Positions 1 to 64,000 of a DNA stretch of 64,000 nt are shown piece after piece. The notes below the pieces were generated by a model. That model was given only the letters and a program-made list of their open reading frames with translations. It was not told where the DNA came from and did no database searches. The stretch spans positions 222,161 to 286,160 of the forward strand of contig NZ_FWYF01000002.1 in NCBI RefSeq assembly GCF_900176375.1. The letters are read 5' to 3'. Position 1 is the first letter of the stretch, and each line of letters starts with the position of its first letter. Source of the stretch: Reichenbachiella faecimaris (GTDB lineage: Bacteria; Bacteroidota; Bacteroidia; Cytophagales; Cyclobacteriaceae). A program made the position numbers and the translations under genes.

Positions 1-2
1 CT

Positions 3-521
3 GAAGGAGGAAAATTATTAAACTGGCAACTGATGAGCAAAGTACCTTGGGGCATCCTTGTCTTATATGGTGGTGGTTTGTCTATCGCCAACGCAGTGGC
101 TAAAACAGATCTAGCAGCATGGATAGGGGCATTGCTCAACACTTGGGGAAATTTAGAATTAGTGCTACTCATTTCACTGATAGTTGCTGCTGTGAATTTC
201 ATGACAGAAATCACTTCCAATATCGCTACGGCAAGTATGGTTCTACCCATTTTGGCTGCACTGGCCATATCAATTGATACGCACCCATACTATTTAATGG
301 TTGGAGCGATTCTAGCTGCTTCATGTGCCTTTATGCTCCCAGTTGCCACTGCACCCAATGCGATTGCTTTTAGTGCCGGTACCGTTAAAATGAAAGACAT
401 GATCAAGGTGGGCATTTTGCTCAATATTTTATCCATTCTATTAATCACTCTTATTGTTTATGTGATCATGCCCATCGTCTGGACATTAGACATATCTCTA
501 TTTTTATCTTCTCTCAAGTAA
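3..521 (+). CDS. SLC13 (DASS) family sodium/anion symporter, C-terminal part
   Basis: The reading frame is open to the left edge, so only the last ~170 residues of a longer membrane transporter are present. The visible part is highly hydrophobic. It contains a stretch of the type LLNWQ..VPWGILVLYGGG and later TEITSNIATASMVLPI followed by PVATAPNAIAFSAG. These paired TNxAT/ATxPN-like segments resemble the substrate and sodium binding hairpins of SLC13 di- and tricarboxylate or sulfate/Na+ symporters. About four membrane helices can be counted. The substrate cannot be told from this fragment. The ATG at 33 is internal and not the true start. The gene ends 50 bp before the next one on the same strand. 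Confidence 0.85.
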   Translation, partial: EGGKLLNWQLMSKVPWGILVLYGGGLSIANAVAKTDLAAWIGALLNTWGNLELVLLISLIVAAVNFMTEITSNIATASMVLPILAALAISIDTHPYYLMVGAILAASCAFMLPVATAPNAIAFSAGTVKMKDMIKVGILLNILSILLITLIVYVIMPIVWTLDISLFLSSLK

Positions 522-570
522 TCCATCGTCTGATTGATATCCTTTATATTTATGCCCTAAATGATAGCAA

Positions 571-933
571 GTGGATATTTTAAAGATCAGTAAACTAAAG
601 GAAACTTTTACCGAATACATCAGAGTCAAGTTCGAACTATTTAAGCTTGACTTGACAGAACACCTTTCCAATGTTTTGGCTCAATTGATTGCCTATTTGG
701 TCATTCTAGTGATTTCTGGCCTGATGATTACTTTTCTTAGCATAGCTTTGGCTCACTTTCTGAATGCTTATTTCGAGCATGAATCCATTGGTTATTTGAT
801 TGTTGCTGGTATCTATTTATTCTTTTTGCTCCTTGTTTTTTACTTCTTAAAGTCAGGGAAACTCAAAGCATTTTTCGAGACCAAATTGATGGAAAATATT
901 TCCAATGAAAAGTCAAAGAATGAAGAAGAGTAG
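571..933 (+). CDS. Small membrane protein resembling the phage-holin / Holin-X family
   Basis: A 120-residue protein with an amphipathic N-terminal segment, two strongly hydrophobic helices (about residues 36-65 and 73-94) and a charged C-terminal tail rich in K and E. This layout matches the chromosomal holin-like small proteins common in Bacteroidota, which are probably inner-membrane envelope proteins rather than lysis holins. The start is GTG at 571. The 3' end overlaps the next gene by 29 bp in another frame, which implies translational coupling. The family assignment rests on topology and general resemblance only. Confidence 0.6.
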   Translation: MDILKISKLKETFTEYIRVKFELFKLDLTEHLSNVLAQLIAYLVILVISGLMITFLSIALAHFLNAYFEHESIGYLIVAGIYLFFLLLVFYFLKSGKLKAFFETKLMENISNEKSKNEEE

Positions 934-1261
934 TCAGGTGATACCAACGAAAAGAGAACAATTATTATCCAAAGAGCGCCAGTTGGCTGCAGCATTAGAA
1001 AATGAAGCCACTGAAGTAGAATCTAAATTAGCAAGTACTTTAAAAACACTAGCAGTTATAAGTGCTGGGGTTTTGGCTGTCACTATTCTATTCAAAGTAG
1101 TAGCTCCAGAATCAACAGTCAAAACAGGTAAAAAGAAAAAAATTAAAGAAACCAATGGCAAACCTTCGCCATTAACTGCCTCAGTGATATCCATTGGTTT
1201 ACAAAAACTAATACCTTTAGTCATAGAAAAATTCTTCTCGCTCAACAGCAAAAAAACCTAA
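905..1261 (+). CDS. Hypothetical single-pass membrane protein coupled to the holin-like gene
   Basis: A 118-residue basic protein: a charged N-terminal region with a likely coiled coil (residues ~15-45, rich in E, L and A), one hydrophobic segment (~47-65), then a Lys-rich stretch and a weakly hydrophobic C-terminus. I do not recognise a family. It overlaps the preceding holin-like gene and ends 3 bp before the GGGP synthase gene, so the three genes probably form one transcript. An alternative ATG lies 15 bp downstream at 920. Holin-like/YqjD-like small envelope proteins are often paired this way, so an inner-membrane-associated role is inferred. Confidence 0.6.
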   Translation: MKSQRMKKSSQVIPTKREQLLSKERQLAAALENEATEVESKLASTLKTLAVISAGVLAVTILFKVVAPESTVKTGKKKKIKETNGKPSPLTASVISIGLQKLIPLVIEKFFSLNSKKT

Positions 1262-1263
1262 AG

Positions 1264-2028
1264 ATGAAAAAGCTGCTGAATCAACTTCAAGATAAAAAGG
1301 CAAACCAGGTCAAGTCACTAGCTGTACTTATCGACCCAGATAAGACCTCTGATTTGGGCAAGCTCATGCGACTGATCAACCTCTGTGTTGAAAATAAGGT
1401 TGATTATCTTCTGGTTGGAGGAAGTTTGATCACTAATGACAATTTCTCTAGAGTTGTCTCTATTATAAAATCAAACTGTGAAATTCCAGTTGTCATTTTC
1501 CCAGGCAATCATATACAAATTGATTCCAATGCTGATGCTATCTTCTTGCTATCATTAATATCAGGTAGAAACCCTGATTTTTTGATTGGGCAGCATGTAT
1601 TAGCCGCACCTGTTTTAAAGAAGAGTAAATTGGAGATCATTCCCATGGGCTACATGCTGGTAAACTCAGGAGTCCCTACCTCAGCCAGCTATATGAGCAA
1701 TACCGTTCCGCTTCCAGCAAACAAACCTACCATAGCAGCCTGTACTGCCATGGCTGGAGAAATGCTTGGCATGCAAACTATTTACTTAGACGCAGGTAGT
1801 GGGGCAGATGAGCCCATTCCTCAAAAACTCATTTCAACAGTGGCAAGATCCATTGAGGTTCCTTTAGTTGTAGGTGGTGGATTGAATTCAATCAGTCGAG
1901 TCAACAAAGCACTGGAAGCTGGAGCAGACTTGATAGTGATTGGAAATGCTATTGAGAAAGAGGAAAACTTCTTAATCCAGGTTTCTGACCGGATTCATTC
2001 GATCAATAAAAATTTAGACATTCATTAA
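1264..2028 (+). CDS. Geranylgeranylglyceryl / heptaprenylglyceryl phosphate synthase family protein
   Basis: A 254-residue TIM-barrel prenyltransferase of the GGGP synthase/PcrB family. It joins a polyprenyl diphosphate to sn-glycerol-1-phosphate, the first step of archaeal-type ether lipid synthesis. Visible family marks are the LIDPDK segment (residues 22-27), the YLDAGSGA segment near residue 175, and the phosphate-binding VGGGLNS segment near residue 203. Length fits the family. The last 15 bp overlap the 3' end of the convergent AraC-type gene. Bacteroidota carry this family, but its physiological lipid product there is less well settled than in archaea or Bacillus. Prenyl chain length cannot be read from sequence. 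Confidence 0.9.
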   Translation: MKKLLNQLQDKKANQVKSLAVLIDPDKTSDLGKLMRLINLCVENKVDYLLVGGSLITNDNFSRVVSIIKSNCEIPVVIFPGNHIQIDSNADAIFLLSLISGRNPDFLIGQHVLAAPVLKKSKLEIIPMGYMLVNSGVPTSASYMSNTVPLPANKPTIAACTAMAGEMLGMQTIYLDAGSGADEPIPQKLISTVARSIEVPLVVGGGLNSISRVNKALEAGADLIVIGNAIEKEENFLIQVSDRIHSINKNLDIH

Positions 2029-2934
2029 GGTCTCCCGTCTTCTCATCTTTCCGGCAGGAATACCAAACATCATTTTAAATCTTCGACAGAAATAAGCGGT
2101 ATCCTTATACCCTACCTCTTTGCCGATTTCGCGAATGCTTTTCTTGGAAGTACGAAGCATATTCACAGCCATTTCCATGCGCTGATACTCAATATAATCC
2201 TGTGGATTGATTCCAGTCAGCATTTTGAAGTATTGACCTACATAGTCCTCAGAAACATTGGCCACATTAGCCAATACCTTGTTGGACAGGTCTTCTTGAA
2301 GATTGTCTTTGATAAAAGAGAAGATGTCAATGAGCCTTGGATCCTTGAAGTATGTTGAGTTGGTAGCTAATTGCTCAACAAACAGTCCTTTGTTGAGAAT
2401 GTGTCTAATGAGCTCAACCACCAAGTGATCGGTCTCCAAATTGACGACTCTAGCCTTACCAGGTGATTCAGAATAAATTTCGGACACAATCAACTTAACC
2501 AAAGAAATTAGATTGTGATTGCCTTTGATCACAAAGGCAGGAATATCCAAAGACGCGAAGAAATTGACCGTATCAAAAACCTTCGCCTCAAAGTTGATCA
2601 TGGTGATATTCTCATGCGCAGGGGTAGCTACAAACTCTTCACTAGTCTGAAAGAACTTCTCTTTGTTGTTGATGAAATCGTCATTAGAAAGGTTCACGGA
2701 CTCCCCACTTCCATAGGTCAGACCCACCATCTTTCCGCCAGGGACAAAGAGAATTTCGTTTTCTTTTACAACCTCTTTTTCCTTGCCAAATTTCACCTCT
2801 CCTTTGTGTACATAGATGAACACATTTTCTACATCATAATAGTTTTCAACCGTTAGTGGTTGTAAAATATTAATATTCTTAGCTGAGATGAATCTTACTG
2901 AAAGAGACTCAATGATCTTATTATAGTCCTCCAT
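2014..2934 (-). CDS. AraC-family transcriptional regulator
   Basis: A 306-residue protein. The N-terminal ~180 residues form a cupin-like sensing region. The C-terminal ~100 residues are a typical AraC/XylS DNA-binding domain with two helix-turn-helix units: the segment ANVSEDYVGQYFK and the signature IREIGKEVGYKDTAYFCRRFK. The start is ATG at 2934. The gene lies 122 bp downstream of the acyl-CoA dehydrogenase gene on the same strand, with an AT-rich spacer carrying nested inverted repeats that could be its own operator. The effector is unknown. Its 3' end overlaps the end of the convergent GGGP synthase gene by 15 bp. Confidence 0.9.
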   Translation of the reverse strand: MEDYNKIIESLSVRFISAKNINILQPLTVENYYDVENVFIYVHKGEVKFGKEKEVVKENEILFVPGGKMVGLTYGSGESVNLSNDDFINNKEKFFQTSEEFVATPAHENITMINFEAKVFDTVNFFASLDIPAFVIKGNHNLISLVKLIVSEIYSESPGKARVVNLETDHLVVELIRHILNKGLFVEQLATNSTYFKDPRLIDIFSFIKDNLQEDLSNKVLANVANVSEDYVGQYFKMLTGINPQDYIEYQRMEMAVNMLRTSKKSIREIGKEVGYKDTAYFCRRFKMMFGIPAGKMRRRETLMNV

Positions 2935-2949
2935 TGAATTATTTCGGAG

Positions 2950-3050
2950 TAGCCCTTCGATTTGAGCTAATTTCCATTGGTATTATTGTATAAATCTAAT
3001 ATAATGTATAATAAATACAAAGATTATAAATAAATTAATACCAAGGGCTA
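2950..3050. repeat. Nested inverted repeats upstream of the AraC-type gene
   Basis: TAGCCCTT (2950-2957) and TTGGTATTA (2977-2985) are each complementary to parts of one 15-base block at 3036-3050, reading TAATACCAAGGGCTA. The loop between them is very AT-rich. The whole lies between the acyl-CoA dehydrogenase stop and the AraC start, so it may be an operator, or a terminator-like structure for the upstream gene. Confidence 0.4.
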
Positions 3051-3056
3051 TTTAGA

Positions 3057-4196
3057 CTATTTTAATATCTCACGGGCAATTACAATTTTTTGTATCTCTG
3101 AAGTACCTTCATAGATCTGTGTAATCTTCGCATCACGCATCAATCTTTCCACATGAAATTCTTTCACAAAACCATACCCACCATGCACCTGAACGGCTTC
3201 AACCGTGGTTTCCATGGCTACTTTAGAGGCAAATAATTTCGCCATAGCGGCTTCCTTCACGAAATCTTCTTTCTTATCTTTCTTAGCCGCGGCTTGTAGA
3301 CAGAGCAATCTTGCAGCCTCAATATTTGTAGCCATTTCGGACAATTTGAATTGGATTCCCTGGTGTTGGCAGATGGGTTTGCCAAATGATTGACGCTCTT
3401 TAGAATATTTAACAGCCAACTCCATAGCCCCACTCGCAATACCTAAAGCTTGAGAAGCAATACCAATTCTTCCGCCATTAAGTACTTGCATGGCCATAGA
3501 AAAACCAAAGCCATCTTCTCCAATTCTGTTCTCTTTGGGAACTTTAACGTCCTGAAACATCAAAGAATGAGTATCAGACCCTCTTATTCCTAACTTGTTT
3601 TCTTTGGGACCAATGGTAAAACCTTCCATGCCCTTTTCAACAATAATGGCATTAATGCCCTTATGTTTTTTCTCCACGTCAGTTTGAGCCATCACAATAT
3701 AGAAAGATGCACTGCTACCATTCGTAATCCAGTTCTTGGTTCCATTAAGCAGATAATGATCTCCTTTGTCTTCTGCTGTGGTACGCTGTGAAGTAGCATC
3801 TGACCCCGCCTCTGGCTCAGACAAACAAAAAGCACCAATACATTCGCCTGTGGCTAGCTTGGTCAGGTACTTCTGCTTTTGCTCCTCAGTGCCAAATTTT
3901 TCCAATCCCCAGCACACCAATGAATTGTTCACTGACATGACAACAGAGCAAGAAGCGTCAACCTTCGAAATCTCCTCCATGGCAAGGACGTAAGAAATCG
4001 TATCCATACCCCCACCATTATATTTTGGGTCAACCATCATTCCCATAAATCCCAATTCGCCCATTTTTTTAATCTGCTCTTTAGGGAATTGCTGATTTTC
4101 ATCTCGCTCAATTACACCAGGCAAAAGCTCAGTCTGTGCAAACTCTCTTGCTGCGTCTCTAACGGCTAATTGTTCTTCTGTCAATGCGAAATTCAT
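3057..4196 (-). CDS. Acyl-CoA dehydrogenase, short-chain/butyryl type
   Basis: A 379-residue FAD-dependent acyl-CoA dehydrogenase, which introduces the alpha-beta double bond in acyl-CoA and passes electrons to ETF. The usual three-part fold is visible: N-terminal helices; the middle FAD/substrate segment with CLSEPEAGSDATS and WITNGS; and the C-terminal helical domain with QVHGGYGFVKEFHVERLMRD. The catalytic glutamate is in IYEGTSEIQ (about E363), the position used by short/medium-chain enzymes. Length fits the family. It could act in fatty-acid or branched-chain amino-acid breakdown. No etfAB genes are nearby. Confidence 0.93.
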   Translation of the reverse strand: MNFALTEEQLAVRDAAREFAQTELLPGVIERDENQQFPKEQIKKMGELGFMGMMVDPKYNGGGMDTISYVLAMEEISKVDASCSVVMSVNNSLVCWGLEKFGTEEQKQKYLTKLATGECIGAFCLSEPEAGSDATSQRTTAEDKGDHYLLNGTKNWITNGSSASFYIVMAQTDVEKKHKGINAIIVEKGMEGFTIGPKENKLGIRGSDTHSLMFQDVKVPKENRIGEDGFGFSMAMQVLNGGRIGIASQALGIASGAMELAVKYSKERQSFGKPICQHQGIQFKLSEMATNIEAARLLCLQAAAKKDKKEDFVKEAAMAKLFASKVAMETTVEAVQVHGGYGFVKEFHVERLMRDAKITQIYEGTSEIQKIVIAREILK

Positions 4197-4314
4197 TTTG
4201 GGATTTGTTTTAGTTGCAAAATTTAATTTGTTTTTATCATTCTATATAAACTATTATTCTAAATATGTTTGATATAGCCACATTTTCAACATATTATTCT
4301 GATATAAAATAGTA

Positions 4315-4326
4315 TGTATGCATACA
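4315..4326. promoter_or_regulatory. 12-bp perfect palindrome TGTATGCATACA
   Basis: A perfect palindrome in the AT-rich gap upstream of the acyl-CoA dehydrogenase start (4196) and just beyond the terminator of the zinc-peptidase operon. It is a possible operator for the dehydrogenase gene. No binding protein is known. Confidence 0.3.
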
Positions 4327-4333
4327 AATATAT

Positions 4334-4366
4334 AAAAAAAGGACTTGAACAACATTCAAATCCTTT
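4334..4366 (-). terminator. Rho-independent terminator of the panC operon
   Basis: On the minus strand, a 12-bp stem (4355-4366 pairing with 4338-4349, one G-U pair) with a 5-nt loop is followed by a run of seven T. It starts 26 bp after the stop of the zinc metallopeptidase gene. Confidence 0.85.
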
Positions 4367-4392
4367 ACATTATCTTTATGTGATATGCAGTC

Positions 4393-5079
4393 TTAGTCTC
4401 TGCCTCCTAAGAAAAGCATAACAAAATATAACAGTTGAGTAATAGCCGCTAACGCTGCCACCACATAGGTCATTGCCGCCCAATGCAGCGCGTCCTTGGC
4501 CATGCCATGCTCCTGACTGGTTACAATGCCTCTTTGATCTATCCAGGCCAATGCGCGCTTAGAAGCATCAAATTCCACTGGAAGTGTAACCAAAGAAAAA
4601 AGTGTAATCACAAACTGTGCCGCTACTACTACAAGAAAAATGGTGTCCATACCAAATGACTTCATGGCAAAACCAAAAAAGAACATTCCAATCAAAATGA
4701 AGTTCAATATTCTTGAACTTAGATTTTGAATGGGTACCATAGCAGATCTGAATTCGAGAAAGCTATAAGCAGTCGCATGCTGGACAGCATGCCCACACTC
4801 ATGTGATGCCACGGCTGCAGCTGCTGCACTTCGTCCAGCATACACTTCAGGACTGAGGTTTACTGTTTTATTGGCTGGATTATAATGATCGGACAAATGA
4901 CCCTCAACAGAAATCACTTGTACATCTGTAATACCATTATCACGAAGCATCATTTCTGCAATCTCTCTTCCTGAGAGGCCTGACTGCAACCCAATCTGGG
5001 AATACTTTTTAAACTTGCTTTTGAGCCTATTGCTTACGTAAAGCCCAACCACAAAAAAGACTAAAAATATGATTAACAT
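4393..5079 (-). CDS. YugP-type neutral zinc metallopeptidase, membrane bound
   Basis: A 228-residue membrane protein with an N-terminal helix (1-14) and further hydrophobic helices after residue ~115. The zinc-binding HExxH motif is HECGH (residues 93-97), with AVQH following. This matches the putative neutral zinc metallopeptidase family typified by Bacillus YugP. The substrate is unknown. Envelope protein turnover is inferred from topology. It is the last gene of a minus-strand run after panC and the LPG-synthase-like gene (38-bp gap), and a strong terminator follows. Confidence 0.85.
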   Translation of the reverse strand: MLIIFLVFFVVGLYVSNRLKSKFKKYSQIGLQSGLSGREIAEMMLRDNGITDVQVISVEGHLSDHYNPANKTVNLSPEVYAGRSAAAAAVASHECGHAVQHATAYSFLEFRSAMVPIQNLSSRILNFILIGMFFFGFAMKSFGMDTIFLVVVAAQFVITLFSLVTLPVEFDASKRALAWIDQRGIVTSQEHGMAKDALHWAAMTYVVAALAAITQLLYFVMLFLGGRD

Positions 5080-5117
5080 TTATGTAAAAATTTAGTTGTT
5101 CATTATTCTAAGTACCT

Positions 5118-6131
5118 CTACGGATTTCCGTCCATTTCTGTTTTTCTCAAACGAGCAATAAAAACAGTGCCTAAAGCACTCAATCCTCCAAAAAACAGAA
5201 TAGACATCAGTTGAGAAGTGTGCAGCAAAGTAGCAAAAAACAGACCACTTGTAGCTTCAATTCCATAAATAATTAGCACCCCACTCACCAGGGTATGATA
5301 GGCACCAATCCCCCCCTGAACGGGCATGGCCATAGCCACTCCAGCTGCCGCCAATATTGATAACCCCGCTCCGAACCCCAGAGATGCGGTTTCGGTAATA
5401 GAGAAGAATATTACATAGCTCATTAAATAATAAAAGACCCATATCCCGACAGTCGAAAGCACGAAACCTAATATATTCTTGACCTTTCGGATAGACATCA
5501 ATCCATTGACAATGTCAGTCAAAATTCGGTGGGCTTTTTGAAGCAGCACATTTTCAAACTCATGCTCCAATATTCTTTTCAAAATCATTATACCCCCAAT
5601 TCCTATCAAGATTAGCGAACTTATAATGATTACAATGTTTGTCGTATGATCCGTCTGAGTATCCCATCCTACAGATGAAATGAAAAAATCATAAACGAGC
5701 TCAAATTCAACGAAAAAATCAAGGACGATTAAAGAAAGAAGAATCAAAAAATCTAAAACCCTTTCTGTGATGACAGTGCCAAATGATATGCTCATTGGGA
5801 TTTTTTCATTCCGTTTCATCACCCCACATCTCGTCACTTCACCTAGCCTAGGAAAGGCCAAATTGGCTAAATAACCACTCATGACAGCCAGAAAGGTTCT
5901 TCCATTAGACAGATTCTGATAACCCAAAGGAGCCAGCATTAAATTCCACCTATAGGCTCGGAGCCAATGGCTTAGCAATGACAATATGATAGATAGCACT
6001 ACCCACCAATAATTAACTTCTGTCACTTTTTCTAAAAACTCCTCTACAGAAACATTTCGAAAAGCAAAATAAAATAATACGCCCGCCAGCATAAGTGACA
6101 AGCCATATTTTATGACTGATGATATTTTCAA
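5118..6131 (-). CDS. Lysylphosphatidylglycerol synthase transmembrane-region / flippase-like protein
   Basis: A 337-residue polytopic membrane protein with about eight helices and the family features SHWLRAYRWNLML near residue 58, LANLAFPRLGEVTRCGVM near residue 90, and a GG(I/V)GAYH-like segment near 272. It has the flippase/UPF0104 domain but lacks the soluble aminoacyl-transferase domain of MprF, so it is probably a lipid flippase or glycolipid-related protein rather than a lysyl-PG synthase. The start is a TTG whose codon overlaps the panC stop, with AGAGGA just upstream. No ATG appears until residue 14. Confidence 0.8.
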   Translation of the reverse strand: MKISSVIKYGLSLMLAGVLFYFAFRNVSVEEFLEKVTEVNYWWVVLSIILSLLSHWLRAYRWNLMLAPLGYQNLSNGRTFLAVMSGYLANLAFPRLGEVTRCGVMKRNEKIPMSISFGTVITERVLDFLILLSLIVLDFFVEFELVYDFFISSVGWDTQTDHTTNIVIIISSLILIGIGGIMILKRILEHEFENVLLQKAHRILTDIVNGLMSIRKVKNILGFVLSTVGIWVFYYLMSYVIFFSITETASLGFGAGLSILAAAGVAMAMPVQGGIGAYHTLVSGVLIIYGIEATSGLFFATLLHTSQLMSILFFGGLSALGTVFIARLRKTEMDGNP

Positions 6132-6985
6132 TCCTCTTGTTTTAAATACAAATTATCTATTAATCTCACGCCTCCTATATGCGCTGCTATGCATATTGAG
6201 ATGTTTTCAACCTTACTCATTTCTACAACTGTGACCATGGAATCTGAGTTTACTACTTCTAAATATTCTAATTCGATTTCACGATGCTCAAGCAAGCCTT
6301 TTTTTGCCAGATCCAGTGCTTCAGTTATTGGTGTTCCAGATATTATACGAGTCTTCAATTTCTCCATAGTTTGGTAAAGCTTTGCTGCCAGTACTTTCTG
6401 CTCGTTGGTCAACCTTTGATTACGAGACGACATCGCCAGGCCACTCGATTCTCTAACTGTTGGGATTGAAATGATTTTAGTTCTAATATTCAAGTCATTC
6501 GTCAGCTTCTTTATTACTGCTAATTGTTGTAAATCCTTTTGACCAAAAAATGACAAGTCAGGCTGCACAATATTTAAAAGTTTGGAGACCACAGTGCCAA
6601 CCCCTGAGAAATGGCCTTGCCGAAACGCACCTTCCAATACAGTCTCTAAAAAGCCGAAGTTAATGGTGAGTGACTCATTTTTTTCCGGATACATTTCCTG
6701 TACAGAGGGCACAAAAACAATATCACAACCTGCGTCAAGTAGCATTTGTTCATCTTTCTCTAGTTGATTCGGATATTTCAACAAATCATCTGGGTTGTTA
6801 AATTGTGTTGGGTTCACGAAAATACTACACACGGTAATTTCACAACGGCTGATGGATTCTTTAATTAATTGAATGTGTCCTTCATGCAGTGCACCCATGG
6901 TAGGAACGAGCCCAACCACCTTGCCTTCCCCTCTTAGTAAATCCAAATGGGCTTGCAACCCAGCAATACTTTCAAATATTTTCAT
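6128..6985 (-). CDS. panC: Pantoate--beta-alanine ligase
   Basis: A 285-residue enzyme that condenses pantoate with beta-alanine using ATP, the last step of pantothenate synthesis in the cytosol. The N-terminal VPTMGALHEGHIQLI segment contains the HxGH-class nucleotide motif (H34-E-G-H37). FVNPTQFNNPDDLLKYP and FFGQKDLQQLAVI are characteristic substrate-binding segments, and SSRNQRL follows near residue 200. Length is normal. It is the first gene of a minus-strand operon, overlapping the next gene by 4 bp, and diverges from the glycogen-synthase-like gene across a 117-bp gap. The beta-alanine enzyme gene panD lies 30 kb away in this window. Confidence 0.97.
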   Translation of the reverse strand: MKIFESIAGLQAHLDLLRGEGKVVGLVPTMGALHEGHIQLIKESISRCEITVCSIFVNPTQFNNPDDLLKYPNQLEKDEQMLLDAGCDIVFVPSVQEMYPEKNESLTINFGFLETVLEGAFRQGHFSGVGTVVSKLLNIVQPDLSFFGQKDLQQLAVIKKLTNDLNIRTKIISIPTVRESSGLAMSSRNQRLTNEQKVLAAKLYQTMEKLKTRIISGTPITEALDLAKKGLLEHREIELEYLEVVNSDSMVTVVEMSKVENISICIAAHIGGVRLIDNLYLKQED

Positions 6986-7034
6986 TAATTCCTGCTAATC
7001 AGGCGGCTATATAAACTTAAACCCCATTCCACTA

Positions 7035-7065
7035 TTGAAAAAGATTCAAAAATAGTGTAATTTTG
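7035..7065 (+). promoter_or_regulatory. Bacteroidota-type promoter for the glycogen-synthase-like operon
   Basis: TTG at 7035-7037, a 20-bp spacer, then TAATTTTG at 7058-7065, a perfect match to the TAnnTTTG -7 element of the Bacteroidota housekeeping sigma factor. The predicted transcript would start about 30 bp before the ATG at 7103. Confidence 0.65.
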
Positions 7066-7102
7066 TGGTCATTTTGAAATTATCAAACTAAAAACACGGT
7101 TT

Positions 7103-7915
7103 ATGTCAAAGTACAAAATACTCTATGTGGCAAGTGAAATTAATCCTTTTCTACAAACCACAGAAGTAGCCGATTTTGTGAGAGCGTTGCCTCAAGCGAT
7201 GCAAGAGAGGGGAATGGAAATTAGGATATTGGTTCCAAGGTTTGGATTGATCAATGAAAGAAAAAATCGACTCCACGAAGTCGTAAGATTATCAGGCATA
7301 AATATCGCAGTGGGCGATGAGGAAAAGCCACTTATCATTAAGGTAGCTTCAATTCCTAATGCCAAACTTCAAGTTTATTTCATTGACAATGAGGACTATT
7401 TTCATAGAAAGTCTGTCTTTTTTGATAAGGAAGAGAATTTTCATGCAGATAATGACGAAAGAGCTATCTTTTTCTGCAAGGGTGTATTAGAAACTGTTAA
7501 AAAGTTAGGTTGGTCTCCTGACATCGTGCATTGCAACGATTGGATGACAGCACTCATACCACTTTATTTAAAAACCACTTACAAGAACGATCCTATATTC
7601 AAAGACGCTAAGTCTGTATTCACTCTATATGATAATGAATTCGAACATAAGTTTGAAGGAGATTTGATTAACAAGGTGATGATGATGGACATCGAGGAGA
7701 GTATGTTGGAGCATTTAAACACAAAAGATTTCGAAGGTTTTGTGAAGCTAGGCATCGAATATGCCGATGCTGTCATTAAGTCTAAGAATGAAACAAGTGA
7801 AATCATTGACAAATTGATTTCATCTGCTCCAAAAGACAAAAAAGTAGAAACCATTCAAAAAGACGATAACTTTTTAGACTCCTATTACAACTTATATAAT
7901 GAACTTGTTGGATAA
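7103..7915 (+). CDS. Stand-alone glycogen/starch synthase N-terminal-like domain, probably not catalytic
   Basis: A 270-residue protein similar to the N-terminal Rossmann domain of GT5 glycogen synthases: ILYVASEINPF at the start and SPDIVHCNDWMTALIPLYL near residue 138. Real glycogen synthases are about 480 residues with a second Rossmann domain, which is absent. The ADP-glucose-binding KTGGLAD motif reads Q-T-T-E-V-A-D here (residues 18-24), so the usual catalytic lysine and glycines are missing. I infer a binding or regulatory role rather than glucan synthesis. The 3' end overlaps the DUF4270 gene by 17 bp and glmS follows, so a link to cell-surface sugar metabolism is likely. A TAnnTTTG promoter lies upstream. 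Confidence 0.8.
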   Translation: MSKYKILYVASEINPFLQTTEVADFVRALPQAMQERGMEIRILVPRFGLINERKNRLHEVVRLSGINIAVGDEEKPLIIKVASIPNAKLQVYFIDNEDYFHRKSVFFDKEENFHADNDERAIFFCKGVLETVKKLGWSPDIVHCNDWMTALIPLYLKTTYKNDPIFKDAKSVFTLYDNEFEHKFEGDLINKVMMMDIEESMLEHLNTKDFEGFVKLGIEYADAVIKSKNETSEIIDKLISSAPKDKKVETIQKDDNFLDSYYNLYNELVG

Positions 7916-9284
7916 AAACTGGCCTGGGTTACTGATTGTTGTAGCCCTAGCCATTTTTTCGTGTGAAGACGCTAGTGACATTGGGTTAGGGTTAGATCCA
8001 GATGGCGTAAGGGTAAATGTTTTGTATGAAGAATTGCCCCTTGCGGCAACTAATGTACGGATCGACAGCATCCGTACTAGTAATTCTTCTAGACTTTTGA
8101 TAGGCAAATATGCAGATCCAATTTTCGGAACAACTGTATCTACCGCGCTTTCTCAGATAAACCTTACCAATACGCTATCAGGATTGAGTGGTGATGATCA
8201 TTATTATGTAGTGGATTCAACGGTCATCAATCTCAATATTAATAAAGCCCATACAGATGATATCTCTAATGTCCAAAGTTTTACGGTCTATCAATTAACA
8301 GATACCATTTTTACATCAGGATATTATTTATCAGATTTTATTACCAACTATAGAACTGATGAGTCATTTGGAAATTTTGATATCAAGTTATCAGCATCTA
8401 GTCTTAATCTAATTGACGAAAAAAACTATCTGGTTCAAAAAAAATTGTCTGCTTCTTTAGGTGATGAGCTTTTTGCCATAGCTAATGGACAAAAAGGAAA
8501 TAGTGTCTCACCATCAGGTGCACTCAGGTATGAGTTCAAAGGCATAGCCATTGTTGGGGATGCCGCAAACAATGTTTTATTGGATATTGATCACGTGGAT
8601 TCTACCAATATTAGGGTGCATTACCATGTGGTTGACCCCTACACGGAAGATGGAAATTCATTAGACTCTGTACTTGTCGATTCCCTATTTCTGAATTACT
8701 CTCTTGGTTCAAATGGAGCCTACTATAATCAAATATCGACGGATCGTTCTGGCTCGTTAATGTCAAGTGAAACTGGAAATTATAATGGTTTCACGACTGG
8801 GGATGGAAACATCTACCTTCAGCCGGCTAGTGGGATATTCCCAAAGCTAAATTTTGATGCATTAAACCAATTTTTTGCTGCAAACCCTAACATTCAAATC
8901 AATCGGATGGAATTTTCGATAGAGACTAAAGAGAATAGTGCATACAACTCCAATGTTGGGAATTTTAGATTTCTGTATGTGGATCAAGCTGATGGCTCCA
9001 AAATCAACACAAATGGGCTGCTTACCAATATACTAGGGGAGACGGCCATACTTTCTGATGCGGGGTATATATCGGGTTCTTCTGAGCCTCTTATTGCATC
9101 TTTAGATGAGACGTCTTTAACGTATACTGGTGTGCCTACATTCTTTGCTCAACTAGTAGAGACTGGCTCCATAGAAGTAGATCACATAATCCTTGTTCCT
9201 CAAGATGTGACCACTCCAGATTTTTCCGTTTTTGATGAAGAAACTGGCTTTATTATCAAACTTTATTACACGCTTCCCGAATAA
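7899..9284 (+). CDS. DUF4270 family lipoprotein
   Basis: A 461-residue protein with a short signal peptide ending in a lipobox (AIFSC, Cys near residue 24), so it should be lipid-anchored. Beyond this it is a mostly beta-rich, Ser/Thr/Asn-rich secreted protein with repeated D-S and Y-x-V-D-S-T segments. It resembles the Bacteroidota-specific DUF4270 family, whose function is unknown. It overlaps the preceding glycogen-synthase-like gene by 17 bp and is 10 bp before glmS, so the three are probably translated from one mRNA. An outer-membrane or surface location is inferred. Confidence 0.8.
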   Translation: MNLLDKNWPGLLIVVALAIFSCEDASDIGLGLDPDGVRVNVLYEELPLAATNVRIDSIRTSNSSRLLIGKYADPIFGTTVSTALSQINLTNTLSGLSGDDHYYVVDSTVINLNINKAHTDDISNVQSFTVYQLTDTIFTSGYYLSDFITNYRTDESFGNFDIKLSASSLNLIDEKNYLVQKKLSASLGDELFAIANGQKGNSVSPSGALRYEFKGIAIVGDAANNVLLDIDHVDSTNIRVHYHVVDPYTEDGNSLDSVLVDSLFLNYSLGSNGAYYNQISTDRSGSLMSSETGNYNGFTTGDGNIYLQPASGIFPKLNFDALNQFFAANPNIQINRMEFSIETKENSAYNSNVGNFRFLYVDQADGSKINTNGLLTNILGETAILSDAGYISGSSEPLIASLDETSLTYTGVPTFFAQLVETGSIEVDHIILVPQDVTTPDFSVFDEETGFIIKLYYTLPE

Positions 9285-9294
9285 TAAATAATAT

Positions 9295-11130
9295 ATGTGT
9301 GGAATTGTAGCCTACATAGGTCACCAAGATGCCTTTCCTTTAATTATCAAAGGACTTAAAAGATTGGAATATAGAGGATATGACAGTACTGGCATATCAG
9401 TTCACGACAATGGCCTCAAAATTTTCAAAAAAGCCGGAAAGGTTGCTGAATTAGAGTCTTCAGTAGAAGAACTGACGATCAAGGCTTCTGTCGGAATAGG
9501 CCATACAAGATGGGCCACGCATGGAGAGCCCAATGACAGAAATGCTCACCCACATTTTTCAGCTGACAAATCTTTGTCAATCATTCACAATGGTATTATT
9601 GAAAACTATGATACCATAAAAAAAGAACTTCTGTCCAAAGGCTATACGTTCCAAAGCGACACGGATACTGAAGTATTAATCACTTTCATAGAAGATATCA
9701 AAAAGCAAAACGGAGGGGATTTGGAACAAGCTGTTAGATCGGCATTGCATGCCATTGAAGGAGCCTATGCAATCGTGATTCTGAACGAAGAAAACCCAAA
9801 TCAATTAATAGCAGCCAGAAAAGGTAGCCCTATGGTTCTTGGCGTCGGGACAGATGAATACTTTATAGCATCTGATGCTACGCCTATTATTGAATACACC
9901 AATGAAGTAGTCTACTTAAAAGATCGAGAAATCGCCATTGTCAATAGAGAGGATTTCAGAATCACCAATATTGATGATGTAGAGCAAACGCCCTATATAC
10001 AAAAAGTAGAAATGAAACTTGAAGAGCTTGAAAAAGGGGGATATGAGCACTTCATGCTTAAAGAAATTTTCGAACAGCCTAATTCTATTGCTGATAGCAT
10101 GCGTGGGCGACTCGACGCGGCCAACGGAACCTTGACGCTAGGGGGCATTTACGAGTACTCTCAAGCACTGATCAATGCAAGGCGAATCATTGTGCTGGCC
10201 TGCGGGACTTCTTGGCACTCAGGCCTGGTAGCCGAATATTTATTCGAAGAATATTGTAGAATCCCAGTGGAAGTGGAATACGCTTCAGAATTCAGGTATA
10301 GAAACCCTGTGATTCACGAAGGAGATATTGTGATTGCCATTTCTCAATCGGGTGAAACGGCCGATACACTTGCCGCTATCGAATTAGCTAAATCAAAAGG
10401 CGCAATCATTCTTGGGATTGTAAATGTTGTGGGCTCTTCTATCTCCAGAGTAACACACGAAGGTGCATACCTTCATACTGGACCGGAAATTGGTGTAGCT
10501 AGTACCAAAGCATTTACGGGACAACTTTCTGTCCTCACGATGATCGCATTGAGCGTAGCTCATAAAAAAGGCACAATCACTCAGACACGTTACAAAGAAC
10601 TTTTAGTCGAATTGGCTCGCATACCTGCGAAAATCAAGGAAGTGCTAGACAATAACGCAGTAGTAGAAGAAATCGCCGAGCGATTTAAAGACGCCAAGAA
10701 CTTCATCTATTTGGGTCGTGGATATAACTTCCCAGTGGCACTCGAAGGCGCCTTAAAATTGAAAGAAATTTCTTACATCCACGCAGAAGGCTACCCTGCT
10801 GCGGAAATGAAGCATGGACCTATTGCGCTGATAGATGAGGAAATGCCAGTTGTATTTATAGCAACACGTGACAGTTCGTACGATAAAGTGGTATCAAACA
10901 TTCAGGAAGTAAAAGCTCGAAAGGGTGTAGTGATAGCAGTAGTAACAAAAGGGGACGCACTCATCCCAGCACTTGCAGATTACATCATTGAGGTTCCACC
11001 TTGTGAGGAAGCTTTGATGCCGTTAATTTCAGTTATTCCACTTCAACTATTATCTTATCACATTGCCGTCATGAGAGGGTGCAACGTAGATCAACCAAGA
11101 AATTTAGCCAAATCTGTAACTGTAGAGTAA
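9295..11130 (+). CDS. glmS: Glutamine--fructose-6-phosphate aminotransferase (isomerizing)
   Basis: A 611-residue enzyme that makes glucosamine-6-phosphate from fructose-6-phosphate and glutamine, the entry to UDP-GlcNAc for peptidoglycan and LPS. The N-terminal glutaminase domain begins MCGIVAYIG, with Cys2 as nucleophile after Met removal. RRLEYRGYDSTG-like and HTRWATHGEP segments are typical. Two SIS sugar-isomerase domains follow (about 285-425 and 455-600), with ISQSGETADT and the C-terminal DQPRNLAKSVTVE. Length is normal. No glmS ribozyme lies upstream: the gap to the previous gene is only 10 bp. Confidence 0.98.
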   Translation: MCGIVAYIGHQDAFPLIIKGLKRLEYRGYDSTGISVHDNGLKIFKKAGKVAELESSVEELTIKASVGIGHTRWATHGEPNDRNAHPHFSADKSLSIIHNGIIENYDTIKKELLSKGYTFQSDTDTEVLITFIEDIKKQNGGDLEQAVRSALHAIEGAYAIVILNEENPNQLIAARKGSPMVLGVGTDEYFIASDATPIIEYTNEVVYLKDREIAIVNREDFRITNIDDVEQTPYIQKVEMKLEELEKGGYEHFMLKEIFEQPNSIADSMRGRLDAANGTLTLGGIYEYSQALINARRIIVLACGTSWHSGLVAEYLFEEYCRIPVEVEYASEFRYRNPVIHEGDIVIAISQSGETADTLAAIELAKSKGAIILGIVNVVGSSISRVTHEGAYLHTGPEIGVASTKAFTGQLSVLTMIALSVAHKKGTITQTRYKELLVELARIPAKIKEVLDNNAVVEEIAERFKDAKNFIYLGRGYNFPVALEGALKLKEISYIHAEGYPAAEMKHGPIALIDEEMPVVFIATRDSSYDKVVSNIQEVKARKGVVIAVVTKGDALIPALADYIIEVPPCEEALMPLISVIPLQLLSYHIAVMRGCNVDQPRNLAKSVTVE

Positions 11131-11258
11131 GGGACATAGACGTATTGACCCTCCTTCATTTTTAAACTTCCAACGGCACCATCTGATTTAGCATACAAAC
11201 AGCACTATAACAATGGTGTATCCATATATCGCAGCAACGTGGTATTGGTCAGAGTAGA

Positions 11259-11289
11259 AACCTTACAGGTTTTGAAAACCTGTAAGGTT
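11259..11289. repeat. Perfect 15-bp-arm palindrome, REP-like
   Basis: Arms AACCTTACAGGTTTT (11259-11273) and its exact complement (11275-11289) are separated by one base. It lies in the 183-bp gap between the convergent glmS and the 213-aa gene. There is no T-run, so it is not a standard terminator. Similar palindromes built on ACCTTACAGG/CCTGTAAGGT are, to my recollection, dispersed intergenic repeats in Bacteroidota. Confidence 0.75.
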
Positions 11290-11313
11290 GGCGCATATTA
11301 GTTGCAGTCAATA

Positions 11314-11955
11314 TCAATCTTTAACAATGTGTCGCGCGGCTTGATAGCCGGTGAAAAAACTCGGATTGGCGCGTTTGAATCGCTTGAGGACATTATCCAT
11401 TCGAGAGAGTGTTTTGTTTACTTCGTCAAAGAGGCTGGCCAAATCATCGGTAGCCATTCTAGACTGTATCTGATATGATCGGGGCACTCCACGCTTGTCC
11501 TGAAAGACCGCAAAAGACGTTTTCACTTCCTCTATCTGTTCGGCTGACATCCCGTAGTCCGTCATGTCTTCCAAATTAGTTTCTAGCAGGTCGATTACAT
11601 TTTTGGTTTTAATCTCAAAGTCCTCGTGGGATAGTCGGAAGTAGTCTGAGGCCGAATTGCTGGATAGGGACAAAAGTTCGGCGTTGGCTGTGTCGGCAGC
11701 AAATGCTTCTAGCAAGTCGTCGAGGATGTCCATCTTTTGGGCGATCTGATATTTGAGCTCTCGAAGCGACCCTCCTATAAACACCTGCGAAGATTCTTGC
11801 ACGAGCGAAGCCGTTTGTATACCCTGTATCGCTTGAATCAACGTGGTTTTGTAATTGCTGATGATCGGAATGGCACTCCATACGGCAGCATGGGTATCGA
11901 GATACGCATTGGTGGCTTGTGCCATCTCTAGTCGGTTGATTTGTTCTTTCGTCAT
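11314..11955 (-). CDS. Bacteroidota hypothetical protein, helical, 213 aa
   Basis: A soluble, nearly all-helical 213-residue protein without signal peptide or membrane segment. The pattern of the N-terminus (TKEQINRLEMAQ, then a W followed by IPIISNYKTTLIQAIQGIQ) and the C-terminus (RANPSFFTGYQAARHIVKD) reminds me of a Bacteroidota orphan family that often occurs in several copies per genome. No function is known and none is proposed. Base composition is GC-richer (about 50% in places) than the flanking core genes, and the gene sits between a REP-like palindrome and a 21-bp repeat array, which suggests an accessory or mobile context. The ATG at 11955 follows an AT-rich leader. Confidence 0.7.
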   Translation of the reverse strand: MTKEQINRLEMAQATNAYLDTHAAVWSAIPIISNYKTTLIQAIQGIQTASLVQESSQVFIGGSLRELKYQIAQKMDILDDLLEAFAADTANAELLSLSSNSASDYFRLSHEDFEIKTKNVIDLLETNLEDMTDYGMSAEQIEEVKTSFAVFQDKRGVPRSYQIQSRMATDDLASLFDEVNKTLSRMDNVLKRFKRANPSFFTGYQAARHIVKD

Positions 11956-12085
11956 TTTATTAAGTTATTAAAAGGTTAAATAAAATGCTGCTGGTTGATG
12001 AAAATACGACAAATACCTGATAAGGGAAATAAAATTGCATGAAAATATGTGTTATTAACTACCACAATCATCTAGCAATAGGGCT

Positions 12086-12337
12086 ATGCAAATCTAGCAA
12101 GAGCCTGTGCAGGGTGTGGAGTACTGGGTGCAGGCCACCAAGCGAGCTATGCAGGGATGGATGTGCTCTGTGCAGGGTTCAGAGGGGTATGTGCAGCCCA
12201 CCAAGTGGTCTGTGCAGGGTTCGATAGAGGCTATGCAGACCTTAGAGTGGTTTGTGCAAGGTGGCAAGTATACTTTGCAGCCGTCGGAGGGCTTTGTGTA
12301 GTCCTTTGAGTGGATTGTGCGGACTTTTTAGTTCTCA
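12086..12337 (+). repeat. Tandem array of twelve 21-bp degenerate repeats
   Basis: Twelve consecutive units of exactly 21 bp start at 12086, 12107, 12128 and so on to 12317. The rough consensus is GTGCAGGGTTCxxAGTGGTCT. TGCAG at unit positions 2-6, AG at 14-15 and a final T are the best-kept bases, with the edges of the array more diverged. Read from 12107 the array encodes a 7-residue repeat of the type VQGxxxW/Y, but stops occur in the first and eleventh units and no good start is present. The array fills most of the 542-bp gap between the 213-aa gene and the MmeI-like gene. Twenty-one base pairs is two helical turns, so iteron-like protein binding is possible. Confidence 0.85.
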
Positions 12338-12444
12338 CTAATCCTAATGTTTGAAACATCAGAAAAGGTAGTTGATAGCACCAGACCAAGTAGGCAGACA
12401 AACCTAGTAGCAGGATACCTCCAATTAAACCCTCACGGATTATC

Positions 12445-12476
12445 TTGATCCGGCAATCTCATTATATTTACCTTCG
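12445..12476 (+). promoter_or_regulatory. Weak promoter candidate for the MmeI-like gene
   Basis: TTG at 12445-12447, a 21-bp spacer, then TACCTTCG (12469-12476), one mismatch from TAnnTTTG and 22 bp before the ATG at 12498. Confidence 0.3.
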
Positions 12477-12497
12477 TCTATTTTATAACCTAGCCGA

Positions 12498-15239
12498 ATG
12501 CTATTAAGTAAAAATCAAATCAAAAAAAATGCGCTGGCCTTTGCCAAAACATGGGAAGGCGAAAAGCGCGAACGCGCAGAAAAAGACACCTTCTGGAATG
12601 AATTCTTTGAGGTATTCGGTGTAGGAAGAAGGCGAGTAGCCTCTTTTGAAGAGCCTGTCAAAAAACTCAGCGGTGCACAGGGATTTATCGACCTATTCTG
12701 GAAAGGCCAACTGATCGTAGAGCATAAATCCCGAGGGGGCAATCTGGAAAAGGCCTACGGACAGGCCATTGATTACTTCCCCGGCATCAAAGACGAAGAA
12801 CTGCCCCGGTACGTGCTGGTGTCGGATTTCGAGCGGTTCAAACTGTATGATCTCGACAACAAGACCGAGCATGCGTTTCCTCTCAAAGAATTTCAGAACA
12901 AGACCCATCTCTTCGGGTTTATCTCCGGGTACGAAGAACGCAAGATTGTTGAGCAAGACCCAGTCAATATCAAGGCAGCGCAACTGGTGGGACAACTGCA
13001 CGAAAAACTGGAATCCTATGGATTCGAAGGGCATCAGCTCGAAATCTACCTCGTCCGGCTGGTCTTTTGTTTGTTTGCGGATGATGCGGGGATTTTTGAG
13101 AAAGACCTGCTGCTGCAATACATCGAGCGGCGGACAAACCCTGACGGCTCTGATCTGGGCATGCACCTGAGTAAACTCTTTCAGGTGCTCAACAAACCGA
13201 TGGACAAGCGGGCGACCAATCTGGACGAAGACCTACAGCAGTTTCCCTATGTGAATGGCGGTATATTCGCTGAGACCGTAGAGATCCCGGACTTTGATGC
13301 CGAGATGCGCCAGATCTTCCTGGCGTGTAGCTACCTCGATTGGTCGGTGATCTCCCCGGCCATATTTGGTTCCATGTTTCAGTCGGTGATGAATCCCGAG
13401 GAACGCAGAAATCTAGGTGCACATTACACCTCAGAGAAAAATATCCTTCGGTTGATCAAGCCCCTCTTCCTCGACGAACTCTATGATGAGTTTGAAAAAG
13501 TGAAAGGAAACACCAAACAACTGGCCCAGTTTCACAAGAAACTCTCCACACTGAAATTTCTCGATCCGGCCTGTGGCTGTGGCAACTTCCTGGTGATCAC
13601 CTATCGCGAACTACGGATGCTTGAGCTGGAAATCCTTCGGGTGACCTACAAAAAACAAAGGGCTATTGCGATTGACCAGATCATCTGGGTGGACGTGGAT
13701 CAGTTTTACGGCATAGAATACGACGAGTGGCCGGCACGGATCGCCGAGGTGGCCCTATGGCTGGTGGATCACCAGATGAACCGTGTCATCTCCCAGGAGT
13801 TTGGGGAATACTTCGCACGGCTACCGCTGAAAAAGTCCGCCAAGATTGTGAACGACAATGCTCTGCGCATCGATTGGCAGGAAGTGGTACCTAAGTCCGA
13901 GTTGTCTTATATTTTGGGCAATCCGCCGTTTTTAGGACATCATTATCAGAGTCCTGAACAAAAGAAAGATCTGAAACACATTTTTGTAGATGTGAAAGGG
14001 TCTGGAGTGCTTGATTATGTGTCCGCATGGTATGTCAAAGCAGCCCAGTATATTCAACAATCAAATGTAGAGGTAGCCTTTGTATCAACGAGTAGTATAT
14101 CTCAAGGAGAACAAGTTGGCTTGTTATGGAGTGAATTAATTAAATACAAGCTCAAAATTAGTTTTGCTCATAGGACATTTAACTGGAGTAATGAGGCAAG
14201 GTCTAATGCTGCAGTTCATGTTGTGATTATTGGTTTTGGAGTACATGATAAAAAACAAAATGCCATTTATCATTATTCTGATATCAAAGGAGAGCCAACA
14301 AAAGAAAATGCTAAACATATCAATCCATATTTAGTGAATGCTGCTGATGTGATCATTAGAAATACAAGCAATCCAATATGTGACGTACCCAAAATGATAT
14401 GGGGCAACAAACCAACAGATGACGGCAATTTTCTATTTGCTGATGAAAAAGAGAAAGAAGAATTTTTGATTATAGAACCAAATGCGAGAAATTGGGTAAG
14501 ACCATTTTTAAGTGGTCAAAATTTGATTAATAATAACTATAGGTACTGTCTTTGGCTAAAGGATATTACTCCAAATGAACTTAAGAAATTACCTCATGTT
14601 ATCGACCGTATTGAAAAAATAAAGAGGTTCAGAATTGATAGTAAGGCTGAAGCAACTAGAAAAAAAGCCTTAACACCTACCTTGTTTGCTCAAACCTCAC
14701 AACCAGATTCGGATTATCTAGCTGTGCCTGAAGTTTCATCTGAACGAAGAAAATACATTCCCATTGCCTATTTAAATTCAAGTGTAATTGCAAGTAACAC
14801 TATTCAGTTGGTGCCAAATGCAAGTAAATATCATTTTGGCGTTTTGGTTTCTATTATGCATATGATTTGGGTAAGAAATGTTTGTGGGCGATTAAAAAGT
14901 GATTTTAGATATTCTAACACCATTGTCTACAACAACTACCCCTGGCCCAAAGACCCAAGTGCGAAGAATAAAAAGAAAGTAGAAGCCTGTGCACAGGCGG
15001 TGCTGGATGCCCGAGCTTCGTTTCCAAAGAGTTCGCTGGCTGATCTCTACGATCCGCTCACCATGCCGCCCGTCCTCGTCAAGGCACATCAGGCACTGGA
15101 CAAAGCCGTGGACTTGTGCTACCGTCCGCAAGCTTTCGTAGACGAGACCGCCCGGATCGAATATCTCTTCGATCTCTACAGCGAGTACACCGCCCCGCTT
15201 TTTAAGCCTGAGAAGAAAAAAGCCAAAGGCAATCGGTGA
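12498..15239 (+). CDS. MmeI-like single-chain type IIL restriction-modification enzyme (adenine methyltransferase with fused nuclease)
   Basis: A 913-residue protein matching the layout of MmeI. The N-terminal nuclease has the D-x9-E-x-K core (D65, E75, K77 in FIDLFWKGQLIVEHKS). A helical spacer follows, then a gamma-class N6-adenine methyltransferase with SAM motif LDPACGCGNFL (355-365) and catalytic NPPF (475-478), a target recognition region (roughly 560-810) and a C-terminal helical segment. MmeI enzymes methylate one strand of a non-palindromic site and cut about 20 bp away, and need no separate subunits. None is seen nearby. Composition is mosaic: sampled lines are near 58% GC at both ends but near 30% in the middle (about 13930-14935), suggesting recombination of the specificity module. 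The frame is intact. Confidence 0.88.
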   Translation: MLLSKNQIKKNALAFAKTWEGEKRERAEKDTFWNEFFEVFGVGRRRVASFEEPVKKLSGAQGFIDLFWKGQLIVEHKSRGGNLEKAYGQAIDYFPGIKDEELPRYVLVSDFERFKLYDLDNKTEHAFPLKEFQNKTHLFGFISGYEERKIVEQDPVNIKAAQLVGQLHEKLESYGFEGHQLEIYLVRLVFCLFADDAGIFEKDLLLQYIERRTNPDGSDLGMHLSKLFQVLNKPMDKRATNLDEDLQQFPYVNGGIFAETVEIPDFDAEMRQIFLACSYLDWSVISPAIFGSMFQSVMNPEERRNLGAHYTSEKNILRLIKPLFLDELYDEFEKVKGNTKQLAQFHKKLSTLKFLDPACGCGNFLVITYRELRMLELEILRVTYKKQRAIAIDQIIWVDVDQFYGIEYDEWPARIAEVALWLVDHQMNRVISQEFGEYFARLPLKKSAKIVNDNALRIDWQEVVPKSELSYILGNPPFLGHHYQSPEQKKDLKHIFVDVKGSGVLDYVSAWYVKAAQYIQQSNVEVAFVSTSSISQGEQVGLLWSELIKYKLKISFAHRTFNWSNEARSNAAVHVVIIGFGVHDKKQNAIYHYSDIKGEPTKENAKHINPYLVNAADVIIRNTSNPICDVPKMIWGNKPTDDGNFLFADEKEKEEFLIIEPNARNWVRPFLSGQNLINNNYRYCLWLKDITPNELKKLPHVIDRIEKIKRFRIDSKAEATRKKALTPTLFAQTSQPDSDYLAVPEVSSERRKYIPIAYLNSSVIASNTIQLVPNASKYHFGVLVSIMHMIWVRNVCGRLKSDFRYSNTIVYNNYPWPKDPSAKNKKKVEACAQAVLDARASFPKSSLADLYDPLTMPPVLVKAHQALDKAVDLCYRPQAFVDETARIEYLFDLYSEYTAPLFKPEKKKAKGNR

Positions 15240-15322
15240 CGATCCAGTAAAGCGTCCAAGGCTTGGAAACTTTGGAGGGTTAAGAATTTAGCCAATGGTG
15301 GGCAGCTCCACTTGTTTAAGAC

Positions 15323-15330
15323 TATTTTTG
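15323..15330 (+). promoter_or_regulatory. Promoter -7 element upstream of ridA
   Basis: TATTTTTG fits TAnnTTTG and lies 41 bp before the GTG start of ridA. No clear TTG is found at the -33 distance, so support is moderate. Confidence 0.4.
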
Positions 15331-15371
15331 TACCATGGAATAAATTTTAATTGAACAAATAGCGAACTATC

Positions 15372-15749
15372 GTGAAACAAATCATCAACACCGCAAATGC
15401 CCCAGCTCCAATAGGCCCATACAGCCAGTCTACTTTAGCAGGGAATACGCTATACGTATCTGGTCAAATAGCACTTGTACCTGGTACGGACAATCTATTA
15501 CTCGACAGCATCGAAGCAGAAACCCACCAAGTAATGAAAAACATGGGAGCTATATTAAAGGAAGCCGGTGCGGACTACTCCAATGTAGTGAAGTGCTCCA
15601 TCTTCGTGAGCGACATGGGCAATTTTGGAAAAATCAATGCGGTATATGGCGAGTATTTCACCAGCAATCCTCCCGCCAGAGAAACGGTGGAAGTAAGCTG
15701 CCTGCCTAAAAACGTGAATGTGGAAATTTCCTGCATCGCCGTAGTATAA
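15372..15749 (+). CDS. ridA: RidA family reactive intermediate (imine) deaminase
   Basis: A 125-residue small trimeric-type protein of the YjgF/YER057c/UK114 family, which hydrolyses reactive enamine/imine intermediates such as 2-aminoacrylate from PLP enzymes. The family signature is clear: NAPAPIGPYSQS at the N-terminus, LYVSGQIALVPGT, VVKCSIFVSDMGNF, and the C-terminal VEVSCLPKNVNVEISCIAVV. The conserved Arg sits in NPPARETVEV. The start is GTG at 15372, which gives the family's usual N-terminus. A terminator follows, so it is likely monocistronic. It marks the return to core genome after the accessory island. Confidence 0.95.
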   Translation: MKQIINTANAPAPIGPYSQSTLAGNTLYVSGQIALVPGTDNLLLDSIEAETHQVMKNMGAILKEAGADYSNVVKCSIFVSDMGNFGKINAVYGEYFTSNPPARETVEVSCLPKNVNVEISCIAVV

Positions 15750-15778
15750 TCTAGACCGAAATATTGATAAATTTGCCG

Positions 15779-15807
15779 TGCCGGATACCCTCCGGCATAT
15801 TTTTTTG
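15779..15807 (+). terminator. Rho-independent terminator after ridA
   Basis: A 7-bp GC-rich stem TGCCGGA/TCCGGCA (15779-15785 and 15791-15797) with a 5-nt loop is followed by TAT and then a T-run. It lies between ridA and gltX. Confidence 0.8.
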
Positions 15808-15821
15808 TAAAAAATTGATCG

Positions 15822-17363
15822 ATGAGTAACGAAGTAAGAGTAAGATTTGCACCTAGTCCAACAGGCGTTCTTCACATTGGTGGCGTACGTACAGCGCTAT
15901 ACAACTACCTATTTGCCAAAAAACACGGAGGAAAATTCATACTTCGCATAGAAGATACAGACCAGGCCAGGTTTGTCGAAGGGGCTGAGCAATACATCAA
16001 GGATTCTCTAGCCTGGTGTGGCATTCAAATCGATGAAGGCACCGACCAGGGAGGCGAATATGCGCCTTACAAACAGTCTGAGCGCAAAGACCTTTACAAG
16101 CAATACGCACAGCAGATGATCGACGAAGGCACCGCATACTATGCCTTCGATTCGGCTGAAGAATTGGATGAAATGCGTGAAACACTCAAGGCGGCTAAAG
16201 CCAATTCCTTGAATTACAATTCGATCACTCGAAATACCATGAAAAACTCGCTGACACTTTCTGCAGAAGAAGTACAGCAGCGATTGGATTCAGGTGATCC
16301 TTATGTGATCCGCATAAAGGTGCCAGCAAAAGAAGACATTCGTCTCAACGACATGATCCGTGGATGGGTAAATGTGCATACCTCCACTATGGACGACAAA
16401 GTCCTCATGAAATCAGATGGCATGCCTACTTACCATTTGGCCAATGTGGTTGACGATTACTTAATGAAAATTACGCATGTGATCCGTGGGGAAGAGTGGT
16501 TACCCTCTGCTCCACTACATGTGCTGCTATATAGATATTTAGGATGGGAAGCGAGTATGCCGCAGTTCGCTCACTTGCCTTTATTGTTGAAGCCCGATGG
16601 CAATGGTAAGCTCAGTAAGCGTGATGCCGCCAAGCACGGATTTCCGATTTTCCCAATGGAATGGAAAATCACCGAAGAAGATGCTTCTCTGAAAGGATTC
16701 AAAGAAGAAGGTTACTTAAGCGAAGCATTCGTGAACTTCTTGGCGCTACTCGGATGGAATCCTGGTACGGAAAATGAAATTTTCACTTTGGACGAGTTGA
16801 TTGAATCATTCACCATTGAAAGAGTGAGTAAGGCCGGAGCCAAATTCGATATTGACAAAGCCATTTGGTTCAATCAACAATACATTCGAAAAATGAGTGC
16901 TTCAGATTTGGGTGCTTTCTTATTGGAGCAAACCAATGCTGCTGGAATAGCTTGCAACGACCAAAAAGCTCAAGACATAGCAGAATTGCTACAAGAACGA
17001 ATTGACTTCATTCCAGAATTGCTTTCTAAAGGCAAGTACTTTTTTGAGGCCCCTGCTGAGTATGTGGAAAAAGTAGTTCGGAAAAAATGGGATGAAAATG
17101 CGAAATCTGTCTTCCACACATTTACTACACAGATAGAAGGGAAGCAACTTAATGCTGACAATTTTCAAAAGGCATTGGAGCAAGCTGTAGAAACTCATGA
17201 AACAAAAGTGGGCATGGTGATGCAAATATTGCGCGTAGCGATCACAGGTGAAGCTGGCGGGCCAGACTTAATGAAGATCATGGAAGTGCTTGGAACTAAT
17301 GAAGTGTCTGAACGTATAAAAAAAGCAACTAAAGCTTTTGATCAGGCAGCCACTCATGAGTAA
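15822..17363 (+). CDS. gltX: Glutamyl-tRNA synthetase
   Basis: A 513-residue class I aminoacyl-tRNA synthetase that charges tRNA-Glu. The N-terminal RFAPSPTGVLHIGGVRTALYN carries the HIGH-equivalent HIGG (18-21). The KMSKS equivalent is KLSKR (263-267), in GNGKLSKRDAAKHGFP. The C-terminal helical anticodon-binding domain is complete and length is normal. Whether it is discriminating or charges tRNA-Gln too cannot be settled here, since no gatCAB or glnS lies in the window. The stop overlaps the ATG of the following 62-aa gene. Confidence 0.97.
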   Translation: MSNEVRVRFAPSPTGVLHIGGVRTALYNYLFAKKHGGKFILRIEDTDQARFVEGAEQYIKDSLAWCGIQIDEGTDQGGEYAPYKQSERKDLYKQYAQQMIDEGTAYYAFDSAEELDEMRETLKAAKANSLNYNSITRNTMKNSLTLSAEEVQQRLDSGDPYVIRIKVPAKEDIRLNDMIRGWVNVHTSTMDDKVLMKSDGMPTYHLANVVDDYLMKITHVIRGEEWLPSAPLHVLLYRYLGWEASMPQFAHLPLLLKPDGNGKLSKRDAAKHGFPIFPMEWKITEEDASLKGFKEEGYLSEAFVNFLALLGWNPGTENEIFTLDELIESFTIERVSKAGAKFDIDKAIWFNQQYIRKMSASDLGAFLLEQTNAAGIACNDQKAQDIAELLQERIDFIPELLSKGKYFFEAPAEYVEKVVRKKWDENAKSVFHTFTTQIEGKQLNADNFQKALEQAVETHETKVGMVMQILRVAITGEAGGPDLMKIMEVLGTNEVSERIKKATKAFDQAATHE

Positions 17364-17544
17364 GAAAGAGAAAAAAAACAAACCAAATGTCAACCCAGAA
17401 TTAGAAGGGTTTGAAGTCAATATCAACTCCTTTGGCGAAATAAAGTCTTCATTAAAAATTGATGAACTCAATCAGTTTTTAAATAAAAATGTAGAAGACA
17501 AAAAACTCAAAGACAGAGAAGACCTGGACGACTCCAAAAAATAA
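17356..17544 (+). CDS. Small charged hypothetical protein
   Basis: A 62-residue, very hydrophilic protein rich in K, D, E and N, without Cys or a membrane segment. The chosen ATG overlaps the gltX stop. A TTG at 17338 would add six residues. The centre ([30 protein letters not shown]) has an ordinary coding pattern. The reading frame fits exactly between gltX and the AIM24 gene, which favours a real translationally coupled gene. I do not recognise a family and the function is unknown. Confidence 0.6.
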
Positions 17545-17569
17545 TTCCCTAAACTTAAGATACACAAAC

Positions 17570-18337
17570 ATGAGAAGTCACGAAATCGACTATGAGATCA
17601 AAGGTGAGAGCATTCAGATCGTAGAAGTAGAACTAGACCCAAGAGAAACTGTAGTTGCAGAAGCTGGAGCCATGCTTTTTATGGAAGATGGGATTGTCTT
17701 TGAAACCAAAATGGGTGATGGCTCAGAGCCTGATCAAGGCTTCTTCGGAAAATTAGTTTCGGCTGGGACAAGAGCATTGACTGGAGAGTCCTTATTCATG
17801 ACCCACTTTACTAATCAGGGTGCGAGTAAGAAGAAAGTTGCTTTTTCTGCCCCATATCCAGGTACAGTTATTCCAATTGATTTACAGCAATCACCTAATC
17901 AGGAGTTAATCGTTCAAAAAGATGGATTCTTATGCGCCGCTTTAGGCACCAAAGTTTCTATCACGCTCAACAAAAGATTCGGTTCGGGTCTAATAGGTGG
18001 AGAAGGCTTTATACTACAAAAGTTGCAAGGAGATGGCATGGCCTTCGTGCATGCAGGCGGAACGGTAATTGAAAAACAACTCAATAACGAAACTTTAAGA
18101 ATCGATACAGGCTGTGTAGTAGCCTTTGAATCCACCTTAGATTTTGACATCCAATCGGCTGGGGGACTCAAATCCATGGTGTTTGGTGGTGAAGGCATGT
18201 TCTTGGCTACCATGAAAGGCACTGGCAAAGTATGGCTCCAGTCCATGCCTATTCGCAAACTCATTCAGGCGATTGCCCCTTATGGTAAAAATGCCACCAA
18301 GGAAGCCTCTTCCATTTTAGGAAACTTCTTAGAATAG
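17570..18337 (+). CDS. AIM24 / TIGR00266 family protein
   Basis: A 255-residue beta-rich protein. Repeated patterns such as [29 protein letters not shown] and [21 protein letters not shown] match the AIM24 family, which shares a tryptophan-RNA-attenuation-protein-like fold. The family occurs in bacteria and in yeast mitochondria, and its bacterial function is not defined. No signal peptide is seen, so it is probably cytosolic. It follows the gltX/62-aa pair by 25 bp. Confidence 0.85.
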
Positions 18338-18469
18338 AATTTAGGGGTGAGCTTTAGCGCACTTTCCTTTGCGCCATTCACCTTTTTAAATTGGACTAAT
18401 GCAAATTTTAAATCGGCTAAAAATGCCACATATTTGCGCCGCAATATTATATTCAAAAACCCATTACAA

Positions 18470-19681
18470 ATGACCAAAATTGGTATCCTCAAAGAAGGTA
18501 AAATTCCGATTGATCGACGTGTGGCAATCATCCCTTCACAAGCCAAATTCATCAAAGAAAATTTTTCAGCTGTAGACCTTGCCTGCCAGCATAGTGACAT
18601 CAGATGTTTCTCTGATGAAGACTATGCCAATGAAGGCATAGAGCTAGTGACTCAAGTAGACGATTGTGACGTCATCTTTGGTGTGAAAGAAGTGCCTTTA
18701 GGTCAATTGATCCCAAACAAAACCTATTTCTTCTTTTCACATACCATCAAAAAACAAGAGTATAATAGGGAATTGCTGAACGAGGTGCTGGACAAAAACA
18801 TTCGCCTCATAGACTATGAAACACTCACTGATATAAACGGCCAGCGTATTATTGCCTTTGGTAGATATGCTGGGATTGTAGGTGCTTACAATGGTATTTG
18901 GTCATTTGGCAAACGTTACAACCTGTTCAATATCAGACGTGCTCATGAATGTTTTGATTTGGAAGACATGAAGACTGAATACAGCAAGGTCAAACTTCCC
19001 AATATCAAAATTGTAATCACAGGTGGCGGACGAGTTGCCAAAGGAGCAATGGAGGTTCTTTTAGGCTTGAATATCCGGAAAGTGACCCCAGAGCGATTTG
19101 TCAATGAAGATTTTCAGGAGCCTGTTTTCACTCAACTCAACAGCAGAGACTACAACAAGCACAAAGACGGCAAAAATTTCGAAAGAACAGAGTTTTTTGA
19201 ACAACCAGAGCATTTTGAATCTGACTTTTATCAATACGCCAAATGTGCCGATCTGTTGGTCGCATGTGCTTATTGGCATCCTTCAGCTCCCGTGCTCTTC
19301 ACTAGAGAAGAGGCAACACATAGAGATTTTAAGATCAATATTGTTGCGGATGTGACATGCGACATTGAAGGGTCAATACCTTCTACTATACGCCCGGCAA
19401 CCATAGACGAGCCTGTATTTGACTATGATCCTACAACAGGAAAAGAATTGCCTCCATTCTCTGATGAAGGAAACATCACAGTGATGTCTGTAGATAATTT
19501 ACCTTGTGAACTCCCAAGGAATGCTTCCGAAGATTTTGGCAAAGAATTAGTTAATAATGTGCTGCCATGTTTATTGGGTGAGGATCCAGATAAAATAATA
19601 GAAAGAGCTACTATAGCTCAAAGCGGAAAACTGACTGCTTACTATACTTATTTGCAAGATTATGCAGATGGCAAGGAGTAG
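18470..19681 (+). CDS. AlaDH/PNT-family NAD(P)-dependent dehydrogenase, saccharopine-dehydrogenase-like
   Basis: A 403-residue enzyme with the alanine dehydrogenase / transhydrogenase N-terminal domain (IGILKEGKIPIDRRVAI at the start, FFFSHTIKKQEYNRELL near residue 85) and a Rossmann domain with VITGGGRVAKGAMEVL near 182. These features look most like NAD+ L-lysine-forming saccharopine dehydrogenase (Lys1-type) and uncharacterised bacterial relatives, so the substrate may be an amino acid but is not certain. The start was placed at ATG 18470. An open frame runs upstream to 18347, but the conserved N-terminus begins here and the extension looks like leader sequence. Confidence 0.75.
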   Translation: MTKIGILKEGKIPIDRRVAIIPSQAKFIKENFSAVDLACQHSDIRCFSDEDYANEGIELVTQVDDCDVIFGVKEVPLGQLIPNKTYFFFSHTIKKQEYNRELLNEVLDKNIRLIDYETLTDINGQRIIAFGRYAGIVGAYNGIWSFGKRYNLFNIRRAHECFDLEDMKTEYSKVKLPNIKIVITGGGRVAKGAMEVLLGLNIRKVTPERFVNEDFQEPVFTQLNSRDYNKHKDGKNFERTEFFEQPEHFESDFYQYAKCADLLVACAYWHPSAPVLFTREEATHRDFKINIVADVTCDIEGSIPSTIRPATIDEPVFDYDPTTGKELPPFSDEGNITVMSVDNLPCELPRNASEDFGKELVNNVLPCLLGEDPDKIIERATIAQSGKLTAYYTYLQDYADGKE

Positions 19682-19728
19682 AACCTCAAATAAATAACGG
19701 CTCGTATTCGAAAGTCTCTCAACTAATA

Positions 19729-19736
19729 TATCTTTG
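19729..19736 (+). promoter_or_regulatory. Promoter -7 element upstream of accD
   Basis: TATCTTTG is a perfect TAnnTTTG match 25 bp before the accD ATG. ATTCG at about 19706-19710 sits near the expected -33 position but is a poor TTG match. Confidence 0.45.
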
Positions 19737-19761
19737 CAATCCTTCTAACAAAAGGTAATTT

Positions 19762-20604
19762 ATGGCTTGGTTTAATAGAAAAGACAAGGGCATCCAGACG
19801 CCTACTACTGCAAAAAAAGAAGCTCCTGACGGGCTTTGGTACAAAACCCCTAGTGGGAAAATCGTACACATGCGTGAGCTCAAAAACAATTCGTACGTGA
19901 GTCCTGAGGACGATTATCATGTAAGAATTGGATCAAAGGAGTATTTCGAAATTTTGTTTGATAATAATGAGTTCGAAGAATTGGATGCTGAGATGACTTC
20001 AGCAGACCCGTTGAAGTTTTCTGACACGAAGCCATATCCTGCCCGAATTGCCGCAACACAGGAAAAATCGGGACTGAAGGATGCCGTTCGAAGTGCCGTT
20101 GGGAAAATGCACAACAAAGACATTGTCATTGCCTGTATGGACTTTGGTTTTATTGGTGGATCCATGGGATCCGTGGTGGGAGAAAAAATCGCTAGAGCAA
20201 TCGACTACTCTCTGAAGCATAAAATTCCATTCTTGATGATTTCAAAATCAGGTGGAGCCAGAATGATGGAAGCTGGATTCTCTTTGATGCAAATGGCTAA
20301 AACTTCTGCAAAGTTGGCTTTGCTATCAGAAGCTAAGATTCCTTACATTTCCTTGCTTACGGATCCAACAACTGGTGGCGTAACTGCTTCGTATGCCATG
20401 TTGGGTGATTTCAACATTGCAGAGCCGGGTTCTCTGATAGGATTTGCAGGCCCACGGATCATTAGGGAAACTATTGGTAAGGATTTGCCAAAAGGATTTC
20501 AAAGTGCTGAATTCGTTTTAGATCATGGTTTCTTAGACTTTATTGTAGATAGAAGAAGCCTGAAAAGAAAATTGACTACACTGCTTGAGTTATTGGAGAA
20601 CTAG
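19762..20604 (+). CDS. accD: Acetyl-CoA carboxylase carboxyltransferase subunit beta
   Basis: A 280-residue carboxyltransferase beta chain, which with AccA moves CO2 from biotin carboxyl carrier to acetyl-CoA to make malonyl-CoA. The crotonase-like core is well kept: [56 protein letters not shown] and IGFAGPRII. The N-terminal region that in E. coli forms a four-cysteine zinc ribbon is present in length, but the cysteines are replaced (KTPSG and YVSPEDDYH), so no zinc should bind. Other Bacteroidota sequences I recall share this. A bidirectional terminator follows. Confidence 0.95.
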
Positions 20605-20625
20605 AATCACCAATGACTGAAACAC

Positions 20626-20661
20626 AAAAAGGGCTTCAAGTAAAAACTTGAAGCCCTTTTT
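20626..20661. terminator. Bidirectional Rho-independent terminator between accD and lspA
   Basis: A perfect 16-bp stem (20626-20641 with 20646-20661), including flanking A and T runs, with a 4-nt AAAA loop. It serves accD on the plus strand and lspA on the minus strand. Confidence 0.92.
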
Positions 20662-20681
20662 GTTAGATATTGAAGCCTGTC

Positions 20682-21320
20682 CTAAGCCTCTACTTCTACT
20701 GTCTCAGTTTGAATGGCTCCTTCTTCCGTGCTTTTGTCTTCAACTTCTTCATGAAAGAATTTTTTCTGAAAGGTGAGAATCGCAAATACACCTATAAAAA
20801 TTGACGCGTCTGCTATATTAAATACTGGCCATAGCGACATATACTTACCTCCCATAAACGGAATCCAGTCTGGAATATGTCCTTCCCATATATCAACATA
20901 AAACATATCTACTACCTGTCCATAGAACCATGGGGTTGGCGAACCCACGGGTGCATTGTCTAAAAACACACCATAAAATGTACTGTCTATCACATTGCCA
21001 ATGGCTCCTCCTAAAATCATCGCGATACAGATCAGCATACCTTTATGGACACCCTTATTGATCAAAGTATACAAATAATAACCAATACCTACCATGGCCA
21101 CCAACCTGAATAGCGTAAGAAAAAGTTTACCATATTCGGTTCCTAACTTCATCCCAAAAGCCATCCCTGGATTGGTCAGATAATATAATTTAAAAAAATC
21201 TCCAATGACATGTATTTGACCAGGCATACCCATGTCCATGTTGAAGTGCACCAACAACTTAACCACTTGATCCAATAGGATCACTCCCAAACTCAACAAA
21301 TAATACTTATAATACTTCAC
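20682..21320 (-). CDS. lspA: Lipoprotein signal peptidase (signal peptidase II)
   Basis: A 212-residue inner-membrane aspartyl protease that removes signal peptides from prolipoproteins, several of which are encoded in this window. Four membrane helices are visible. Family motifs are LTNPGMAFG (49-56), GGAIGNVIDS with catalytic D112, and VFNIADASIFIG with catalytic D171. It is longer than the usual ~160 residues because of an insertion between the two aspartates (about 120-160) and an acidic C-terminal tail. The Arg that normally follows the first catalytic Asp is Ser here. The start is GTG. It lies 12 bp after ileS, the classic ileS-lspA pairing. Confidence 0.93.
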   Translation of the reverse strand: MKYYKYYLLSLGVILLDQVVKLLVHFNMDMGMPGQIHVIGDFFKLYYLTNPGMAFGMKLGTEYGKLFLTLFRLVAMVGIGYYLYTLINKGVHKGMLICIAMILGGAIGNVIDSTFYGVFLDNAPVGSPTPWFYGQVVDMFYVDIWEGHIPDWIPFMGGKYMSLWPVFNIADASIFIGVFAILTFQKKFFHEEVEDKSTEEGAIQTETVEVEA

Positions 21321-21332
21321 GCTATCTCTTTA

Positions 21333-24300
21333 TTATTTTATAACATCCAGCTTCACAGCTACCTCAAATTCATCCATTTCTAAAGCTTGTCCTCCTTCTA
21401 AATCAGAAACAAGATTCAATTCGTTTGCTTGTGTCTCCTGACAAATATAATCCCTAAATGACTCAACAGAGGCCTTCAGCAATTCATCACTGCTCTGAAG
21501 CTGAACGACAATCTTGTCCTGCACTTCTAGCCCACTATCTTTTCTTAGGTTTTGAATTCTATTCACCAAATCTCTAGCCACTCCTTCTTGTTTCAACTCG
21601 GCCGACAACTGAATATCCAATGCCACAGTCAGGCCGTTTTCAGAAGCTACCAACCAGCCAGGAATATCCTGAGAACTGATTTCTACATCTTCTAACGTCA
21701 AAGAAATTTTTTGGTCACCCAAATCCAACTCAAAATTGTTGCTAGCTTCTAATTGAGCAATGTCCTCTTTAGTAAAAGCACCAATCTTCTGAGAAATATC
21801 TTTCATTCTTGACCCATGCTCCTTACCCAATTTTCTAAAATTCGGCTTGATAGATTTGACAAGAATTCCAGAAGTGTCGTCCAAAAACTCAATGGCCTTT
21901 ACATTTACCTCATTCAGAATCAACTCCTCAACTGCTTTCACATGAATTTCTGTTTCTTTGTTCAGCACAGGAATCATGATTCTTGACAACGGCTGACGCA
22001 CCTTCAGTTTTTCCTTTTTTCTTAAAGAATGAACCAAAGAAGAAATTTTCTGAGCCATTTCCATTCTAATTTCCAATGCTTTATCAATCAATTCTGAACT
22101 CGCCACAGGATAGTTTGAAAGGTGAACTGAATCATGAGATTCATGTCCAGAAACGGCATTCAAATCACTGTATAATCTATCCATGTAAAATGGAGCAATT
22201 GGCGCTGCTAATTTGGCAATGGTCTTCAAACAAGTATAAAGCGACTGATAAGCAGCCATTTTATCTTCATTATACTCCCCTTTCCAGAATCTTTTTCTAT
22301 TCAAACGAACGTACCAGTTGCTCATGTCATCAATCACAAAGTCTTGAATCATTCGAGCGGCCTTTGTAGGCTCATATTCATTGTAAGCGTCGTCCACCAG
22401 ACCGATTAAAGTATTTAACTTACTGATGATCCAGCGATCACTCTCAGTCTTATTGCTTTCATCTACTTCACTTTCGCTAAAATTGAATTTGTCCAAGTTG
22501 GCGTATAGGGCAAAGAAGTTGTAGGTATTGTACAGCGTACCAAAGAATCTTCTTTGCACCTCAGCTACTCCCTCAATGTCAAACTTTAAATTGTCCCATG
22601 GATTGGCGTTTGAGATCATATACCATCGTGTGGCGTCAGGACCATACTTGGCCAAAGTTTCAAATGGGTTCACAGCATTGCCCAGTCTCTTAGACATCTT
22701 ATTGCCACTCTTATCTAGCACCAAGCCATTAGCAATTACATTTTTGAACGATACTTTATCAAAAAGCATGACGGCTATGGCGTGCAGAGTGAAAAACCAA
22801 CCACGTGTCTGATCAACACCCTCTGCAATAAAGTCAGCAGGATAGACGTCACTCAGTCCTCCATTTGCCTGATTGGCATCCTTAGGGTCATCTCCCATAA
22901 AGTGGAACTGCGCATAAGGCATAGCCCCAGAATCAAACCATACGTCTATCAAATCTGGTTCACGCGTCATTCTTTTGCCAGAATCACTCACCAAGAAAAT
23001 ATCATCTACAAATGGCCGATGCAAATCGAAATCTTCACCTAACTCATCAGTCATGAAACCAGCACTTATTGACTTCTTCACTTCTGCCTCCAATTCTGCA
23101 ATAGACCCAATGCATTTTTGCTCCTGCCTATCTTCCGTTACCCATATAGGCAATGGCGTACCCCAATATCTTGAACGACTTAAATTCCAGTCTACCAGAT
23201 TCTCCAGCCAGTTACCAAATCTTCCAGACCCTGTAGAAGCTGGCTTCCAGTTGATGGTATTGTTCAGCTCTACCAATCGGTCTTTGTAAGCAGTGGTTTT
23301 GATAAACCATGAGTCCAATGGGTAATACAAAACTGGCTTATCAGTTCTCCAGCAGTGAGGGTAACTGTGTTCGTATTTTTCTACTTTGAAAGCTCTGTTG
23401 GCTTCCTTCAAATGAATGGCTATCAGTACATCAGTAGGCTTGAAGTCTGACGATTTTCTTTCCTCGTCTGAATAATATTCTTCTTTGACATATTTACCAG
23501 CAAAGTCCGTGACCTCTGCAATGAACCTTCCCTGTTTGTCTACCAAAGGAATGTCATCGCCTTTGTCATCTTTAGCGACCACAGGTGGTACACCTGCTGC
23601 CTTAGAAACAAAATAATCGTCCGCGCCAAAAAGAGCTGCAGCATGGACAATACCTGTACCATCCTCAGTGGTTACATAATCACCTGGGATAACCTTGAAA
23701 GCATGGGCTTCCAAATCGTCATTAGTAACATAGGGGAACAATTGTTCATAGCGAATATCAAGCAAATCCGCTCCTGCATATTCTGCATCAATATGCCAAG
23801 GAATGAGTTTGTCTCCCTCCTTGTAGTCTTCCAGAGCTAAATTCTTAGCCTTTTCAGAAAAGTATTTTCCTACCAAGTCTTTAGCAAGGATCACTGAAAT
23901 GGGTTGGAACGTGTATTGGTTGAAAGTTTTCACTTTCACATACTTGATCTTCTTCCCTACCACCAAGGCACCATTAGAAGGCAGGGTCCATGGAGTAGTC
24001 GTCCAAGCCAGGAAGAACACCTCCTCATCACCATCAAATAACTTGGACGAGAGGTCAGATTTTTTGACTTTGAACTGGGCAACCACTGAGGTGTCTTTCA
24101 CATCACGGTAAGTTCCTGGCTGGTTCAACTCATGAGAGCTCAACCCTGTTCCAGCAGCTGGCGAAAAGGGCTGTACCGTGTACCCTTTATAGAGGAGCCC
24201 TTTGTCGTAAAATTTCTTTAGCAGGTGCCAAAGGCTTTCAATATAATTCTTTTCAAAAGTAATATATGGATCATCCAAATCTACCCAATAGCCCATCTTC

Positions 24301-24707
24301 TCTGTCAGGTCATCCCATTGGTCTTTGAACTTCATCACAGCCTCACGGCACTTGGCGTTGTACTCCTCTACAGAGATCTTATTACCAATATCCTCTTTGG
24401 TAATGCCTAGTTCCTTTTCCACCTGCAGCTCAACTGGTAAGCCATGAGTATCCCACCCACCTTTTCGTTTTACTTGATAGCCTTTCAGTGTTTTGTATCT
24501 ACAAAAAATATCCTTGACTGCACGAGCCATTACATGGTGAATACCAGGTGTACCATTAGCTGATGGTGGCCCTTCATAAAATACAAAGGTCTCTGCTCCT
24601 TCTCTCTCATCCACTGACTTTTGAAAGACGTCATTCTTCTTCCAAAAAGCTAATACCTCGTCTGCTACCTCAGCGTAATTGATATTCTTATATTCTTTGT
24701 AACTCAA
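21333..24707 (-). CDS. ileS: Isoleucyl-tRNA synthetase, IleRS2-like with GXHH signature
   Basis: A 1124-residue class I synthetase that charges tRNA-Ile and edits misactivated valine. GGWDTHGLPVE, the editing-domain segment AWTTTPWTLPSN, the WFDSGAMPYAQ segment and KMSKRLGN are all present. The adenylate signature normally HIGH is G55-I-H57-H58 (in ANGTPGIHHVMAR), so the first and third positions are swapped. That is the form reported for mupirocin-insensitive IleRS2 enzymes. Length and divergent C-terminus also fit the eukaryote-like type 2 group. The start is TTG at 24707, giving the usual SYKEYKNIN N-terminus. It lies between an RND-type exporter (52-bp gap) and lspA. Confidence 0.96.
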   Translation of the reverse strand: MSYKEYKNINYAEVADEVLAFWKKNDVFQKSVDEREGAETFVFYEGPPSANGTPGIHHVMARAVKDIFCRYKTLKGYQVKRKGGWDTHGLPVELQVEKELGITKEDIGNKISVEEYNAKCREAVMKFKDQWDDLTEKMGYWVDLDDPYITFEKNYIESLWHLLKKFYDKGLLYKGYTVQPFSPAAGTGLSSHELNQPGTYRDVKDTSVVAQFKVKKSDLSSKLFDGDEEVFFLAWTTTPWTLPSNGALVVGKKIKYVKVKTFNQYTFQPISVILAKDLVGKYFSEKAKNLALEDYKEGDKLIPWHIDAEYAGADLLDIRYEQLFPYVTNDDLEAHAFKVIPGDYVTTEDGTGIVHAAALFGADDYFVSKAAGVPPVVAKDDKGDDIPLVDKQGRFIAEVTDFAGKYVKEEYYSDEERKSSDFKPTDVLIAIHLKEANRAFKVEKYEHSYPHCWRTDKPVLYYPLDSWFIKTTAYKDRLVELNNTINWKPASTGSGRFGNWLENLVDWNLSRSRYWGTPLPIWVTEDRQEQKCIGSIAELEAEVKKSISAGFMTDELGEDFDLHRPFVDDIFLVSDSGKRMTREPDLIDVWFDSGAMPYAQFHFMGDDPKDANQANGGLSDVYPADFIAEGVDQTRGWFFTLHAIAVMLFDKVSFKNVIANGLVLDKSGNKMSKRLGNAVNPFETLAKYGPDATRWYMISNANPWDNLKFDIEGVAEVQRRFFGTLYNTYNFFALYANLDKFNFSESEVDESNKTESDRWIISKLNTLIGLVDDAYNEYEPTKAARMIQDFVIDDMSNWYVRLNRKRFWKGEYNEDKMAAYQSLYTCLKTIAKLAAPIAPFYMDRLYSDLNAVSGHESHDSVHLSNYPVASSELIDKALEIRMEMAQKISSLVHSLRKKEKLKVRQPLSRIMIPVLNKETEIHVKAVEELILNEVNVKAIEFLDDTSGILVKSIKPNFRKLGKEHGSRMKDISQKIGAFTKEDIAQLEASNNFELDLGDQKISLTLEDVEISSQDIPGWLVASENGLTVALDIQLSAELKQEGVARDLVNRIQNLRKDSGLEVQDKIVVQLQSSDELLKASVESFRDYICQETQANELNLVSDLEGGQALEMDEFEVAVKLDVIK

Positions 24708-24759
24708 TGCTTTACTTTCTAATGCGTATTAAAAAACTGATTTCTAAAAAATGAATGGG

Positions 24760-27162
24760 CTAATTAGAATCTTTCACTTCGATCATATCCAAATCGATTT
24801 CCTCATCTTCCCGCTCGTCGTAAAATTCAGGATACTTCTCAATTAATGGATGACTGTGCGTATCTCTGCTTCCTTTATCGAATCTCAACAATAACGCAGG
24901 CAACACAATCAAATTCGTCAGCATGGCCATCAGGAGTGTGGTTGAAGTCAATGCCCCTAAAGCCACTGTCCCACCAAATTCGGATGCAGCAAAAATGACA
25001 AAACCAAAAAAGAGGATAATCGAAGTATAAATCATACTTGCTCCTGTTTCTCTCAGACTTTTACTAACCGCAACAGGCACAAAAAAGTTGTTGGCAAATA
25101 ACTCTTGTCTATACTTAGCTAAGAAATGAATAGAATCGTCTACTGATATTCCAAAAGCAATACTGAAAATCAATGCAGTACTTGGCTTCAGTGGTATACC
25201 TGCAAATCCCATCATACCACCTGTAATCATCAGTGGGATAATGTTGGGAATAAGGCACAAAATGATCATTTTAAAATTCTTGAACAACAGCGCCATGATC
25301 AATGCAATGATGAAGAAAGCAATGATCATACTGGTAATCAAATTGTCAATCAAGAACTTATTTCCCTTAATGAATAAGAGGGTCGTGCCTGTGATGGTCA
25401 CTTTCATTTTGGTCTCACCAAAAATCTCATCAATCTTAGGCTGAATGACGTCGTTTACAAGAACATCCAATTTGTTTGACCCGATATCTGCTATTTTTAG
25501 TGATACTCGGATTTTTTGACCAGTAGAGTCTACAAATGCCTTCGAAATGCCTTTCTGATCAGACTCCTTTTTCAGGTATCTGAAAATAAAATTTTTATCT
25601 CTGTTGTTAGGCAGAGCATACTTGTCGGGATTGTCATTATAAAATGCCTGTCTGGTAGCTTTGATAAAACTAACCACAGAAAGTGGTTGAGAAACATCAT
25701 CCAGTGAGTTTAGGAAAGTCTCAAACTCGTCGATTTTCTTGAGATTTTTCAGGCTTTGAACACCCTTCTTTGTGCCTGTATCAATAATGATCTCCAGCGG
25801 CATTACCCCAGCAAAATTGTCTTCAAAAAACTTTAAGTCTTGTTTGACCTGGCTCTCTTCTGGCAAATCATCTACCATATAAGAACGCGCCTCGATTTTT
25901 GATATACCATAGGCTGATAATACAACAATTATGGCAGCTGCTGCAAATATGTAATACTTGTGGCGGTGAACTAAAAGATCTAGACCAGTGAGTACTTTAT
26001 CCAGTGGTGCAAATTCCAGATGCTTTAAGTGTCTACTAGAAGGTGGCTTCAGGTAAGAAAATACGGCAGGTATCATAATCAAGCTGACCACAAATGTTGC
26101 CAGAATATTGACCCCTGCTATTACACCAAATTCTTTTAGAACCACAATGTCCGTAAAAGCCAGCACCAAGAAACCAACTGCTGTTGTGAAGTTGGTTATC
26201 AAAGTAACAATCCCAATTTTTCTTATGATCGTTTCTAATGCTTTTCGCTGATCGCCATGTTGGAAATACTCCTGGTGATACTTATTCAACATGTACACGG
26301 CATTGGGTATGCCAATGACCACAATGATTGGTGGTATCAGACCTGTAAGTAGCGTGATTTCATAATCGAATAAGGCCAACGTCCCCATGACCCAAACCAC
26401 GATCATACCTATAATAAATAGTGCGACAAGCACTACTTTGAAAGATCTGAAAAACAGGAATAGGATAAAACCTGTCACCATGACTGAGAAGACCAAAAAC
26501 ATATTCAGTTCCTTTTTGATCTTAACTGTATTGATATATCGAACAAATGGCAACCCAGCGTATCTTAGATTGATACCCGTATGTTCTTTGTATTGCTCAG
26601 TCACTTGAAGGATATCACCTACAACAGTATTGCGAGCCTTGGAATTCATCACTTCATTCTCAATGGTCACCAAAACCATATTGGCTCCATTTTCGGTATT
26701 AAGCAATTGACCACTGTAAAATTTTAAACTTTGACAGTAGGCAATCAAGCTATCCAATACTTTTTGATCTGATGGTACATCAGTAAAAACATTTTCTAGT
26801 TCGAAGCGATTGTCTTCTTTATCCTTAACCAATCGCTTTAAACTTGGCAGGCTCAATACATCTTTGACATAACTAATATTGGCAAGTTCATCAGTCATGT
26901 ATTTTAGTTTGCGGAAATTGTCTGCCAGATAGACCGCGCTGTCCTTTATACCAATAGCCAGGATATTACCATCCTCCCCAAATTCTTTTTTGAATTCCTT
27001 AAAATAGATCATTTCTGGATCCGTCTTAGGGACGATATTAGCCAGACTAAACGACCATTTAACTTCCTGAGCCTTATAGGCCATAAAGCCTGTAATGCCG
27101 AAAAGTGCAAGGATCAAAATGAGCCTCTGCTTGAGTATGATTTGTGAAAGTTTATACCACAT
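24760..27162 (-). CDS. RND/MMPL superfamily exporter
   Basis: An 800-residue inner-membrane protein with two-fold RND architecture: one N-terminal helix, a large periplasmic domain (~35-215), a block of helices (~220-385), a second helix and periplasmic domain (~410-620), and a second helix block to ~765, then an acidic tail. SSD/MMPL-like segments such as TNFTTAVGFLVLAFTD and SIAFGISVDDSIHFLAKYR are clear. Relatives export lipids or hydrophobic compounds (MMPL, hopanoid transporters). No adaptor or TolC gene is adjacent. The start was placed at ATG 27162 instead of the upstream in-frame TTG at 27168. It may be cotranscribed with ileS. Confidence 0.88.
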   Translation of the reverse strand: MWYKLSQIILKQRLILILALFGITGFMAYKAQEVKWSFSLANIVPKTDPEMIYFKEFKKEFGEDGNILAIGIKDSAVYLADNFRKLKYMTDELANISYVKDVLSLPSLKRLVKDKEDNRFELENVFTDVPSDQKVLDSLIAYCQSLKFYSGQLLNTENGANMVLVTIENEVMNSKARNTVVGDILQVTEQYKEHTGINLRYAGLPFVRYINTVKIKKELNMFLVFSVMVTGFILFLFFRSFKVVLVALFIIGMIVVWVMGTLALFDYEITLLTGLIPPIIVVIGIPNAVYMLNKYHQEYFQHGDQRKALETIIRKIGIVTLITNFTTAVGFLVLAFTDIVVLKEFGVIAGVNILATFVVSLIMIPAVFSYLKPPSSRHLKHLEFAPLDKVLTGLDLLVHRHKYYIFAAAAIIVVLSAYGISKIEARSYMVDDLPEESQVKQDLKFFEDNFAGVMPLEIIIDTGTKKGVQSLKNLKKIDEFETFLNSLDDVSQPLSVVSFIKATRQAFYNDNPDKYALPNNRDKNFIFRYLKKESDQKGISKAFVDSTGQKIRVSLKIADIGSNKLDVLVNDVIQPKIDEIFGETKMKVTITGTTLLFIKGNKFLIDNLITSMIIAFFIIALIMALLFKNFKMIILCLIPNIIPLMITGGMMGFAGIPLKPSTALIFSIAFGISVDDSIHFLAKYRQELFANNFFVPVAVSKSLRETGASMIYTSIILFFGFVIFAASEFGGTVALGALTSTTLLMAMLTNLIVLPALLLRFDKGSRDTHSHPLIEKYPEFYDEREDEEIDLDMIEVKDSN

Positions 27163-27281
27163 GAGCAAAAATGAATCTGCAAAGGTAAGGATTTTTACTA
27201 TTTAAAAGAGGCTCTGTTTTTTTTGTTGCTGACACCAAAATCCAGCCAATTCTTTTTCCTCTTATTATTTCCAAAAGGCAT

Positions 27282-27306
27282 AAAAAAAGGAGGTTTGCCC
27301 TCCCTT
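27282..27306 (-). terminator. Terminator downstream of the intact TerB-like gene
   Basis: On the minus strand a short GC-rich stem (CCTCC 27299-27303 with GGAGG 27289-27293, extendable by weaker pairs) is followed by a run of seven T. It lies between the TerB-like gene (stop at 27337) and the RND gene. Confidence 0.65.
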
Positions 27307-27336
27307 CAATAAGTTGCTTAGGTGTTGTGATGACCA

Positions 27337-27732
27337 CTAGTTTTGGTACTTCAATACAGCCTTTTTCAATGACTCTCTGTTGGCTACTATAGTTGGGTCT
27401 GAATAGACCTTGGCAGATAGCTCGGCAATGACGGCTTTCTTGAATCCAAGTTTCACAGCTACCTCTTCACAATACTTCACCTCACTAAGGAATACTTCCT
27501 TGTCAATTTTCATCAATTGAACTACATTAAAAAGGTACTCAAATTTATCATCGTCAGTCATTGTATTCAATGGTGGTAACGGTTCTGGATTTTCTAACAA
27601 ACCGTAAATTTCATCTTCAGAAACTCCATTGGCCTTTCCGACCATTAAAATCATTTCTTTTTCATCGTCCGCAAAGTCGTTATCGATATTTGCCAACTTC
27701 ACTAACATGCTTAGTTGTGATTTTATGCTCAT
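27337..27732 (-). CDS. TerB-like (tellurite-resistance-type) helical protein
   Basis: A 131-residue all-helical cytosolic protein resembling the TerB family: an N-terminal helix pair with acidic DNDFADDEKEMI, then DDDKFEYLFNVVQLMKIDKEVFLSEVKYCEEVAVKLGF, a two-repeat pattern typical of TerB domains with conserved D/E for metal. The biochemical role of TerB domains is not settled; they often sit with stress or envelope systems. A closely related but frameshifted paralogue lies directly upstream on the same strand, so this is one of a tandem duplication. No other ter genes are nearby. Confidence 0.75.
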   Translation of the reverse strand: MSIKSQLSMLVKLANIDNDFADDEKEMILMVGKANGVSEDEIYGLLENPEPLPPLNTMTDDDKFEYLFNVVQLMKIDKEVFLSEVKYCEEVAVKLGFKKAVIAELSAKVYSDPTIVANRESLKKAVLKYQN

Positions 27733-27764
27733 TGTTTATTAAGGTTTATAAATGCAAGCGCATT

Positions 27765-27772
27765 CAAAGGTA
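27765..27772 (-). promoter_or_regulatory. Promoter -7 element for the intact TerB-like gene
   Basis: TACCTTTG on the minus strand is a perfect TAnnTTTG match, 33 bp before the ATG at 27732. No convincing TTG at -33. Confidence 0.45.
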
Positions 27773-27776
27773 AAAA

Positions 27777-28191
27777 TTAAATCAATTTATGCTTTTCTAT
27801 TATTGAGAGGAGCATTTCTTTATTTGCGCTCAGTGCTGGGTCTCCAAATATCCGACTACTCAATGCACTCACCACTTGTTTTTTGTAGCCCAGTCTTTCT
27901 GCAAGTTCCTCACAAAATCTAATTTCACTTAAATATACCTTTTTATCCACTTTCATCAACTGAATTAGATTATATAGATATTCAAATTTATCATCTTCCG
28001 AAAGATTTTCTATGGTTGGCAATTCATGTTGCTTTTCAGCTAATAAGTCCTCGAAATAATTGATCAATGTCCTTTTTTGGTATATGGTTAGCCTCAGCCA
28101 AGGTATAAATCATTCGCTTTTCTAGTGGGGACAACTGCTTATCCACCAAGGAGAGCTGAATGAGAATGCTCATCTGAGTACGAATGTCCAT
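27777..28191 (-). pseudogene. Frameshifted TerB-like paralogue
   Basis: Two overlapping frames together align along the full length of the neighbouring 131-aa TerB-like protein. The first (ATG at 28191) encodes MDIRTQMSILIQ to about DIDQLF, then runs into a stop at 28036. The second supplies FEDLLAEKQHELP to the end near 27777, including SEDDKFEYLYNLIQLMKVDK, which matches the paralogue. Removing one T in the TTATTT stretch near 28052-28060 (minus strand) would restore a ~137-residue protein. It could be a recent pseudogene or a sequencing/assembly error. A programmed frameshift is less likely, as there is no typical slippery heptamer and pseudoknot. Confidence 0.75.
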
Positions 28192-28221
28192 TTTAATACC
28201 TTTTGCTTCAAAATAAATATA

Positions 28222-28229
28222 CAAAATTA
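28222..28229 (-). promoter_or_regulatory. Promoter -7 element for the frameshifted TerB-like gene
   Basis: TAATTTTG on the minus strand, a perfect TAnnTTTG match 31 bp before the ATG at 28191, so the broken gene keeps a plausible promoter. Confidence 0.45.
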
Positions 28230-28534
28230 AAAGGACTGAATGGTCGCTTGATTTGGTGGTGCCACAAAATAAACTCATCAACTAAGTTATTTCCTATATA
28301 GGTCAGTATGGCAGACGGTAGTTAATTGTTTTCAATTTGTCCATAAAGTTTTCATTTTTATGGAAATTGAGCATAACGTAAAACTTACATATTTGATGCC
28401 ATTTTGCTATTAGTTTAAAAAAATGCTTTAATTTAGAAACCCAATCAGCATTTTAAAAACATTATATATATTGAGTTGTGCTTTCTAAATTCAATTAGTT
28501 TCTGAACCAAGCATAACTTAAATTAATACAATAT

Positions 28535-29740
<1,206 letters not shown>

Positions 29741-29762
29741 GACAATGAAAAATATGAAAAGG

Positions 29763-29790
29763 AAAGGCGAATCAGATGATTCGCCTTTTT
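29763..29790. terminator. Bidirectional terminator between antiporter and TonB genes
   Basis: A 12-bp perfect stem (AAAGGCGAATCA at 29763-29774 with its complement at 29777-29788) and a 2-nt apparent loop, then a T-run on the plus strand. It ends 3 bp before the stop of the convergent TonB gene. Confidence 0.85.
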
Positions 29791-29792
29791 TA

Positions 29793-30467
29793 TTAGCCTA
29801 GTTTAAAAGTGACTGGAAGTATCATTCGAACCTTTACTGGCTGACCCCTTTGCTTACCTGGTGACCAATCCGGGGCATTTTTAATTACACGGACTGCTTC
29901 TTCATCACAACCAGCTCCTATACCTTTGATGGCCTGTACTTCCGTGAGCTTCCCGTTTTTATCAATCACAAACTGTACATATACTTTGCCTTCTATGCCC
30001 ATACGTCTGGCCTGATTGGGGTACTTCATTTGTTTGGCCACATGTTTGTAAAAGGTCGACATACCACCAATAGGTTCTGGCATTGACTCAACGAATATCA
30101 ATACCTCCTCAACTATTTCTGGTGGTAATGGCTCGTCAAAAATTGGATCTTCGAAAGTATCATCTTCATTTATTTCAACATCAATAATTGACTTGACATC
30201 TTCTTCGATCTCTTCCTCATCCGGCACCTCAACTATCTTCGGCAGCACCACTACTGGGGGTGGTGGAGGGGGCTGCAGCGTTTGCGGTATTTCCATGATT
30301 TCCTCAAAATCATCATCTATTTCGCCGAGATTAACCAAACCTCCATCCCCATAAAACCGCCACTCAAAGGCGGATATGACAAGCATCAGACTGGTCGCTA
30401 GCCCTATATTAAAAAAGGCATTCCTCTTCCGTTCCAAATCGATCTTTGGATTTTTTCTTAATTCCAT
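29793..30467 (-). CDS. TonB family energy-transducing protein
   Basis: A 224-residue protein with a short basic cytoplasmic N-terminus, one membrane helix (~17-33), a periplasmic linker with a run of six Pro (QPPPPPPVVVLP) and a long acidic stretch, and a C-terminal TonB domain (~135-224: MKYPNQARRMGIEGKVYVQFVIDKNG and GCDEEAVRVIKN). TonB proteins transmit proton-motive force from ExbB/ExbD to outer-membrane receptors. No exbBD or receptor gene is adjacent, so the partner is unknown. It lies 85 bp downstream of the sigma-factor/small-membrane-protein pair on the same strand and may be controlled by it. Confidence 0.92.
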   Translation of the reverse strand: MELRKNPKIDLERKRNAFFNIGLATSLMLVISAFEWRFYGDGGLVNLGEIDDDFEEIMEIPQTLQPPPPPPVVVLPKIVEVPDEEEIEEDVKSIIDVEINEDDTFEDPIFDEPLPPEIVEEVLIFVESMPEPIGGMSTFYKHVAKQMKYPNQARRMGIEGKVYVQFVIDKNGKLTEVQAIKGIGAGCDEEAVRVIKNAPDWSPGKQRGQPVKVRMILPVTFKLG

Positions 30468-30552
30468 GATTATTGAATTTATGTTAGTAATACATTCACC
30501 ACTTTGGCGAATCAGAACTAAGACTATCCCGGGCGAGTCTTTTGTCTTCTAT

Positions 30553-30810
30553 TTATTCGGTTTTGAATTCATCAAAAATATCTACATCTTCTTGTTGGGT
30601 AGGTGCTGGCCTTTCTTCAATTCGCTTGATACCAGCATACATCATTGCACCAATAGCTAAAGCTGCTAGCACAATCGCCAATATCCTAAACCAGCGACCT
30701 TTACCGCTCTCTTTTGGTTCATTAGGATAAAGCCCTTTGAAATCCATGTGCCTCTGAATCTGACCTTTACTCAATGCCTTTCTCCTCAATCTGATATCGT
30801 ATCTAGTCAT
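30553..30810 (-). CDS. Small single-pass membrane protein paired with the ECF sigma factor
   Basis: An 85-residue protein: a basic N-terminal ~40 residues, one hydrophobic helix (about 42-60), then an acidic tail ending DVDIFDEFKTE. The start overlaps the end of the sigma factor gene by 8 bp, so translation is coupled. Position and topology (cytoplasmic N-terminus, one helix) are those of small membrane anti-sigma or sigma-regulating proteins. No zinc-binding HxxxCxxC motif is present, so a ZAS-type anti-sigma is excluded and the role is only inferred. Confidence 0.7.
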   Translation of the reverse strand: MTRYDIRLRRKALSKGQIQRHMDFKGLYPNEPKESGKGRWFRILAIVLAALAIGAMMYAGIKRIEERPAPTQQEDVDIFDEFKTE

Positions 30811-31381
30811 TGTTCCCCTTATTCATTTTTTCATATCGCCTCTTCAATTTATCGAGTGATCGATACATTTTCATTTTTACAGCACTTTCTTTTTTATCCA
30901 AAATGAAGGCTATTTCTTTGAAATTCTTGGTTTCAAAGAATTTCAATTCCAATATTCTAATCTCTTCGTCCTCCAGTTCACTGATCAACTCGGCCAGCAC
31001 TCTTTGCTTTTGCTCCATGTCAACCTCATCCAGTTCGCTACAAGTCATTACCAAACTCACCTTCTGGTCTTCCAAACTCAAGAGCCGTCTCTTATTGTCA
31101 CGAAAGTGCCTGTTCGTTTCATTTGTAGCAATACGATAAAGCCAAGCACCAAAAGGAACACCCCTAAACTCAAACTTGTCCAACGAATGCATAGCATTCA
31201 TAAAAACCTTAGAGGTTAAATCCGCGGCCAAGTCTTCATCGTCCGTTTTTCTATGGATATATCTGAAGATTACTTCATAATACTTGTTGTAGATGGGTTC
31301 GAAGAAAAGCAAGTCTGTCTTTGCTCTGGCTATCATTGCCTCTTCTTCATCCCAATCATTACGGTTTGTATGTGTATCCAA
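30803..31381 (-). CDS. ECF-type RNA polymerase sigma factor
   Basis: A 192-residue sigma-70 family protein. Region 2 is seen as YNKYYEVIFRYIHRKTDDEDLAADLTSKVFMNA followed by PFGAWLYRIATNETNRHFRDNKRR. Region 4 is seen as LELKFFETKNFKEIAFILDKKESAVKMKMYRSLDKLKRRYE. The start is a TTG at 31381, since DWDEEEAMIARAKTD is the normal lead-in to region 2. An ATG at 31336 with a GAAGAGG upstream is the alternative. It heads a probable operon with the 85-aa membrane protein and perhaps tonB, and diverges from the cyclo-ligase gene. The regulon is unknown. Confidence 0.9.
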   Translation of the reverse strand: MDTHTNRNDWDEEEAMIARAKTDLLFFEPIYNKYYEVIFRYIHRKTDDEDLAADLTSKVFMNAMHSLDKFEFRGVPFGAWLYRIATNETNRHFRDNKRRLLSLEDQKVSLVMTCSELDEVDMEQKQRVLAELISELEDEEIRILELKFFETKNFKEIAFILDKKESAVKMKMYRSLDKLKRRYEKMNKGNND

Positions 31382-31438
31382 TGAATTAATCTTTGTAGTT
31401 ATAATCCTACATCATCTAAAAAGTCACAACTATTTTAT

Positions 31439-31446
31439 CAAAAATA
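31439..31446 (-). promoter_or_regulatory. Promoter -7 element upstream of the ECF sigma gene
   Basis: TATTTTTG on the minus strand matches TAnnTTTG, 58 bp before the TTG start. The -33 region is not clear. Confidence 0.35.
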
Positions 31447-31493
31447 ACCGTCTCGAAATATATGCCTCTATGGATATGTATTAATTTCGGGAT

Positions 31494-32087
31494 ATGAGTC
31501 AGTCTACTCCCATTATCGACAAGAAAAAGTATCGCACTGTTTATTTGCGTAAAAGAAAGATGCTCGGAGCCAGGGACTTTGATAAGAAGAACGCGAGATT
31601 GCTCTATCATTTCCACAAATTCTTTGATGGGCACACCAGTTCAATGGTTCATTCTTTTTTGTCTATCGAGAAAAACAAGGAAGTAAACACTTGGCCTCTA
31701 ATCGAGTGGCTCAAATCTAAAAGCAAACAAATTGTAGTTTCCAGATGCAGTACTACTAGCAATGAGCTAACCCACTATCTGTTTGAAGATTATAAACAAC
31801 TGAAAGAAAGTAAATACGGAATTCCTGAACCTCAAAATGGCACCATTGTACTACCCAAAGATTTGGATGTAGTTCTTATCCCACTGATCGTGTTTGATCG
31901 CTTAGGTCAGCGTGTGGGCTATGGAGCAGGGTATTATGATCGATTTTTGACTGAATGCTCTAAAGACTGTGTGAAGGTAGGACTAAGTCTGGCACCTCCA
32001 CTAGATGAAATCCCGTTTACCGAACCACATGACATCCCAATGGATTACTGCATCACTCCTTTGGGCGTCTATTCTTTCAATCCATAA
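31494..32087 (+). CDS. 5-formyltetrahydrofolate cyclo-ligase
   Basis: A 197-residue enzyme that converts 5-formyl-THF to 5,10-methenyl-THF using ATP. The family signature is near the C-terminus: DVVLIPLIVFDRLGQRVGYGAGYYDRFL, the phosphate-binding glycine loop with the GYYDR end. The basic N-terminus (KKKYRTVYLRKRKML) and MVHSFLSIEKNKEVNTWPLI also fit the family. Length is normal. It lies 9 bp before the YpdA gene, so the two are cotranscribed. Confidence 0.93.
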   Translation: MSQSTPIIDKKKYRTVYLRKRKMLGARDFDKKNARLLYHFHKFFDGHTSSMVHSFLSIEKNKEVNTWPLIEWLKSKSKQIVVSRCSTTSNELTHYLFEDYKQLKESKYGIPEPQNGTIVLPKDLDVVLIPLIVFDRLGQRVGYGAGYYDRFLTECSKDCVKVGLSLAPPLDEIPFTEPHDIPMDYCITPLGVYSFNP

Positions 32088-32096
32088 ATTCGAAAT

Positions 32097-33095
32097 ATGA
32101 GTGATAAATTAGATGTAGTGATTATTGGTGCTGGCCCTATCGGCCTGGCTTGTGGTATAGAAGCAAAAAAGAACAACCTTACTTATCAGATTTTAGAGAA
32201 GGGTTGTCTGGTAAATTCGCTCTACAATTACCCCATGAATATGACTTTCTTCTCTACTTCGGATAAACTCGAAATTGGGGGAGTACCTTTCATCTCTCAC
32301 AATAATAAACCTACAAGAGCAGAAGCATTAGAGTATTACAGACGAGTAACCACCTCATGGGAACTGAATGTGAATTTGTATGAAGGCGTTCAAGAAGTAA
32401 TGAAAGGTGAATATTTTGAAATCCTTTCAGAAAAAACCACTTACATCGCAAGGAACCTGATAATTGCCACTGGATTTTATGACTTGCCATTCTTATTAAA
32501 TGTGCCTGGTGAGCATCTACCCAAAGTAAAACACTACTATGATGAACCTCATCCCTATTTCGGTCAAAAGATCATTGTAGTGGGTGCAGCCAATTCAGCA
32601 GTGGATGTAGCCTTGGAGACCTATCGAAAAGGAGCTGAAGTCACTATGGTCGTGCGCGAACCTGAGATTAATCCAAGGGTAAAATATTGGGTAAAGCCTG
32701 ATATTGAGAATAGGATCAAAGAATCTTCCATTTTGGCCTATTTCGATTCGTCAATTACTGAAATCCGCGAAAAGGAAGTGGACATTCAAACGTCCAAGGG
32801 CTCAAAAACATTGGCCAATGATTTCGTACTGGCCATGACTGGATATCAACCTAATTTTACCTTCCTAAAATCAATGGGCGTGAAAATCGAATCGGACGAA
32901 ATGCAAACACCAGCTCACAATCCCGAAACCATGGAAACCAATGTCAAGGGTATTTACTTAGCTGGAGTCATTTGCGGCGGTTTGCAAACCAATAAATGGT
33001 TTATAGAAAATTCAAGAATACACGCCGAGGTGATAATTAAAGAAATAGTGAAAAATGAAATAATGATTAATGACATTAGTTCAAATATTCATTAA
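32097..33095 (+). CDS. ypdA: YpdA-type bacillithiol disulfide reductase (putative)
   Basis: A 332-residue flavoprotein with two Rossmann motifs: the FAD site GAGPIG (11-16) and the NADPH site VVGAANSAVDVALE (~160-173). The ILEKGCLVNSLYNYP segment near residue 33 and the C-terminal NPETMETNVKGIYLAGVICGG are typical of YpdA rather than thioredoxin reductase, and no CxxC pair is present. In Firmicutes YpdA reduces bacillithiol disulfide, and Bacteroidota encode bacillithiol genes as well. No bsh genes lie in this window, so the thiol identity is inferred. It runs convergent to the AGCS symporter with a 10-bp gap. Confidence 0.88.
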   Translation: MSDKLDVVIIGAGPIGLACGIEAKKNNLTYQILEKGCLVNSLYNYPMNMTFFSTSDKLEIGGVPFISHNNKPTRAEALEYYRRVTTSWELNVNLYEGVQEVMKGEYFEILSEKTTYIARNLIIATGFYDLPFLLNVPGEHLPKVKHYYDEPHPYFGQKIIVVGAANSAVDVALETYRKGAEVTMVVREPEINPRVKYWVKPDIENRIKESSILAYFDSSITEIREKEVDIQTSKGSKTLANDFVLAMTGYQPNFTFLKSMGVKIESDEMQTPAHNPETMETNVKGIYLAGVICGGLQTNKWFIENSRIHAEVIIKEIVKNEIMINDISSNIH

Positions 33096-33105
33096 TCACT
33101 TTTAA

Positions 33106-34479
33106 TTATTCATTCAAATCAGCGAAATACCTTTTTGCCTCCTTCAGCACTTTTGGAGACAGATAAATTGCCGAAACCATAGTAGGAATCGCCATCAGCC
33201 CATACATCACAAAGATCAGATTCACTACGCCATTTAGCGACCAAACGGATCCGATCACAATGATGGCTACATACCAATAGTTGAATAAATAACCATGCTC
33301 TGCTCCAAATAGATAAGAGAAACATTTTTTACCATAATATGCCATTCCGAAAACCGTGGTAAATGCAAAAATCAAGACTGGAATAAATAAAATATAATGT
33401 CCTACCACAGGGATGGATTGCTCAAATGCCTGTGCTGTAAGTGAAATGCCATCATTGCCACCAGCTTGCCATACACCAGTAGAAAGTATACACAGCCCCG
33501 TCATGGTACACACGATCAGTGTGTCTACTACTGGCCCTAGCATGGCCACCAATCCTTCACGAATGGGTTCGTTCGTTTTGGCTGCTCCATGCATCATGGG
33601 CGCAGTACCTATCCCAGCTTCATTGGAGAAGGCCGCTCGCTTGGCTCCTTCTATAATTACTGCACCCACTGCTCCTCCCAGCACTGCATTTGCTGTAAAA
33701 GCATCTTCGAAAATCAGAAAGAAGTTTTCCACGACTGATCCAGCATTAATCAGCATAATCAGAACTACGCTCAGTCCATAGACTACCACCATGGCTGGCA
33801 CCAGTTTAGAAGCTACATCAGCGATCCTTTTGAGCCCTCCGAAAATAACCAGTGCAGTAAAAAAGGTGATGATTAGCCCAATTCCAATATTTACCATCAA
33901 CTCATTTTGCCCCATCCACCCCATGGGTTTCAGCACTACATCTTTGGTAACTTGTACTATCTGATTGGCTTGAAAAATAGGTGTTGCACCAAAGAGTCCT
34001 GCGATACAAAAGAAGGCGGCAAGTGGTTTCCATATTTTTGGCATGCCCTCTCTAATCACATACATGGGACCGCCTTGCAAATCTCCAAGGCTATCTTTGC
34101 CTCTATACATCACAGCCAAAGAGCATGTAAAAAATTTAGTGGTTATACCCAATAGAGCACTTACCCACATCCAGAATATTGCACCTGGTCCCCCAGCCAC
34201 AATGGCCAATGCCACACCACTGATATTGCCCATGCCGACTGTGGCTGCCAAGTGACCAGACAAGGCCTGAAAGTGACTGATTTCACCCTTTTCTTCAGGG
34301 TCATCGTACTTTCCTCGTAGCACGTTGATGCCATGTTTGAAATAACGAAAAGGAAGGAAGCGAGCATATAATGTAAAGAATAAACCTCCGCCTAAAAGCA
34401 AAACCAGCAGTGGCAAACCCCAGACATAGCTGACGGCAATATTGAAAAAATTCTCAAGGGATTTTAAAAGTTCAAACAT
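33106..34479 (-). CDS. Alanine/glycine:cation (AGCS) symporter
   Basis: A 457-residue membrane protein of the sodium:alanine symporter family (AlsT/AgcS). About eleven helices are seen. Family segments include GGPMYVIREGMP near residue 140, GGLKRIADVASKLVPAMVVVYGL near 210, and AFSNEAGIGTAPMMHGAAKT near 290, which holds the signature of this family. The start was placed at the ATG at 34479 (MFELLKSLENFF), because an upstream in-frame start at 34521 would overlap the esterase gene and adds no family sequence. It is 14 bp after the TesA-like gene, so the two may form an operon. Confidence 0.92.
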   Translation of the reverse strand: MFELLKSLENFFNIAVSYVWGLPLLVLLLGGGLFFTLYARFLPFRYFKHGINVLRGKYDDPEEKGEISHFQALSGHLAATVGMGNISGVALAIVAGGPGAIFWMWVSALLGITTKFFTCSLAVMYRGKDSLGDLQGGPMYVIREGMPKIWKPLAAFFCIAGLFGATPIFQANQIVQVTKDVVLKPMGWMGQNELMVNIGIGLIITFFTALVIFGGLKRIADVASKLVPAMVVVYGLSVVLIMLINAGSVVENFFLIFEDAFTANAVLGGAVGAVIIEGAKRAAFSNEAGIGTAPMMHGAAKTNEPIREGLVAMLGPVVDTLIVCTMTGLCILSTGVWQAGGNDGISLTAQAFEQSIPVVGHYILFIPVLIFAFTTVFGMAYYGKKCFSYLFGAEHGYLFNYWYVAIIVIGSVWSLNGVVNLIFVMYGLMAIPTMVSAIYLSPKVLKEAKRYFADLNE

Positions 34480-34493
34480 ATTTTGGGTTGTGA

Positions 34494-35168
34494 TTATAGT
34501 ATAGGAGCCAATTGACTCCATACATTTTCGGCAAGTATTTGATGCCCTTCTGGTGTAGGGTGAATGCCATCCTCTAAGTTTAATTCAGGGACACCTGCTA
34601 CACCTTCTAACAAAAATGGAATCAGAGGAATGTTGAATTTCTTAGCTAAGTCTGGATATATTTTTTGAAAACTTTCTGAATACTCCTGTCCCATATTTGG
34701 TGGAATCATCATACCAGCCAATAGTATTTTACAGTCTGGGTATTTCTTTCGTACCTTTTCGATAATAGCTTCAAGGTTTTTCTTTGTTTCTTCAGTACTG
34801 ATCCCCCTCAATCCGTCATTAGCACCCAGCTCAAGCACGAAAATATCCATGGCATTTTTCATCACCCATTCCACCCGTGAATTGCCACTGGCTGTAGTCT
34901 CTCCACTTAGGCCAGCATTTACGGTAAGGTAATCCAAACCCAATGAATCTAGACGCTCCTGAATCAAGGCTGGAAAAGCTTCTGACAAGTCTAGCTGATA
35001 TCCAGCCGTAATACTATTGCCAAAGAAAAGAATGGTTTTCTTGTTAGCATCTTTTGTTTCAGATCCAACTTTGGTAGAAGCAGATTTTGGGGTTGATGAT
35101 TCTTGCTTCTTTTCTGGATGGCAACTCCACAAGAAAAACATACTAATGAGTATAACTGACCTGTTCAT
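34494..35168 (-). CDS. TesA-like SGNH-hydrolase lipoprotein (arylesterase/lysophospholipase L1 type)
   Basis: A 224-residue secreted lipoprotein: signal peptide with lipobox LWSC (Cys16). SGNH motifs are in order: block I FFGNSITAG with catalytic S52 (GNS instead of the usual GDS), block II SGETTASG, block III LGANDGLRG, and block V DGIHPTPEGH with D200 and H203. Relatives such as E. coli TesA are periplasmic thioesterase/lysophospholipase enzymes. Here the lipid anchor places it at a membrane. In E. coli tesA neighbours ybbA-ybbP, and homologues of those ABC genes lie 3 kb to the right here. Confidence 0.9.
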   Translation of the reverse strand: MNRSVILISMFFLWSCHPEKKQESSTPKSASTKVGSETKDANKKTILFFGNSITAGYQLDLSEAFPALIQERLDSLGLDYLTVNAGLSGETTASGNSRVEWVMKNAMDIFVLELGANDGLRGISTEETKKNLEAIIEKVRKKYPDCKILLAGMMIPPNMGQEYSESFQKIYPDLAKKFNIPLIPFLLEGVAGVPELNLEDGIHPTPEGHQILAENVWSQLAPIL

Positions 35169-35200
35169 TCTCCGAAGATAGGAATTTATTGATAACTCAA

Positions 35201-36991
35201 TTACCGATCAAGGGCGATAATAAGTGTAAGGTCAAACGAATGATTATCGAATATATTTACTGGCAAGGATTGAGATTCACCGTTTACCTCCCAGCCTACC
35301 AAGTCAGAATCGTAGTCATGCTTCTTACTAAACAAATTGAACAGACCATACTTCTCTTTTAAATAGAACTTTTCATTTGTGTTTATGTAATGAAAGTAGT
35401 TGTATTCAAGACCCAATTTGAACAGTCCATTCAATCGAATTTCATAACCCAATCCTCCTAAAATGCCGTGGTGTCTTTGCTGAAAATATGGTTCTAGTCC
35501 AGCCCGTTTATCGAACCGAAACTGGCTGACAAACTGAGTATAACTGACCTTCACATTGAGATTTGATGGACGCAAAGACTTTAAGGACAACCTATACAAC
35601 ATGCCTAAGTCCCAATTTCGCTTTTGAGTATCATTCCAGAAATTTTCTGCATATCCGAATTGGAAGAATACGTTTTGTTTTAGTTGGTATCTAACAAAAT
35701 AATAAAGTCCAATATCGATAGTTTGCATGGATGTACTTTCATCAATCAACAAAGAATTTCCTTGATAATCGACTACACCATTCGCATGAATAGAGGCTGG
35801 GTTTAGGCTATAAAACTTGATTCCATAACCAGCTTCAATTTTGGACAAGAATCTATAATATCCAGTTGAAGTTCTGATAAACGCTACTTGTGGAATAGAG
35901 TCACTTAGTTGCATTTCATTGTTAACGATTAATGTATCTGCTGGCTCCTTTTCTACAATATCATGAAAATGAATTTTTTCCTCATATCCCCAATTCACTG
36001 CCGTATCGTAGTCAATAGACTTGGTTTTGAAATATTGACTCAATAAAAAATTGTCGCTTTCCCGAACTGCCTCGTCCCATGTATAGGCAAAGTACCAGCC
36101 ATTTTCGCTAGGTTTGTATTCAGTAATGAATTGCCGTCGATCTACCCAACGAGACTCTGGGTTGCTAAATATTCCCGTTTGGGTATAATGATACTCGCCC
36201 TTGAGAAACACTTTTTCTTTCATATCCAGATATATTTTCCCGGCAAACTGACCTTCTATTAGGGACTTGGGATTTGGCTCGAAGCCAATCACATCCACCA
36301 AACTCTCATTAAGTTCAAATTCTCCCAAGTATTCATAATTGTACTTATTGAAGGTCAAAGGATTAATAAATTCTTCACGCTTCATCACAAAATCAAATCG
36401 ATGAGGAATGTGAGCTCCCGCATGGATTTGGGTATAAAGTGGACTAATTACATCATATATTCTTGATAAGGAATCAATTTTTACCTCTCCTTTCTTATGC
36501 TGTCTTGTATAGGACTCTTTCTGCACTTGTATTTTGGCACAAGAGTTAATATTGGCATGACCCAAGGTATCCATATACTGTTCTATCAACTCCCCTTTCA
36601 GCAAATGTGGATTAGTTATATAAGCATTTGGGATATTGTCATATACCTCCTTTATCATATCTTCTAATGTGGTAGGTGTGATGGTGACAGCATCAAGTAT
36701 TTTTTCATCAGGGTTTAGCTTGATAATTGTCATTTCATCCACAGACAACAATTGGTCACTGAAAGTCAATAATCTGTACCCGATGCATGATATCTTATAA
36801 CTGACATCAGAGCTGCGAGGAATCCTGGCTCGCCCAAAATGATCAGTAATGGTTACTAGTTTGTCACTACTAGATATGTGCGCGTATGGAATAGGGTTAC
36901 CAGATTGCGCATTTTGGACTTGAATATAATATTCTTGGGCAAGTGAGGAGAGGCTACTAAGTATCAGCAAGCTTACAAAGCTTAATTTCAT
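35201..36991 (-). CDS. Outer-membrane protein with carboxypeptidase-like regulatory domain
   Basis: A 596-residue secreted protein with a signal peptide ending near residue 18 (SSLAQ). Residues ~20-95 form a carboxypeptidase-D-like regulatory domain (NPIPYAHISSSDKLVTITDHFGRARIP). The middle has repeated strands, and the C-terminal ~200 residues look like a beta-barrel ending in an aromatic/hydrophobic strand (SFDLTLIIALDR). This layout recalls Bacteroidota DUF5686-like outer-membrane proteins, though the family match is not certain. It ends 33 bp before the TesA-like gene and could be in its operon. The substrate is unknown. Confidence 0.7.
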   Translation of the reverse strand: MKLSFVSLLILSSLSSLAQEYYIQVQNAQSGNPIPYAHISSSDKLVTITDHFGRARIPRSSDVSYKISCIGYRLLTFSDQLLSVDEMTIIKLNPDEKILDAVTITPTTLEDMIKEVYDNIPNAYITNPHLLKGELIEQYMDTLGHANINSCAKIQVQKESYTRQHKKGEVKIDSLSRIYDVISPLYTQIHAGAHIPHRFDFVMKREEFINPLTFNKYNYEYLGEFELNESLVDVIGFEPNPKSLIEGQFAGKIYLDMKEKVFLKGEYHYTQTGIFSNPESRWVDRRQFITEYKPSENGWYFAYTWDEAVRESDNFLLSQYFKTKSIDYDTAVNWGYEEKIHFHDIVEKEPADTLIVNNEMQLSDSIPQVAFIRTSTGYYRFLSKIEAGYGIKFYSLNPASIHANGVVDYQGNSLLIDESTSMQTIDIGLYYFVRYQLKQNVFFQFGYAENFWNDTQKRNWDLGMLYRLSLKSLRPSNLNVKVSYTQFVSQFRFDKRAGLEPYFQQRHHGILGGLGYEIRLNGLFKLGLEYNYFHYINTNEKFYLKEKYGLFNLFSKKHDYDSDLVGWEVNGESQSLPVNIFDNHSFDLTLIIALDR

Positions 36992-37034
36992 AAGTATTAG
37001 GTTAGTACAGATGGATAGCGCGATTAAGAATTAT

Positions 37035-37442
37035 TTATTTCAAGGTAGACCCCTTCGCCGCCCACCACGGTTTGACATCAATAGCCAGCCGACCAGCTTT
37101 CACTGCTGGATCGTTACTGATGATACTATCAGCTTCAGCTTTGGTGGCCACATCGTATATCACAATGCCACGCATATCTCCATCGTCACCAAAAGGACCT
37201 GCCACAAGCAAAGCACCTGTTTTAGCATTTTCACTCATATAATTCTGATGTGCTAGTTGTATTTCCATCACTTTGGCAGAATCCAATTCTGGTTTATCAG
37301 GAACTCGCATGAGAAATCCCATGAAGTATTGTTTCATTACATAAGTGGTATCTCCGTCTTTCATCTCAAATTCACGCGGAGCCTGAGCAAATGAAGAAAA
37401 ACTTAAAAGAGCTAGTAGAGTAGAAAAAATGGTGATTTTCAT
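37035..37442 (-). CDS. Exported YciI-like protein
   Basis: A 135-residue protein with a clear signal peptide (KITIFSTLLALLSFSSFAQA, cleavage near residue 20) followed by a YCII-like domain: MKQYFMGFLMRVPD, HQNYMSENAKTGALLVAGPFGDDGDMRGIVIYDVATKAEADSIISNDPAVKAG. Cytosolic YciI relatives form small alpha-beta barrels with a His-Asp pair and are thought to be enzymes or ligand binders. Both a His (HQNY) and Asp (GPFGDDGDMRG) are present. Export to the periplasm is unusual compared with the E. coli protein. It ends 43 bp beyond the start of the next minus-strand gene. Confidence 0.8.
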   Translation of the reverse strand: MKITIFSTLLALLSFSSFAQAPREFEMKDGDTTYVMKQYFMGFLMRVPDKPELDSAKVMEIQLAHQNYMSENAKTGALLVAGPFGDDGDMRGIVIYDVATKAEADSIISNDPAVKAGRLAIDVKPWWAAKGSTLK

Positions 37443-37563
37443 ATTTTGAAGTTTTTAGAAGATACAAGATAGTTATTTGACAAAAAAGGATGAAAATTTT
37501 AACCTTAGGAATTTCTCATATTCCAAACCTTTTTGATCCTAATCAAGTTTAGGTAAAAACCCC

Positions 37564-37571
37564 TAATTTTG
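37564..37571 (+). promoter_or_regulatory. Promoter -7 element upstream of panD
   Basis: TAATTTTG is a perfect TAnnTTTG match 67 bp before the panD ATG, giving a leader of about 60 nt. No good TTG at the -33 distance. Confidence 0.4.
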
Positions 37572-37638
37572 CAGGGTTAGATTTAAGTGGCCTGAAAATT
37601 ATTTAATTTCGCGGTGCAACATTAAAGTCAAGAAGCGT

Positions 37639-38019
37639 ATGAGATGGATCATGAGATCGAAGATTCACAAAGCGGTAGTAACCGAAGCGAATCTCAACTA
37701 TGTGGGCAGTATCACTATTGATAGAGACCTTATCGATTTGGTGGGGTTGAGAAAAGGTGAGAAAGTGCAAATCGTAAGCAACACTTCCGGGTCACGATTG
37801 GAAACTTACGTGATCGAAGGGCCAAGAGGTTCTGGAGCCATTTGCATGAATGGTGCAGCAGCGCACCTGATCAAAGAGGGAGAAGAAATCATCATCATGG
37901 GCTACGAATTGACAGATCAAGAAATCAAACCTCAGACGATACTGGTAGACGAAAAGAATAAATTCGTACAGTGGCTTGAAGAGTCATACGAGCTTAATCG
38001 TGATATGAATTTTAATTAA
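37639..38019 (+). CDS. panD: Aspartate 1-decarboxylase
   Basis: A 126-residue pyruvoyl enzyme that makes beta-alanine for pantothenate synthesis. The proenzyme self-cleaves between G23 and S24 in NYVGSITID, where Ser becomes the pyruvoyl group. RSKIHKAVVTEANLNY at the start and GPRGSGAICMNGAAAHL near residue 58 are family hallmarks. Length is normal. The start at 37639 gives the usual pre-sequence; a second in-frame ATG lies four codons later. Together with panC at 6.1-7.0 kb this covers the beta-alanine branch. The gene is followed by a 13-bp-arm hairpin. Confidence 0.97.
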   Translation: MRWIMRSKIHKAVVTEANLNYVGSITIDRDLIDLVGLRKGEKVQIVSNTSGSRLETYVIEGPRGSGAICMNGAAAHLIKEGEEIIIMGYELTDQEIKPQTILVDEKNKFVQWLEESYELNRDMNFN

Positions 38020-38027
38020 TATTGGAC

Positions 38028-38060
38028 ATCTTTTCCAAAGATCGAAACTTTGGAAAAGAT
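38028..38060. repeat. Perfect 13-bp inverted repeat after panD
   Basis: ATCTTTTCCAAAG (38028-38040) and its exact complement (38048-38060), 7-nt loop, 9 bp after the panD stop. No T-run follows, so it is either an unconventional terminator/3' stabiliser or an intergenic repeat. Confidence 0.75.
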
Positions 38061-38106
38061 AATCATCTCAATCTCTTCGCTTGCATTCATAAACTTCTGG
38101 CATTAC

Positions 38107-38125
38107 TTTCCGTAAAATTCGGAAA
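38107..38125. promoter_or_regulatory. Short inverted repeat in front of the ABC operon
   Basis: TTTCCG-N7-CGGAAA, with its right arm ending 11 bp before the ATG at 38137. It could be an operator or a structure that affects translation start. Confidence 0.35.
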
Positions 38126-38136
38126 CATCAGATTAC

Positions 38137-38832
38137 ATGTCTACAATTCTTAAGGTCGAGGGACTTTCAAAAACTTACCAAAGCGGATCTAAATCGCTAC
38201 AAGTACTCCATGATATCAGTTTCTCCATTCAAGCTGGAGAATCCCTAGCTATCGTGGGGCCATCAGGTAGTGGAAAAACCACACTTTTGGGACTGGCAGC
38301 GGGATTAGATCAATCTGATGCCGGAAATGTAGAAATCAACCAAATTAAATTGAATAGTTTGAGTGAAGATGACCGTGCACAAGTTCGTAATGAGCATGTG
38401 GGTTTTATCTTTCAGAATTTCCAGTTGATCCCTACCCTTTCAGCCCTTGAAAATGTGATGGTGCCCCTGGAGCTACGTGGTGACAAAGGTGCTGAATCTG
38501 TTGCCAAAAACCTGCTTAAACAGGTAGGGCTGGCTGAACGCATAGATCACTATCCTTCACAACTATCAGGTGGAGAACAGCAACGTGTGGCCATAGCCAG
38601 AGCTTTTTCTAACGAGCCCAAAATACTTTTTGCAGATGAGCCCACAGGCAACTTAGACGAAGAAACGGGTCAAAAAATTGAGGACTTGCTATTCAGTCTA
38701 AATAGAGAAAAGGGCACTGCTCTCGTCCTGGTTACTCACGATGCTGAATTGGCTCAAAAAACGGATCATGTGATCCATCTCAAGGGTGGCAAGATGATGG
38801 AATCTTCGTTGAAAGCCTCTATTGCCAGCTGA
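38137..38832 (+). CDS. ABC transporter ATP-binding protein, LolD/YbbA/MacB type
   Basis: A 231-residue ATPase: Walker A GPSGSGKT (41-48), Q-loop [12 protein letters not shown] signature [10 protein letters not shown] (~143-152), Walker [10 protein letters not shown] followed by NLDEE, and the H-loop VTHD. It belongs to the LolD/MacB/YbbA subfamily, whose members drive extraction or mechanotransmission rather than solute import. The next gene, 1 bp after its stop, encodes the large permease, so the pair forms one system, most like E. coli YbbA-YbbP. Confidence 0.93.
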
Positions 38833-38833
38833 T

Positions 38834-41395
38834 ATGGACACTAAAATTTCGGTAAGTGTCAAAAAATATTCACGTAGCTGGTTGTTAAAAATGGCTTGGC
38901 GAGACAGCAGAAGAAGTAGATCCAAGCTTTTCTTGTTTACCACCTCTATTGCCATTGGCATAGCCGCATTGGTGGCCATCAATTCTTTTAAAAGAAATTT
39001 GGATGAAGAGATTCAGCTACAAGCCAAAACTCTCTTAGGTGCAGATTTAGAAATTTATAGCAACAAACCATTTACCAGAGAGCAATATGATCTATTGGAT
39101 TCCCTTGGGGAAGAAAGGTCAAGCCAAACCCGATTTGGGTCTATGGTCTATTTCCCACGAACAGATGGCACCAGGCTGGTTCAGGTTCGAGGAATTCGGG
39201 GATTTTATCCATATTATGGGAAAATCGAAACCGAACCACATTGGGCAGCTGGTGATTTGACCAATGGTCCTTATGCCCTGGTGGATGAAAAGCTCATGCT
39301 GCAATTCAATGTAGAGTTGGGTGACGAGGTAAGAATCGGGAGTTTGAGTTTAGAAATCAGAGGTAAACTAAAAAATGTACCTGGTCAAAGTGGTGTGTCC
39401 ACTTCTATCGCACCAGTGGTTTATATATCTGAAAGCAATGCCTTTGCTTCCGGATTGATAAAAAAAGGCAGCAGGGTCACCTTTTCAAAATTTTACAAAT
39501 ATCCAACTGAAGCTACTGCTGACGATATCATCGCCACTTATGACGATCGTTTGAAAGAACTGGAATTGAGAAGTGAAACAGTAGAGGAGCGCAAAAAAGA
39601 CACCAGTGAAGCTTTCGCCAATATGTCCATCTTCTTAAATTTGGCAGCCTTTATAGCACTCCTACTAGGAAGTATTGGAGTAGCAGGAGCAGTTCATATC
39701 TATCTCAAAGAAAAAAATCAATCAGTAGCTATCCTTCGCTGTCTGGGAGTCAAAAGCAAACAGGCCTTTTATATTTATCTCTATCAGGTATTGTTTATGG
39801 GACTGATTGGATCCATGATAGGTACTGGACTTGGTCTGGGACTTCAGTATTATTTACCAAAGCTACTGGGCGAAATTTTACCGTTTTCCTTCGAACCCAA
39901 AATATTTGGTACAGTCATTCTTGAAGGCATTTTATTAGGACTAATCATCGCCATACTATTCGCACTACTTCCTTTAATTAGGTTGGGCAAAATTTCACCT
40001 TTACAGTCTATCCGTGCGACTTTTGAGTCAAATGAGTCCAAAATAAGTAAGGCTTCTTTTATTGTATTCACAACTCTGATCTTTTTCCTTCTTGGATTTG
40101 CCTATTTCCAAATTGGTGAATGGAAACAGTCATTGATTTTTGTAGGAGGTCTAGCCGTCACCTTTGGCCTGTTGGCTCTAATAGCCAAAGGTTTGATGGC
40201 TGCAGCCAGAAAGGTGTCAGCTAAGACGTCCTCCTTTTTGGTAAAACAGGGTATTGCGAATTTGCATAGACCAAATAATCAAAGTACAATTCTACTTTTG
40301 ACTATTGGCATCTGTGCTGTTCTCATTTCTACCCTTCTTTTTTCTAGATTCATTTTAGTCGAGCAAATCACACTCACTGGTGCTGATGAGCGTCCGAATA
40401 TGGTGCTGTTTGACATCCAAACAAAGCAAAAAGAAGAATTGAAAACGTTAGTTCTGGACTATGATCTACCAGTTGCGCAAGATGTACCCATCGTCACGAT
40501 GCGGCTCAAAGCAATTAATGGTATCAATAAGAAAGCAGCTGAAAGGGACTCTACACTAGAGATTCCAAGTTGGGTCTTCAACAGAGAGTATCGTGTGACC
40601 TTTCGCGATTCATTGATCAACTCAGAAACTCTGGCTGAAGGCAAATTACAATCAAGAGTAGAATCAGCTGATGACTCAATTTTCGTTTCTGTCTCAGAAG
40701 GATTTGCCGAAGGACGAAAATGGAAAATTGGGGACGAACTGCTATTCAATGTGCAGGGGGCATTGATCAAAACGTATATTGGAAGTTTCAGGAAAGTAGA
40801 TTGGCGAAGGGTGCAGACCAACTTTCTGATCGTTTTCCCGACTGGTGTATTGGAGCAAGCGCCACAGTTTCATGTACTTGTAACTAAAGTGGATAAAACA
40901 GATGTCTCAGCCAGATTTCAACAGGCGGTTGTGCGTTTGTTTCCCAATGTATCTATTATAGACCTTGAGTTGATCATTAAAACGGTAGAAGAAGTACTCA
41001 ACAAAGTCTCTTTCGCTATCAACTTTATGGCAGGGTTTAGTGTGCTTACAGGTTTGATTGTATTGGCTGGTTCTGTGGTGCTCAGCAAAACACAACGGGT
41101 ACAGGAAAGTGTGCTACTCAGAACGATTGGGGCGCGCTCTTATCAGATATTTTGGATTACTTGTATTGAGTATTTTGCCTTGGGTGCCATTGCCTCATTA
41201 GCTGGGCTTTTTCTGGCCCATACATTCAGCTACTTACTTGCAGAGTTTGTATTTGAAAACGACTTTCTATTCAGTACTTACTACACCGTTTTGATATTTG
41301 TTGCCGTCACTTTAGGCACAGTTATCATTGGATTATTCAATATAAGACCAGTTCTCAAAAAGAGCCCATTAGAAATTTTGAGAAAAGAAATTTGA
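38834..41395 (+). CDS. FtsX-like ABC permease, YbbP type
   Basis: An 853-residue membrane protein with an N-terminal helix (SKLFLFTTSIAIGIAALVAI near residue 30), a large periplasmic domain, then FtsX-type helix blocks near 270-390, 415-500 and 730-850. The double set of FtsX domains and the length match YbbP, not the ~400-residue LolC/E. The start at ATG 38834 follows the ATPase stop directly; an upstream TTG at 38822 would overlap it. Its role is unknown, though family context with the TesA-like esterase suggests lipid or lipoprotein handling. Confidence 0.9.
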   Translation: MDTKISVSVKKYSRSWLLKMAWRDSRRSRSKLFLFTTSIAIGIAALVAINSFKRNLDEEIQLQAKTLLGADLEIYSNKPFTREQYDLLDSLGEERSSQTRFGSMVYFPRTDGTRLVQVRGIRGFYPYYGKIETEPHWAAGDLTNGPYALVDEKLMLQFNVELGDEVRIGSLSLEIRGKLKNVPGQSGVSTSIAPVVYISESNAFASGLIKKGSRVTFSKFYKYPTEATADDIIATYDDRLKELELRSETVEERKKDTSEAFANMSIFLNLAAFIALLLGSIGVAGAVHIYLKEKNQSVAILRCLGVKSKQAFYIYLYQVLFMGLIGSMIGTGLGLGLQYYLPKLLGEILPFSFEPKIFGTVILEGILLGLIIAILFALLPLIRLGKISPLQSIRATFESNESKISKASFIVFTTLIFFLLGFAYFQIGEWKQSLIFVGGLAVTFGLLALIAKGLMAAARKVSAKTSSFLVKQGIANLHRPNNQSTILLLTIGICAVLISTLLFSRFILVEQITLTGADERPNMVLFDIQTKQKEELKTLVLDYDLPVAQDVPIVTMRLKAINGINKKAAERDSTLEIPSWVFNREYRVTFRDSLINSETLAEGKLQSRVESADDSIFVSVSEGFAEGRKWKIGDELLFNVQGALIKTYIGSFRKVDWRRVQTNFLIVFPTGVLEQAPQFHVLVTKVDKTDVSARFQQAVVRLFPNVSIIDLELIIKTVEEVLNKVSFAINFMAGFSVLTGLIVLAGSVVLSKTQRVQESVLLRTIGARSYQIFWITCIEYFALGAIASLAGLFLAHTFSYLLAEFVFENDFLFSTYYTVLIFVAVTLGTVIIGLFNIRPVLKKSPLEILRKEI

Positions 41396-41443
41396 GGGTG
41401 GCCTCATTATTGCTTGTCTTATATGTAACTAATTCAAGAAATA

Positions 41444-41512
41444 ATGAAACATTTCGTAGTGATTTTGATGATCATACTGCTGAGCTGTTCTGCCACTTTC
41501 CTGATGATTTAG
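41444..41512 (+). CDS. Possible 22-residue lipoprotein-like peptide
   Basis: A tiny frame beginning ATG at 41444: a K-H pair, a hydrophobic stretch and LLSCSA, the shape of a minimal lipoprotein (entericidin-like). It lies in the 225-bp gap after the permease gene. There is no supporting RBS, and it may be chance. Confidence 0.2.
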   Translation: MKHFVVILMIILLSCSATFLMI

Positions 41513-41567
41513 TTGATCTTTCGCGCTTTCTTTCGGCTTACCGTCATTTTCAAAGTAAAGACACAAA

Positions 41568-41599
41568 AAAAGGGAACCCCAAAAATGAGTCTCCCTTTT
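41568..41599 (-). terminator. Terminator of the glutamine synthetase gene
   Basis: On the minus strand, AAAAGGGA (41592-41599) pairs with TCCCTTTT (41568-41575) around a 16-nt loop and runs into a T-tract. It lies 22 bp after the glnA-type stop. Confidence 0.6.
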
Positions 41600-41620
41600 G
41601 TCAATTTGAAATAAACTTTC

Positions 41621-42649
41621 TTATGCAGTTACTGCGTCAGCAACTTTAGCTGTTTTTACAGTTTTGATAATTCTAGCTGCGATTTTATAAGGATCTCCAT
41701 TAGAAGCTGGTCTTCTGTCTTCCAACCATCCTTTCCAGCCATTCTCTACTGTAGCGATTGGAATACGAATAGAAGCACCTCTATCAGATACCCCAAAGCT
41801 GAACTTGTCTATAGACTGTGTCTCGTGAGCACCAGTCAATCTTTGATCATTCTCAGCACCGTATACTTCGATGTGCTCTTTTACGAAAGGAGCAAAAGCC
41901 TCACAAATTGTAGAATAAGTTTCTTTAGATCCACATGTTCTCAACGTTGAGTTGGAGAAGTTAGCATGCATACCAGATCCATTCCAGTCACCTTTGATAG
42001 GTTTAGGTCTCCACTCGATAGAAACTCCGTACTTCTCAGCAGTTCTTTCTAGCAAGTATCTTCCGATCCAAACGTGGTCACCAGCTTCAGCAGCACCTTT
42101 AGCGAACACTTGGAATTCCCATTGTCCGGCTGCTACTTCAGCGTTAATTCCTTCTACATTCACACCTGCCTCAAGGCAAAGGTCTAAATGCTCCTCTATG
42201 ATTTCTCTACCATAAGCGTTGCTTGCTCCTACAGAGCAATAGTAGGGTCCTTGTGGTCTTGGGTAACCAGCTTCTGGGAAACCTAAAGGCTTGCCGGTAT
42301 TGTTGTCAATCAAGAAATACTCTTGCTCGAATCCGAACCAGAAATCATTATCATCATCGTCAATAGTCGCACGTCCGTTACTTTCGTGTGAGCTACCATC
42401 TGCATTTAATACCTCAGTCATTACGAGGAATGCATTTTTTCTGTCAGGATCTGAGAAGATCGCTACAGGTTTCAACAAACAGTCAGAAGAACCTCCTTCT
42501 GCTTGCTCGGTAGAACTTCCGTCGAATGACCACATTGGGCAGCTTTCTAGCTTCCCATCGAAGTCTCCTACGATTTTAGTTTTGCTTCTTAGACTTTGTG
42601 TTGGCTTATATCCATCCAACCAAATGTACTCTAACTTTGCTTTTGCCAT
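41621..42649 (-). CDS. glnII: Glutamine synthetase type II (beta-grasp, eukaryote-like)
   Basis: A 342-residue GSII enzyme that makes glutamine from glutamate, ammonia and ATP. It is shorter than GSI (~470) or GSIII (~700) and shows GSII marks: EYIWLDGYKPTQSLRSKT at the N-terminus, WSFDGSSTEQAEGGSSD, the central WEFQVF...AAEAGDHVWIGRYLLERTAE and GDWNGSGMHANFS, and C-terminal ENGWKGWLEDRRPASNGDPYKI. No adenylylation Tyr site of GSI is expected. It is downstream of the amt and porin genes on the same strand, forming an ammonium-assimilation group. A terminator-like hairpin precedes it, so it probably has its own promoter. Confidence 0.95.
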   Translation of the reverse strand: MAKAKLEYIWLDGYKPTQSLRSKTKIVGDFDGKLESCPMWSFDGSSTEQAEGGSSDCLLKPVAIFSDPDRKNAFLVMTEVLNADGSSHESNGRATIDDDDNDFWFGFEQEYFLIDNNTGKPLGFPEAGYPRPQGPYYCSVGASNAYGREIIEEHLDLCLEAGVNVEGINAEVAAGQWEFQVFAKGAAEAGDHVWIGRYLLERTAEKYGVSIEWRPKPIKGDWNGSGMHANFSNSTLRTCGSKETYSTICEAFAPFVKEHIEVYGAENDQRLTGAHETQSIDKFSFGVSDRGASIRIPIATVENGWKGWLEDRRPASNGDPYKIAARIIKTVKTAKVADAVTA

Positions 42650-42740
42650 TTTACTTAAATTTTAGCTTTTACTGTTTTACTTTAATTCTATTTCACTTTG
42701 CGCTTCTAAAAACCAGATGACTCAGCACTAGTTTAAAAGA

Positions 42741-42774
42741 TTTGCCAAGGCACCCTCGAGAGCACCCCGGCAAA
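42741..42774 (-). terminator. Imperfect hairpin between porin and glutamine synthetase genes
   Basis: Arms TTTGCC/GGCAAA enclose a GC-rich 22-bp centre with a CTCGAG palindrome; on the minus strand TCTTTT follows. It is plausibly the porin-gene terminator. Confidence 0.45.
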
Positions 42775-42793
42775 AGCTAAATCCTAGATTTTC

Positions 42794-43849
42794 TTAGAAC
42801 GCATATACCGCTGCCAGCGTAAATGATGACAGGCTTTTACTCAACGTTGGGTTGATCAAAAATGGATCATCAGGATCTGTCAAATCCCATCCATCGTTAT
42901 CCTCTACGAATCCGTCATAAGACAACATGTCCATTCTGAATTCTGGTATGATTGTCAATGCCCCTACTGAATAATTGGCAGACAATGTCAAATCAATCAC
43001 ATTTTCATCCAATGCTATTGCACCCACTCCTTCATCTTTGAAGTACTCACCTCTGATTCCCAAAGAGAAATCATCAGAGAAGGAATTTTGCACATAAAGT
43101 GCCGCTCCAGTAAAGTTGTCCTTAGCTTTAGTAGCGTTTACTCCTAAGTAAATCGCATCAGTCAAATCCCATCCAGCTGTTAAATCGACTTGGTAGAAAT
43201 CATCCCCCAAAATAGTGTTTAGGTATGCTCCTCCAAATCCAAGCTGAGCACCAAAGAAATAATCTCCAGTTGGATTGTAGTCTGTAGCATCCGTTGGATT
43301 CAATACCGCCAACATCAAAGACGCTTCACCTAAGGTGATATCTGCTTTCAGACCAGAATGCGAGAATGGCCCATAAGAAAACATATAAGAAGTTGAGTAA
43401 TTATAGTTGGCTGTTGGAGAGATTACCTCGTACCCTAAAAAGGTGTTGAAGTTACCAATTGTCAACGTCACCGCCTCACTTACATTCCAGTAAGCATATA
43501 GTTGATTAACGATACTGGAAGAAGCTGTCGTAGATCCAAATACTGCGTCAGTTCCTCTTGGCCCGAATACAAGATCGGCAACGAATCCTGACTTTTCGCC
43601 TTCCAGGCCTAATATTACATTGGCCATTCCTAGAGCAAAACCAGTCTGGTTTGCAAATGAAGTAGAAGGAGCCAAAGATGATCCGTCACTGGCATCGTTA
43701 GTTCCACCACTCAATACTGCTCTATAATAGGCATCTGCACTACCAGAAATTGATAATGCTGGTGCACTTGATTCTTCCTCTTGTGCGAAAGTATTATTAT
43801 ATGATAAGCTCAAAATTGTTACCATAACAATAGATAGAAATTTCTTCAT
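42794..43849 (-). CDS. Outer-membrane porin (OmpL/BBP2-like)
   Basis: A 351-residue secreted beta-barrel. A signal peptide (KKFLSIVMVTILSLSYNNTFAQ) is followed by strands such as ISGSADAYYRAVL, GFALGMANVILGLEG, GFVADLVFGPRG and a C-terminal strand ending FTLAAVYAF, with the terminal Phe needed for Bam-dependent assembly. It resembles the putative beta-barrel porin-2 family. The start was set at the ATG at 43849, because an upstream in-frame ATG (43873) would place residues before the signal peptide. It lies between amt and glutamine synthetase, so passage of ammonium or small N-compounds is inferred from context only. Confidence 0.8.
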   Translation of the reverse strand: MKKFLSIVMVTILSLSYNNTFAQEEESSAPALSISGSADAYYRAVLSGGTNDASDGSSLAPSTSFANQTGFALGMANVILGLEGEKSGFVADLVFGPRGTDAVFGSTTASSSIVNQLYAYWNVSEAVTLTIGNFNTFLGYEVISPTANYNYSTSYMFSYGPFSHSGLKADITLGEASLMLAVLNPTDATDYNPTGDYFFGAQLGFGGAYLNTILGDDFYQVDLTAGWDLTDAIYLGVNATKAKDNFTGAALYVQNSFSDDFSLGIRGEYFKDEGVGAIALDENVIDLTLSANYSVGALTIIPEFRMDMLSYDGFVEDNDGWDLTDPDDPFLINPTLSKSLSSFTLAAVYAF

Positions 43850-43904
43850 GATTAAATTTGTGTTTTGGTTCATAAATTTGTTATACAGATTTGTGATATT
43901 AAGA

Positions 43905-43939
43905 CCTGCTGGAGCATGTTAGCAGACATACCCAGCAGG
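43905..43939. repeat. Inverted repeat between amt and the porin gene
   Basis: Arms CCTGCTGG (43905-43912) and CCAGCAGG (43932-43939) enclose a 19-nt loop just after the amt stop. The T-run is on the plus-strand side, so for the minus-strand operon it may act as a processing or attenuation hairpin rather than a strong terminator. Confidence 0.55.
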
Positions 43940-43948
43940 CATTTTTTA

Positions 43949-45292
43949 TTATTCGTCGTAAACGATTGTATATCCTCTGATACCGTGTTCGTGTGTATCG
44001 AGACCTTCTGTTTCGTGTTGTTCCGACACTCTCACCCCTACAGTTTTCTTCAATACAAAGAACAAGATGAAGGCAATTGGGAATGCAGCAATAGCATACA
44101 TCGCTACACCATAAAGTTGAGTTGCAAAAGAATGCTCTGGGTTCATTGAGAAGATTCCCACAGCTAGTGTACCCCATATTCCACATGACAAGTGAACTGA
44201 AACAGCTCCTACTACATCATCCAGCTTGAATTTATCAAGTGTAATAGCTGAAAGGACGACAATGATACCAGCTACTGCCCCAACTATCAATGAGTTGTTT
44301 ACAGAGATCACGTCAGCACCTGCAGTGATTCCTACAAGACCAGCCAAGATGCCGTTGAGCACCATACCCAAATCCATTCTTTTGAACACTGCATAAGCGG
44401 TCAAGAAGCCAAATAGTCCACCCGTACAAGCAGCCATACAAGTAGTAACCAATACAAATGACACTAAATCTGGATCAGCAGAAAGAACAGATCCTCCGTT
44501 GAAACCAAACCACCCTAACCAAAGTAGGAACACGCCAATTACGGCTAGTGGCACTGAAGTACCTGGCTTGTCAATTACTTTACCATCTACATATTTTCCT
44601 AGTCTTGGCCCAATCACAATGATTCCAGCCAAAGCACCCCATCCACCTACAGAGTGAACGAGTGTAGAACCTGCGAAATCATAGAATCCAGCAGCATCAA
44701 GGAATCCTGCTCCCCATTTCCAGCTACCTAAGATTGGGTATACAATACCTACATAGAGTAACGTAAAGATCATGTAACTAGAAAGCTTTACTCTTTCTGC
44801 AATCGCTCCAGATACGATAGTAGCAGCAGTAGCGGCAAACATGCCTTGGAATAAGAAATCTGTCCAATAGGTGTATCCTCCACCTGCATAGTCGATTGAA
44901 GCACCGTCGCCAGCGTCCAAACCAAACCCTGCAAATCCAAGCACACCATCAATGATTCCAAAATCACCTGGATACATCAAGTTGAATCCACAAATCAAGT
45001 AGGTAATCAAACCAATGATCGGTGTAATAGTATTTTTAAATAGGATGTTTACGGTGTTTTTTGACTGGCCAAAACCAGCCTCAACGCCCGCGAAGCCCAA
45101 GTGCATAATAAACACTAAAGCTGTTGCCAACATCATCCAAATGTTATTGGCAGTGAATAGTGCAGTAGCACCAGCAGCAGCAGCGTCCGCTACAGCGGCA
45201 GTTACTTCAGCGGGAACTTCAGCAACTACGGCAGCTGGAGCTTCCATTACCGCGACTGAGTCTTGCACTACATTCGTCAACAGATTAATCAT
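43949..45292 (-). CDS. amt: Ammonium transporter (Amt/MEP/Rh family)
   Basis: A 447-residue channel-type transporter for NH4+/NH3 with eleven predicted helices. Family features are AGFLDAAGFYDFAGSTLVHSVGGWGALAG with one pore His, GWFGFNGGSVL, and VGAVSVHLSCGIWGTLAVG with the second His. An unusual Ala/Val/Glu-rich, low-complexity segment (~12-45) precedes the first core helix. No PII (glnK) gene is adjacent, though amt genes are often linked to one. A 10-bp-arm inverted repeat lies 36 bp upstream. Porin and glutamine synthetase genes follow. Confidence 0.95.
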   Translation of the reverse strand: MINLLTNVVQDSVAVMEAPAAVVAEVPAEVTAAVADAAAAGATALFTANNIWMMLATALVFIMHLGFAGVEAGFGQSKNTVNILFKNTITPIIGLITYLICGFNLMYPGDFGIIDGVLGFAGFGLDAGDGASIDYAGGGYTYWTDFLFQGMFAATAATIVSGAIAERVKLSSYMIFTLLYVGIVYPILGSWKWGAGFLDAAGFYDFAGSTLVHSVGGWGALAGIIVIGPRLGKYVDGKVIDKPGTSVPLAVIGVFLLWLGWFGFNGGSVLSADPDLVSFVLVTTCMAACTGGLFGFLTAYAVFKRMDLGMVLNGILAGLVGITAGADVISVNNSLIVGAVAGIIVVLSAITLDKFKLDDVVGAVSVHLSCGIWGTLAVGIFSMNPEHSFATQLYGVAMYAIAAFPIAFILFFVLKKTVGVRVSEQHETEGLDTHEHGIRGYTIVYDE

Positions 45293-45701
45293 AGCATGTA
45301 ATTTTTAGTTCTAAATTGTTTTCCTCATGAAAGTCAACCTTTGACTTTCAAGCTTTTCTCCTTGAATTATGCAGCTCAGTTAGGTATTGGTCAAAAAAAC
45401 AACTGAATTTCGTTGTTTAGCTGAAAATTCAAACTTTCTGGGGGTGTTTTAATGCTGTTGAGATGCTAAAGTAGTGTTTTTACGTATTACTACGTATTTT
45501 TTATACCTAATATTTCAATATTTACGTGAATTATTACATATCTCGTTATTTTTTTACCCTAAAATTGAATTATTTGCAAAACTCATCAACTCAGTTGTTG
45601 ATTTTTATGAAATTTCTATCGATTTCAACAATCACTATAGTTTCATTCAATCTAACTGGGTAAATAGTGAAAATCATCTACTGAAATATCTCATTTTTTA
45701 G
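45293..45701. other. 409-bp AT-rich intergenic region between amt and yraN
   Basis: It contains the inverted repeat at 45328-45350 near amt. Further right is a very AT-rich stretch with TACGTATTACTACGTA (around 45480-45496), which looks like promoter or operator DNA. A 75-codon frame here has poor coding character and is not called. Confidence 0.6.
45328..45350. promoter_or_regulatory. Perfect inverted repeat upstream of amt
   Basis: TGAAAGTCAA-CCT-TTGACTTTCA: two 10-bp arms around a 3-bp centre, 36 bp before the amt ATG. The size and symmetry fit a dimeric repressor/activator site in the leader. Confidence 0.55.
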
Positions 45702-46136
45702 ATGTCATTCAATAGTATTTACCAGCTGATAAATGAAAAATCCTGCTTTGTATATAGATTAGCTCAACAAAACCCTATCACATTGCACGCTAACCGACCC
45801 ACTAAATACATTGGCCAAAAGGCCGAAGAGCATGCCCTACTTTTTTTACTGAATAAGGGGTATTCGCTAAATGAAAGAAATTACAGACACAAGCGGTCTG
45901 AAATAGACTTGATATTGACTTTGAAAAATACATTAGTATTTGTAGAAGTAAAATATCGTAGCTCAAGCCAATTTGGTCATCCCGAAGATTTTGTTTCTAC
46001 CAATCAAAAGCGATCTATCATAGAGGGAGCCGAACACTATATTTCTCAAATGAATTGGCAAGGCCATATACGATTTGACATTATTGCTATAGATGCACAA
46101 TTCAAAATTGAGCATTTTGAGGACGCATTTTATTAG
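45702..46136 (+). CDS. YraN family (UPF0102) endonuclease-like protein
   Basis: A 144-residue protein of the YraN family, which has a Holliday-junction-resolvase-like fold. The conserved core is YIGQKAEEHALLFLLNKGYSLNERNYRHKRSEIDLILTLKNTLVFVEVKYR, with the E-x-D...E-V-K nuclease motif and the FGHPEDFVSTNQKRSI segment. No activity is established for most members. The ATG at 45702 gives ~27 residues more than usual; a TTG at 45783 (start HANRPTKYIG) gives a family-length 117 residues and may be the real start. Confidence 0.88.
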   Translation: MSFNSIYQLINEKSCFVYRLAQQNPITLHANRPTKYIGQKAEEHALLFLLNKGYSLNERNYRHKRSEIDLILTLKNTLVFVEVKYRSSSQFGHPEDFVSTNQKRSIIEGAEHYISQMNWQGHIRFDIIAIDAQFKIEHFEDAFY

Positions 46137-46236
46137 GAATCAAAAGGGCTAATGGTCATCATGAAGATTGCTCATGAATTATTCTCAACCAGTCATATCA
46201 CTCAGCGTATTTAATAACTTCACATGCTAATTACCT

Positions 46237-46710
46237 ATGAGCAATATTAAATACCACCTTGCCCAATTCAATATCACCAAACTGAAAGCAGATCTTGATA
46301 ACCCCATGATGAAGGAGTTTAGAGATTTTCTGGCTCCTGTCAATCTACTGGCAGAAGAAAGCCCTGGATTCGTCTGGCGATTCAAAGATGAAAATGGTGA
46401 TGCGGCCATAGAGGTAGAAACACCCTTTGAGGACCCCTCAATTTTTGTAAACATGTCCGTATGGGAAGATTATGAATCTCTCAGATCATACACCTATGAC
46501 ACCGTGCATAGCTACTTTTTAAAAAGTAGAAAGAAATGGTCTGAAAAAATGGACAGTCATCAGGTTGTACTCTGGTGGGTTGAAAAAGGACAGGTGCCGA
46601 GCTTGGCACTAGCCAAAAACAAATTGGATCAATTGGAGCAGCAAGGCTCCTCGCCTTCTGCCTTTAGTTTGCGTGAGTTGTATTTAGCAGATGGAACCCC
46701 AACTTTATAG
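46237..46710 (+). CDS. DUF3291 family protein
   Basis: A 157-residue soluble protein with the DUF3291 pattern: YHLAQFNITKLKADLDNPMMKEFRDFLAPVNLLAEESPGFVWRF, then FVNMSVWEDYESLRSYTYDTVHSYFLKSRKKWSEKM and VLWWVEKGQVPS. This family has a dimeric alpha-beta barrel related to antibiotic-biosynthesis monooxygenase folds. Its function is unknown. It ends 2 bp before the FMN reductase gene, suggesting co-translation and a shared redox context. Confidence 0.85.
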   Translation: MSNIKYHLAQFNITKLKADLDNPMMKEFRDFLAPVNLLAEESPGFVWRFKDENGDAAIEVETPFEDPSIFVNMSVWEDYESLRSYTYDTVHSYFLKSRKKWSEKMDSHQVVLWWVEKGQVPSLALAKNKLDQLEQQGSSPSAFSLRELYLADGTPTL

Positions 46711-46712
46711 AG

Positions 46713-47237
46713 ATGCAAAAGATTTTTGCCATTTCGGGAAGTACAAGAAAAAAATCCTCAAGCAAGGCACTTTTGCGATACGTTGCCGAACAATTCTCAA
46801 ATCTGATTGAATTAGAATTATTCAATGACCTGGATCAGTTGCCCCATTTCAACCCTGATCTAGATGGCGACAACCCTCCACAGGCCATAATTGATTTTCG
46901 AACGAAGATTGAGGCTGCTGACGGTATCATAGTCTGTACACCCGAATACGTTTTTAGTTTGCCTGGAAGTTTAAAAAATGCGATTGAGTGGCTGGTTTCA
47001 ACCACATTGCTTTCAGAAAAACCAGTGGCACTGATTGTAGCAGCTGCTTCTGGTCAAAAAGCATTTGAAGCATTAAATTTAATTATGACTACACTTGAGG
47101 TTCTTGTAGAGCCTGAAAGCAAACTTCTTATTCAAGGAGTCAAAGGGAAAATCAATGACCTAGGACAATTAACTGATCAGCCCACAAAAGAGGAAGTAAA
47201 AAAAACAATTCAATCCCTACTGAACTCCATCAAATAA
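46713..47237 (+). CDS. NADPH-dependent FMN reductase-like flavoprotein
   Basis: A 174-residue flavodoxin-like enzyme. FAISGSTRKKSSSKALLRYV at the N-terminus is the FMN-phosphate loop (S/G-S-T-R). DGIIVCTPEYVFSLPGSLKNAIEWLVS carries the PEY motif that binds the flavin. Relatives reduce FMN, quinones, azo dyes or chromate with NADPH. The substrate is not determined. Its start lies 2 bp after the DUF3291 gene stop. Confidence 0.9.
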   Translation: MQKIFAISGSTRKKSSSKALLRYVAEQFSNLIELELFNDLDQLPHFNPDLDGDNPPQAIIDFRTKIEAADGIIVCTPEYVFSLPGSLKNAIEWLVSTTLLSEKPVALIVAAASGQKAFEALNLIMTTLEVLVEPESKLLIQGVKGKINDLGQLTDQPTKEEVKKTIQSLLNSIK

Positions 47238-47306
47238 GTCCTTTCAAAAAAAGCAATTCATGGCTGTTCCGTAAATTTATCTAGCTTTAGCTTTACTAAT
47301 TGATTT

Positions 47307-49940
47307 ATGGCATCAGGGAAAGTAAAAATTTGGAATTCTATCGTCACTAGATTTGGTCTTTTTTTTATTGGACTGATCATCTTGGCCATATTTGTTTCTG
47401 GGTTTCTCATCTATAATAGGGCCTCAGCCATCATTGGCACCTTTAGTCAAGAGAGAATTGCACACAGTTCTAACCTTGCGGAGCAGGCCTTTTACTCTTT
47501 GCTATCTGAAGTCGAAAATGACATCTCGATTATGGCCGAAAATGCCAAACTACAGGCCTATGCTGATGCCCCAACACCCACCCTCCAAACAGAAATTGAA
47601 CACCTTTTTTATGTCACCTTAAAGAATAAACCTAATTACTTTCAAGTCAGACTGATTAGCTTAATAGAAGAAGGACAAGAAATTATAAGATTAGACAAAA
47701 AAGGCAATGAAGTTATCCCTACCAGAAAGAATAAGCTTCAAAACAAGCGTGATCGCCCCTATTTTCAAGAAGCCTTAAACTTAAAGCCAAGTGAGTTTTA
47801 CTTTTCTCTCATCAGCTTAAATGAAGAATTTGGTGTAGTAAGCCCTTCTCTGACCCCAACGATTAGGGCTGTCAGTCTGGTTTACAATACAGCTCAAACG
47901 CCAACTCATATGGTTGTTATCAATTTGGATCTCAGAAATTTCTACACGAGCCTCAAAAACATCATGACATCAGGTATAGAATTGATGCTTATAGATCAAT
48001 ATGGGCAGTACTTATTTGCTTCTGACATGACCAAATGTTTTAGTAAACAACTTAAAAGTTATGAAAGGTTTGATGCGGATTTTGCCATTCCATTTTCGAC
48101 TTTGCACACTGATTCCAGTCGATTTGAAACCCTAAAGAGCAAGAAAGGGAATATATTCTTATCAGAGATCAAATCTATTGCCTATTCAAATGGTAAGCAT
48201 CAGATATTTCTTTTGGCCTTTCTAAAAGAAAATATTGCCCTAAGTAGTGTGCTTTATATTAAAAAATACAGTTATCAAATTATCCCAATAGTGGCATTGG
48301 CAGCACTCGTTATTGCAGTGATATTCATTCGAATTCTGGCTTTGAGAATTGGGTCGATCACAGAGGCGATTGGCAGTTATGATCAGGCATCCATGCCCAC
48401 TATCAAGTTCTCTGAAAACAGGAAAGACGAGTTGGGTGTACTCACCCGAACTTTTATGACTATGAAAGCCAGAATTAGCCAGCAGATGGATGATTTGAAA
48501 TGCGCACTGGACAAGGAACAAAAAGCCATAAAAGAAAAGGATGAATTCTTACAAAACATGAGTCATGAATTGAGAACACCCCTCAATGCTATATTGGGCT
48601 TGACCCAACTCATAAAAAAGAATAAACCAAATCCTAAACAAGAACCAATCGTAGATGCCATTCATAGAAGTGCGCAGTCATTGGCTGGATTGATGCATGA
48701 TATTCTAGACCATCAAAAACTTTTGGAAGGACGGGTGCATTTGAAGTACAAGCCTGCCAAGATTTCCGAATTGCTTTCTGATATTCACGCCAGTTACAGA
48801 TTTGATGCAATCAATAAAGGTCTCGGGTTTGAGCTAAAAATCGATGCTGAACTCAAAGAAAATTGGTATCAAACAGATGCCTTACGTTTTACTCAAATCA
48901 TTACTAACCTGATCGTCAACGCCATCAAGTTTACCGACTCCGGAAAAGTGACCATTGACGTAAATGTAGAGCGTAGCCGTACATTGGAAATTAAAATTGC
49001 AGACACGGGAAAGGGCATTCTGCCCGAAAATTTGAAGAAAATAAGAGAGCGTTTCTATCAAGAAGAACCAAGTCAATCTTCAACAGAAGGCTTTGGACTT
49101 GGTCTCTCCATTGTAAAACAATTGGTTGATCTGTTTGCTGGAGAGTTATTAGTGAAATCAGAAATGGAGATGGGCTCCATATTTACAGTAAAGCTCCCCT
49201 TGCTCATTGCTGAAGAACGGGCTACCAATTCATCCGTCATGGTTGACCACCTTTCGTTGTCAGATATTGACAAAACCATGACGATTCTTCATATTGAAGA
49301 CGACGAATCAGCCAGACTCCTGATCAACCAATTGATACAATCTCCAAATGTGGAATTAGAGCAAACCAACAATTGGGCGTATGCCCAACAGTTCATTGAA
49401 AAACAAATGCCTGACCTGATCATTAGCGACTTGATGCTGGAAAGTGTGGATGTGAGCAGCAAACTTGTTTCCATCAAAGAGAAACACGACATTCCTATCA
49501 TTGTGATGTCTGCCCTGGAGGAACCTCAGATGCAACTCATCAGCCACTACTATCTACAAAAGCCTTACGACTTGGATCAGATGATGGATTTGGCAATTCT
49601 TCTGCTAGGCAAGTCTATTTTTGACCAGCCTCAATTGGCCACTAACTATGCACAATACGATCAGGACAAGACCAAGATTAAGAAATTCCTTTCGTTACTC
49701 ATTTCTGAATTTGAAGCCTATGTGGTAAGAATAGATCAAGCTTTTGAGAATCAAGATGAAACAGAGTGGATAGCCATTAAGCACAAGCTTATTACTCATA
49801 TCAGAAGCCTAGCATTGCACAAATTGAATGAGCATATACCTAATCAGCTAGTGAATTTAGATGATCAGAAACGCTCAGAGCTTAAAAAGCTATTGCAATA
49901 CAACTTGAGTTATTTCAGGAATGAATTACGACTACTTTAG
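47307..49940 (+). CDS. Hybrid sensor histidine kinase with receiver and Hpt-like C-terminus
   Basis: An 877-residue membrane kinase. TM1 is near 14-34, a Cache-like periplasmic sensor covers ~35-315, TM2 ~318-340, and a HAMP linker follows. HisKA holds phospho-His H420 in MSHELRTPLNAI. HATPase has NLIVNAIKFTDSG, DTGKGI and GFGLGLSIVKQL. A receiver starts HIEDDESA with the phospho-Asp in IISDLML and the K in YYLQKPYD. The final ~100 residues resemble an Hpt domain (IKHKLITHIRSL). All phosphorelay modules are therefore in one chain. The 3' end overlaps the convergent LytTR regulator by 9 bp. The ligand is unknown. Confidence 0.92.
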   Translation: MASGKVKIWNSIVTRFGLFFIGLIILAIFVSGFLIYNRASAIIGTFSQERIAHSSNLAEQAFYSLLSEVENDISIMAENAKLQAYADAPTPTLQTEIEHLFYVTLKNKPNYFQVRLISLIEEGQEIIRLDKKGNEVIPTRKNKLQNKRDRPYFQEALNLKPSEFYFSLISLNEEFGVVSPSLTPTIRAVSLVYNTAQTPTHMVVINLDLRNFYTSLKNIMTSGIELMLIDQYGQYLFASDMTKCFSKQLKSYERFDADFAIPFSTLHTDSSRFETLKSKKGNIFLSEIKSIAYSNGKHQIFLLAFLKENIALSSVLYIKKYSYQIIPIVALAALVIAVIFIRILALRIGSITEAIGSYDQASMPTIKFSENRKDELGVLTRTFMTMKARISQQMDDLKCALDKEQKAIKEKDEFLQNMSHELRTPLNAILGLTQLIKKNKPNPKQEPIVDAIHRSAQSLAGLMHDILDHQKLLEGRVHLKYKPAKISELLSDIHASYRFDAINKGLGFELKIDAELKENWYQTDALRFTQIITNLIVNAIKFTDSGKVTIDVNVERSRTLEIKIADTGKGILPENLKKIRERFYQEEPSQSSTEGFGLGLSIVKQLVDLFAGELLVKSEMEMGSIFTVKLPLLIAEERATNSSVMVDHLSLSDIDKTMTILHIEDDESARLLINQLIQSPNVELEQTNNWAYAQQFIEKQMPDLIISDLMLESVDVSSKLVSIKEKHDIPIIVMSALEEPQMQLISHYYLQKPYDLDQMMDLAILLLGKSIFDQPQLATNYAQYDQDKTKIKKFLSLLISEFEAYVVRIDQAFENQDETEWIAIKHKLITHIRSLALHKLNEHIPNQLVNLDDQKRSELKKLLQYNLSYFRNELRLL

Positions 49941-50612
49941 CAATTTTATCTTGTTCAGTAACTCCTTTTCATAAAGGTCACTAATAGAAATTTCTTCTTG
50001 ACCTACTTGCACATCTCCACTGGCAATACTATCAATGTGATTGACATTTACGATATAGGATCGCTGAACTCGTTGAAAGTAATTGGGCAATTTTTCGGCC
50101 AACTCAGTAAGTGTCATCAGCGTGAGTAACTTCCTTTCCTCAAATACCAACTCGGCATAGTTAGCTGCCGATTTAATGTACTTGACTTGTTTCAAGTCCA
50201 CTTTAACCAATTTATTTCCATCCTTGACAAAAATCTGATCTGTATCATGGGTAGACGGGTGACTCTGTTTTTGAACTTTCTGCATGCCTTTGAAAAAACG
50301 AGCAAAATCGATGGGTTTAACTAAGAAATCAACAATCTGCTCATAGTCATAAGACTCTGAAGCAAAATCACGATTGGCCGTAATCATGATGACAAAGGTG
50401 CCCAGCCCCACAGTCTGGAGTATCTCTTTTCCAGTAATATCAGGAAGATTATAGTCCAGCAGAATAACATCAAACTGATTTTGGCTAATCAAGTTAATAG
50501 ACTCAAAGCCACTGTTGGTTACAGTAACATTCGATACAAAATCAACTTTGGAACAAAAGTGCTCCAATAAGTCACAAATCAAGGGGTCGTCATCTACAAT
50601 CAGGCAGTGCAT
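49932..50612 (-). CDS. LytTR-family response regulator
   Basis: A 226-residue two-domain regulator. The N-terminal receiver has acidic VDDDP (residues 6-10), phospho-acceptor D53 in VILLDYNLPD, and K in FLVKPIDFARF. The C-terminal LytTR DNA-binding domain (~125-226) has KYIKSAANYAELVFEERKLLTLMTLTELAEKLPNYFQRVQRSYIVN. It is convergent with and overlaps the hybrid kinase, so a functional pairing is possible but not proven; LytTR regulators more often pair with LytS/YehU-type kinases. It diverges from the outer-membrane protein gene at 50758. Confidence 0.93.
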   Translation of the reverse strand: MHCLIVDDDPLICDLLEHFCSKVDFVSNVTVTNSGFESINLISQNQFDVILLDYNLPDITGKEILQTVGLGTFVIMITANRDFASESYDYEQIVDFLVKPIDFARFFKGMQKVQKQSHPSTHDTDQIFVKDGNKLVKVDLKQVKYIKSAANYAELVFEERKLLTLMTLTELAEKLPNYFQRVQRSYIVNVNHIDSIASGDVQVGQEEISISDLYEKELLNKIKLLK

Positions 50613-50757
50613 ATCTTATCCTTTCATTAGTCAGTTTCATCCGCCAAGATAGCCATTTCATCCTTTAGGATATAATTCAACTGTCTTATGAACTATCATT
50701 GATTTAGCAATACTAACCCAAAGCTGAGTTTTAATTTTCAATTACAAAAAACAAAAC

Positions 50758-51903
50758 ATGAAAGCTAAAAGTATTGTCATACTGGCCGTATTAACTATCT
50801 GCTCTTTTAAATCTACTGCCCAGGGCTGTGTAGCAATTAGAGGGTTTAGTGGATGCTCCTCTGGATTATCCAATACATTCGGCACCTCAAAAGGTGAATT
50901 TTTCGCCAATACTGGATTTCGCTACTTCAAATCTTTTCGGCATTTTCGTGGAAACCATGAAGAAAAAGACCGCATAGAAAATGGTACAGAAGTAATCAAT
51001 AAAAGCTATTTTTTGGACATTTCACTGACCTACGGCATTACAGACAGACTGTACGGCACGGTTACTGTTCCGATTACTTATCATAATCGCTCATCCATGT
51101 ACGAGCATGGCGGCAATCCTCCAAATGGTCTGGGTGATAGAAACGAAACCTCTGCCCGCGGATTATCTGACATTCGAATGGGTATTGGGTATTGGTTGGT
51201 AGATCCTGCTAAAGGCAAAAAATTCAATTACGCTGTGGGGCTTGGATTGAAACTGCCAACAGGCAGCTACAACTACAAAGACAACTTTCATAATCAGGGT
51301 GACAATAAGGATGAAACGCGATATACTGTGGTGGATCAATCTATTCAGCCTGGAGATGGTGGCACAGGCATTACACTAGATATACAAGGTTATCACATCC
51401 TCTCTGAAAAAATTGTACTGACTTCTAATCTCTTTTATTTGTTGAATCCAAAAGAAACCAATGGTGTTCTCACCAGATCAGGCTCTAGCGAATTTTCATG
51501 TCCAGATCAATTTGCTCTAAGAGTAGGCTCATTCTACAACACCAAGATCCATGGCTTTAGCCTTTATGCAGGTGGCCGATTAGAAGGTGTCCCATCTGAT
51601 GATCTAATAGGTGGTAGTGCAGGATATAGACGACCAGGATACGCCATATCTGTAGAACCAGGTCTCGCATATAGCAAAAATAATTTTGCTGTCAATGCAA
51701 GCATCCCCTTTGCAATAGTAAGAAATAGAGTACAAAGCTATTCGGACAAACAAATAACGGCTGAAACAGGGGAATACAGAAATGGAGACGCAGCCTTCGC
51801 AGATTACCTATTGAACTTCACATTTACCTATCGCTTTGGCAAAAAACATGGCCAAGATATGTTGAGGGACTTTGTTCCAAGCTGGAATGATGAGAAGGAA
51901 TGA
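50758..51903 (+). CDS. Outer-membrane beta-barrel, phenol-degradation meta-pathway transporter-like
   Basis: A 381-residue secreted protein with a signal peptide (AVLTICSFKSTAQG). It has repeated strand pairs: FFANTGFRYFKSFRHF, YFLDISLTYGITDRLYGTVTVPITYHNR, GLSDIRMGIGYWL, YAVGLGLKLPTGSYNYKDN and a C-terminal YLLNFTFTYRFG. The GITDRLYGTVTVPITY pattern is characteristic of outer-membrane proteins of the MetA/phenol-degradation transporter type. Cys residues near the mature N-terminus (QGCVAIRGFSGC) could form a disulfide. It is followed 31 bp later by the haloperoxidase-like lipoprotein, so the two probably work together. Confidence 0.75.
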   Translation: MKAKSIVILAVLTICSFKSTAQGCVAIRGFSGCSSGLSNTFGTSKGEFFANTGFRYFKSFRHFRGNHEEKDRIENGTEVINKSYFLDISLTYGITDRLYGTVTVPITYHNRSSMYEHGGNPPNGLGDRNETSARGLSDIRMGIGYWLVDPAKGKKFNYAVGLGLKLPTGSYNYKDNFHNQGDNKDETRYTVVDQSIQPGDGGTGITLDIQGYHILSEKIVLTSNLFYLLNPKETNGVLTRSGSSEFSCPDQFALRVGSFYNTKIHGFSLYAGGRLEGVPSDDLIGGSAGYRRPGYAISVEPGLAYSKNNFAVNASIPFAIVRNRVQSYSDKQITAETGEYRNGDAAFADYLLNFTFTYRFGKKHGQDMLRDFVPSWNDEKE

Positions 51904-51934
51904 TATTAATGAACGAACAAGTAAAACAAGTAAT

Positions 51935-53407
51935 ATGAATCGATTAATGCATTTTGCGATACTTATCGCTTTTTTGACCACGGCGTGTAGCCCAGGTCAG
52001 ACCACAACTGAAAAAAAAGAAGAGCCAAGAGGCAAAGAAAATGTAGCTTATCAATGGGGGCAAATGGCCCTAAAAGCTACCGCCAATGATACCGACATGT
52101 TTAAGCCAAGACCAACAATAACCAGTAGGTTTTTGGGCTTGATTTTCACTTCCATTTTTGACGCCTGGACGCGATACGATGAAAAAGCCACACCCCTCTA
52201 TCTAACAGACGTCGATAGACGACCTGCAGCTGAACTCACCACGCGCAACAAAGAAATAGCCATCAGCTATGCTGCTTACAGAGCTATGTCCGAATATTAT
52301 TATTCAGATTCTACAATGTACAGAGAATTTATGGTGGAGCTTGGACTTGACCCTGATGACATGTCCTTAGATCCTACAACGCCTGTTGGTATTGGCAACT
52401 TGGCAGCCAGGGCCGTAATAGAAGGAAGAAAAGGAGATGGGTCAAATCAGTACGGAGAACTTTCTGGTGAAATGGGCAAGCCGTACTATGACTACACAGA
52501 ATATGCTCCAGTAAATACAGTAGACAAAAATGTGGACATCAACAGATGGCAGCCCAAGTACTTCTCCGACGGCAAGGGAGGCAAATTTGCACCAAGCTGC
52601 TTGACGCCCTACTGGCAATTGGTAAAACCATTGATGTTAGACTCATCAAGTCAATTTCGCCCAGGACCTCCTCCAATGGTTGGCTCTGAGCAACTGGAAA
52701 AAGAAGTCAAAGAAGTGATTGATTTACAAGCCAATCTCACTGATGAAAATCGTGCCTTAGTAGAATTTATGAGAGATGGTCCAAGTTCAGTTCAGCAAGC
52801 AGGTCATTGGTTGATCTTTGCTCAAAATGTATCTATCCGCGACAATCATACACTTGATGAAGATGTCAAAATGTACTTCCTGGTAGAAGCAGTAGCCATG
52901 GATGGATTTATTGCCTGTTGGGATTCAAAAATGTTTTATGACTATGCCAGACCATACGCCTTGGTACACGATTATTACCAAGATCAAGTGATCAAAGCAT
53001 GGGGAGGGCCAGAAGTCGGTATGACAGAAATGAAAGGCGAACAATGGCGACCTTATTCGCCCGAAACTTTCCTATGTCCACCATTCCCTAGTTATGTTTC
53101 AGGCCACAGCACCATCAGTGGTGGATGTGCAGAAGTACTTAAACTGTATAAAGGAGATGACAATTTCGGAACCTCAGTTGATTTGGTACCAGGTATCCTG
53201 ACCGAACCAAACAACCTGGGAGATACAGTGACATTACATTTCCCAACATTTACTAAAGCAGGTGAGATGGCTGGCATCTCTAGAGTCATGGGTGGTTATC
53301 ACATCCAGGCCGACAATATTGAAGGATTGAACTTAGGTAGAAATGTAGCCAGGGACATCTACAAAAAATACCTCAACCTGATTGGCGAAAGGAAAGAAAC
53401 CATATAA
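51935..53407 (+). CDS. Vanadium-dependent haloperoxidase / PAP2-superfamily lipoprotein
   Basis: A 490-residue exported lipoprotein: signal peptide with lipobox TTAC (Cys ~17). The C-terminal half holds the vanadate/phosphate pocket: ARPYALVHDYY (Arg-Pro), FPSYVSGHSTISGG (S-G-H) and SRVMGGYHIQADNIEG (Arg and His), the order K/R-P..SGH..R-x5-H of vanadium haloperoxidases and acid phosphatases. The chosen ATG at 51935 gives the signal peptide; an open frame extends upstream to 51872. Whether it halogenates, acts as a phosphatase, or does neither cannot be decided. It sits between an outer-membrane protein and a DoxX-like gene. Confidence 0.85.
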   Translation: MNRLMHFAILIAFLTTACSPGQTTTEKKEEPRGKENVAYQWGQMALKATANDTDMFKPRPTITSRFLGLIFTSIFDAWTRYDEKATPLYLTDVDRRPAAELTTRNKEIAISYAAYRAMSEYYYSDSTMYREFMVELGLDPDDMSLDPTTPVGIGNLAARAVIEGRKGDGSNQYGELSGEMGKPYYDYTEYAPVNTVDKNVDINRWQPKYFSDGKGGKFAPSCLTPYWQLVKPLMLDSSSQFRPGPPPMVGSEQLEKEVKEVIDLQANLTDENRALVEFMRDGPSSVQQAGHWLIFAQNVSIRDNHTLDEDVKMYFLVEAVAMDGFIACWDSKMFYDYARPYALVHDYYQDQVIKAWGGPEVGMTEMKGEQWRPYSPETFLCPPFPSYVSGHSTISGGCAEVLKLYKGDDNFGTSVDLVPGILTEPNNLGDTVTLHFPTFTKAGEMAGISRVMGGYHIQADNIEGLNLGRNVARDIYKKYLNLIGERKETI

Positions 53408-53417
53408 ACTTAGCGTC

Positions 53418-53873
53418 ATGAGTGTGAAGGAAATATCAGAGAAAATAGATGATCGCCTTTTCGTCCTTGCGGACAAGTATGGTCTAGTGCTACTGGAAGC
53501 TTCCATCGGATTGATCTATTTGTGGTTTGGCCTGTTAAAATTTATTCCAAACTACAGCCCTGCTGAAATACTAGCCGCTGATACCCTAGACCTCCTGACT
53601 CTACAGTTTTTTGATAAACAAGTGATGTTGTGGATTCTCGCAAGTGGAGAGCTACTCATTGGCTTAGCGCTGATATTAAGAATCAAATCCAAATATGTGA
53701 TTTGGGGATTACTTGTTCATATGGGAGGGACTTTCTCTCCCATAATTTTCTTTCCAGAACAAATTTTTACACATCCGCCATTTGGGTTCAGTATGGTAGG
53801 TCAATACATCATGAAAAATCTAGTGATCATCAGTGCTGCACTTGTGATCTATACTAAAAATTCCAGGCGATAA
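53418..53873 (+). CDS. DoxX-like small membrane protein
   Basis: A 151-residue protein with four hydrophobic helices (~24-46, 74-92, 96-118, 125-146). LLEASIGLIYLWFGLLKFIPNYSPAE is the DoxX/YkgB-like N-terminal pattern, and the charged residues ASGELLIGLALIL match the second helix. DoxX-type proteins are linked to quinone or sulfur redox in some species, but most are uncharacterised. The start was put at ATG 53418, 10 bp after the haloperoxidase stop; an overlapping TTG upstream is less likely. Confidence 0.75.
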   Translation: MSVKEISEKIDDRLFVLADKYGLVLLEASIGLIYLWFGLLKFIPNYSPAEILAADTLDLLTLQFFDKQVMLWILASGELLIGLALILRIKSKYVIWGLLVHMGGTFSPIIFFPEQIFTHPPFGFSMVGQYIMKNLVIISAALVIYTKNSRR

Positions 53874-54005
53874 CTGATAAGACATCCAAAATTGATCTGT
53901 TATCATAGTATTATCCTGATTACCTTTTAGTTACCTCTCTTTTCTAGCGCTTTAGTTTTCATTACAAAGAGCGAATTTTATCCATATTAAAGGATACTCC
54001 TGCTC

Positions 54006-55568
54006 ATGAAAACCAAGTTTTTATTGTTCCTATTATTGGTCAATGCTGAATATGTCTTTGGGCAGGTCTTGTATCCTGACGACGCTCTATCTGACTATTA
54101 TGATATAGTAGAGCTAAAAAATGTTGCTATGATCAAGCGTCTCAACATCCACCCAACAATGATCACCCAGTATAAGGTAGACAGTCTGGGTTGGAACCCA
54201 TGGAGTGATCAGCTCACTCAAATCACTTCTGAAAACAGATATTTTCATTTATTACCCTTCAAAACTTCCGTTTTCTTTAATTCAGACTATTCACGTAGCT
54301 ATAGAGATGGCCCCCTTTGGAAAGGTAAGGGACTAACTGTGAGTCTACAAGGGGGATTTACTGGTAAACATGGCATAGTGAAGTACACTTTTGCTCCACT
54401 GATTTATTATTCTCAGAATAGTCCTTATTCGCTTGCCCCTACTATGGGGCAAAACGATCCATATAATTATCAGTTTGTCAATCAAAAAATAGATTTCGTC
54501 CAGCGCTTTGGAGCGCATCCGTTTACAAAATTTAACCTTGGTCAATCAGAAATAAGAATGGTTTTGGACTGGTTTACTTTTGGTATTTCTACTCAAAATA
54601 TGGTATGGGGGCCATCCCAATTTGCACCTATCCTCATGGGAAACAATGCTGCTGGAATCCCACGTGTAGAACTTGGCACCCATCACCCAGTATCCACTCC
54701 CTTAGGAGATGTAGAATTGAGCTTTTATTGGGGCGTGCTTTCAGAGTCCAATTATTTCGACAACAATTCAAAAAACAATCAAAGATATTGGTCAGGGGCA
54801 GCTTTTGGTTTCAGGCCAAGTTTTCTCCCCGATTTGTGTATTGGCCTGAATAGGGTACTGTACAAAAAAGGGGAAGAATTTGATGCAACAGATTTGAGTA
54901 TCATCTTATGGAGATTTAACCCGCCAAACAACAGCAATCCACAAACTGGCAACGACGAGTATGATCAAATGGGTTCTATTACTATAGAGTGGGCTTTCAC
55001 TGAAGTTGGGTTTCAAACCTATTTCGAGTTCGCCAAAAATGATTTTGGAGGGAGCCTGGTGGGCTTGGAACCTGAGCATGGACGTGGCTATACCATGGGC
55101 GCGGTCAAATTGGTAGAACTAAATAGGGACAAATTGTTAAAACTGAGTTACGAACATAGCACATTAGATCGTTCCAAATCAAACACTTATAGGGGTTATA
55201 ACCGATGGTATTCACATACTTATGTACAACAGGGATATACACAAAATGGGCAGCTTATAGCTGGAGGTGGTATTGGTCCTGGCTCGAACACTGACGCATT
55301 TAGTGTCTCCTTTATTTGGAATCTGGGAATGATGTCTATCACAGGACAGCGAATTCGATTCGACGACGACTATTTTATGGAAAGCATTCTGGACAATAAT
55401 CGTCACGATCAGGAATGGTCAGGAATCGTCAAATACACCAGAATATTCAACCAATATCGGTTAACTACAGAATTGGGTTTCAGTGGTCGCAGAAACATGT
55501 ATTATGTGCAAAACAATGATCACTACAACTGGATGACTGGCGTATCACTTGTTAGGAAATTTCATTAG
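54006..55568 (+). CDS. Capsule assembly Wzi family outer-membrane protein
   Basis: A 520-residue secreted beta-barrel. A signal peptide (LLFLLLVNAEYVFGQ) is followed by a large barrel: FLLPFKTS-like strands, FFNSDYSRSYRDGPLWKGKGLTVSLQGGFTGKHG, GQSEIRMVLDWFTFGISTQNMVWGPSQFAPILMGNNAAGIPRVELG, and a C-terminal strand ending SLVRKFH. The WGPSQFAPILMGNNAAG segment is typical of the Wzi family, which anchors capsular polysaccharide to the surface. In Bacteroidota Wzi-like proteins are common outside capsule loci. It is convergent with the acyl-CoA ligase gene, 10 bp apart. Confidence 0.85.
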   Translation: MKTKFLLFLLLVNAEYVFGQVLYPDDALSDYYDIVELKNVAMIKRLNIHPTMITQYKVDSLGWNPWSDQLTQITSENRYFHLLPFKTSVFFNSDYSRSYRDGPLWKGKGLTVSLQGGFTGKHGIVKYTFAPLIYYSQNSPYSLAPTMGQNDPYNYQFVNQKIDFVQRFGAHPFTKFNLGQSEIRMVLDWFTFGISTQNMVWGPSQFAPILMGNNAAGIPRVELGTHHPVSTPLGDVELSFYWGVLSESNYFDNNSKNNQRYWSGAAFGFRPSFLPDLCIGLNRVLYKKGEEFDATDLSIILWRFNPPNNSNPQTGNDEYDQMGSITIEWAFTEVGFQTYFEFAKNDFGGSLVGLEPEHGRGYTMGAVKLVELNRDKLLKLSYEHSTLDRSKSNTYRGYNRWYSHTYVQQGYTQNGQLIAGGGIGPGSNTDAFSVSFIWNLGMMSITGQRIRFDDDYFMESILDNNRHDQEWSGIVKYTRIFNQYRLTTELGFSGRRNMYYVQNNDHYNWMTGVSLVRKFH

Positions 55569-55578
55569 AAGTCAATTC

Positions 55579-57348
55579 TTAACTTGACATCATATAAATC
55601 CCTTCGATCAGTTCCTTGAATTTATCTTTTATGATTCTGCGCTTGAGCTTGAGCGTAGGCGTCAGTTCCCCTGTATCAATACCCCAAACTGTTTCTACTA
55701 ATTCGAATTTTTTTATCTGTTCCCAGTTGCCAAATTCTTCATTGAATCGAGCAATTTCTGACTGATACAGTTTAAGTACTTCTGGGTGAGCAATTAGTTC
55801 CTTAGTATCTAAGGAAGTAATTCCATGATCTGCCTGCCAGTCTTTGAGGGCTTCAAAGTTAGGCACTATCAAAGCTGAAGGAAACTTACGTCCTTCCCCT
55901 ACTACCATGATCTGCTCGATATAGATACTTTCCTTAAACTTATTCTCCATAAGTTGAGGAGCGATATATTTACCACCAGACGTTTTGAACATCTCCTTTT
56001 TACGATCCGTAATTCTTAAAAAACCTTCCTCTACAACACCAATATCCCCTGTATGAAACCAACCATCCTGAATGACTTCAGCAGTAAGCTCTGGCGCCTT
56101 GTAATAGCCCATCATCACATTGGGTCCTTTGCAAAGTATCTCTCCATCGTCTGCAATTTTCACTTGCACGTGATCAATTAATTTTCCCACAGCACCCATC
56201 CGTACGTACTCTGGAAATGGAGCCGTAGCGGTAATTACAGGCGAAGTTTCTGTCAAGCCATATCCTTCACAAACGGGGATTTCTGCTGCCCAAAAAATGC
56301 GTGCCAATCTTGGCTGCAGGGCGGCCGCTCCAGACGAAATGAGTTTTAATTGCCCCCCAAGTGCTTCTCTCCATTTTGAGAAAATCAATTTTCTTGCAAT
56401 TTTCATTTTGAAATGATACCACCCACTAAAATCTCCATTGGGATCATACCTCAATCCCAGATCAATAGCCCAGAAGAATAACTTCCGCTTGACCAAAGGC
56501 AACTCATAGCCTTTAGATACAATTTTGTCATATACTTTCTCTAGCAATCGAGGCACACAAGTGAACATTTGTGGACTTACCTCTTTTATATTTTCACCAA
56601 TGGCGTCCATGCTTTCCGCATAATATATGGAAAGGCTATTGTAGAAATACACATAAATTGCCGTTCGCTCGTAGATATGGCACATTGGCAAAAAGCTCAG
56701 GGTTCTGTCTTGCCCGGGATTCATGCATCCCATGGTTCGGGCAGACACGCCCAGCGTGTTCGAAACAATATTGTTGTGACTCAGCATAACACCCTTAGGT
56801 CTGCCTGTAGTACCTGATGTGTAGATGATAGTGAGCAGGTCTTCTGGTTCTACCTCATCCATCAAGGCTTTTACCACGGCCAAATCACCAGTAGGATTTT
56901 TATCTTTTACTGCCTTCCAGTTTTCAACGCCCTCCACCTGATCAAAGGAATATACATGCTCAATGTTCAGAGAGGCAGTTGCCGTCTTGACCTTCTCCAT
57001 CAACTCCTGATCTGCTGCAAATATCATTTTGACTTCCGCATGCTCAAAAATGAACTCATAATCTTCAATAGTGATAGTCGGGTACATAGGCACAGTCACC
57101 ACCCCTATTTGCTGACAGGCAAAATCTATAAAATTCCATTCTGGCCTATTGGGTGAAACAATAGCTGTTTTGTCTCCAGCTTTTAAACCTAGCGCTAGCA
57201 TACCCAGGCTTAAGTCGTTTACAATTTGGATTACTTCAGCAGTGCTAAAGCCGTTCCATTGTCCAAATTCTTTATGATTCAGAGCATTGGAAAGTGGACA
57301 ATTATCTTGTTGATAATAAAGGAAGTCAAATACGCGAGTGGGTGTCAT
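55579..57348 (-). CDS. Long-chain fatty-acid--CoA ligase (AMP-forming)
   Basis: A 589-residue ANL-superfamily enzyme that activates fatty acids to acyl-CoA via acyl-AMP. Motifs are in order: P-loop YTSGTTGRPKGVMLSHNN (~176-193), the gate-like FLPMCHIYERTA, A5 EGYGLTETSPV, A7 WFHTGDIGVV and A8 RITDRKKEMFKTSGGKYIAPQ. It is of the FadD15-like family (MCHIYER segment). It is the last gene of a minus-strand run after EcsC (29-bp gap), GNAT and CsaA. It may feed the acyl-CoA dehydrogenase elsewhere in the window. Confidence 0.94.
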   Translation of the reverse strand: MTPTRVFDFLYYQQDNCPLSNALNHKEFGQWNGFSTAEVIQIVNDLSLGMLALGLKAGDKTAIVSPNRPEWNFIDFACQQIGVVTVPMYPTITIEDYEFIFEHAEVKMIFAADQELMEKVKTATASLNIEHVYSFDQVEGVENWKAVKDKNPTGDLAVVKALMDEVEPEDLLTIIYTSGTTGRPKGVMLSHNNIVSNTLGVSARTMGCMNPGQDRTLSFLPMCHIYERTAIYVYFYNSLSIYYAESMDAIGENIKEVSPQMFTCVPRLLEKVYDKIVSKGYELPLVKRKLFFWAIDLGLRYDPNGDFSGWYHFKMKIARKLIFSKWREALGGQLKLISSGAAALQPRLARIFWAAEIPVCEGYGLTETSPVITATAPFPEYVRMGAVGKLIDHVQVKIADDGEILCKGPNVMMGYYKAPELTAEVIQDGWFHTGDIGVVEEGFLRITDRKKEMFKTSGGKYIAPQLMENKFKESIYIEQIMVVGEGRKFPSALIVPNFEALKDWQADHGITSLDTKELIAHPEVLKLYQSEIARFNEEFGNWEQIKKFELVETVWGIDTGELTPTLKLKRRIIKDKFKELIEGIYMMSS

Positions 57349-57377
57349 CTTGTTTTTGTAGTAATTTCCTAAGATAA

Positions 57378-58148
57378 TTATTCTGGCAATCTCAAGCTCC
57401 CTTTTTTTAGATTTTCTGAATCTATGGTTCCAGTATTTAATCTTCTCAATCTGTACGCATTCATTGCCGTTTTGCCCAGCCGATTAGTCAGCTTGTGATT
57501 GACATAAGCGCCAACTACTGCACCCACCCCAGGAATCAACTGCAGTAGCTTGGCCAAATCCAGATGATCACGATACTCTTGCTGGAAGGATCGCCAATCA
57601 AAAGCATGGATGTCTCCTGGGAGTTTATCTTTTTGAACTTCCCAGTTACTTATAATCAAATAAATTTCATTTCTCCTTTTTTGACTAGAAAAGGCCAGCT
57701 GAAATACATGGAGAATAAATAAGCGCTCTTTGTAATCTCTGGTATCCACACCATAAGTTCCAGCTATATCAAACAACATTTTCATCTTAATGGACAGCCA
57801 CAACGGAAAGTCTGCCAATCCACTCACAAATCCCCCAAATCCTGTAATGGCTCCTTCTGCAGTAGCCGTGGAAGTATATTTGTTGATTTTGTCCTTCACC
57901 TGTTCCTCTATATCCATTAGTGAACGCACCTCAGTGGATGGTTTCGTGGTAAACTCTGCTCCAAACAAAACTGCCCGTGTCAGCTCTTTGATCACCTTAG
58001 TAATTACCTGATGCAAACGATTGGGGAGTAGGCTATTGATTTTAGTTTGCAACCTGCGGATAGCTGCATTCGACACAGAGGGCGTACGCTGCATCGCTCG
58101 CTGCCACTCGGCCAATTCGCCCGCAATTTTCTCTTCGTACTTAGACAT
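57378..58148 (-). CDS. EcsC family protein
   Basis: A 256-residue protein with the EcsC domain: INSLLPNRLHQVITKVIKELTRAVLFGAEFTT, the glycine-rich GAITGFGGFVSGLADFPLWLSIKMKMLFDIAGTYGVDTRDYKERLFILHVF, and LLQLIPGVGAVVGAYVNHKLTNRLGKTAMNAYRLR. In Bacillus, EcsC is the third gene of an ABC-transporter operon, but here no ABC genes are nearby, and the function is unknown. The hydrophobic middle suggests membrane association. The start overlaps the end of the GNAT gene by 8 bp, indicating coupled translation. Confidence 0.85.
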   Translation of the reverse strand: MSKYEEKIAGELAEWQRAMQRTPSVSNAAIRRLQTKINSLLPNRLHQVITKVIKELTRAVLFGAEFTTKPSTEVRSLMDIEEQVKDKINKYTSTATAEGAITGFGGFVSGLADFPLWLSIKMKMLFDIAGTYGVDTRDYKERLFILHVFQLAFSSQKRRNEIYLIISNWEVQKDKLPGDIHAFDWRSFQQEYRDHLDLAKLLQLIPGVGAVVGAYVNHKLTNRLGKTAMNAYRLRRLNTGTIDSENLKKGSLRLPE

Positions 58149-59013
58149 TTGTCAATTGCTTTTGCATTTCGTATTGCTGAAGATCTCGCGCAAACCCAAG
58201 CGCCTCAAAAAAAAGAATGGCTCCCTCTTCTTTAGTCTCTATGTTCAGTACAGAAAGTGTTTTGCTTTCGCTCAATAAATGTGCACGGGTCAATAAGGCC
58301 GCACCTATTCCCTGATTTCTATATTTATAGTGAACTGCCAATTGAGTGATTCTTCCATTCTTTGGTTGAAAAATAACATAGCCCAAAAGGCCTTCATTTT
58401 CACGATACTCCAAAATCGTTTCTTTGGATAAATGATATCGGACCTGAGACAACTGATCCAGCATACTTGGATTTATTTCACCTAAGGACCCATATTCACT
58501 GACAGAAAACACTCTAGTCTCTTTAATCTCCAGGGTCTGATTGGCATTTTTTTTCAGGATTCCATCTTTCAGCATTAAACACTGAAAAGTTTTAGTCTTC
58601 TTGAACCCCACTTTTGAATAAGCATGAATAGCTGCCTCATTATCTATCAAGACTTCCAAAACACATTTTTCAACGCCATTACTAATTAAATCGGGCAAAA
58701 TGAATTCATACATTTTAGCTGTGAGCCCCTGACCCAGATAGCCTGGGATCACTCCTGTGCCACCATTATAGGCAGCTAGTTGGCCTTCGTATTTGTTGAT
58801 AGTTTGAAAAATAAACCCAACCAATTTGTCGCCAGAAAAAACACCAGGGGACAAGCCAAAATTGATATTCAACTTCGAAAGCATTCTGTCCTCAAACGCA
58901 TCTCTTGACATTTTCATATTCACTTGATAATTAGAAAATGCCTCTACAAATGACCTGTGCATTTGACTAAGATCGTTTCTAGTCAGCGCTCTATAGCTTA
59001 GGGTGGACACCAT
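58141..59013 (-). CDS. GNAT-family N-acetyltransferase, possibly two-domain
   Basis: A 290-residue protein with two GNAT-like halves. The first has IPGYLGQGLTAKMYEFIL and CVLEVLIDNEAAIHAYSKVGFKKTK; the second has ITQLAVHYKYRNQGIGAALLTRAHLLSE, an acetyl-CoA loop (Q/R-x-x-G-x-G/A), and LFFEALGFARDLQQYE. The second half looks more canonical, so the protein may be a fused tandem with one active site. The start is ATG 59013, overlapping the csaA stop by one base (TGATG); a TTG two codons earlier is less likely. The substrate is unknown. Confidence 0.82.
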   Translation of the reverse strand: MVSTLSYRALTRNDLSQMHRSFVEAFSNYQVNMKMSRDAFEDRMLSKLNINFGLSPGVFSGDKLVGFIFQTINKYEGQLAAYNGGTGVIPGYLGQGLTAKMYEFILPDLISNGVEKCVLEVLIDNEAAIHAYSKVGFKKTKTFQCLMLKDGILKKNANQTLEIKETRVFSVSEYGSLGEINPSMLDQLSQVRYHLSKETILEYRENEGLLGYVIFQPKNGRITQLAVHYKYRNQGIGAALLTRAHLLSESKTLSVLNIETKEEGAILFFEALGFARDLQQYEMQKQLTNV

Positions 59014-59357
59014 CAGCAAAGCCTACTGCCATTAGGTAGTTTTCTTTCCACAGAAGAAAGTACGATATCGCCATTTGCGTCAGCAAAGCCTGTAACAAGT
59101 ATTTCAGACATGAATTTCCCAATCTGTCTGGGCGGAAAATTGACCACGCATATAACCTGCCTGCCCTCAAGGTCTTCTAGTGAATAATGAACTGTAATCT
59201 GTGCACTCGACTTTTTTACGCCTATCTCTTCGCCCAAGTCGACAGTTAATTTATAGGCTGGTTTTCTGGCTTCTGGATAAGGTTCGACCGTTAGAATCGT
59301 ACCTACACGTAAATCCACTTTTTCAAAATCGTCCCAACTGATTAAGTCCTGGCTCAT
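59013..59357 (-). CDS. csaA: CsaA-type tRNA-binding protein
   Basis: A 114-residue EMAP-II/OB-fold tRNA-binding domain protein: [51 protein letters not shown], then [28 protein letters not shown]. It matches CsaA in length and in the VKKSSAQI and PPRQIG motifs. CsaA is reported as a secretion-related chaperone in Bacillus and as a tRNA-binding dimer in structural work. It overlaps the nucleoside phosphorylase gene by 4 bp (ATGA) and touches the GNAT gene, so three genes are tightly coupled. Confidence 0.93.
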
Positions 59358-60211
59358 ATTCTATCTAATACCTTTTTTATCAAATCATCAACTATTTTTC
59401 CTGGCTCCTGAGCAAATTTGTGAGTGACTCTATTGGCTAAAATAGCATTGAGACTCAGCACCTCATGACCCAATATTCTGCCCAAAGCATAATATCCTGC
59501 TGTCTCCATCTCAAAATTGGTCAACCTAAAATCGTTATGTCGAAATTGATTGAGTACATCCATAAATGCTGGCAGCTTGTTCTCTGCTCGCAAAGTCCTG
59601 CCTTGAGGCCCATAGAATCCTGGGCAAGTGGCAGTGTTGCCATGGATCATATCAAAAGCCAATTGGTCTTTCAAACCTAAGGAACCAGCTACTGCATACG
59701 GAGCAAATGGCAATCCAGTTGCTGACTGCAATGCCATTGAAATAGATTGTTCTACATCCGTTTGTTGTAATTCATAATAGCACATCAACGTGTCCAGACC
59801 CACGGCCATATCAGTGGCTAAAAGCGACCCAACTGGTATATCTTCCTGCATGCTTCCAGAAGTACCTATTCTAATGATTCTTAAGCTTGTTTTTTTTTCT
59901 TTGATGGCGCGAGTGGTCAAGTCAATATTGGCCAAAGCATCTAATTCGTTGAGGAAAATCTCAATATTGTCTGTGCCCATGCCTGTGCTCATCACGGTCA
60001 GCTGCTTACCCTGATAGACGCCACGATGGGTGACGAACTCCCTGCACCTTTTTTTGAAATCCACTTGATCAAATAGGTTGGAGATTTTCTCCACTCGATC
60101 TGGGTCACCCACAGTGATGATCGTATCTGTGATATCTTCTGGTTTTAGATTCAGATGATAAACACTGCCATCAGAATTTAGAATAAGATCTGTTTCGGAA
60201 ATTTGGGTCAT
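59354..60211 (-). CDS. Nucleoside phosphorylase (uridine/purine type)
   Basis: A 285-residue enzyme of the PNP/UDP family, which splits nucleosides with phosphate. [23 protein letters not shown] is the phosphate-binding N-terminus; [12 protein letters not shown] and [23 protein letters not shown] are the sugar/phosphate core; [30 protein letters not shown] is the base/ribose site with conserved Glu-Met-Glu. The family splits into uridine and purine enzymes, and the specificity here is not clear. It heads the minus-strand group nucleoside phosphorylase - csaA - GNAT - ecsC - acyl-CoA ligase. Confidence 0.9.
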
Positions 60212-60280
60212 GCGCTTTTGAAGAAAATTAATTCTTGAAAAGATAGCAAAAACTACAAGATCATAAGAGAAAAAGCACGG

Positions 60281-60919
60281 TTATGCGTCTACCTTTTGTG
60301 CAGGATTACCAAAGACTGTGTCCCCAGCAGCCACATCTGCAATCACCACAGACCCAGCACCTATTCTGGCATTTTTACCAATTTTGATCCCACTGACCAG
60401 CACAGAACCAGCCCCCACAAAAGCATTCTCTCCAAGCTCAACATTAGCACTTACAGTCGCTCCAGCACCTATTTGTACAAAATCACCTAGTTTGGCATCG
60501 TGATCTACTGTACAGCCACTGTGTAGTATACAATGATTGGCTAAATCTGAACCAGCCCCTAAGGTCACATTGGCGTTGATAAAATTGCCATGACCAAGTA
60601 CAGCAGATTTCGCTATATGGGCAGAAGAGTGGATGGCATTTGTAGGCATCACCTTTCGCTTCTCAATCAAAGTGTTGGCAATACTCTGCTTCTCTTTGCT
60701 GTCATCAGTAGCCACGAATGCTTCACATTTTTGACCAATCAACTTCAAAAATCCCTGATCAGTAGTTTTACCCAAAACTGGAATATTATCTATTTCTGTA
60801 TCATGGAGTTTTTTATCATCATCTAGAAAGCCATACACGACATTTCCATTGGATTCGAAAATTTCAAGTGCAGCTCGACCTAAGCCACCAGTGCCAAATA
60901 TGATTACGGGATTTTCCAT
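60281..60919 (-). CDS. NeuD/PglD-like sugar O-acyltransferase
   Basis: A 212-residue protein with an N-terminal Rossmann-like domain (ENPVIIFGTGGLGRAALEIFESNG, then VVYGFLDDD) and a C-terminal left-handed beta-helix of hexapeptide repeats (~90-205: HIAKSAVLGHGNFINANVTLGAGSDLANHCILHSGCTVDHDAKLG and so on). The conserved His in the HSGCTVDHDAKLG stretch is the usual catalytic residue. Members acetylate sialic acid, bacillosamine or other surface sugars. There is no other glycan gene cluster here, though Wzi is 5 kb to the left. A polytopic membrane protein gene precedes it at 60945. Confidence 0.9.
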   Translation of the reverse strand: MENPVIIFGTGGLGRAALEIFESNGNVVYGFLDDDKKLHDTEIDNIPVLGKTTDQGFLKLIGQKCEAFVATDDSKEKQSIANTLIEKRKVMPTNAIHSSAHIAKSAVLGHGNFINANVTLGAGSDLANHCILHSGCTVDHDAKLGDFVQIGAGATVSANVELGENAFVGAGSVLVSGIKIGKNARIGAGSVVIADVAAGDTVFGNPAQKVDA

Positions 60920-60944
60920 GCCGCAAAGTTAGATAAAAGAAAAA

Positions 60945-62177
60945 TCAATTCTTTCTAAATATGGAAAGAGACTGTAGCTGATGAGTGATCAGCAAGACCA
61001 CAAAAGGTATGTAGTAAACTTTGAACCGTGCCAGTGTCCCAAAATTAGGTGTCGAATAGCATAAAAATATGGACAGTGTACTGATATAAATCAACACTGA
61101 CAACAACTCTGGAGTCCAGATGATCTTGTTTTTTATCCAAGAAAAGATTCCTAGGATTACTCCAGTTAGTAACAACAAATTTTCTAACCCAGATAAGGCG
61201 GCTGGGAAGGTAAAATCTTCACCAACTAACGGACGGAATATACCCGAAAACCATAAAAAGGGCATGTTGATAAGTATATCCCAAGCATTGTCAAACCAAG
61301 ACAGGGTATGGATGGCTCCGTCAGGTGCCATTTGAATGTACAGATCATGGTTTTTTTTCATGATTGGCCACAGCCGTTCGTAGCTCAGATTGACACTCAT
61401 CCAATTGAACAACAATAGCGCAGGAATTGTCAGCATCACAGCCAGACACATGGACCTTTTCCAGATTCCTTCCATTTTCCAATTCTTCCAGTTGATCTGG
61501 TGATACAGGATCTGATAGAGAAGCAATGGCATAAGCACTGCTGCAACATAGTACTTGAAGGATATGATAATGAACAATGAAATAATGCCTATAGAAAGAT
61601 GGCCAATGTGCAACTTCCTATTTTGAATCCATGAGAAATAAACACCTATCAAAAAGGTAAGTGCTCCAAAGACTAGACTTTCCTTCAGCAATCCAGACGA
61701 CCAGAATACAGTAGATGGGAAAAACAAGAAGGCCAAAATCGACGGAATCTTCAAACTCCTCCTCCACAGCACTAGTTTATTCGAAAGATAAAATGAACCC
61801 AAAAAGCTAAACATTGAAAAATAAGCTGATAGTATCCAATAATCACCATGAGTCAACCATTGAATCAGCGCCACCAAACGAGTAAAGTAAATGGCACGAA
61901 AGGGTTGGGAGCGCTCCACTGGCTTTGTCAAAGCATCAAAAAAATCAGAAAGGTTCAACCCAACCAATCTAGAAGACTCCTGGTAGTACCTGATGGTATC
62001 CCCATCCAAATAGTAGTAATAAAAAAGCATGCCCAATAGCATGCCACAGCAGATTTTGAAAAGTAAAGCAGGCCAAAAGTACCTCCTCAACACACCAGTG
62101 CGATACTTACGAAAGTACAAATAGGCGATACCCACTAGCAGGGCAATATTGATGATATAAACAAGGATTATGGACAA
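60945..62177 (-). CDS. Polytopic inner-membrane protein, unknown function
   Basis: A 410-residue protein with about ten hydrophobic helices. The stretch LFFPSTVFWSSGLLKESLVFGALTFLIG in the middle, an Asp/Glu-containing hydrophilic segment near YYLDGDTIRYYQES, and KYYVAAVLMPLLLYQILYH are visible. The layout recalls membrane glycosyltransferases or polysaccharide polymerases (EpsG- or Wzy-like), but no diagnostic motif was found, so this is not assigned. The start is TTG 3 bp after the DUF2851 stop, since no ATG occurs earlier than residue ~46. It lies between DUF2851 and the NeuD-like acyltransferase, making a surface-glycan role plausible. Confidence 0.7.
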   Translation of the reverse strand: MSIILVYIINIALLVGIAYLYFRKYRTGVLRRYFWPALLFKICCGMLLGMLFYYYYLDGDTIRYYQESSRLVGLNLSDFFDALTKPVERSQPFRAIYFTRLVALIQWLTHGDYWILSAYFSMFSFLGSFYLSNKLVLWRRSLKIPSILAFLFFPSTVFWSSGLLKESLVFGALTFLIGVYFSWIQNRKLHIGHLSIGIISLFIIISFKYYVAAVLMPLLLYQILYHQINWKNWKMEGIWKRSMCLAVMLTIPALLLFNWMSVNLSYERLWPIMKKNHDLYIQMAPDGAIHTLSWFDNAWDILINMPFLWFSGIFRPLVGEDFTFPAALSGLENLLLLTGVILGIFSWIKNKIIWTPELLSVLIYISTLSIFLCYSTPNFGTLARFKVYYIPFVVLLITHQLQSLSIFRKN

Positions 62178-62180
62178 GAG

Positions 62181-63455
62181 CTAACTATTAATCAAGTTGA
62201 CCCCAATTTTACAGGATAGACACTTCTTTTTCAAACAAAAATCATTTCTAAGCCCAATCAGTGACTGACTATCAAACGCATCTTTAGCCTTTAGGCCAAA
62301 ACCTTCCCACATGCCTATAATATGGTTCTTTTCGGGTTTAATACTTTGTAAGAGATGGACGGCTTTAGCCATGCATTGTTCATCAGCTGTGTACTGAGCA
62401 TACGCAGCCAACAATGGTGCAACTGTATTAATCAAAACGAGATCAATACTAGACTTGCCCATAGACCTAGCTGGACGCTTGCCTTCTTTACCAAAATCAT
62501 AGTGCTGCTGCCAATAAGGTGAGACCTCAAAATCGAACAAAGCTAATAGCTCTTTATGATCTTGGTAATGAATAAACTGATCAAAACATTTTACATTCTT
62601 TGCAAGAAAAGCTGAAAACTGTGCTAAACGGACAGTTGGGAAATTGCCCGGCCGGAGTCGTAAAAATTTCCATTCTGCCTTCAGCAATTCTAAACCTTGC
62701 AGCTTATACTTCTTAGATAAAAAATCAAACTCCTTTTTTAGCTGTAAACTATAATCATCTATTCCTCTTTGTAGAAAACCAGCCATACCATATACAAGAG
62801 ATTCTACTTGCTCTGGTTTTCCAGCATGTTTGATCAATGTTTTATGATGGAGTGACTGAGCCAACTTCAGGAATGGCTCCTCATTGGTCTTAAAACCAAA
62901 ATTCTTGGCCAACAGTTGATAAGTGGTCTCCTCCCAGTCGCCCTTATTTTTTTCCATCAGGTGGAGAATCATTTCGGACTTTTGCTTCAGTCTCATCACA
63001 CCCACCTGATCTAGCATGGAGGTTTTGTCGATATCTTTGACGTCATCCAGCTGCGTAGAACAAGGAATTTTTTCCGGGCTTTTGATTAGTTGATTACATC
63101 TTTTTAACAATTCTGGTTTGATACGATCTTGTAGCTCTAACACTGGAAGTGTTTGTCCATTTTTCATTTTTACCTCCGCATCGTGCTCCCAAACTACATG
63201 CAAAACCACATTATTGTAAGCTTCGTCAAGTTGATGCTTGTGCCGCTCCCAATCAGAAGATTTGAGGTGGAGCTCGATATGTCCGTACCAGGTGATTTCT
63301 CCTATCAGCAATTTTGCATTTAGAAAGTCTGGGCCGGCATCCGTATTATAATTGCCGATTGCATAGACTTGAATTGCCTGACCATCAGAAGTGGTCAACT
63401 GTACGTTTTTGAATTTTTGAAATTGCCAGATGAAGTGTAGAAACGATTCGCGCAC
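62181..63455 (-). CDS. DUF2851 family protein
   Basis: A 424-residue protein of the Bacteroidota-type DUF2851 family, function unknown. Characteristic features are FLHFIWQFQKFKNVQLTTSDGQAIQVYAIGNYNTDAGPDFLNAKLLIGEITWYGHIELHLKSSDW at the N-terminus and a C-terminal Cys cluster (DFCLKKKCLSCKIG), which may bind a metal. No signal peptide or membrane segment is seen. The start is GTG at 63455. It lies 74 bp from the LOG-family gene and 3 bp before the polytopic membrane protein gene. Confidence 0.85.
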   Translation of the reverse strand: MRESFLHFIWQFQKFKNVQLTTSDGQAIQVYAIGNYNTDAGPDFLNAKLLIGEITWYGHIELHLKSSDWERHKHQLDEAYNNVVLHVVWEHDAEVKMKNGQTLPVLELQDRIKPELLKRCNQLIKSPEKIPCSTQLDDVKDIDKTSMLDQVGVMRLKQKSEMILHLMEKNKGDWEETTYQLLAKNFGFKTNEEPFLKLAQSLHHKTLIKHAGKPEQVESLVYGMAGFLQRGIDDYSLQLKKEFDFLSKKYKLQGLELLKAEWKFLRLRPGNFPTVRLAQFSAFLAKNVKCFDQFIHYQDHKELLALFDFEVSPYWQQHYDFGKEGKRPARSMGKSSIDLVLINTVAPLLAAYAQYTADEQCMAKAVHLLQSIKPEKNHIIGMWEGFGLKAKDAFDSQSLIGLRNDFCLKKKCLSCKIGVNLINS

Positions 63456-63529
63456 AGGTTTTGATCTTGGTTGGTTAGAATTATTACAGCGCAGTATCTA
63501 ATTTAAGGCTTGATTGGGTTAACTCAAAA

Positions 63530-64000
63530 TCAGGTCAATCCAAGTTTTTGTTTGAATGAAGCATCTCCCAAATCAAAATCTTCCATTTTCTGTAGCAAGC
63601 CTTGCACTGTGCTGTCTGTTACAAACAGGTTTAGATTAGAAAATTTGACAAACCCCTCCTGATGCATATGATTAAATAATGCCAACAGCTGGTCATAAAA
63701 CCCATTGATATTCAAAATACCAATTGGCTTTTTTACCAAACCCAGCTGAGCCCAAGTTAGTATTTCTGCCAATTCTTCGAGCGTACCAAAACCACCTGGC
63801 AAGGCAATGAAACCATCAGAATTTTCAACCATAGCAGTCTTTCTTTCGTGCATATTTTTTGTTTGTATCAATTCCGTAACATCTGTATTGGTAATTTCAA
63901 CCTGATCCAAAAACTCAGGTATGATACCCGTGACTGATCCACCATTGCTCAAACAAGCCTGTGCTACTGCACCCATGATTCCGATCCTGGCACCACCATA
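63530..64000 (-). CDS. LOG family (TIGR00730) Rossmann-fold protein, partial at right edge
   Basis: The frame is open to the right edge of the window, so the N-terminus is cut off; about 156 residues are visible. Key motifs are the upstream YGGARIGIMGAVA, MHERKTAMVENSDGFIALPGGFGTLEELAEILTWAQLGLVKKPIGILN, including PGGFGT-x-x-E of the lonely-guy family. These enzymes release cytokinin-type bases or act as nucleotide 5'-monophosphate phosphoribohydrolases. The actual substrate in Bacteroidota is not settled. An apparent ATG at 63976 is internal. Confidence 0.9.
   Translation of the reverse strand, partial: YGGARIGIMGAVAQACLSNGGSVTGIIPEFLDQVEITNTDVTELIQTKNMHERKTAMVENSDGFIALPGGFGTLEELAEILTWAQLGLVKKPIGILNINGFYDQLLALFNHMHQEGFVKFSNLNLFVTDSTVQGLLQKMEDFDLGDASFKQKLGLT

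What the first reader, a model, noticed from the sequence alone, without database searches (positions are those of the whole stretch)
12498..15239. MmeI-like gene with a swapped low-GC specificity module
GC is about 58% in sampled lines at both ends but about 30% across roughly 13930-14935. That region spans the end of the methyltransferase and the target recognition domain. The sharp change inside one intact frame suggests recombination exchanged the TRD and thus the DNA site.
Basis: partly seen in the sequence, partly recalled or inferred. Interest (0 to 1): 0.65.

Follow-up and report, generated by a model that had tools for sequence, protein, structure and literature searches.

The report
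Restriction enzyme with exchanged specificity module
A bacterial DNA-cutting-and-marking enzyme has had the part that chooses its DNA target replaced by recombination, a known kind of event, and its relatives trade the same part so often that the AT-rich patch it leaves is nearly universal among them.

Summary
Window 12498-15239 (+) is one intact 913-aa MmeI-family (Type IIL) restriction-modification gene. GC3 runs 0.61 / 0.24 / 0.64 with steps at 13929 and 14916 (log-likelihood gain 61; at most 12.8 in 121 other genes tested). The ends average 50-55% GC, not 58%; the host is about 40%, so frame and middle are both foreign to it.

The steps are not the Pfam TRD borders: they lie on catalytic motif NPPF and just before VYNNYPWP. 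Exchange is supported without GC. The TRD core (residues 606-770) rejects the frame's sister gene (AU p = 0.0003), and the frame rejects the module's (p = 0.0002). Other family members with 90-98% identical N parts carry modules only 46-60% identical. For residues 482-605 of this gene, trees are undecided; there the larger unit rests on GC and on relatives.

GC alone was weak evidence: the middle has lower GC3 than the N part in 88 of 90 relatives. I favour repeated import from AT-rich donors (module follows host GC3 with slope 0.58, frame 0.93); intrinsic bias is not excluded.

Predicted site nCC(R/G)AG, untested. TRD exchange in Type IIG enzymes is published; this is a new member of a known kind.

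The parts
12498..15239 (+). MmeI-family (Type IIL/IIG) restriction endonuclease-methyltransferase, 913 aa
   Evidence: Pfam MmeI_N, hel, Mtase, TRD, C in order; PADLOC REase_MTase_IIG 1239.8 bits; MmeI 5hr4 1080 bits over 1-911
12498..13928 (+). N-terminal frame: nuclease, helical spacer, methyltransferase up to NPP of motif IV; GC3 0.61
12690..12728 (+). nuclease motif D65...E75-x-K77
   Evidence: each residue kept in 90 of 91 aligned genes; catalytic role by analogy with PD-(D/E)xK nucleases, recalled
13563..13592 (+). methyltransferase motif I (DPACGCGNFL), AdoMet binding
   Evidence: motif described in PMC4833311 passages
13920..13931 (+). motif IV NPPF, catalytic; left composition step at 13929, the F codon
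   Evidence: N, P, P in 91 of 91; F in 90 of 91
13929..14915 (+). AT-rich specificity module by composition (residues 478-806): second half of methyltransferase plus TRD; GC3 0.24
14313..14807 (+). TRD core, residues 606-770: the part whose foreign ancestry trees prove for this gene
   Evidence: frame sisters rejected, p 0.00028 and 1.5e-5
13938..13946 (+). H481-H482-Y483, counterparts of MmeI K487/S488/K489 (minor-groove contacts)
14895..14909 (+). K800-S-D802-F-R804, counterparts of MmeI E806/R808/R810; K-D predicts G at recognition position 6
14916..15239 (+). C-terminal frame; GC3 0.64
14925..14948 (+). conserved block VYNNYPWP just after the right composition step (14916)
11131..15371 (.). 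4.2 kb island between glmS and ridA that holds the gene; the two lie about 55 bp apart in congener G002

Best explanation
The gene encodes a single-chain MmeI-family (Type IIL) enzyme that marks one adenine of an asymmetric site and cuts unmarked DNA some 20 bases away (family knowledge). It is a natural chimera. A conserved, GC-richer frame (nuclease, spacer and AdoMet-binding half of the methyltransferase, plus the C-terminal domain) carries an AT-rich specificity module that most likely runs as one cassette of about 990 bp from the NPPF codons to just before VYNNYPWP. The cassette holds the residues that the MmeI structure assigns to reading base pairs 1-6; of the pocket for the methylated adenine, NPP and the conserved H stay with the frame. 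Replacing it therefore retargets methylation and cleavage together. Shown: the composition steps; foreign ancestry of the TRD core (606-770) relative to the frame; relatives with one frame and different modules. Inferred: that residues 478-605 and 771-806 came with the core, homologous recombination at the two conserved blocks, AT-rich donors, enzyme activity, and the site nCC(R/G)AG.
For: Steps at 13929 and 14916, far beyond 92 host ORFs. Frame and module trees of 91 genes conflict: module tree on frame data costs 5604 log-likelihood units (AU p 0.0009), frame tree on module data 2798 (p 6e-5). For this gene, frame data reject its module sister L041 (p 0.00024; with L083 4e-6), and TRD-core data reject its frame sisters (L019 p 0.00028; with L122 1.5e-5) and group it with L083 and L041. 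L041 has this gene as its nearest module (0.64) but L003 as its nearest N part (0.88); its module has the same GC3, 0.24, in a 0.79 frame. Of 17 pairs with N >0.90 and C >0.85, 11 fall under the module cut of 0.60. In 17 breakpoint fits the left border lies at residues 467-481 in 12 and the right at 809-812 in 6. Contact residues map inside the cassette.
Against: Residues 482-605 alone are undecided: frame sister L019 p 0.063, L019+L122 p 0.09, module sister L041 p 0.063; so the large unit in this gene rests on composition and on relatives. TRD-core data also reject L001+L041 as an exclusive pair (p 0.007), preferring L083 as sister. The whole module does not reject L001+L019 at 5% (p 0.0585; with L122 0.038), and C data reject L001+L041 only at p 0.04. 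The middle has lower GC3 in 88 of 90 relatives, so an intrinsic bias may contribute. No relative has a near-identical N part or module (nearest 0.70 and 0.64): the event is old and its donor unseen. Swap pairs share genes and are not independent, and right borders scatter outside 809-812 in 11 of 17 fits.
Confidence: 0.62

Rival explanations
1. A smaller swap, TRD core only (about residues 580-633 to 736-784); the low GC of 478-605 then has another cause.
For: Only 606-770 is proven foreign by trees; 482-605 is undecided and the frame relative L122 is as close there as L041. Such a unit exists in relatives: 13 of 45 pairs with N >0.85 and C >0.80. Low GC3 in the middle is the family norm, so the step at 478 need not be a border of this exchange.
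Against: GC3 is already 0.20-0.33 over residues 481-600 and the step sits at 478, 137 residues before the Pfam TRD start; 24 of the 45 pairs show the large unit.
Confidence: 0.2
2. The AT-richness is intrinsic: the middle of MmeI-family genes drifts to AT in place (other mutation, weaker codon selection, or less GC-biased conversion than the flanks). The GC step then records no import, whatever exchange took place.
For: Module GC3 is below N in 88 of 90 and below C in 77 of 90 relatives and correlates with N (r 0.86). The drop is seen also in 12 genes from records titled outside Bacteroidota (mean -0.105) and in AT-rich genes. N exceeds host GC3 by 0.053 on average, as biased conversion of flanks would give.
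Against: In 13 of 14 genes of hosts with GC3 0.32 or less the module lies within 0.06 of the host, while in 14 genes of hosts above 0.5 it is 0.22 below; slope on host 0.58 against 0.93 (N) and 0.91 (C). Modules of one lineage keep GC3 0.24 in frames of 0.61 and 0.79 (L001, L041). It does not explain tree conflict or swap pairs.
Confidence: 0.15
3. Assembly or binning artefact.
For: Frame and module both have non-host composition.
Against: Intact 913-aa frame with catalytic residues on a 1.1 Mb contig; glmS and gltX on either side have host-like GC3, 0.37 and 0.43, and congener G002 keeps that order without the gene; the same anatomy recurs in other genomes.
Confidence: 0.02

Closest known systems
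MmeI (PDB 5hr4; Type IIL, TCCRAC)
   Same: Full-length collinear homologue, 1080 bits over residues 1-911; same motifs, contact residues map one to one
   Different: E-R at 806/808 is K-D here, which predicts G instead of C at position 6; A774 is T; Y642 is W; F737/Y738 are A/Q
TRD exchange between Type IIG backbones of Helicobacter pylori (PMC10423294, passages read)
   Same: Different TRDs recombine into similar methyltransferase backbones
   Different: There within one species; here swap pairs lie between species and in some cases genera, with a composition contrast. The passages seen do not give borders
Domain movement (DoMo) and TRD reassortment in Type I S genes (PMC3077401, abstract start in a listing only; PMC3983042, passages)
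   Same: Recombination of recognition modules through conserved flanks
   Different: Type I moves TRDs between two slots through repeats; here there is a single slot and no repeat pair lies at the borders

Membership tests
MmeI family (Type IIL/IIG) | MmeI_N, hel, Mtase, TRD, C domains in order | tested here: met
   all five above the Pfam cut-off
MmeI family (Type IIL/IIG) | gamma-class motifs I and NPPF with conserved H and W around the flipped base | tested here: met
   motif I, NPPF, W563; GAHYTSE aligned with MmeI; conservation stated in PMC4833311 passages
MmeI family (Type IIL/IIG) | N-terminal nuclease D...ExK | tested here: met
   D65, E75, K77, each in 90 of 91; catalytic role recalled
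MmeI family (Type IIL/IIG) | methylates one strand and cuts about 20 bases downstream | not testable with these tools
   needs protein and methylome
Naturally exchanged specificity module | abrupt step at module borders inside an intact frame | tested here: met
   but a lower-GC middle is the family norm
Naturally exchanged specificity module | frame and module have different relatives | tested here: met
   met for residues 606-770 and for the frame; undecided for 482-605; whole module p 0.0585 and 0.038
Naturally exchanged specificity module | close relative with the same frame and another module | tested here: inconclusive
   found for other family members (11 of 17 pairs); for this gene no relative exceeds 0.70 in N
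Naturally exchanged specificity module | changed DNA target | not testable with these tools
   contact residues differ at 6-10 of 11 positions in the 11 swap pairs, but also at 4-8 in 5 of the other 6 close-frame pairs; only L031/L032 has none. The sites are unmeasured

The most novel reading that the evidence does not exclude
MmeI-family enzymes of this phylum (Bacteroidota by inference) share a circulating pool of AT-rich specificity cassettes that plug into one conserved frame at two fixed sockets (motif IV NPPF and VYNNFPW), with a nested smaller cassette (about residues 580-633 to 736-784) as a second exchange unit. Because modules reach GC-rich hosts faster than they adapt, a composition step inside the gene is a lasting mark of repeated retargeting across species and genera.
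Probability: 0.45. Interest if true: 0.6.

Novelty: new member of a known kind. Interest (0 to 1): 0.42.

Why it matters
It shows, from natural exchanges, where a single-chain restriction enzyme can be cut and rejoined: in many relatives not at the annotated TRD but at the catalytic motif, between the methylation pocket and the first residues that touch the other base pairs. That is a testable design rule for exchanging specificity in MmeI-type laboratory enzymes, and a way to read past retargeting from sequence. It also warns that a GC drop in the middle of these genes is the family norm and is not by itself proof of a swap.

Tried and rejected
Viral contigs: 9 pattern matches, none a relative. 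A closer donor of the module: 395 genomes of the class searched with the module alone gave nothing above 55% besides the gene itself, against 0.64 for L041. Border repeats: only short, imperfect matches, none at the borders. Tandem repeat in the odd stretch upstream: none. Promoter-like sites in 11900-15450: 8 found, 6.6 expected. tRNA genes: none in the window. PADLOC gives the neighbour 15372-15749 as PD-T4-2_B, but Pfam shows a RidA-type protein; rejected as a defence gene. The first tree script failed on thread number and was rerun; its AU replicates were 5000, below the program's advice. Breakpoint fits for L002/L072, L072/L084 and L124/L007 fell on an alignment insert and that for L095/L092 (280-578) made no sense; not used. 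20 of 111 homologous loci were dropped as truncated, broken or duplicate.

Full report
What is there. Window 12498-15239 (+) is one frame of 913 aa without internal stops. All five MmeI-family Pfam domains are present in order, PADLOC calls it a Type IIG enzyme-methyltransferase at 1239.8 bits, and it aligns with crystallised MmeI over 1-911 at 1080 bits. Nuclease residues D65, E75 and K77 are each kept in 90 of 91 aligned genes, N, P and P of motif IV and W563 in 91 of 91, F478 in 90 of 91. The gene is probably active; that is inference.

The composition. GC3 is 0.61 over codons 1-477, 0.24 over 478-806 and 0.64 after that; the fitted steps are at 13929 and 14916, gain 61.3. Controls: at most 10.1 in 20 shuffles and 11.2 in 29 other window ORFs, picked from 69 listed; at most 12.8 in 92 ORFs of 400+ codons from 400 kb of the same contig. 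Host GC3 is 0.390 +- 0.045 over 240 ORFs; none is as high as the frame and one is as low as the module. Two foreign compositions meet in one gene.

The island. In congener G002 glmS and ridA are about 55 bp apart (L129); here 4.2 kb lies between them. Searches of the 7 congeners gave no relative of the gene at E 0.001. So the gene arrived by horizontal transfer, or was lost in the others; whether it arrived as a chimera is not shown. No call names the organism; I take it for a member of Bacteroidota because its nearest named relatives are.

Is the drop peculiar to this gene? No. Of 111 homologous loci, 91 full-length unique genes were kept. Excluding this gene, the middle has lower GC3 than N in 88 of 90 and than C in 77 of 90; N and C agree (r 0.94, slope 0.95), N and M less (r 0.86, slope 0.72). 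The size varies: mean M-N is -0.143 in 78 genes assigned to the window's phylum and -0.105 in 12 others; here it is -0.37, and this gene ranks 7th of 91 by likelihood gain. Of 21 genes with a gain of 24 or more (this one included), the fitted middle is low in 21, the left step lies at residues 461-500 in 15 and the right step at 771-827 in 19. The stated refuter 'similar GC drop in all homologues' is thus partly met, and GC alone does not prove a swap here.

Is there exchange in the family, judged without GC? Yes. L084/L085 are N 0.98, M 0.46, C 0.94; L057/L061 0.98, 0.52, 0.97; L023/L025 0.94, 0.55, 0.89. Of 17 pairs with N >0.90 and C >0.85, 11 passed the cut M <0.60 (L058/L054 prints as 0.60), over 13 genes. 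That the middle can also stay put is shown by L031/L032 (0.94, 0.95, 0.88), with 0 of 11 contact residues changed, and by L124/L008. In 17 pairs chosen for breakpoint fits, the left border fell at residues 467-481 in 12 (L002/L072, fitted to an alignment insert, not counted) and the right border at 809-812 in 6; in the other 11 the right border scattered. With a looser cut (N >0.85, C >0.80; 45 pairs) 24 look like the large unit, 13 like a smaller TRD-core unit, 6 are mixed and 2 show none. The class cut-offs are mine and the pairs share genes.

Trees. Frame (N+C, 558 columns) and module (321 columns) trees reject each other strongly (columns, tests). C data also reject the N+C tree (difference 193, AU 6e-10), but far less than the module tree (984), so C is not perfectly congruent. 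For this gene the frame tree gives L019 as sister, the module tree L041. Frame data reject L001+L041 (difference 315, p 0.00024) and L001+L041+L083 (309, p 4e-6). The whole module is less decided about the frame sister: L001+L019 p 0.0585; with L122 p 0.038. Cut in two, the TRD core (606-770, 164 columns) groups the gene with L083 and L041 and rejects L001+L019 (p 0.00028) and L001+L019+L122 (1.5e-5); it also rejects L001+L041 without L083 (p 0.007). The first part (482-605, 124 columns) is undecided for every clade tried (p 0.06-0.09). So exchange of the TRD core is proven by trees; that 478-605 came along is inferred from composition and from relatives. In slices, L122 and L041 are about equally near in 482-605, and L041 or L083 lead or tie for the lead in 606-770. 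The nearest relative by N is also the nearest by M in 14 of 91 genes, and the nearest by C in 33 of 91.

Why those borders. From the MmeI-DNA structure (PMC4833311; abstract, outline and passages seen) the contacts listed for base pairs 1-6 are K487, S488 and K489, just after NPPF 481-484, then residues from Y642 to R810. Mapped here they run from residue 481 to 804; the steps are at 478 and 807. Part of the pocket for the flipped adenine (NPP and the conserved H) stays in the frame. The ends are strongly conserved: G474-F478 at 0.99-1.0; V810, Y811, N812 and P815 at 0.97-0.99. That conserved DNA guides the crossovers is inference.

Predicted target. K at the MmeI 645 position favours C at position 2; E and N at 751/773, as in MmeI, favour C at 3; R810 with T at 774 gives R or G at 4; adenine at 5; K-D at 806/808 specifies G at 6 (rules; residues). 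Position 1 is open. L041 shares 9 of these 11 residues and has E-R at position 6, so it should end in C. My memory says NmeAIII reads GCCGAG; this comes from no call.

Source of the AT-rich modules. Over 43 genes in 41 genomes (host GC3 from one 20 kb stretch each, 7-16 ORFs, except this genome), N follows the host with slope 0.93, C 0.91, M 0.58. In hosts of GC3 0.32 or less the module is within 0.06 of the host in 13 of 14; in 14 genes of hosts above 0.5 it is 0.22 below while N is 0.03 above. In 7 pairs whose modules are closer than their frames, GC3 differs by 0.037 in modules and 0.121 in frames (p 0.03). I take this to favour import from AT-rich donors over an intrinsic bias; the near-universal sign of the drop, also outside the phylum, speaks for some intrinsic part.

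What is known. TRD recombination within Type IIG backbones is described for H. pylori (PMC10423294, passages) and reassortment in Type I (PMC3983042 passages; PMC3874165 passages). PMC3874165 says that MmeI-family specificities diversified extensively. My searches (listings, plus passages of five papers) showed me no text on the borders of exchange in MmeI-family enzymes or on their composition contrast; I did not read those papers whole, and most subscription papers are not held. I file the gene as a new member of a known kind.

Noticed in passing
window 11314-11955 (-): 213-aa frame without Pfam match, GC3 0.53, in the same island; a second copy 85% identical lies elsewhere in the genome and two or more matches occur in each of G003, G004, G006 and G014, as of a multicopy family.
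   Followed up: partly
window 12075-12320: Stretch with many degenerate TGCAGG-like words, G-rich on the + strand, between that frame and the MmeI-family gene; not called as a tandem repeat.
   Followed up: partly
L128 5494-6357: Congener G005 carries two tandem ridA-like copies where the window has one.
   Followed up: no
L093-L097, L100, L101: GC trough limited to about residues 603-644 to 771-785, and swap pairs of about that size among several of them: a nested, smaller exchange unit.
   Followed up: partly
G339, G255, G560, G795, G677, G201, G192, G155: Genomes with two MmeI-family loci, some of them broken; exchange between copies within a genome was not tested.
   Followed up: no
window 15372-15749: PADLOC model PD-T4-2_B matches an ordinary RidA-type protein at 1.8e-37, a likely source of false defence calls.
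   Followed up: yes
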